Under the pieces are notes generated by a model that made no database searches, was not told the DNA's origin, and saw nothing but the letters and a program-made list of their open reading frames with translations. Position numbers and translations under genes: made by a program. A stretch of 21,752 bases of DNA from a virus: the IMG/VR virus record IMGVR_UViG_3300046001_000790, positions 1 through 21,752 of that record; one strand, written 5' to 3'. Positions within the stretch are counted from its first letter, which is position 1, and the number at the start of each line of letters is the position of its first letter. Positions 1 to 21,752 of this stretch are shown here, piece by piece.

Positions 1-144
1 GCACAGAAGTATGTTTTTGAACAGAACCAAACAGAAAAAGAAAGACTTCGTAGGTTGTCATCAACTGAGGAAGCACGCTTTGCTGGAAGTTCTGGTCTAG
101 CAGCAAGTGCTTTAAGAGGAAGAACCGCTAGAGGCGAAATCTAG
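1..144 (+). CDS. C-terminal fragment of an upstream phage structural protein
   Basis: The window opens inside a gene. Frame 1 is open from base 1 to a TAG at 142-144 and gives 47 residues. The fragment starts with a charged helical stretch rich in Gln, Glu and Arg (about residues 8-30) and ends in a Gly/Ala/Ser/Arg-rich tail with little predicted structure. It lies directly upstream of the scaffold gene, in the same direction, so a portal, internal virion or other head protein is likely by position. The fragment carries no motif I can name. About 120 bases without a good reading frame separate it from the scaffold start. Confidence 0.6.
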   Translation, partial: AQKYVFEQNQTEKERLRRLSSTEEARFAGSSGLAASALRGRTARGEI

Positions 145-260
145 CAATAGAATCCTGACGGACCCACCAGCCCCGTTCAGAGTAATAGACTGGTAGCAAG
201 AGCCAAATTATTCCCCCGAATAAACCTTGAGGCTTGCGAACTACAACGAATAGAAGGGTG

Positions 261-275
261 GTTGCTATGAGCAAC
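261..275 (+). promoter_or_regulatory. Hairpin with the scaffold start codon in its loop
   Basis: GTTGCT (261-266) and AGCAAC (270-275) are perfect inverted repeats, and the three bases between them are the ATG of the scaffold gene. Folded in the mRNA, the start codon would sit in a triloop. The GAAGGG ribosome-binding site (253-258) lies just outside the stem. Whether this affects initiation is inference. Confidence 0.4.
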
Positions 276-737
276 AACTACTGGGATGAAGACGAAGACG
301 ACCTAGATACCGAAATGGATGCACCAATGGACGGAAGTGACTTACTTAAAAAGTTACGTAAAGCCAAGCGTGCAGACGAAAAGCGTATCAAAGAACTTAC
401 TGAGCAACTTGAGGGATTATCCAAGGGGCAGCGTGAGCGTATCGTGAAAGACGTCCTAGAAAAACAGGGTGTAAACCCTAAAGCAGCACGACTAGCACTC
501 AAAGACCTAGACGAAGTTACCGAAGAGTCAGTGAATAACTGGCTTGAAGATAACGGAGACCTCTTTGGCTATACTGCTGAAAGGGAAGTACCAGGCGGTG
601 AGGAACGACAGGCATTGCGCCGACAGGACCTATCTGTCCAAAGTGCTAGTGCACCCGACAGAGAACAAGATTTAGAGTTGCGTATCGCTAATGCGAAATC
701 CGAAGAGGAACTACGCGCTATCTTGAACTCACAATAA
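267..737 (+). CDS. Capsid scaffolding protein
   Basis: A 156-residue protein just upstream of the major capsid gene. It begins with a very acidic segment (about residues 6-20, mostly Asp and Glu). A charged coiled coil follows (about 27-65), then a region with a GVNPKAA motif (about 68-74), then a NNWLEDNGDLFG motif near 97-108. This order matches the scaffold proteins of actinobacteriophages with HK97-type capsids, which line the procapsid interior and leave or are digested during maturation. I chose the ATG at 267 because GAAGGG lies 8 bases upstream. An in-frame TTG at 234 would add 11 residues but has no comparable ribosome-binding site. No protease domain is visible. Confidence 0.8.
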   Translation: MSNNYWDEDEDDLDTEMDAPMDGSDLLKKLRKAKRADEKRIKELTEQLEGLSKGQRERIVKDVLEKQGVNPKAARLALKDLDEVTEESVNNWLEDNGDLFGYTAEREVPGGEERQALRRQDLSVQSASAPDREQDLELRIANAKSEEELRAILNSQ

Positions 738-753
738 TCATAGTTTAACTAAC

Positions 754-768
754 TCACCTTGGAGGTGA
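754..768 (+). promoter_or_regulatory. Hairpin enclosing the capsid gene ribosome-binding site
   Basis: TCACCT (754-759) and AGGTGA (763-768) are perfect inverted repeats around a TGG triloop. The strong Shine-Dalgarno sequence GGAGGTGA (761-768) is therefore partly in the loop and partly in the stem, 4 bases before the capsid ATG at 773. Such a stem can act as a translational operator or a ribosome-controlled switch. That role is inference; the symmetry is seen directly. Confidence 0.45.
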
Positions 769-772
769 ATAC

Positions 773-1726
773 ATGTCACAGAACTTCACATCAACAAGTT
801 CCTCCTCTCTCGGAGGTACAGTTGGAAGTGCTGGTCTTGTACAGAAAGCATACGACCGAATGATTGAATTCGCGTTGCGTGACGAACCCCTAATTCGTTC
901 TGTAGCAGACAAGCGTCCAACAGACCAAACAATTCCTGGCTCAGTTGTAGTAATGCAACTACACCCAGAAATGACAAAGGTCACTACTGCTCTTGATGAG
1001 ACAGTAGACCCAGATGGTGTTACACTTGCAACACCAACAACAGTTACAATTACTCTTCAAGAGTTCGGTAACTCAACAACCAACACACGCGCTCTTAAGA
1101 TTTTCTCTTACGTCGGCGTAGACGATGATATCGTTAACTTGATGGCTGTTAACCAAGCAGATTCAATCGACGAGATTGCAATGACAACACTTCGCGGTGG
1201 AAGCAACGTAATCTACTCAGGTTCAACTGCAACATCAACAGCAACAGTTACTGCTGCTGCAACACTTTCTTCTGCTAACATCCGCAAGGCTGTTGCGAAG
1301 TTGCGTGCTAACAAGGCTAAGGGCCGTAAGGGCGCTATGTACTGGGCTGGAATCCACCCAGAAGTTGCTCACGACCTAATGGCTGAAACAGGTTCAGCAG
1401 GATGGCTATTGCCAAACCAGTACGGTGCTTCACAAGACCGCATCTGGGCCTCTGAAATTGGTTCATACGCTGGTGCATTCTTCGTTGAATCACCACGTCT
1501 TTACAAGGCAACTGATGGTGCTTCATCTGCAAAGGTGTACCGCACAATCATCGCTGGTAAGCAAGCACTTGCTGAGGCTGTAGGCGAAGAGCCACACACA
1601 GTTCTTGGTAACGTAACAGACCGCTTGAAGCGTTTCCAACCAATCGGTTGGTACGGCGTACTAGGCTTCGCACGTTATCGTGAAGATGCTCTATACCGCA
1701 TCGAGTCTGGTTCATCAATCGCATAA
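773..1726 (+). CDS. Major capsid protein (HK97-fold type)
   Basis: A 317-residue protein directly after the scaffold gene, with the strongest ribosome-binding site in the region. The length, the Ser/Thr-rich N-terminus, the early helix with RMIEFALRDEPLIRSVADKR, and the later GWYGVLGFARYRED segment near the end (about residues 293-306) fit capsid proteins of actinobacteriophages with the HK97 fold. Assignment rests on gene order and general sequence character, not on a catalytic motif. There is no large cleavable N-terminal delta domain, so a separate scaffold (267-737) makes sense. Codon use looks more biased than in neighbours, with many ACA, GCT and AAC codons, as expected for the most abundant virion protein. 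A stem-loop follows the stop codon. Confidence 0.85.
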   Translation: MSQNFTSTSSSSLGGTVGSAGLVQKAYDRMIEFALRDEPLIRSVADKRPTDQTIPGSVVVMQLHPEMTKVTTALDETVDPDGVTLATPTTVTITLQEFGNSTTNTRALKIFSYVGVDDDIVNLMAVNQADSIDEIAMTTLRGGSNVIYSGSTATSTATVTAAATLSSANIRKAVAKLRANKAKGRKGAMYWAGIHPEVAHDLMAETGSAGWLLPNQYGASQDRIWASEIGSYAGAFFVESPRLYKATDGASSAKVYRTIIAGKQALAEAVGEEPHTVLGNVTDRLKRFQPIGWYGVLGFARYREDALYRIESGSSIA

Positions 1727-1736
1727 TTGATTGACG

Positions 1737-1768
1737 GCTGAGCAGGGGGCACGTGTCTCCTGCTTAGC
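1737..1768 (+). promoter_or_regulatory. Long stem-loop after the capsid gene
   Basis: GCTGAGCAGG (1737-1746) pairs with CCTGCTTAGC (1759-1768) over ten positions with one G-U pair. Three further pairs, two of them G-U, close a CACGTG loop. It starts 10 bases after the capsid stop. No T-tract follows, so a simple intrinsic terminator is unlikely. It may protect the 3' end of capsid mRNA or partly attenuate read-through, which would help make much more capsid than downstream products. Confidence 0.55.
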
Positions 1769-1790
1769 AGTAAGTCCATTAAGGAGACCA

Positions 1791-2063
1791 ATGACTACAT
1801 ATATCTTTAGACCACCTACGGTCGAAGAAGGACCAACGAGTACTAACCATCGTCTCTTTCAGTTTTTCAAACTACGACAAGGTATCTCAATTGGCAAGAA
1901 GGATGGTTCCTACTTCCAGAATAGATACCCAGCACAGGATGATATTGACACCTATAGTGAATTCTATCATGGTGGTCATGAGCACAGCGTTAGCGAGGCG
2001 ACTAAAACGGCACTGATTGCCGCTAACGTTGGTGTGACAGAAAGCAACTTTACAGCAGAGTAG
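1791..2063 (+). CDS. Unknown phage protein, 90 aa, virion region
   Basis: A 90-residue protein starting at the ATG at 1791, preceded by AAGGAGA (1781-1787). A TTG at 1731 in the same frame would place the N-terminus inside the capsid stem-loop, so I rejected it. The sequence opens with a proline-containing extended stretch (YIFRPPTVEEGP), has a central Tyr/Phe/His-rich part, and ends in a helix-like Ala-rich segment. I do not recognise the family. Its position right after the capsid gene suggests a head-associated or completion protein, but nothing in the sequence proves that. Confidence 0.65.
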   Translation: MTTYIFRPPTVEEGPTSTNHRLFQFFKLRQGISIGKKDGSYFQNRYPAQDDIDTYSEFYHGGHEHSVSEATKTALIAANVGVTESNFTAE

Positions 2064-2070
2064 GGACAAA

Positions 2071-2526
2071 ATGGATTGTAATCATATCAGCAAAGTAGTC
2101 GAGTGGGGCTACCGCTTGGTAAAAGGGGACATGCAATCATATGTATCTGTCTTCGGATGTACCAAGTGTGATGCCACATCTAAGAAGAAACCGTTGTATG
2201 AAGAAGCAGAAGATATTTTTATAGACCATAGCAAGTGTAATATTGACCCTTGCTTTGGTTGTAAGGCTAAGAGTTTGCAACTTAACGCTGGAGATGCCAC
2301 TAGAGACATCCCTGATAAGAAATGGCGACATAAGTTAGATAACTATAAGCGAGCAAGAGAAAATGGTATTCAACCTGGTGGGACTTCGGAAGCACATGTT
2401 GAAGCGGCATATCAAGCATCAGAGAATCTAGGCAAAGCCTACAACGCTGAGACTATGCCAAAAGCACATAAGATAAACAAACGAGTAGCCGAAGTAGTGA
2501 ATACAGGAGTACTAAATGCAAAATAA
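2071..2526 (+). CDS. Cysteine-rich, probably zinc-binding protein
   Basis: A 151-residue protein with a dense set of metal-ligand residues: Cys3-His5, Cys30-x2-Cys33, and His53, Cys56, Cys61-x2-Cys64. That is enough for two zinc sites in the first 65 residues. The rest is hydrophilic and probably helical, with many Lys, Glu and Ala. The start ATG at 2071 is 8 bases after the previous stop and follows a weak AGGGAC. Its gene is co-directional with the capsid genes and its last 11 bases overlap the next gene. The fold could be a zinc ribbon binding nucleic acid or a structural knuckle. I do not recognise a named family. Confidence 0.65.
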   Translation: MDCNHISKVVEWGYRLVKGDMQSYVSVFGCTKCDATSKKKPLYEEAEDIFIDHSKCNIDPCFGCKAKSLQLNAGDATRDIPDKKWRHKLDNYKRARENGIQPGGTSEAHVEAAYQASENLGKAYNAETMPKAHKINKRVAEVVNTGVLNAK

Positions 2527-2800
2527 CTCAAAGAGTCGCACAGCGGACCACGATAACTCTTTCATCACGAAACTGTATCGCCCCGTTGACCGTTATGTAA
2601 AGAATTTAGTTAAAGAAGTAAGCGACGTTCCAAAGGAATATCGCCGTGATTTAGGATTGACAGTTGAGTACAAAAGCGCAGGACCCGCACGTCGTGCTCA
2701 AATCAAACGTCAATTTGCAGAACAAGAAGGCCGACCAAACCAAGTTAAAGAAGCACTCGGAGCAATCGTAGGACGCTCCCCTAAGAAGAAGGTTAAGTAA
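2516..2800 (+). CDS. Small basic protein, unknown function
   Basis: A 94-residue protein whose ATG lies inside the end of the previous gene (11-base overlap), with AGGAG (2505-2509) 6 bases upstream. The middle is amphipathic and charged (KNLVKEVSDVPKEYRRDLGL), and the end is strongly basic (SPKKKVK). It is the first of five consecutive basic proteins with lysine-rich ends. By position it is a late, probably virion-associated gene. I do not recognise the family. Confidence 0.6.
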   Translation: MQNNSKSRTADHDNSFITKLYRPVDRYVKNLVKEVSDVPKEYRRDLGLTVEYKSAGPARRAQIKRQFAEQEGRPNQVKEALGAIVGRSPKKKVK

Positions 2801-2802
2801 TC

Positions 2803-3600
2803 ATGGTACAAAAAATGGCTAAAGGTAAGTATCCAAAGGGTGGCGGAAAAGGTATATCTGGAGACGCTCTTGTTGGCAAGGTTAGTCAGAAGACTATCGA
2901 TGATATTAAGCGTTTAGGAATGACAGAAGCACTCAAGTTGGCTGGCAAGAACGGCAAGACTGCTGGTGGTGCTGCACGTGAATTCCAAGAAGGTGTACGT
3001 CGTATGTACGGAGCCAAGCGTCTCGCAGATGCTAAGGCAAAGTATGCTCCAAAAGTATCTGGTGGCAAAAGCCCAGTGCAATCAGGAACATACCTTAAGC
3101 CTTCTACTGCAAAGCCATCTGCTCCAGCACCTAAGAAGAAGAACAGCAACCTCGGTGCTAAGATTGCAGGCGGAGCCGCTGCTGCGGGTCTACTAATCGC
3201 ATCACGTGGTAAGGCTACAGGAGCAGTTGCTAAACTTGCTCCAGGACTTGCTAAGTCTAGTGTTGGTAAAGCACTATTCGGTACAGGCAAGGCTCCAGTA
3301 TTTAAGAACCCTATTGTTGACAAAGCAACTGCTGGAGTTAAAGCAGGAGCAAAGCAACCTAAGGTTCCAGGCACACGTATGGAATATGCTGCTAAGTTAG
3401 CACAAGATAAGGCTTCTAAAGAATTAACGGCCCTTGCTGCTAAGAAGAAGGCTGCTGCTGCAGCCGCTGCTAAGACTGCTGCTAAAGCACCTGCAAAGGC
3501 TCCTGTTAAATCATCAATGTCAACTAAGAAGAAAATTGGTCTTACTGGCGCTGGTGGGGGTTCCCTAGGACTATCTGGCGATTCAAGAAAGAAGCGATAA
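2803..3600 (+). CDS. Lys/Ala-rich basic protein, possible DNA-binding virion protein
   Basis: A 265-residue protein of low complexity and strong positive charge. The first 80 residues look like a small folded domain (KTIDDIKRLGMTEALKLAG, then a GGAAREFQEGVRRMYGAK helix). The middle has an Ala/Gly-rich hydrophobic stretch (about residues 122-140) that could be a helix or a membrane-seeking segment. The end has a Lys/Ala/Pro tract like histone H1 C-termini (about 208-240) and finishes with RKKR. It may start at 2803 or at the ATG at 2815; no strong ribosome-binding site separates them. The composition suggests contact with packaged DNA or the capsid interior. This is inference. Confidence 0.65.
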   Translation: MVQKMAKGKYPKGGGKGISGDALVGKVSQKTIDDIKRLGMTEALKLAGKNGKTAGGAAREFQEGVRRMYGAKRLADAKAKYAPKVSGGKSPVQSGTYLKPSTAKPSAPAPKKKNSNLGAKIAGGAAAAGLLIASRGKATGAVAKLAPGLAKSSVGKALFGTGKAPVFKNPIVDKATAGVKAGAKQPKVPGTRMEYAAKLAQDKASKELTALAAKKKAAAAAAAKTAAKAPAKAPVKSSMSTKKKIGLTGAGGGSLGLSGDSRKKR

Positions 3601-3602
3601 TT

Positions 3603-3740
3603 ATGTCAATGAAAAAAGAAAAGTATTCATCTAAAAAAGCAATGAAGATGCATGAAATAAAAGAGTCTCCTGCTATGCGCCTGAAAGAATACGGTACTAA
3701 GAAGAAGGCTGCGCCTAAGAAAATGGGCAAGAAGAAGTAA
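3603..3740 (+). CDS. Tiny Lys/Met-rich basic protein, 45 aa
   Basis: The ATG is at 3603, two bases after the previous stop, and the TAA at 3738-3740 overlaps the next ATG (TAATG). The 45 residues include about 16 lysines and 6 methionines and end in KKMGKKK. The tight coupling on both sides and the shared lysine-rich character with its neighbours support a real gene. No known family is recognised. It would be positively charged at any physiological pH and could bind DNA or an acidic capsid surface. Confidence 0.55.
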   Translation: MSMKKEKYSSKKAMKMHEIKESPAMRLKEYGTKKKAAPKKMGKKK

Positions 3741-3910
3741 TGGCTGCCAAGAAGAAAGGCAATGTTAAAATTGCCAAGATTATGGGCGAGTTCAAACGTG
3801 GCACACTACATGGTGGAGTTGACCCAAAGGGTCCTAAGAAAGCACCTGTAGTTAAATCTCGCAAGCAGGCAATTGCTATAGCATTGGCTGCCTCACGTAA
3901 GAAGAAATAA
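3740..3910 (+). CDS. Small basic protein resembling DUF6496
   Basis: Start ATG 3740 overlaps the preceding stop; TAA at 3908-3910; 56 residues. The pattern KIMGEFKRGTLHGG followed by VVKSRKQAIAIALAAS is the hallmark of the DUF6496 family as I remember it: a short helix, a Gly/Lys linker, and an SRKQAIAIAL helix. The family is found in phages and bacteria and its function is unknown. The protein begins with AAKKK and ends with SRKKK, so both termini are basic. It belongs to the co-transcribed group of small lysine-rich late genes. Confidence 0.7.
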   Translation: MAAKKKGNVKIAKIMGEFKRGTLHGGVDPKGPKKAPVVKSRKQAIAIALAASRKKK

Positions 3911-4168
3911 ATGGCAGATGCAAGATTGAAGAAGGCAGGCGTGGAAGGCTTTAACAAGCCCAAGCGCACTCCTTCGCATCCTACTAAGTCACACGTTGTT
4001 GTGGCTAAAGAAGGTAGCCAAGTTAAGACCATTCGCTTTGGACAACAAGGCGTTACTGGGGACAGGCAACCAACTGCACGTCAGGCTTCATTCAAAGCCC
4101 GTCATGCCAAGAATATTGCTAAAGGTAAGATGTCTGCTGCATATTGGGCAGATAAGGTTAAGTGGTAA
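3911..4168 (+). CDS. Conserved small phage protein with C-terminal AYWADKVKW
   Basis: An 85-residue protein that begins immediately after the previous stop. The sequence has an AGVEGFNKPKRTPSHPTKSH segment (about residues 9-28), a short beta-like IRFGQQGV (about 41-48), and an end with SFKARHAKNIAKGKMSAAYW before DKVKW. This is a distinctive small family that I have met repeatedly in cyanophage, pelagiphage and freshwater phage genomes. I believe it is catalogued as DUF5872, but I am not certain of the number. Function is unknown. It is basic, like its four upstream neighbours, and is expressed with virion genes. Confidence 0.75.
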   Translation: MADARLKKAGVEGFNKPKRTPSHPTKSHVVVAKEGSQVKTIRFGQQGVTGDRQPTARQASFKARHAKNIAKGKMSAAYWADKVKW

Positions 4169-4186
4169 CTAACTAAGGTGGGGACA

Positions 4187-4867
4187 ATGAAAGAGACTTT
4201 AACTATCGCTTGGTGCGATAACGGTATGGTTGATGGCAAGTTCATGCAGGGTGTTACAGATGTTATGCTCCATTCTGGAGTAGAAATAGCAACAACCCTA
4301 CGCAGTTCTGGCAATCAAATTGCAAGACAGCGTGAAAGAATTATTACACATTGGTATGATAACAGTAAGTCAGATTGGCTCCTATGGGTTGACTCTGATG
4401 TAGTTATCAGTGTTGACACCTTCAAACTCTTATGGGACAATAAGGACATAAAGGAACGACCAATTGTAAGTGGTGTGTACTTTACTACAGACCAACCAGA
4501 AGAGAGTCTTATGACTCCAATGCCAACTCTATTTGATTTCGTTCAGAATGATAAGACGGTTGGTGTTAAAAGAATTCATCCGATGCCAAAGGATAAGTTA
4601 ATTAAAATTGGTGCATCGGGTATGGGATATGTCTTGATGCACAGAAGCGTCATAGACAAGATTAAAGAAACAATCCCAAATGCTCCATTGTTCTCAGATA
4701 TTGGATATGGCAAGAATTTCATGGGTGAAGATATTTACTTCTTTGCTCTATGTGACAAATCAGACATTCCAGTGTATGCACATACTGGAGCAACAGTACC
4801 ACACATGAAACGATTTTCGTTTGATGTTAACTACTACGATGCATTCGTAGGAGATAAGAGGAAGTAA
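4187..4867 (+). CDS. GT-A fold glycosyltransferase
   Basis: A 226-residue protein. The ATG at 4187 follows AAGGTGGGG (4175-4183); an in-frame GTG at 4178 lies inside that ribosome-binding site and was rejected. Features: an ARQRERII helix (about residues 46-53), the metal-binding DSD motif in LLWVDSDV (65-72), and a GEDIYFFALC segment near 192-201 followed by a conserved His/Met patch (VPHMKR). Together these fit a minimal GT2-like transferase that uses a nucleotide sugar. The target is not visible: virion protein, phage DNA or a host surface sugar are all possible. It sits between head and tail genes and overlaps the next gene by one base, so it is expressed late. Confidence 0.75.
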   Translation: MKETLTIAWCDNGMVDGKFMQGVTDVMLHSGVEIATTLRSSGNQIARQRERIITHWYDNSKSDWLLWVDSDVVISVDTFKLLWDNKDIKERPIVSGVYFTTDQPEESLMTPMPTLFDFVQNDKTVGVKRIHPMPKDKLIKIGASGMGYVLMHRSVIDKIKETIPNAPLFSDIGYGKNFMGEDIYFFALCDKSDIPVYAHTGATVPHMKRFSFDVNYYDAFVGDKRK

Positions 4868-5139
4868 TGGCAGTAGGAGTAGCAGGCAGCACGTTGTGCT
4901 CGGAGTTAAATCGCCTTGCTAATGGTGGGACTTATCCCGCTCTAACGGCATTTCTTGGCGAAGCAGGTGCAGCAAACAAATGGGCAGGCACAACAGGTTT
5001 GTCCCTTATCGGTGCATTGAATGTTAAAGCAGGAATCACAGATAAGAAGTTATACCAGGGTTTGAACAAGGTGGCTAACACTCTTGCAGGAACAACTGGA
5101 AAAGAAGCACTAGTCGCTCTGAGAGGAATTTCATCATAA
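4867..5139 (+). CDS. Unknown 90-aa late protein
   Basis: A 90-residue protein linked by TAATG overlaps on both sides (stop/start shared at 4865-4869 and 5137-5141). It is rich in Gly, Ala, Leu and Thr and is probably mostly helical, with an almost repeated pattern of LNRLANGGTYPALTAFLG and LNKVANTLAGTTGKEALVAL, which may reflect two similar helical hairpins. I do not recognise a family. Its position just before the probable adaptor suggests a small virion component. Confidence 0.6.
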   Translation: MAVGVAGSTLCSELNRLANGGTYPALTAFLGEAGAANKWAGTTGLSLIGALNVKAGITDKKLYQGLNKVANTLAGTTGKEALVALRGISS

Positions 5140-6065
5140 TGGCAACACCAACATTAGAACAGATGATTGATGAAGTAACGATTAACCTTTCAGGTTATAC
5201 ATTACAACAAGATAGAACCACACACCTTACATCTCCAGTCACTACAACGACATCTCCAAGCAGTGACCCAACAATTCTATCATTAGCATCTACCGAGTCA
5301 ATCGGCAAGGGTGTCATTGAAATTGGGGAAGAACTACTATGGATTGATTCTTTTGACCGCGTAGGTAAGACTGCAACTATTGCGCCTTATGGCCGTGGCT
5401 ATATGGGAACAACTGCATCAACTCACATTGTTGACAAGAAAGTAACCATCAGTCCAACCTTCCCACGCCACTCAATCAAGCGTGCAATCAATGACACTAT
5501 CTCCTCTTTTGGTGCTAGCATCATGGCTGTTAAGTCAACTACCTTTACCTACAATGCTGTAGTTAATACCTACGCATTTACTGGATTAAACATTAAAAAT
5601 ATTCTTAGCCTATCATGGCAGGACATTGGCTCTTCAAAGGAATGGATTCCAATTCGTAAGTGGGATTGGGATGCCGTAGCAGATACCACAGCCTTCGGAG
5701 CAAATTCTCAAACAGTAACCATTGGTGACCCTATCATATCTGGTCGCAAGGTTAAAGTCATCTACGCTACAGACCCAGAAGTATTTACTGCTAACTCACA
5801 AGAGTATGCAGACCAAACAGGACTACCATCATCTACACGTGATGTTGCAATTCTTGGTGCTACCTATCGTCTTCTCTCAGCATTAGACCCAGCCCGTGCT
5901 GGAATGGTTAGCCCACAAGCGGACGAAATAGATAACAAGCGACCATACGGTTCATCTCAAGCAGCAACAAAGCAAATCTATGCATTGTATCAAGCACGCT
6001 TGCTAGAAGAGTCCAAGTCACAGCAAGCAAACTTTCCAATTCGCGTCCACTACTCCCGTCGATAG
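5139..6065 (+). CDS. Probable head-tail adaptor (connector) with beta docking domain
   Basis: A 308-residue protein in two parts. Residues about 35-105 form a beta-rich unit with the pattern EIGEELLWID and then YGRGYMGTTASTHIVDKKV. The same pattern (RGIDGSSAVSHSAGAVV) recurs at the N-terminus of the long fibre encoded next (6073-8097). The remainder has helices around 110-125 and 240-295 (DVAILGATYRLLSALDPARAG; KQIYALYQARLLEESKS), as seen in podovirus head-tail adaptor proteins that add to the portal ring. I infer an adaptor from its position between head and tail genes and from the helical C-terminal half. A tail-base protein that receives the fibre is an alternative. Confidence 0.5.
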   Translation: MATPTLEQMIDEVTINLSGYTLQQDRTTHLTSPVTTTTSPSSDPTILSLASTESIGKGVIEIGEELLWIDSFDRVGKTATIAPYGRGYMGTTASTHIVDKKVTISPTFPRHSIKRAINDTISSFGASIMAVKSTTFTYNAVVNTYAFTGLNIKNILSLSWQDIGSSKEWIPIRKWDWDAVADTTAFGANSQTVTIGDPIISGRKVKVIYATDPEVFTANSQEYADQTGLPSSTRDVAILGATYRLLSALDPARAGMVSPQADEIDNKRPYGSSQAATKQIYALYQARLLEESKSQQANFPIRVHYSRR

Positions 6066-6072
6066 GTAGACA

Positions 6073-8097
6073 ATGACAACTAGAAAATACTCATCTCGCT
6101 CACAGCAAACAACATTATCTTCACCTATTACGGATGCAGATTTAACAATGACAGTCGGTTCTGCAGCATCCCTACTTGTTTCCACAGTTCCTAGCGGTCA
6201 AACATTTACTATAGTCATTGACCCTGATACAGCACTTGAAGAAATTGTAGATGTCACCAACTGGTCATCTGGCAATACTTTAACAATTGCTCGAGGTATT
6301 GATGGCTCTAGCGCAGTAAGTCACTCTGCTGGCGCGGTAGTTCGTCACATGGCTATTGGTCGCGACTATCGTGAAGCCAATACACATATTGAGAATACTA
6401 CAACTGCTCATGGTCTAACTATCGCAGATGTCATTACAACTACAAATACAAAGACTCTTACTAATAAGACTTTAACTAGCCCAACCATTACTGGAACAGG
6501 TGCTATCGCTGGTACATTTACAGGAAACCTTACAGGTAACGTAACTGGTAACGTATCAGGAACTTCTGGCTCTACTACAGGTAATGCTGCTACAGCAACC
6601 GCCTTGGCTACTGGTCGTACATTCCAACTTACTGGAGATGTAGAAGCAAGCGGAGTTACCTTTGATGGTACTGGCAATGTAAGCCTAACAACTGTTATTG
6701 GTACTGGCGCTATCGTCAACGCAGATATTAATGCTTCTGCAGCAATTGATAAGACTAAGATTTCAGGTACAGCAATTACTGCTGCTGATTCAGGAACGGT
6801 TACATCTGCAATGATTGCCAATGGTGCAATCGTAGATGCTGACGTTAATGCCTCTGCTGCTATTGCTAAGACTAAGTTAAACCTTGGTGGAACTATTACT
6901 TCTGCTGACTTGGTTGACGGAACTATTGTAGCCACAGACATTGCAGATGGAACTATTACTGCAGCCAAGATGGTTACTGACCCATATGCCCGTGCTAACC
7001 ATACTGGTACACAGGCTGCATCTACTATCTCAGACTTTGATACACAGGTACGCACATCTCGTTTAGACCAGATGGCTGCACCTACTGGCTCACTGTCAAT
7101 GAACACGCAGAAGATTACAAATGTAGTTGACCCAACATCAGCACAGGATGCCTCAACTAAGGCATACGTTGATGCTCAGGTAAATGCCCTTGTAGATGGT
7201 GCTCCTGGCACACTTAATACTCTTAACGAAATTGCTACTGCAATCTCTGCTGGTGGTTCATTTGAATCTACAGTAGTACTCAAGTCAGGTTCTACCATGA
7301 CTGGTGCTCTTACCCTTTCAGGTGCTCCTACAGTAGACTTACACGCCGCTACAAAGGCGTATGTAGATACTGTGGCAGGTTCTGCTACTGCTGCTGCAGC
7401 AAGCGCTTCTGCTGCTGCAACAACTTACGACAACTTTGATGACCGCTACTTAGGTGCCAAGTCATCTGCTCCATCTGTAGATAATGATGGCAATGCTTTG
7501 ATGACTGGTGCTCTTTACTGGAACTCAGTATCTGCAACTATGTTCGCTTGGACAGGTTCTGCTTGGGGTTCAATTTCTTCAACTGCAGACATCTATCGCT
7601 ACCGCTACACAGCATCAGGTGGAGAAACATCTGAGTCAGGTCCTGATGATAATGGATTAACTCTTTCCTATATTGTAGGAAAGGAACAAGTATATCTCAA
7701 TGGTGTACTTCTAGTTCGCTCAACAGATTATGTAGCAACTAATGGAACAAGCATCTCATCTCTTGCAGCATTAACTGCTGGTGACATTCTTGAGATTATT
7801 ACCTTTACAGCCTTTGACCTAGTAAATGTAATTAGCCCTACGGTTATTGATGCTAAGGGTGATTTAATTGCAGGTGTATCTGCTGATACGATTGGTAGAC
7901 TAGCAATTGGTTCTAACGGACAATACCTGCAGGCTAACTCAGGAACTAGCACTGGTCTTCAATGGGCAACAGTAGATGCTTTACCATCTCAGACAAGCAA
8001 TGCAGGAAAGTATCTAACAACAGACGGAACCTCAGCATCCTGGGCAACCGTAACAACCGACCCAACAGCCGACATCTTTATGATGATGGGCGCCTAA
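6073..8097 (+). CDS. Tail fibre protein, 674 aa
   Basis: A long, Thr/Ser/Ala/Gly-rich fibre. It opens with a beta docking unit (about residues 13-95, RGIDGSSAVSHSAGAVV). Next come shaft repeats: TNKTLTSPTITGTG (about 131-144), GNLTGNVTGNVSG (about 151-163), two copies of a DADVNASAAI-type unit, and two KAYVD units (about 363 and 424). A segment common in phage fibres follows (YLGAKSSAPSVDNDGNALM, about 456-474). A C-terminal block (PTVIDAKGDLIAG to the GLQWAT segment, about 590-637) is shared with the protein at 10189-10965. Fibres of this type form trimers on the tail and bind the host. Start ATG 6073 is 8 bases after the previous stop, with AGGTAG upstream. Confidence 0.85.
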   Translation: MTTRKYSSRSQQTTLSSPITDADLTMTVGSAASLLVSTVPSGQTFTIVIDPDTALEEIVDVTNWSSGNTLTIARGIDGSSAVSHSAGAVVRHMAIGRDYREANTHIENTTTAHGLTIADVITTTNTKTLTNKTLTSPTITGTGAIAGTFTGNLTGNVTGNVSGTSGSTTGNAATATALATGRTFQLTGDVEASGVTFDGTGNVSLTTVIGTGAIVNADINASAAIDKTKISGTAITAADSGTVTSAMIANGAIVDADVNASAAIAKTKLNLGGTITSADLVDGTIVATDIADGTITAAKMVTDPYARANHTGTQAASTISDFDTQVRTSRLDQMAAPTGSLSMNTQKITNVVDPTSAQDASTKAYVDAQVNALVDGAPGTLNTLNEIATAISAGGSFESTVVLKSGSTMTGALTLSGAPTVDLHAATKAYVDTVAGSATAAAASASAAATTYDNFDDRYLGAKSSAPSVDNDGNALMTGALYWNSVSATMFAWTGSAWGSISSTADIYRYRYTASGGETSESGPDDNGLTLSYIVGKEQVYLNGVLLVRSTDYVATNGTSISSLAALTAGDILEIITFTAFDLVNVISPTVIDAKGDLIAGVSADTIGRLAIGSNGQYLQANSGTSTGLQWATVDALPSQTSNAGKYLTTDGTSASWATVTTDPTADIFMMMGA

Positions 8098-8117
8098 GAA
8101 ACTAAGGAGAAATACAA

Positions 8118-8438
8118 ATGGCAAAGAAGGTACTTGGGCAAGTAAACCCATCCGCAACAACAGCAACAACGCTTTACACGGTTCCATCTGCAAAAAGTGC
8201 AGTTATATCAACACTTGTAGTCTGCAATCAAGCAGCAACGGCTGCTACATATCGCGTTGCGGTACGTCCTGCAGGCGCAACGCTGGCAGCAGTACACTAT
8301 ATCGCCTACGATGTTACTGTTGGTGCATCTGATAGTACTGCCCTTACACTAGGCATTACGCTAGCAACAACAGACGTTGTAACTGTATATGCCTCATCAG
8401 CAACACTTTCCTTCCACGCATACGGAGATGAAGCATAA
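8118..8438 (+). CDS. Beta-rich tail-associated protein, 106 aa
   Basis: A 106-residue protein with AAGGAG (8104-8109) before the ATG at 8118. It has almost no charged residues and reads as alternating beta strands: TLYTVPSAKSAVISTLVVCN, then YRVAVRPAGATLAAVHYIAY, then a closing TLSFHAYGDEA. I recognise this as a small beta-sandwich type often found beside tail fibre genes in actinobacterial and aquatic phages. It may cap or decorate the fibre. The stop overlaps the start of the next gene (TAATG). Confidence 0.65.
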   Translation: MAKKVLGQVNPSATTATTLYTVPSAKSAVISTLVVCNQAATAATYRVAVRPAGATLAAVHYIAYDVTVGASDSTALTLGITLATTDVVTVYASSATLSFHAYGDEA

Positions 8439-8956
8439 TGGCAGTTAATTCCTTTGCAAATATTGATTACACTATTGCTGTTCCTAGTAGTGAAATGACT
8501 TTACTTAGCACTACAACAATGTCGGGTTCTGCAAATATTGAAGTTACTTCAATCAACCAGACTTATAGAGATTTATTTGTTGAAGTTTATAATATGACTT
8601 GGGGCACTGGTAACGCTCAAATTTACATAGACATAAACTCAGATATTTTTGGTAGCAGTGCAAACTGGATATCAAATACAACAGTCGGACTTGTTCAAAC
8701 AAATGCCGTTACTTTATCAGGCGGCAATATTACAAATAACACAGGCAATTATTACGGCATGACGATTAACGGTTATTCATCTACAGCGGCTTACAAGAGT
8801 TTTAACTGGTCAGGTGGTTCTTATTACACAACAGTTTATGCCATGCAAGGCGCAGGAGTTTATATGGCAACGGCAGCAATTACCAGTATCAAAATTCGTA
8901 ATAACGGTCCATATAGTTTTACTGGTGGAACAATGAGAATATGGGGAATCAAATAA
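8438..8956 (+). CDS. Tail tip / receptor-binding protein A
   Basis: A 172-residue, Asn/Thr/Ser/Tyr-rich, beta-strand-dominated protein. From residue 20 it carries the signature MTLLSTTTMSGSANIEVTS, then INQTYRDLFVEVYN, and it ends GGTMRIWGIK. The same order (MTLLSTTTLTGS, INQSYKNLYIIIQN, end GTVLLYGVN) makes up the C-terminal half of the protein at 10189-10965, so the two are paralogous tips. Such jelly-roll-like ends are typical receptor-binding heads. It lacks the fibre-like N-terminal piece of its paralogue and may attach to the fibre by another route. One-base overlaps join it to genes on both sides. Confidence 0.65.
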   Translation: MAVNSFANIDYTIAVPSSEMTLLSTTTMSGSANIEVTSINQTYRDLFVEVYNMTWGTGNAQIYIDINSDIFGSSANWISNTTVGLVQTNAVTLSGGNITNNTGNYYGMTINGYSSTAAYKSFNWSGGSYYTTVYAMQGAGVYMATAAITSIKIRNNGPYSFTGGTMRIWGIK

Positions 8957-9174
8957 TGTCTAAAGAAACAAGACCAACTATCCTTATTCATAACATGGAA
9001 ACAAATGAGCAAGAGATTCGTGAAATGAATGACGAGGAATTTGCTGCATACGAAGCAGACCAAGCAGCACAAGCGACACAGGCTGCAGTAGAAGCAGCCA
9101 AGGCTGCCGAGAAGGAAGCATTACTTGCTCGTCTTGGCATTACTGCTGACGAAGCAAAACTACTTCTTGGATAA
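8956..9174 (+). CDS. Small coiled-coil protein A, probable fibre assembly chaperone
   Basis: A 72-residue protein starting at the ATG at 8956, which overlaps the previous stop; an ATG 15 bases earlier in the same frame is inside the tip gene and was rejected. The first part resembles the N-terminal beta hairpin of tail-fibre assembly proteins (RPTILIHNMETNEQEIREMN). The second is an Ala/Glu/Lys helix ending in AEKEALLARLGITADEAKLL. The helix-plus-LGITADEA ending is common in proteins encoded right after fibre tips. It is a close paralogue of 10967-11188. A chaperone role for tip A is inference from position and form. Confidence 0.6.
   Translation: MSKETRPTILIHNMETNEQEIREMNDEEFAAYEADQAAQATQAAVEAAKAAEKEALLARLGITADEAKLLLG
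9090..9164 (+). repeat. Direct repeat copy 1 (3' end of coiled-coil gene A)
   Basis: Bases 9090-9120 are identical to 11104-11134 (31 bases), and 9136-9164 are identical to 11150-11178 (29 bases). The 15 bases between differ at synonymous positions only. The repeat lies about 2 kb from its partner and could support homologous recombination that deletes or swaps the intervening tip genes. Confidence 0.85.
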
Positions 9175-9208
9175 TAATTTAACAACTAATCTAAAAGGAT
9201 AACACTCA

Positions 9209-10108
9209 ATGGCAATTAAGAGATTTACTAAATCATCCATTAAAGATAGTAAAGGGTCTCAATCACTACTTGCAGGAAATCGTCCTTTATTTAATGTTGA
9301 ATACTTAGTAGTTGCTGGTGGTGGAGGCGGCGCTGGTCGTTACGGCGGTGGAGGCGGTGCTGGTGGTTTTAGAACTGGTTCTGGTTTTGGTGTAAGTCCA
9401 AGTACTTCATATACAGTAACTGTTGGTACTGGCGGAGTGGGAAGAATAGATGCTGGTGGTGATTCTCTTGAAGGCGAAAGTGGGACCAACTCTGTTTTCT
9501 CTACAATAACTTCAACTGGTGGCGGTGGTGGTGGCGGAGCAGGATATAACACAAGAGACACATCGGCTGGACTCCCTGGTGGTTCTGGCGGAGGTGCCTG
9601 TGGTGGTACATCTATAGGTAGTGGTAATACACCAGCAACTTCTCCCTCACAAGGAAACAATGGTGGTACAGGTGGCGGTGCACCCGATTACTACGGCGGA
9701 GGTGGCGGAGGTGCTTCATCCGTTGGTGGAAATAGCAGTACCCGTGCTGGAGCAGGTGGAAGTGGAACTGCAAGTTCTATAACTGGCACATCAGTCACTT
9801 ATGCAGGTGGTGGTGGTGGTGGTTCATTCACTGGCACTGGCGGTCTTGCTGGTTCAGGTGGCGGTGGAGCAGGTAGCGGTGGCGTAAACAATGGCATTGC
9901 TGGAACAGCAAATACTGGTGGTGGCGGTGGCGGAGGTGGTCAAGCCCGAAGTGGTGGTAATGGCGGTTCAGGTATTGTAATTATTAAATATCCCGATACA
10001 CGTACAATCACTATTGGTGCAGGTTTAACTGGAACTACAGCAGCACCTTCTGGTGGATTTAAAGTTACTTCAATTACAGCAGGTAGTGGAAATGTGAGTT
10101 GGGCATAA
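9209..10108 (+). CDS. Glycine-rich tail adhesin
   Basis: A 299-residue protein. About 40 N-terminal residues end in VEYLVVAGGGGGAG, the typical entry to the phage glycine-rich domain. Roughly 200 residues follow that are mostly Gly with Ser, Thr and Ala, including runs of five to seven glycines. It closes with GNGGSGIVIIKYPDTRTI and a short beta-like tail. The domain resembles polyglycine-II helix bundles known from adhesins such as Salmonella phage S16 gp38, whose loops between helices bind the receptor. The ribosome-binding region AAAAGGATAAC precedes both this gene and the one at 10189. It is probably an alternative or additional receptor-binding tip. Confidence 0.75.
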   Translation: MAIKRFTKSSIKDSKGSQSLLAGNRPLFNVEYLVVAGGGGGAGRYGGGGGAGGFRTGSGFGVSPSTSYTVTVGTGGVGRIDAGGDSLEGESGTNSVFSTITSTGGGGGGGAGYNTRDTSAGLPGGSGGGACGGTSIGSGNTPATSPSQGNNGGTGGGAPDYYGGGGGGASSVGGNSSTRAGAGGSGTASSITGTSVTYAGGGGGGSFTGTGGLAGSGGGGAGSGGVNNGIAGTANTGGGGGGGGQARSGGNGGSGIVIIKYPDTRTITIGAGLTGTTAAPSGGFKVTSITAGSGNVSWA

Positions 10109-10146
10109 TGACACATTACGCATTTCTATATGATAGTAATTCATAA
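10108..10146 (+). pseudogene. 12-codon remnant, possibly of a tail accessory gene
   Basis: An ATG coupled to the previous stop (TAATG at 10106-10110) opens a 12-codon frame, MTHYAFLYDSNS, closed by TAA at 10144-10146. The first eight residues resemble the start of small aquatic-phage proteins encoded next to fibre genes that begin like MTHYAFLDENN, as I remember them. A truncated remnant is therefore plausible. It may equally be chance. Confidence 0.3.
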
Positions 10147-10188
10147 CCCAGTTAAATATATTTTTAAATCACAAGAAAAGGATAACTA

Positions 10189-10965
10189 ATGAGTAAAGCC
10201 CGTGACCTAGCAAACGCAGGTACAGCCCTAACTACCGTATCAGCAACAGAGTTAGGCTACTTAGATGGCGTAACTTCTGCTGTTCAGACACAGATTGACA
10301 GTAAAATTACTGGTTCATCTGCAATTGCACCTACCATTGTAGATGCTAAAGGTGACATCATTGCTGCTACTGCAGCAGATACAGTTGCTCGTCTTGCTGT
10401 AGGTAGTAATGACCAAGTACTTACTGCTGACTCATCTACTGCTACTGGATTAAAGTGGGCTACACCTGTATCAGGCTCAATGACTTTGCTTAGCACTACC
10501 ACGCTAACAGGTTCAAGCGTTACAATTTCAAGTATTAACCAAAGTTACAAAAATTTATACATAATTATTCAAAATGCAACTATAACTTCATCTGGCTATT
10601 ATATTCAGATGCGTTTTAATGGTATTACTAGCGCAAATTATTTAACAGTTGCTGGTACTTCTTGGGGCGGCAGCGGAACTGCTTTTAGTTCCTCATCTAT
10701 TGGATTGGGCTCAAATTATACAAATCAAAGTCCAACTAGCAATAAATATCTTCAAGCAATTACAATTCCTTCTTATAGTAATTCTACAACTTGGAAATTT
10801 GCTGAAAGCACCTTAATGGCAACAGATGCAACGTCATCAACTAGTTTAAGTTATGAAATGAATATAGGTTTTACAAATTTAACAACAGCAATAAGTTCTT
10901 TAACATTTATAGCAGCGGCAGGAACTTTCAGCAGCGGCACAGTCCTACTTTATGGAGTGAACTAA
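10189..10965 (+). CDS. Tail fibre / receptor-binding protein B
   Basis: A 258-residue protein in three blocks. Residues 1-42 are a fibre-type N-terminus (MSKARDLANAGTALTTVSAT, then ELGYLDGVTSAVQTQIDSKI) often seen in aquatic phage fibres. Residues about 47-92 repeat a block of the long fibre (PTIVDAKGDIIAATAADTVA to GLKWAT; compare 6073-8097). Residues about 97-258 are a tip paralogous to 8438-8956 (MTLLSTTTLTGS, INQSYKNLYIIIQN, end VLLYGVN). It looks like a short fibre with its own receptor-binding head. The RBS region is AAAAGGATAAC (about 10177-10187). The tip half is AT-richer in its codons than the rest, which may mark a separately acquired module. Confidence 0.75.
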   Translation: MSKARDLANAGTALTTVSATELGYLDGVTSAVQTQIDSKITGSSAIAPTIVDAKGDIIAATAADTVARLAVGSNDQVLTADSSTATGLKWATPVSGSMTLLSTTTLTGSSVTISSINQSYKNLYIIIQNATITSSGYYIQMRFNGITSANYLTVAGTSWGGSGTAFSSSSIGLGSNYTNQSPTSNKYLQAITIPSYSNSTTWKFAESTLMATDATSSTSLSYEMNIGFTNLTTAISSLTFIAAAGTFSSGTVLLYGVN

Positions 10966-10966
10966 T

Positions 10967-11188
10967 ATGGCTAAAACATCAACTCGTCCAACAGTAAGAA
11001 TTCACGACATTGAAACTAATGAAGTAATTGACCGCGAAATGAATGACGCGGAATTTACGCAATACCAAGCAGACCAAGCAGCATCAGCAGAACTTGCTGC
11101 AGCAGAAGCAGCCAAGGCTGCCGAGAAGGAAGCACTACTAGCAAGACTAGGCATTACTGCTGACGAAGCAAAACTACTGCTCGGCTAA
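10967..11188 (+). CDS. Small coiled-coil protein B, probable fibre assembly chaperone
   Basis: A 73-residue paralogue of the protein at 8956-9174. Both have RPT-x-x-IH-x-x-ETNE at the N-terminus, REMND in the middle, an Ala-rich helix, and identical last 23 residues up to LLLG. It follows tip B after a single base, and GGAGTGA (10954-10960) is its ribosome-binding site. The copy-by-copy pairing of tip and small protein suggests each serves its own tip. The role is inference. Confidence 0.6.
   Translation: MAKTSTRPTVRIHDIETNEVIDREMNDAEFTQYQADQAASAELAAAEAAKAAEKEALLARLGITADEAKLLLG
11104..11178 (+). repeat. Direct repeat copy 2 (3' end of coiled-coil gene B)
   Basis: Partner of 9090-9164: bases 11104-11134 and 11150-11178 are identical to the first copy. 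The tip genes upstream of the two copies are much more diverged than these repeats, so the repeat may be kept similar by gene conversion or strong constraint. Confidence 0.85.
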
Positions 11189-11277
11189 TGTGTAAAGACT
11201 GCGGTAACTGCACTAAAGAACACAACTACGATGCACTAGCAGAAGTAGATTTTGTAGAAGCAAGCGTATTTAATTAA
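11188..11277 (+). CDS. Cys-cluster microprotein, 29 aa
   Basis: The ATG at 11188 overlaps the previous stop (TAATG) and the frame closes with TAA at 11275-11277. The product starts MCKDCGNCTKEHNY: three cysteines in CxDCxxC spacing plus a nearby His, enough to bind a metal ion. The last half is acidic and hydrophobic. The tight coupling and the filling of the whole gap before the next ribosome-binding site support a real gene. A second CxDCxxC frame occurs at 13711. No family recognised. Confidence 0.5.
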   Translation: MCKDCGNCTKEHNYDALAEVDFVEASVFN

Positions 11278-11285
11278 GGAGTAAC

Positions 11286-13517
11286 GTGGCTGGTCGTGAT
11301 ATTACCGAAGGTCGTGGAGATGCACTTGGCAACGCACGTTCTATTGCTGTCGATGTTGGCATTGTTGCAACATCTTCTATTTGGCAGAATACATCAGAGG
11401 CATATGATGTAGCAGTTGGTGGCTTGCCATTCCTATATGCTATCAATGATGCACGACCATACCTACGTCAGACCGCTCCTTACAAGAAGGACCAGTTTGA
11501 CAATGGCACAGAACCAGGAGAGCAATCTCTAACTGGTTGGTGGATTCGTTCACAGATGTCATTCCACTCTGGTACAGGCATTAACTTCTTTGACCCTGCA
11601 ACTACTGATGACAATGGTCATTATCGTTTCAGGGACTCAAAAGGTGTAAATGTGTGGACTAAGGGAGAAGTTAACTTACTTAAGTCCTGCTCCGCTGGAC
11701 ATATCACTACTGGAGCACTACGCTCTACTGGTCGTAGATTCCAAGAAGTACGTTCTATTGAATGGAACGGAACTAAAGGTGTGCTAGTTCACGATGAGTA
11801 TGACGTAGATAAGATTGATGCTACTGGTGCAGAAACACACTTCATTAACTACAATGCTGGAACCGACGCACCAGTCTATGGTATCTGCGATGACGGAACT
11901 ACGGCATACTGGATTACAAATACTACCACTAAAAAGACAGTATACAAGAAGGCTCTTACTTTAGATTATACCACATCAGGAACACCAATGTTTGATGAGA
12001 TTGGCCCAATCTCTAATGCTATTATGGAATACGTTAAAGAACGTATCGTAATGTGCGCAGACAATAAAGTCTATGAGTTTGCTAGTTCAGCAAGTGCCAT
12101 GCCTACAGCAGTATACACACACCCATCTGCCAACTATGTATATACATCTATCACAGCATCTGGTCCTGCAATCTATATTGCTGGATTCAATGGGATTCAA
12201 TCAACAATCCAGAAGTTTACATTAGGTAGCAATGGACTAATGCCAACACTTTCAGCAGCCGTTGTGGCAGCAGAACTACCTGTTGGTGAAATTGTCCACA
12301 AGATTTATCACTATCTTGGACTTATGATGATTGGAACTAACAAGGGTGTCCGTGTGGCTGAGGTATCAGACCAAGACGGCTCCCTCAAGTATGGTCCACT
12401 TATTGTGGAAACCACTCAACCTTGCTACGATTTTGCTGCACGTGACCACTTCGTATGGTGTGCAACGTCTGTGGCTGGTGAGCCAGGAGTTGTTCGTATC
12501 GACCTCAGCAATGAACTAGAACCACTTCGCTTTGCTTACGCAAATGATATTTATTATCCAGGAGTAACAGGTCGCCACACAACGGCCTGTGCATTCATTG
12601 ATGGTACAGAACAGTTAGCCTTTACATCACAGGGTCTAACCAAGGGTACATTAGTAGTCAATAAGGCAAAGACATCTGGCGTAGTAACCCTTACAACATC
12701 TACAGCACACGGCTTAGCGGTGGGCAATATTATCTGGGTTGAAGGCGTTGATACAGTATCTGGCTCTGTGTTTAATAGCACAACAGGAACCTTTACGGTT
12801 GCATCAGTCCCGAGCACAACAACATTTACCTATGCACTTGCTGGTGCTGATGTGGCATCTACTGCTGTGTCAAGCGCTACTGCACGTGTCCAATCCCCTG
12901 GCGCTATCTATATTGAGTCAGCAACCCAACTAATATCAAGTGGATACCTCACAACAGGTGCCATTCGCTATGGAACTCTTGAGCCTAAGAACTTCAAGAA
13001 ACTACTTGGTCGTGGAGACTTTACATACGGTTCCCTGTCATTAGAGACAGTGGACAAAGACGGCGTAGAGTATGACCATATCACCTATGAGGCTGGCGTT
13101 AGCCCTGTTGAAGTAACAACAAGTAAGCCAGACACAGCCCAGGAATATGTATCTTACAAGTTCTTATTTAATCGCCATAGTTCTGATGATGCTAAAGGTC
13201 CAATCTTCAAGGGTTATCAGGCTAAGGCTACAATTGCAACACCACGTCAACGTGTTATGCGTTTCCCAGTATTCTGTTTTGACGTAGAAACAGACCGCTA
13301 CAATGCGGTTATTGGTTACACAGGAAGAGCGCTTGAACGTCTACTAGAACTTGAGCGTTTAGAAGAAAATGGCGATGTCGTTACATGGCAGGACCTGACT
13401 ACTGGCGAATCTCGTCAGGTAGTGATAGAGCAAGTTACATTCAGCCGTTCAACTCCACCAGATAAGACCTTTGATGGTTTTGGTGGAACAATTGAAATTA
13501 CCGTAAGGACCGTATAA
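11286..13517 (+). CDS. Large beta-propeller-like tail protein, 743 aa
   Basis: Starts at GTG 11286 with AAGGAG (11276-11281) 4 bases upstream. Residues about 150-440 consist of repeated short beta blades with Tyr/Trp and Gly turns (for example VYGICDDGTTAYWITN, YHYLGLMMIGTNKGV, and FAARDHFVWCAT), as in a beta-propeller. An inserted domain at about 455-525 has the STAHGLAVGNIIWVEGV pattern seen in phage virion beta domains. The C-terminal 100 residues contain a helix (GRALERLLELERLEENG) and a final strand pair. In a short-tailed phage a propeller-containing protein of this size fits the tail nozzle or hub. That is inference from fold-like repeats and position before the lysis genes. Confidence 0.6.
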   Translation: MAGRDITEGRGDALGNARSIAVDVGIVATSSIWQNTSEAYDVAVGGLPFLYAINDARPYLRQTAPYKKDQFDNGTEPGEQSLTGWWIRSQMSFHSGTGINFFDPATTDDNGHYRFRDSKGVNVWTKGEVNLLKSCSAGHITTGALRSTGRRFQEVRSIEWNGTKGVLVHDEYDVDKIDATGAETHFINYNAGTDAPVYGICDDGTTAYWITNTTTKKTVYKKALTLDYTTSGTPMFDEIGPISNAIMEYVKERIVMCADNKVYEFASSASAMPTAVYTHPSANYVYTSITASGPAIYIAGFNGIQSTIQKFTLGSNGLMPTLSAAVVAAELPVGEIVHKIYHYLGLMMIGTNKGVRVAEVSDQDGSLKYGPLIVETTQPCYDFAARDHFVWCATSVAGEPGVVRIDLSNELEPLRFAYANDIYYPGVTGRHTTACAFIDGTEQLAFTSQGLTKGTLVVNKAKTSGVVTLTTSTAHGLAVGNIIWVEGVDTVSGSVFNSTTGTFTVASVPSTTTFTYALAGADVASTAVSSATARVQSPGAIYIESATQLISSGYLTTGAIRYGTLEPKNFKKLLGRGDFTYGSLSLETVDKDGVEYDHITYEAGVSPVEVTTSKPDTAQEYVSYKFLFNRHSSDDAKGPIFKGYQAKATIATPRQRVMRFPVFCFDVETDRYNAVIGYTGRALERLLELERLEENGDVVTWQDLTTGESRQVVIEQVTFSRSTPPDKTFDGFGGTIEITVRTV

Positions 13518-13714
13518 TGTCATTCGCCAATTGGGCTTCACTCGCTGTTGCCATCATCGCCATCGTCACAGCATTTGCTGGTTCAGTAAGATGGCTTGTT
13601 AAGCATTACTTATACGAGTTGAAACCTAATTCTGGCTCAAGCCTAAAAGATTCCGTCATTCGGTTAGAGGAAAAAGTAGAGATTCTCTATCAGATTATGA
13701 TACAAAAGAAATGA
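13517..13714 (+). CDS. Small membrane protein, holin-like
   Basis: 65 residues, joined to the previous gene by TAATG. One clear transmembrane segment lies at about residues 6-27 (ASLAVAIIAIVTAFAGSV), followed by a basic WLVKHYLY and a charged helix with RLEEKVEILYQIM. A short protein with one N-terminal membrane segment and a cytoplasmic coiled tail directly before the lysin fits a holin or a spanin-like accessory. A second candidate holin lies after the lysin. Confidence 0.65.
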   Translation: MSFANWASLAVAIIAIVTAFAGSVRWLVKHYLYELKPNSGSSLKDSVIRLEEKVEILYQIMIQKK

Positions 13715-13827
13715 GCGACAATGATTATTGCCAAGACTGCGACACCTGCTGCCAAGTCTGTTCTCCGACAGGCAACAGCATTGAGACCGATGAGGACGAA
13801 AGCCTCCGATGGTCTGCTCCCATCTAA
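13711..13827 (+). CDS. Overlapping Cys-rich microprotein inside the lysin 5' end (tentative)
   Basis: The ATG at 13711 overlaps the TGA of the upstream gene (ATGA), and the frame runs 38 codons to TAA at 13825-13827, in a different frame from the lysin that starts at 13721. The product contains five cysteines in CQDCDTCCQVC, followed by an acidic tail (IETDEDES). The CxDCxxC spacing matches the microprotein at 11188-11277. Shared spacing and a coupled start argue for a real gene. Against it, the ribosome-binding site is weak and the lysin frame is clearly coding here. Confidence 0.35.
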   Translation: MSDNDYCQDCDTCCQVCSPTGNSIETDEDESLRWSAPI

Positions 13828-14167
13828 AGCACACATTAAGCAAAGCCCAACCTCAGACCACAACTCTGGTTTTGCGGTAGACCTAACCCACGATACACTA
13901 GGTGGGATTAACTGCCACGAAGTCTATGAGCATCTCAAGTCTGATAGGCGTGTAAAGTATTTAATCTTCAAAGGTAAAATCTGGTCATCTGAAAAGGGTG
14001 ACAGAGAATATACTGGCTCCAATCCACATAACAAGCACATCCATATTTCAATCAAGGATACCTGTGGGAATGATACTTCCCCTTGGTTCCCTTGGTTAGG
14101 TAAAGCAACTCTAGTCAATACAGTAAAGGCTAAGGTTAAACCCCTACCAAAGAAAGAAGCAAAATGA
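13721..14167 (+). CDS. Endolysin: M15/VanY-like peptidoglycan peptidase
   Basis: A 148-residue protein with the M15-type zinc peptidase signature: SDHNSGFAVD (residues 45-54, giving zinc ligands His47 and Asp54) and HNKHIHI (103-109, with a zinc-ligand His). RQATALRPMRTKASDGLLPS before it is also typical of the phage branch of this family. Such enzymes cut peptide bonds in peptidoglycan stem peptides. The C-terminal Lys/Pro stretch is short and there is no separate wall-binding domain or signal peptide, so release depends on a holin. Start ATG 13721 has a weak ribosome-binding site; ATG 13790 would drop part of the conserved region. Holin-like genes lie on both sides. Confidence 0.8.
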   Translation: MIIAKTATPAAKSVLRQATALRPMRTKASDGLLPSKAHIKQSPTSDHNSGFAVDLTHDTLGGINCHEVYEHLKSDRRVKYLIFKGKIWSSEKGDREYTGSNPHNKHIHISIKDTCGNDTSPWFPWLGKATLVNTVKAKVKPLPKKEAK

Positions 14168-14370
14168 AAAACCCATTCAACCTCACCAAGAAGGACATCG
14201 CAGCAGTAAAGTCCTATCTCCGCGCTCTACTGGCCGCAGGAATCACTATGGGTATTGCCCTATTGACAGACCTACGTCCAGAGTACGCAGTTCTAATTGG
14301 CGCTCTAGCCGCTCCATTGGCTAAATGGGCAGATAAGAACGAAAAAGAATACGGAGTAGGGTCAGAATAA
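14164..14370 (+). CDS. Holin-like protein with two membrane segments
   Basis: 68 residues, ATGA overlap with the lysin. The N-terminus is charged (MKNPFNLTKKDIAAVKSY). Two hydrophobic segments follow: about 19-36 (LRALLAAGITMGIALL) and about 41-55 (YAVLIGALAAPLAKW), then a charged tail ending KNEKEYGVGSE. The topology and location right after the lysin fit a class II holin. It is the last gene of the late operon and is followed by terminator structures. Confidence 0.7.
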   Translation: MKNPFNLTKKDIAAVKSYLRALLAAGITMGIALLTDLRPEYAVLIGALAAPLAKWADKNEKEYGVGSE

Positions 14371-14396
14371 CCCCATTTTAGGGGCCTAGAAGCCCC
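14371..14396 (+). other. Two mutually exclusive small GC hairpins
   Basis: CCCC (14371-14374) can pair with GGGG (14381-14384), and GGGGC (14381-14385) can instead pair with GCCCC (14392-14396). Only one can form at a time. They start at the base after the holin stop and precede the main terminator. They may slow polymerase or shield the mRNA end. Confidence 0.4.
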
Positions 14397-14401
14397 GTAG
14401 A

Positions 14402-14454
14402 GACAAGAAACCCCCTTACCTTAGGTCTAACCTAGGGCGAGGGGGTCTTTTGTC
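14402..14454 (+). terminator. Intrinsic terminator of the late operon, probably bidirectional
   Basis: ACCCCCT (14410-14416) pairs with AGGGGGT (14440-14446), and TCTTTT follows directly. The stem extends outward: GACAAGA (14402-14408) pairs with the TCTTTTGTC arm (14446-14454) with one G-U pair and one mismatch, giving about 15 positions. On the opposite strand the same stem is followed by TTTCTTGTC, so it can also stop transcripts from the minus-strand gene at 14466-14630. It separates the late genes from a convergent gene. Confidence 0.8.
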
Positions 14455-14465
14455 GTTTCTAAAGG

Positions 14466-14630
14466 CTATTCGTCGTCCTCAAACTCTGCATCTTCCAGTT
14501 GGTCTAGCAGTAGTCGGAGTTGTTTATTTCTCTTCGTTCGACGGAAGTCATCTATAGCAGCAGTAATGATGTTAACAGAGAATAGACCCAGTGATGCACC
14601 AAAGAAAACAGCCCAGAATGTATTTGACAT
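14466..14630 (-). CDS. Small minus-strand membrane protein, 54 aa
   Basis: On the minus strand an ATG (14630-14628) is preceded by a perfect AAGGAG 5 bases upstream, and the frame runs 54 codons to TAG at 14468-14466. The product has an N-terminal membrane segment (about residues 5-25, FWAVFFGASLGLFSVNIIT), a basic patch (FRRTKRNKQ), a leucine-rich helix (LRLLLDQLEDAE) and an acidic end (FEDDE). Charge distribution suggests the C-terminus in the cytoplasm. The gene stands alone, convergent to the late operon, with its own promoter at 14711-14740 and the shared terminator at 14402-14454. It may act early, on the host membrane or against superinfection, but nothing in the sequence shows this directly. 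Confidence 0.7.
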   Translation of the reverse strand: MSNTFWAVFFGASLGLFSVNIITAAIDDFRRTKRNKQLRLLLDQLEDAEFEDDE

Positions 14631-14667
14631 AGTACTCCTTAGATATTATAATATATATTATTACATC

Positions 14668-14693
14668 ATATAGAGGCTGAAAGCCTCTTATAT
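14668..14693. promoter_or_regulatory. Hairpin in the divergent promoter region
   Basis: AGAGGCT (14672-14678) and AGCCTCT (14682-14688) form a perfect 7-base stem with a GAA loop. ATAT on each side extends it with one bulged base. It lies between the minus-strand promoter and the minus-strand gene, so it would be in the 5' leader of that mRNA. It may be an operator or an mRNA-stabilising element. Confidence 0.5.
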
Positions 14694-14710
14694 AATCTCT
14701 TACAAGATTA

Positions 14711-14740
14711 AGTATACTCATAGTATTTTAATATAGTCAA
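14711..14740 (-). promoter_or_regulatory. Sigma-70-type promoter for the minus-strand gene
   Basis: On the minus strand TTGACT (14740-14735) and TATACT (14716-14711) are 18 bases apart, close to the -35 and -10 consensus. The start would be near 14704, giving a leader of about 75 bases with the 14668-14693 hairpin. No other long ORF lies in this stretch. Confidence 0.55.
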
Positions 14741-14754
14741 ATAGTTATAAGTAT

Positions 14755-14782
14755 TTGACAGATACCCAACTGTAGATATATG
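14755..14782 (+). promoter_or_regulatory. Sigma-70-type promoter for the early region
   Basis: A perfect TTGACA (14755-14760) is followed 16 bases later by TATATG (14777-14782). The expected start is about 14789-14791, at or next to the ATG of the first early gene (14791). There is no Shine-Dalgarno sequence before that ATG, so the transcript may be leaderless, which is common in Actinobacteria. The -10 match is imperfect. Confidence 0.5.
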
Positions 14783-14790
14783 CTTTCAGC

Positions 14791-14988
14791 ATGTCAATCA
14801 AACTAGAAGAATATACACTACCTGAGCATATATCATACTCAGCGTTCACAACCTACTTAACCTGTGGTTATCAATACTACCTAGGGCGTCTGCTTAACAA
14901 GCAGGAGGAACCGTCAGTATGGTCTGTCGGTGGCTCCGCGTTTCACCTTGCCTGCGAAAACTACGATAAGGTGACACTAGATGACTAA
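14791..14988 (+). CDS. PD-(D/E)XK nuclease, N-terminal part (RecB/Cas4-like)
   Basis: 65 residues from the ATG at 14791, with no ribosome-binding site. The sequence ISYSAFTTYLTCGYQYYLG (14-32) and the GGSAFHLACENYD motif (48-60) match the N-terminus of RecB/AddB/Cas4-type nucleases. Cys25 sits where these enzymes have the first ligand of a 4Fe-4S cluster, and His52 where the active-site His stands. The active-site Asp and Lys and the other three cysteines are in the next frame (14981-15610). A +1 shift after GAC (14983-14985) would join the parts into one protein of about 270 residues. The break is a true split with coupled translation, a programmed frameshift, or a sequence error. Confidence 0.7.
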   Translation: MSIKLEEYTLPEHISYSAFTTYLTCGYQYYLGRLLNKQEEPSVWSVGGSAFHLACENYDKVTLDD

Positions 14989-15610
14989 TCAAAAACTATA
15001 CGATGTTCAAGACCTATGGAACATAGCATGGGATGAGTCTAAAGGTGACATCGACCTAACCAACGCACGTGTCGGTGGCACGGCAACCAAGGCTAGACCT
15101 AACAAAGAGGATGTCACATTCTGGCAAACCCAAGGACCCAAGTGGGTTGAGGGTTATATCGCTTGGCGACAACTCAATAGCAATTGGAAAATCTGGAAGG
15201 CACCAGATGGCAACCATGCAATAGAACTTGCACTCACACCAGTCGTTGCTGGTGTCCCAGTCAAGATGATTATCGACCGTGTATTTGAGGTCGATGGGCA
15301 ATTGGTTATCTGCGACCTTAAAACGTCACAGAAAACTCCGTCTAGTAGTCTCCAACTTGGCTTCTATAAACTCGGGCTAGAGCAGACCTTCGGGATAGAA
15401 GTCAAGTGGGGTAACTACTACATGTCACGTGGCAACTCCACGTCTGAAATGGTAGACCTATCTGAGTATACCTATGACAAAATGGAATATCTCATTAAAC
15501 AATTTGACATAGCACGTAAGGCTCAGGTATTCTTGCCCAACACAAACAACTGTCAGTACATGTGCGGTCTAACCGCTCACTGCCAGTTCTCTACTAAGAA
15601 GGAAAAGTAA
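14981..15610 (+). CDS. PD-(D/E)XK nuclease, catalytic part (RecB/Cas4-like)
   Basis: 209 residues, starting at an ATG 8 bases before the end of the N-terminal part. It carries the catalytic core: Asp99 in KMIIDRVFEVDG, then Asp112-Leu-Lys114 in VICDLKTS, then the QLGFYKLGLEQ helix (motif-like Gln and Tyr, about 124-134). The C-terminal cysteines Cys191, Cys195 and Cys201 are the usual last three ligands of the 4Fe-4S cluster. The fourth is missing here and lies in the upstream frame. Known relatives are DNA exonucleases for recombination or end processing. On its own this part would lack the complete cluster and the N-terminal His. Confidence 0.75.
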   Translation: MTNQKLYDVQDLWNIAWDESKGDIDLTNARVGGTATKARPNKEDVTFWQTQGPKWVEGYIAWRQLNSNWKIWKAPDGNHAIELALTPVVAGVPVKMIIDRVFEVDGQLVICDLKTSQKTPSSSLQLGFYKLGLEQTFGIEVKWGNYYMSRGNSTSEMVDLSEYTYDKMEYLIKQFDIARKAQVFLPNTNNCQYMCGLTAHCQFSTKKEK

Positions 15611-15723
15611 TGACTATAACGCTTACCGCTAACGAAGTGCTAGGTGCCGTGCAACTCGGCGTCATCACAGGCAAAGAAGCACGTGTTCTATTCGGTCTAC
15701 CAGCAGAACAGGAAGCAAACTAA
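15610..15723 (+). CDS. Small early protein, 37 aa
   Basis: TAATG junctions at both ends (15608-15612 and 15721-15725). The product is MTITLTANEVLGAVQLGVIT followed by GKEARVLFGLPAEQEAN. The two short helices with EVLGAVQLGVIT and KEARVLFGL resemble the small Ala/Leu-rich proteins found between early genes in actinobacteriophages. No function can be assigned. Confidence 0.55.
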   Translation: MTITLTANEVLGAVQLGVITGKEARVLFGLPAEQEAN

Positions 15724-16121
15724 TGGCAGAAGATTGGAAACTACAAGTCAACTACAAGTTGGCAACAGGAGACTTAATCAACGTTCGTGCTAATAGCGCA
15801 GATGAATTAAGCGTTCTGTTGGAAGGCATCGGAGACTACGCTACACAGATTCACGCGACTCAACGTGTGCTCAGTCAGGCAGGCACGGTGGCCCCTTTAT
15901 CGACTACAGGTTCCACTATAAGCACTCCGCCTCCGCAATCCTCAACTCCGCCCCAGGCGCAGGCTCCATCAAGTACGGCGCCAGTGACCCAGGGTGGGCC
16001 AACATGTCAGCACGGACCTCGCAAGTACAAGTCGGGAATCTCCAGCAAGACGGGAAACCCATACGCGATGTGGGTCTGTCCGATGCCTCAGGGCGCGGAC
16101 CAATGCAAGCCAGTCAACTAA
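15723..16121 (+). CDS. Zinc-ribbon protein, possible ssDNA-binding partner
   Basis: 132 residues. The first 55 are a small alpha/beta unit (WKLQVNYKLATGDLINVRA, then a helix with DELSVLLEGIGDYATQI). A flexible Ser/Thr/Pro/Gln linker follows (about 58-92). The end is a zinc ribbon: Cys95, His97, Cys119 and Cys128 in CQHGPRKYKSGISSKTGNP and VCPMPQGADQCKPVN. This layout is common in actinobacteriophage replication regions and is often taken for a DNA-binding or recombination accessory protein. Its place between the nuclease and the helicase-like gene fits. Codon use is GC-richer in the linker than in neighbouring genes. Confidence 0.65.
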   Translation: MAEDWKLQVNYKLATGDLINVRANSADELSVLLEGIGDYATQIHATQRVLSQAGTVAPLSTTGSTISTPPPQSSTPPQAQAPSSTAPVTQGGPTCQHGPRKYKSGISSKTGNPYAMWVCPMPQGADQCKPVN

Positions 16122-16163
16122 CACAAGAACTATTTCCATTTTAACTAACTAGAAGGAGGACCA

Positions 16164-16946
16164 GTGCGTACTCTAGTACGGTCAGTGGGACGAGCAAGCA
16201 TTGGTGGGGAACCTCTGCCTAGTTGTTTTAAGGCGTTTGAAGCGAATAAGATTATCATCAGACGTTCAGAAGTTTCAATGTTTGCTGGTGCTCCAGGGGC
16301 AGGAAAATCTACTCTAGCCCTAGCACTTGCACTCAAAACCAATGTGCCAACATTGTATATCTCAGCAGATACCAATGCACACACAATGGCTATGCGTTTA
16401 GCCTCAATGATTTCTGGGAAAAGTCAGGGAGATGTTGAACAGAAACTTAATACTGATGTTGGATGGACGAAGGCAATCCTCCAAAAAGGAAGTCACATTG
16501 TATGGTCTTTCGAGTCAGCGCCTACATTGGAAGATATCGTAGAAGAAGTACAAGCATTTGAAGAACTTTGGGGATGCTCCCCATCAATGATTGTACTTGA
16601 TAACTTAATGGACGTAGCCACAGACGGTGGCGAAGAATTCGCATCAATGCGAGCAATTATGAAGGAGTTGAAGTATCTTGCGAGAGCGACTAACGCTGCA
16701 ATTGTGGTTCTACATCACACTTCGGAAGCAGTTCCTGGCAATCCTTGCCAACCGCGTTCCGCTATCCAAGGTAAGGTCTCTCAACTCCCTGCGCTCATAT
16801 GTACACTCGGTACGGTTGGCACATCGATGGGCGTTGCATCAGTCAAGAATCGCTATGGAAGAGCCGACCAAAACGGTACGCTCATGACATGGCTAGCATT
16901 TAATCCTGAGTACATGTACGTTGATGATATTCCTGAGAACGTCTAA
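16164..16946 (+). CDS. DnaB-like / RecA-fold helicase ATPase
   Basis: 260 residues from GTG 16164, with AAGGAGGA (16153-16160) 3 bases before it. Walker A GAPGAGKST spans residues 42-50, a strand with YISADT follows at 65-70, and Walker B is SMIVLDNLMD (141-150). A sensor-like IVVLHHTSE lies near 184-192, and KNRYGRAD near 232-239 could supply an arginine finger. This is the C-terminal ATPase domain of DnaB/RAD55-like helicases without the primase-binding N-terminal domain. It probably unwinds DNA at the fork together with the primase encoded downstream. Confidence 0.8.
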   Translation: MRTLVRSVGRASIGGEPLPSCFKAFEANKIIIRRSEVSMFAGAPGAGKSTLALALALKTNVPTLYISADTNAHTMAMRLASMISGKSQGDVEQKLNTDVGWTKAILQKGSHIVWSFESAPTLEDIVEEVQAFEELWGCSPSMIVLDNLMDVATDGGEEFASMRAIMKELKYLARATNAAIVVLHHTSEAVPGNPCQPRSAIQGKVSQLPALICTLGTVGTSMGVASVKNRYGRADQNGTLMTWLAFNPEYMYVDDIPENV

Positions 16947-17506
16947 TGGAATATCCCAACTGGTTCGATGGTCAGAGATACAACTTTGAAGCCAACTTGC
17001 TTCATCTACAAGGTAAACCTAACTTAGCATTTCTTCAAGTTGGTGCTTACACTGGAGATGCTAGTGTGTGGCTATTGGAAAATGTATTGACTGATGAGAC
17101 ATCATACCTACTTGATGTTGATACTTGGGCTGGTTCTAATGAATCTGAGCATAGTCGTATTGATTTTGAAAAGGTTTACGAGCATTACAAGGAACGCATG
17201 AAGCCTTACCCTAATGTTCGTTCTGTAAGAAATAGTAGTGATAACTTCTTTCAGAATAATAAAAACGATTGGGACTTTATTTACATTGATGGAGACCATG
17301 TAGCAGAGCAAGTAACTAGAGATGCTGATAGCGCTTGGTTACTTCTTAAGCCACAAGGAATCATAGCATTCGATGACTATGGGTGGGGCAAGGACGTAAC
17401 CGAGCACTTAACTCCTAAGCCAGCCATTGACGACTTTTTGGATAAGCACAATGGAGAGTATGAATTACTCACTAAAGAATACCAAATTTGGATACGCAAA
17501 CTATGA
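16946..17506 (+). CDS. SAM-dependent methyltransferase (class I, Methyltransferase_24-like)
   Basis: 186 residues, joined to the helicase gene by TAATG. The glycine-rich loop FLQVGAYTGDASVWLLEN (29-46) and the LLDVDTW segment (about 55-61) fit SAM binding. DWDFIYIDGDH (about 107-117) and LLKPQGIIAFDDY (about 132-144) fit the Methyltransferase_24 family, which modifies small molecules, sugars or peptides more often than DNA. No DNA N6-adenine motif (DPPY) is present. Why it sits among replication genes is unclear; it could modify a surface sugar together with the glycosyltransferase at 4187-4867. Confidence 0.75.
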   Translation: MEYPNWFDGQRYNFEANLLHLQGKPNLAFLQVGAYTGDASVWLLENVLTDETSYLLDVDTWAGSNESEHSRIDFEKVYEHYKERMKPYPNVRSVRNSSDNFFQNNKNDWDFIYIDGDHVAEQVTRDADSAWLLLKPQGIIAFDDYGWGKDVTEHLTPKPAIDDFLDKHNGEYELLTKEYQIWIRKL

Positions 17507-17871
17507 CAACTAGAAAATCTCATAAGGCAAGAGGAGCAACTTTTGAAACAGACATCAAAGACTGGTTTAGAGCAAATGGATACGATTCTGAACGACTTGC
17601 AAGAACAGGTGCAAAAGATGAGGGAGACGTTGTTGTCCGTTCGGACTTCCTTGGTAGCATTGGAGTTATCGAGTGCAAAGCCCCAGGCGCGGGCAACAAA
17701 GTTGACCTTAGTGGGTGGACTAAAGAAGCGCAACTTGAAGCAACGCATTATGCGGAAGCGAGAGGACTTGACAGCGGAGCAATACTTCCAGCAGTCCTTA
17801 TCAAAGCAAGAGGCAAATCTATATCCGACTCGTACCTTGTCCTAAGGCTAGGCGATGTCTTTGGTAGATGA
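17503..17871 (+). CDS. Holliday-junction-resolvase-like PD-(D/E)XK nuclease
   Basis: 122 residues; ATGA overlap with the methyltransferase. An in-frame TTG at 17488 would add five residues but has no support. The motifs are Glu15 (RGATFETDIKDWFRANGY), Asp42 (DEGDVVV) and Glu57-Cys-Lys59 (GVIECKAPG). Length and motif spacing fit the resolvase-like nucleases encoded next to primases and helicases in many actinobacteriophages. The likely role is cutting branched DNA after recombination or before packaging. The last 17 bases overlap the primase start. Confidence 0.7.
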   Translation: MTTRKSHKARGATFETDIKDWFRANGYDSERLARTGAKDEGDVVVRSDFLGSIGVIECKAPGAGNKVDLSGWTKEAQLEATHYAEARGLDSGAILPAVLIKARGKSISDSYLVLRLGDVFGR

Positions 17872-18229
17872 TTTACCCGACATTGTATCTGTATTAAAGC
17901 ACTACGGTGCCAACATTACACGTGCAAGTGGTCAGGTAAATGTAAAGTGTCCGTTCCATAACGACTCCCACGCAAGTGCGAGTTTCAATACAAGAAATAA
18001 TATTTTTAATTGCTTCGCGTGCGGTATGCAAGGCAACAGTATACAAATTATTGCTAAGCAAGAAAGGTGCGACATACGTGAAGCAAAGTCAATTGCAGAA
18101 GGAATTACTGGGCAGAGCAACGACAAAGTACGCGGAGAATATACATCTGGCGGAAGATTACCTAGCAAGTCGGGGCATCAGTCGAGAAGTGGCTCGGGCA
18201 GCACGATACGGCGTAGTCTCGGAGCCTGA
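17855..18229 (+). CDS. DnaG-like primase, zinc-finger part
   Basis: The ATG at 17855 lies inside the resolvase gene end. The first 70 residues are a CHC2 zinc finger: Cys32, His35, Cys53 and Cys56 in VKCPFHNDSHASASF and NNIFNCFACG. A helix with SIQIIAKQERCDIREAKSIA follows. After about residue 85 the sequence becomes a low-complexity Ser/Gly/Arg stretch, which is what the TOPRIM coding frame looks like when read one base off. The TOPRIM part of the primase continues in the +1 frame (to 18710). This frame stops at 18229. It could be a separate zinc-finger protein or the first half of a frameshifted primase. Confidence 0.7.
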   Translation: MSLVDDLPDIVSVLKHYGANITRASGQVNVKCPFHNDSHASASFNTRNNIFNCFACGMQGNSIQIIAKQERCDIREAKSIAEGITGQSNDKVRGEYTSGGRLPSKSGHQSRSGSGSTIRRSLGA

Positions 18230-18710
18230 GGTAGGACATGAAGCGTTCCAAGGTCGTCTCTCGATTCCTTACATTACTAAAACTGGTGTTGTTGATTTAC
18301 GTTTTAGGTCGCTTAATCCAGCGGTTGAACCGAAGTACATGGGAATGACTGGCGCAGAAACAAAGATGTACAACGTAACAGATATTGAACGTGCAGGCGA
18401 CTGGATTGGAGTATGCGAAGGTGAATTGGATACAATTACTCTTAGTAAGTGTGTTGGCATTCCTTGCATTGGAGTTCCAGGTGCGAACTCATGGAAAAAG
18501 CATTACACAAGACTCTTGGCAGACTTTGAAAGAGTATTCGTCTTTGCTGACGGAGACCAACCAGGAAAAGAATTCGCCACTAGTCTTGCCCGAGAACTGC
18601 CAGTTACTGTCGTTTCAATGGGGGACGGAGAAGATGTCAATTCTTCGTATGTCAAATACGGAGCCGAGTATATTCGAGCGAAGATGGGGCTAGGTCTAGA
18701 AGATGAATGA
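17976..18710 (+). CDS. DnaG-like primase, TOPRIM part
   Basis: The frame opens at GTG 17976, but up to about 18110 it only shadows the zinc-finger gene. Recognisable primase sequence begins near HLAEDYLASRGISREVARAA (about 18147) and continues through GRLSIPYITKTGVVDLRFRS. The TOPRIM motifs are the glutamate in GVCEGELDTITL (residues near 148) and the DxD in VFVFADGDQPGKEFA (near 190). These bind metal ions for primer synthesis. No good start codon or ribosome-binding site exists just before the TOPRIM part, so a +1 shift from the zinc-finger frame is the simplest way to make a full primase. Split primase genes occur in other actinobacteriophages, as I recall. Confidence 0.7.
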   Translation: MRVSIQEIIFLIASRAVCKATVYKLLLSKKGATYVKQSQLQKELLGRATTKYAENIHLAEDYLASRGISREVARAARYGVVSEPEVGHEAFQGRLSIPYITKTGVVDLRFRSLNPAVEPKYMGMTGAETKMYNVTDIERAGDWIGVCEGELDTITLSKCVGIPCIGVPGANSWKKHYTRLLADFERVFVFADGDQPGKEFATSLARELPVTVVSMGDGEDVNSSYVKYGAEYIRAKMGLGLEDE

Positions 18711-19062
18711 GATTCCTGATTGTCCTGAATGCGGTGAGCCATTTGAGAACATCTTTGATGCTACTGACCACCTAGTAGAAGATGGCGAAAAGCCTTTCGA
18801 TGTAGAACTTAAGTTACCTAGCGGTTATACGCTTATGATTGGTTCACTACTTCGTACTTTATATAATTACGCAGGAATACCTGAGAAGATTGAACAGATT
18901 ACTCAGGATACGTTTGGGATGCTTTATGCAGCACAGTACGACACGACTCAGATGAAGGGCTATATCGAAGACCTGATTATACGTGAGCAAATGTCAGAAC
19001 TCGATGAGGAATTAGCAGAACTATTAGATAAGAAGCCTAACAATGACGAAAGTGGAGAGTGA
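18703..19062 (+). CDS. Small zinc-finger protein, unknown function
   Basis: 119 residues; 8-base overlap with the primase end. The N-terminus has CPECGEPFENIFDATDHLVE, with Cys8 and Cys11 and His23, a C2H-type finger that may use a fourth ligand further on. The rest is acidic and helical (KIEQITQDTFGMLYAAQYD, then a Glu/Leu-rich EDLIIREQMSELDEELAELL). This combination is seen in early regions of mycobacteriophage-like genomes, without known function. Acidity argues against non-specific DNA binding; a protein partner is more likely. Confidence 0.6.
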   Translation: MNEIPDCPECGEPFENIFDATDHLVEDGEKPFDVELKLPSGYTLMIGSLLRTLYNYAGIPEKIEQITQDTFGMLYAAQYDTTQMKGYIEDLIIREQMSELDEELAELLDKKPNNDESGE

Positions 19063-19068
19063 TGAAGT

Positions 19069-19443
19069 ATGTATGATAATAGAGCATCTGATGAATCAAG
19101 GGTTCGCAGTAAGCAACTCGGATTTGACGTCAGGCATCCTGACTTTAACGCTCAAAATTCCCATATTGAGTTCAGGGAATCAGTAGAGGAAACATTTTGG
19201 GAACTGCAAGACTTACTATTAAGTAAGCACGTAGACTACGGACCTAAGAACATTAGTGAGAGTCCTGGCGGACCTCTTAATGGTCTACGTGTACGTATGC
19301 ACGACAAGTTAGCACGACTAAACAATCTAGTTGATAGTGGTGCAGACCCACAGCATGAGAGTTTAGAAGATACATTCAAGGATATGGCAAACTACGCAGT
19401 CATCGGATTGCTAGTACTGAGAGGGCAATGGGATAACAAATGA
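19069..19443 (+). CDS. Nmad1 / DUF1599-like nucleotide-metabolism protein
   Basis: 124 residues from ATG 19069 (GGAGAG upstream). The helical core LLLSKHVDYGPKNISESPGG (49-68), then LNGLRVRMHDKLARLNNLVD, and ESLEDTFKDMANYAVIGLLV match the DUF1599 family, also called nucleotide modification associated domain 1. The conserved pattern DYG, K-LARL and DT-x-D-ANYA is clear. The family has been linked by genome context to phages with modified bases and is distantly like all-alpha MazG enzymes. The substrate is unknown. No base-modifying synthase is visible in this window. Confidence 0.7.
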   Translation: MYDNRASDESRVRSKQLGFDVRHPDFNAQNSHIEFRESVEETFWELQDLLLSKHVDYGPKNISESPGGPLNGLRVRMHDKLARLNNLVDSGADPQHESLEDTFKDMANYAVIGLLVLRGQWDNK

Positions 19444-19760
19444 AAATCTTCGGACCTTACAAAGGGAGTAAGCAAAATGGTGGACGACCAATCTATGTTT
19501 TCAAACGTAAAAAGAAGGACGGCACTACGGTCACTACGTCTAGCAACAAGGCTCGCGTTGATTACGAGAAGTCAACGGGGAAGACTTTACCCCGCAATAC
19601 AGATGTTGACCATAAAGATAATGGTGGTCGTGCTGGTAAAGACGGCAGAAGTAACCTACAAACTATGAGTCATTCGGCAAACGTTGCCAAAGAAAACAAG
19701 CGTCGTGCAGTCAAAAAGACTGTCAAGAAAACTGCAAAGAAAGCGGTTAAAAAGACATGA
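19440..19760 (+). CDS. HNH endonuclease-like protein
   Basis: 106 residues; ATGA overlap with the Nmad1-like gene. The HNH core is DVDHKDNGG (55-63), followed by DGRSNLQTMSHSANVAKEN (68-86), giving the His, Asn and second Asn positions of the fold. There is no zinc-knuckle. The C-terminus (about 88-106) is a lysine tract with a repeated VKKT/AVKK pattern that should bind DNA without specificity. It may be a free-standing homing endonuclease or a nicking enzyme used by the phage. Its full embedding in the operon with no flanking intron speaks for a resident gene. Confidence 0.7.
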   Translation: MKIFGPYKGSKQNGGRPIYVFKRKKKDGTTVTTSSNKARVDYEKSTGKTLPRNTDVDHKDNGGRAGKDGRSNLQTMSHSANVAKENKRRAVKKTVKKTAKKAVKKT

Positions 19761-20497
19761 AAACTATAGTTTGCATATCAGATTTACAGGTACCGTACCA
19801 CGATGTGGAAGCAACGAAGGCTGTAGCAAAGTTCATCAAGGCATACCAACCTGATACTGTCGTATCTTGTGGTGATGAAATGGATATGCAGACTATCTCG
19901 AAATGGAGTAAGGGTACAGAACTAGAGTATGAGCGTTCCATTGGTCGCGATAGAGACCTCACTCGTCAAGTTCTATATGACTTAACTATCGAACATATGG
20001 TTCGTAGTAATCATACTGATAGATTGTTTAACACAGTTGCAATGAGAGCGCCAGGATTACTTGGTCTACCTGAATTGCAATTAGAAAACTTCTTAGGACT
20101 CGATGAATTGGATATCAAATATCACGTCGACCCTTATGAACTAGCGCCTGGTTGGTTGCTTATGCACGGCGATGAAGGCAACGTACAACCTACCGCAGGA
20201 GCCACAGCACTTGGCTTAGCGAAGCGTTCAGGTATGTCCGTAGTGTGTGGTCACACGCACAGAATGGGTTTAACACATCATACTCAAACGTATCGTGGTG
20301 GTAAGCCTAAGACTATTTGGGGTATGGAACTCGGCAACCTCATGGATTATCGTAATGCAAAATATATTAAAGCAGGATTATTTACATGGCAACAAGGCTT
20401 CGGTATCTTGCATGTAGATGGTAACACAGTAGTACCACAACTAGTCCCTATCGTGAATAGGTCCTTCACGGTAGAAGGAAAGACATGGAAGTGGTAG
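19757..20497 (+). CDS. Calcineurin-like metallophosphoesterase
   Basis: 246 residues; ATGA overlap with the HNH gene. All metal-binding motifs are present in order: ISDLQVPYHD (Asp9), CGDEMD (Asp40), a variant SNHTDR in place of GNHD (Asn85-His86), MHGDEG (His137) and CGHTHR (His166, His168). The enzyme is a dinuclear-metal phosphatase or phosphodiesterase. Similar genes next to a sigma-like gene are common in actinobacteriophages. The substrate cannot be read from the sequence; nucleic acid ends or a cyclic nucleotide are possibilities. Confidence 0.8.
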   Translation: MKTIVCISDLQVPYHDVEATKAVAKFIKAYQPDTVVSCGDEMDMQTISKWSKGTELEYERSIGRDRDLTRQVLYDLTIEHMVRSNHTDRLFNTVAMRAPGLLGLPELQLENFLGLDELDIKYHVDPYELAPGWLLMHGDEGNVQPTAGATALGLAKRSGMSVVCGHTHRMGLTHHTQTYRGGKPKTIWGMELGNLMDYRNAKYIKAGLFTWQQGFGILHVDGNTVVPQLVPIVNRSFTVEGKTWKW

Positions 20498-21189
20498 CAC
20501 TAGTGAATTGGTCGCGTATTGAACCTTGGGACTATATAGTAATCAATGTAGCATCTGAGTACCATAAAAAGTACAACATGGTTGAGTTAGAGGACATCAA
20601 GCAATCACTCTACGAGTGGTTCGTATCTCATCCTAGAAAACTTACTGAGTGGGAAGCACTTGGCGAGAAAGATGCTAAGAACTTATTGTATCGTTCATTA
20701 CGCAACCAAGCACTAGATTATTGCCAACTATGGAAGGCTAAGTCTATCGGCTATGAGTCATCTGATTTATTCTACTATGAACCTGTAATGGTTGAGGCTT
20801 TATTGCCTGCTGTTATTCGTGGTGATATTGGTGATGCGCCTAAGTTAAACCTTGGAATGCCAGGACGACCACCAGCGCCAGCAGAGGGTGGTAACATGAT
20901 GGCGATGATGGTCGAAGTTCGTGCAGCCTACGATAAACTTAATACAGAGGATAAGTCCATCTTGTATTACAAGTACGTAGACTCCCTGGACTATGGTTCT
21001 ATTGCTAAAGAGTTAGAACTTTCTAGCGATGATGCAGCGCGTATGCGCCACAATCGTGCTATCAAGAAACTCATTACTAGACTTGGTGGATTCCGTCCAT
21101 TCTCAGACAAGGATGAGCCTGATAATAATCGGGAAAACAATCAAGAGGTTGAACAGGATAGCACCAAAACACAAGATGCCGAACATTAA
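20485..21189 (+). CDS. Sigma-like HTH transcription factor
   Basis: 234 residues; ATG 20485 overlaps the phosphoesterase by 13 bases and follows AAGGAAAG. The first half is helical (LEDIKQSLYEWFVSHPRKLT, then KNLLYRSLRNQALDYCQLWK), resembling sigma region 2. A Gly/Pro linker with MPGRPPAPAEGG (about 128-140) follows, then a region-4-like helix-turn-helix: TEDKSILYYKYVDSL and SIAKELELSSDDAARMRHNR (about 153-191). The tail is acidic and polar. The layout fits an ECF-like or phage-specific sigma factor that could turn on later genes. The similarity is structural, not a firm family assignment. Confidence 0.6.
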   Translation: MEVVALVNWSRIEPWDYIVINVASEYHKKYNMVELEDIKQSLYEWFVSHPRKLTEWEALGEKDAKNLLYRSLRNQALDYCQLWKAKSIGYESSDLFYYEPVMVEALLPAVIRGDIGDAPKLNLGMPGRPPAPAEGGNMMAMMVEVRAAYDKLNTEDKSILYYKYVDSLDYGSIAKELELSSDDAARMRHNRAIKKLITRLGGFRPFSDKDEPDNNRENNQEVEQDSTKTQDAEH

Positions 21190-21200
21190 TTCTTTATCCA

Positions 21201-21644
21201 TTAAGTTGGGTCTTCCCATTCCATAGGGTCTGAGTAATTCTCATACGCATCATGAGCAGCGATTTCCTTCTCCTTCGCTGTTCTGATGTGCTCTATAAGA
21301 GACCCAACATTAATGAGATAACCCCTAGAAGGATTTGGTGGTATATTGCAAGTAATGCTTCGACCCAATTCATACACTGCCTCTTTCAATCTAAATAGTG
21401 GAACGATTACTACGCTATCTTCAAGCACGAATGCCCAATGAGTAGCCTTGCTAATTGCCATACCCGATGCTTCCCATGAATTAGTTTTCATGTAATAGCA
21501 TTGGGTTTCTATGTATACATTGCCTGTCTCTCTCCAACGTCTATCTGTTTTGACTTCGACGGTATCAAGAGAAAGTAAGTCTGCGACCTTACTCTCCCCT
21601 GTTAAACCTGCTCTAAGGTCTAAGTCCCAATTGGAATCTTTCAC
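21201..21644 (-). CDS. PD-(D/E)XK nuclease, minus strand
   Basis: 147 residues read from GTG 21644 to TAA 21201. The active-site motifs are Glu17 (GLTGESKVADLL), Asp27 and Glu30-Val-Lys32 (LDTVEVKTDRRWRETGNVYI), and a likely extra acidic residue Glu46. WRETGNVYIE, then the ASGMAISKATHWAFVLEDS stretch, mark a small phage nuclease family that looks like a type II restriction fold. The gene converges on the sigma-like gene with only 11 bases between stops, and its GTGA start overlaps the 31-aa gene upstream. A role in host DNA breakdown or in phage DNA processing is possible. Confidence 0.7.
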   Translation of the reverse strand: MKDSNWDLDLRAGLTGESKVADLLSLDTVEVKTDRRWRETGNVYIETQCYYMKTNSWEASGMAISKATHWAFVLEDSVVIVPLFRLKEAVYELGRSITCNIPPNPSRGYLINVGSLIEHIRTAKEKEIAAHDAYENYSDPMEWEDPT

Positions 21645-21736
21645 TCGTCTTCCGTTAGAGTTTTCAGTGCTTCTTGTATGTCTGCTATCAGTTCATCTCT
21701 ATGCTTTTGTTCTTCTTCTGAGTACTTTGCTGTCAC
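21641..21736 (-). CDS. Small acidic helical protein, 31 aa
   Basis: On the minus strand GTG (21736-21734) follows a perfect AGGAGG (21746-21741) by 4 bases, and the frame ends with a TGA that overlaps the nuclease start (GTGA). The product is MTAKYSEEEQKHRDEL followed by IADIQEALKTLTEDE: one long charged helix. The strong ribosome-binding site and the coupled end support a real gene. It may mainly serve to deliver ribosomes to the nuclease start, which has no good site of its own. Confidence 0.6.
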   Translation of the reverse strand: MTAKYSEEEQKHRDELIADIQEALKTLTEDE

Positions 21737-21752
21737 TTATCCTCCTGTAGAG

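Follow-up and report, generated by a model that had tools for sequence, protein, structure and literature searches.

The stretch of DNA analyzed here (the window) is a virus record of 21,752 bases. On its plus strand, a short open reading frame (ORF) of 65 aa, here called the N gene (ATG at 14791, TAA at 14986-14988), overlaps by 8 nt with a second ORF of 209 aa, the C gene (ATG at 14981, TAA at 15608-15610), which is read in the +1 frame relative to the first. The following features were located:

14755..14784, plus strand: candidate N-gene promoter, TTGACA-18 nt-TATGCT (scan, 10/12 matches)
14791..14988, plus strand: N gene, small chain with Cys25, GG47-48, and His52 (PF12705, conservation, dN/dS)
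14863..14865, plus strand: Cys25 codon, first presumed cluster ligand (invariant in 170/170; pairs with the N-terminal cysteine of AdnA)
14944..14946, plus strand: His52 codon, within GSAFH (invariant in 170/170)
14969..14974, plus strand: AGGTGA, Shine-Dalgarno (SD)-like site within the N gene that would serve the C gene (spaced 6 nt from the ATG at 14981)
14981..14988, plus strand: overlap ATGACTAA, comprising the C gene start and the N gene stop (sequence)
14981..15610, plus strand: C gene, large chain with E82, D99, DLK112-114, Q125, Y129, and C191/C195/C201 (PF12705, PF01930, phrog_1870)
15551..15583, plus strand: codons of C191 (15551-15553), C195 (15563-15565), and C201 (15581-15583), presumed C-terminal cluster ligands (sequence, conservation)

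In Pfam, the PD-(D/E)XK nuclease family PF12705 matched the N ORF over profile positions 1-50 (E = 2e-6) and the C ORF over positions 114-247 (E = 2e-7); the C chain additionally matched PF01930 (Cas4). Exonuclease families of PHROG also matched both ORFs (N, phrog_69, 6e-8; C, phrog_1870, E = 2e-38). Since the two ORFs match consecutive parts of PF12705 as well as these exonuclease families, the frames are not a product of chance. A preliminary description of this DNA had assigned Cys25 and the GSAFH motif to the N-terminal frame, and the D...DLK site together with Cys191, Cys195, and Cys201 to the overlapping downstream frame; both assignments proved exact to the residue. The C-terminal cysteines are spaced CxxxC-x5-C in the window, with CxxC or CxxxC occurring in relatives. 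His52, which we take to be the metal ligand of motif I in RecB/Cas4-type nucleases, also lies on the small chain, so that the active site is divided as well as the cluster site. The adjoining genes were assigned via PHROGs to a DnaB-like helicase, a resolvase-like protein, and a primase.

Searching viral contigs with the C chain yielded 80 relatives with 64 to 100% identity, and a second search with an alignment as the query gave at least 583 confirmed relatives, 80 of which were kept. Separate N and C ORFs were found in all 160 close loci in which both parts were visible, including the cultured phage locus L082, and none of them had a fused gene. At locus L163, where the C gene lies at the contig edge, the N part was absent by this search. 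The N gene adjoined the C gene in every relative contig with room for it, and the overlap in four relatives (L002-L005) was identical to that of the window. The cultured Planktophila phages LanE43AprE7 and LanE43AprF5 (OX376640 and OX376641), which are lytic on "Ca. Planktophila" LanE-43 (PMC10202952), both carry the split. Scans with single-chain actinophage proteins yielded 160 further loci, 145 of them fused and 15 split. The latter were divergent (about 33 to 38% identity to the query) and showed the same arrangement as the window, mostly with ATGA or GTGA overlaps and with GAGGAG upstream. Bacterial genomes searched with the C chain of a cultured phage, a search that reaches close relatives only, gave no relative, and thus no prophage or host copy was seen. 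These comparisons indicate that the split is real and conserved among freshwater actinobacterial phages. The preliminary description had envisaged that close relatives might all have an intact single gene; the reverse was found, as all close relatives were split and intact genes occurred only in distant relatives (∼30 to 40% identity).

Residues Cys25, G47, G48, and His52 of the N chain and E82, D99, D112, K114, Q125, and Y129 of the C chain were present in 170/170 pairs. The C-x2/3-C-x5-C pattern was found in 169 of the 170, the remaining one ending at a contig edge. Relative to the window, median dN/dS was 0.03 across 20 comparisons of N and 0.10 across 28 comparisons of C; these values are rough because synonymous divergence was mostly near saturation. 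These results indicate that the N chain is under strong selection.

The candidate promoter of the N gene ends 6 nt upstream of the ATG at 14791. Among 93 distinct upstream sequences from relatives, 46 likewise reached 10/12 for this promoter (control, 1.3%), and in 48 of the 50 relatives scoring ≥9/12, the -10 element ended 6 or 7 nt before the ATG. Because of this spacing, the N mRNA is predicted to be leaderless, with its 5' end on or immediately beside the start codon. This candidate promoter (14755-14791) precedes the first gene of the replication operon and is conserved in relatives. Of 121 distinct relatives, 46% had an SD match of at least 5 nt upstream of the C start, compared with 2.7% at other N-gene positions; for most close relatives, the SD-like sequence is AAGGAG. 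A strong SD match or a promoter match was missing in about half of the relatives under the simple criteria applied. A perfect sigma-70 consensus promoter (TTGACA-17-TATAAT) was also seen at 14624-14652, within the long intergenic region upstream of the replication genes. No ORF begins directly downstream of it on its strand, and a small RNA or an early transcript may be made from it.

For structure prediction, both halves were read through the overlap as one chain, with TAAT as one residue, and the alignment supplied to the model comprised single-chain relatives together with separate N and C chains. The one-chain model had a mean pLDDT of 96 and a pTM of 0.91; its weakest internal block, residues 61 to 70 (pLDDT 79), coincided with the break, a loop between two helices. 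Its best match in the PDB was ACE1 (9iab/9iac; E = 4e-10, TM of about 0.6 over the whole length), with AdnA next, followed by Dna2 and AddB. Among viral models, the best match was a Propionibacterium phage exonuclease. In the model, the N and C chains jointly form a single complete domain; having been built as one chain, the model assumes assembly and is no proof of it.

AdnA, AddB, and Dna2 were the best helicase-nuclease matches in the PDB by both sequence and fold. The nuclease domains of AdnA/AddB and Dna2 resemble the split pair in having one cysteine before and three after the core, and they share its fold; in the family sequence profile, the N-terminal cysteine and the C-terminal triplet align with the cysteines of AdnA. 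In contrast to the stand-alone and split nuclease of the window, they are domains of large single-chain helicase-nucleases. Cas4/ACE1, to which both the best fold match and the PF01930 match of the C chain point, are single-chain proteins tied to CRISPR or Argonaute (ACE1 being Argonaute associated), whereas the window nuclease is in two chains. When twenty other ORFs of the window, which is part of a genome, were compared with PHROGs, replication and virion genes were found and none was named Cas1 or Cas2. In a survey of the Cas4 family, members from mycobacteriophages and Propionibacterium phages are assigned to pfam12705; its text uses neither "split" nor "truncated" (PMC5704561).

The window pair has the hallmarks of a Cas4/AddB-type nuclease, namely, D99, D112/K114, and Q125/Y129, a motif-I histidine, one plus three cysteines, and, in the one-chain model, the fold. 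These motifs are distributed over two ORFs in all close relatives instead of lying in one polypeptide, so that the pair is best described as working like such a nuclease, a split variant and no standard Cas4/AddB-type member. By sequence comparison, two separately translated genes are homologous to a single gene elsewhere, as expected of a split enzyme. We consider it very likely that the locus encodes a two-chain Cas4-like (AdnA/AddB-type) PD-(D/E)XK exonuclease, the chains of which are translated separately and assemble with a cluster across them. Among the readings offered by the preliminary description, that of a two-subunit enzyme agrees with the two-gene arrangement of all close relatives, including the two cultured phages, and with the presence of another gene between the two in some of them; we infer the cross-chain cluster. 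Likewise, we infer assembly of the chains and exonuclease activity in phage replication or recombination.

As the catalytic carboxylates and the lysine are all on the C chain, this chain might instead be a working nuclease on its own, with the N chain as a removable activator or stabilizer and no shared cluster. This seems quite improbable. In the Cas4 protein Sso0001, replacement of any one of the four cysteines rendered the protein insoluble, and the cluster of AddB has been termed a staple essential for structural integrity (PMC3466216). Moreover, His52 and Cys25 of the N chain are invariant to the same degree as the catalytic residues. Separate small ORFs, the form in which the nuclease is present here, are a common sign of gene decay, and the split might have broken the gene and left pieces that are remnants or function separately. 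We regard such decay as highly improbable given that ligand and catalytic residues are invariant across 170 diverse pairs, that dN/dS is 0.03 and 0.10 for the two chains, and that both genes are kept together in every contig with room.

The preliminary description had also raised the possibility of a programmed +1 shift at the stop codon, in which a slip at GAC-TAA would give a full-length nuclease from one mRNA. In line with this, the C frame is +1 in the window and in 90 other records, and dropping one base fuses the frames without obvious loss. However, over 173 split records, the frame of C relative to N was +1 in 91 (60 distinct junction sequences), +2 in 80 (55 sequences), and 0 in 2 (1 sequence), so that a different shift would be needed in 80/173 records; in the two frame-0 records, a stop and a gap separate N from C. 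The overlap also varied in length (1, 4, 8, 11, 14, or 20 nt), and the N-chain tails vary freely (TLDD, ETL, ENG, ENM, and others), as do the first C-chain residues. Furthermore, ten loci have 195 to 931 nt of other DNA between the halves, which no ribosomal shift could bridge. These inserts carry one or two open frames: two in L118/L119, one of ∼135 aa in L061, and one each in L138, L157/L158, L153/L154, L227, and L030. As an internal control, the neighboring primase pair (zinc-finger ORF and Toprim ORF) was +1 in all of 100 contigs in which the nuclease was +2 in 55, +1 in 43, and 0 in 2. The SD-like signals at the C start also argue against a shift, and to our knowledge, GAC-TAA is no slippery site. 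A frameshifted product is therefore scarcely credible. The remaining reading of the preliminary description, in which an intact gene carries a one-base error from sequencing or assembly, has a practically negligible probability. Even though distant relatives are intact, the split is common to independent contigs from metagenomes and to two cultured isolates, with differing junction sequences; synonymous divergence among split relatives is near saturation, and the overlap of the window recurs in L002 and L003-L005.

The inserts at L061:2592-2999, L118:1545-2517, L138:2191-2511, and L227:2671-2910 encode small, mostly coiled-coil-like proteins. Six inserted ORFs compared with PHROGs gave weak matches only and no recognizable homing endonuclease.

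The DNA primase of the window also lies in two overlapping frames (17855-18229, and a C frame open at 17946-18710), with a zinc-finger part assigned to phrog_360 and a Toprim part assigned to phrog_849. This pair was +1 in 116/116 relatives compared, the two frames mostly overlapping by about 130 to 290 nt, and mycobacteriophage OKCentral2016 likewise has two overlapping "DNA primase" genes. Unlike the nuclease, the primase pair could reasonably be explained by a programmed shift or a nested start. Elsewhere in the window, two small paralogous proteins (8941-9174 and 10967-11188) have a near-identical C-terminus (EAAKAAEKEALLARLGITADEAKLLLG). Both are encoded directly 3' of a putative tail-fiber or virion gene and are possibly fiber assembly helpers.

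Returning to the proposed two-chain exonuclease, single-chain relatives of about 270 to 320 aa were found in the cultured actinophages Phlei, Zetzy, RGL3, PHL111M01, OKCentral2016, P318, Manuel, and CA1NRNZ; the single chain is kept in cultured mycobacterial, propionibacterial, rhodococcal, and streptomyces phages. The single-chain actinophage "Cas4 exonuclease" (PHROG 1870/69; Phlei, Zetzy, PHL111M01, RGL3, and Manuel) shares with the split pair the four cysteines, the His, the D, DxK, and QxxxY in the same order and likewise adjoins a DnaB-like helicase and a primase. It differs in sequence (about 30 to 40% identity) and in being one gene, whereas the window has two genes, broken after the His helix. 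In the alignment, the break falls into a variable-length loop after this His-bearing helix.

In a tree of the C domain, the window clade was entirely split, with the single-chain L240 as its nearest outside relative, and a second split group sat among single-chain members. A tree of N plus C required three changes, and its starred branches forced at least two. One clade for all split rows was weakly rejected (AU p 0.036; the group was named after the first tree had been seen). At least two origins of the split are likely from these trees, and a single origin is weakly disfavored on the same grounds. Nested within the second split group is a single-chain nuclease (L202:2486-3289), which may have re-fused or may point to repeated splitting. 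A homing-endonuclease origin of the split was rejected because most junctions overlap and six inserted ORFs gave no recognizable endonuclease in PHROGs; an ancient, since-lost insertion of a homing endonuclease may lie behind it.

We propose that an ancestral gene was cut in a surface loop, which would have given rise to two overlapping genes. The promoter at 14755-14784 would produce a leaderless mRNA beginning with the 65-aa N chain, and the C chain would be translated from its own start, either by re-initiation or aided by the SD-like site in the N-gene tail. The motif-I histidine and the first of the cluster cysteines would come from the N chain, and the catalytic carboxylates, the lysine, and the other three cysteines would come from the C chain. 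Both chains would then assemble, most likely into a heterodimeric exonuclease of the replication-recombination module. With ligands on both chains, the cluster would staple two polypeptides, as opposed to two ends of one. Cas4 proteins hold 4Fe-4S or 2Fe-2S clusters (PMC5704561, PMC4176176), and zinc is held in the structure of a related nuclease (PMC3466216). The four-cysteine site could hold 2Fe-2S or zinc, 4Fe-4S being an assumption. It is also conceivable, if unlikely, that the cluster acts as a switch, such that the nuclease assembles only with an intact metal site. If so, oxygen, nitrosative stress, or host cluster supply would turn the nuclease on or off via chain assembly, a use possible for a split enzyme and impossible for a single-chain one.

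Split phage enzymes are known from Aeh1 NrdA, Aeromonas phage 25 gp43A/B, and T4 topoisomerase (PMC2988022). As proposed here, an essential enzyme is encoded in two genes, and the products reassemble. Those splits are sporadic and go along with homing endonucleases or a spacer that is not translated. In contrast, the nuclease genes usually overlap by a few bases, their inserts are without a recognizable homing endonuclease, and the split, which divides a metal cluster site, is fixed throughout a large clade. In the main texts of the open-licence literature, we found no report of a fixed split that distributes the cluster ligands of an AddB/Cas4-type nuclease over two parts.

For the large freshwater actinophage group, these results correct the annotation: the 65-aa gene is readily overlooked, and the C gene, taken by itself, resembles a complete or truncated exonuclease in annotation. 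The natural break point marks where such nucleases tolerate cutting. Because the split is present in two cultured phages that grow on a laboratory host, the proposal is open to experiment. With the cluster site of the AddB/Cas4/Dna2 class placed on two gene products, the role of the cluster as a structural staple becomes testable, since here it would join the chains.
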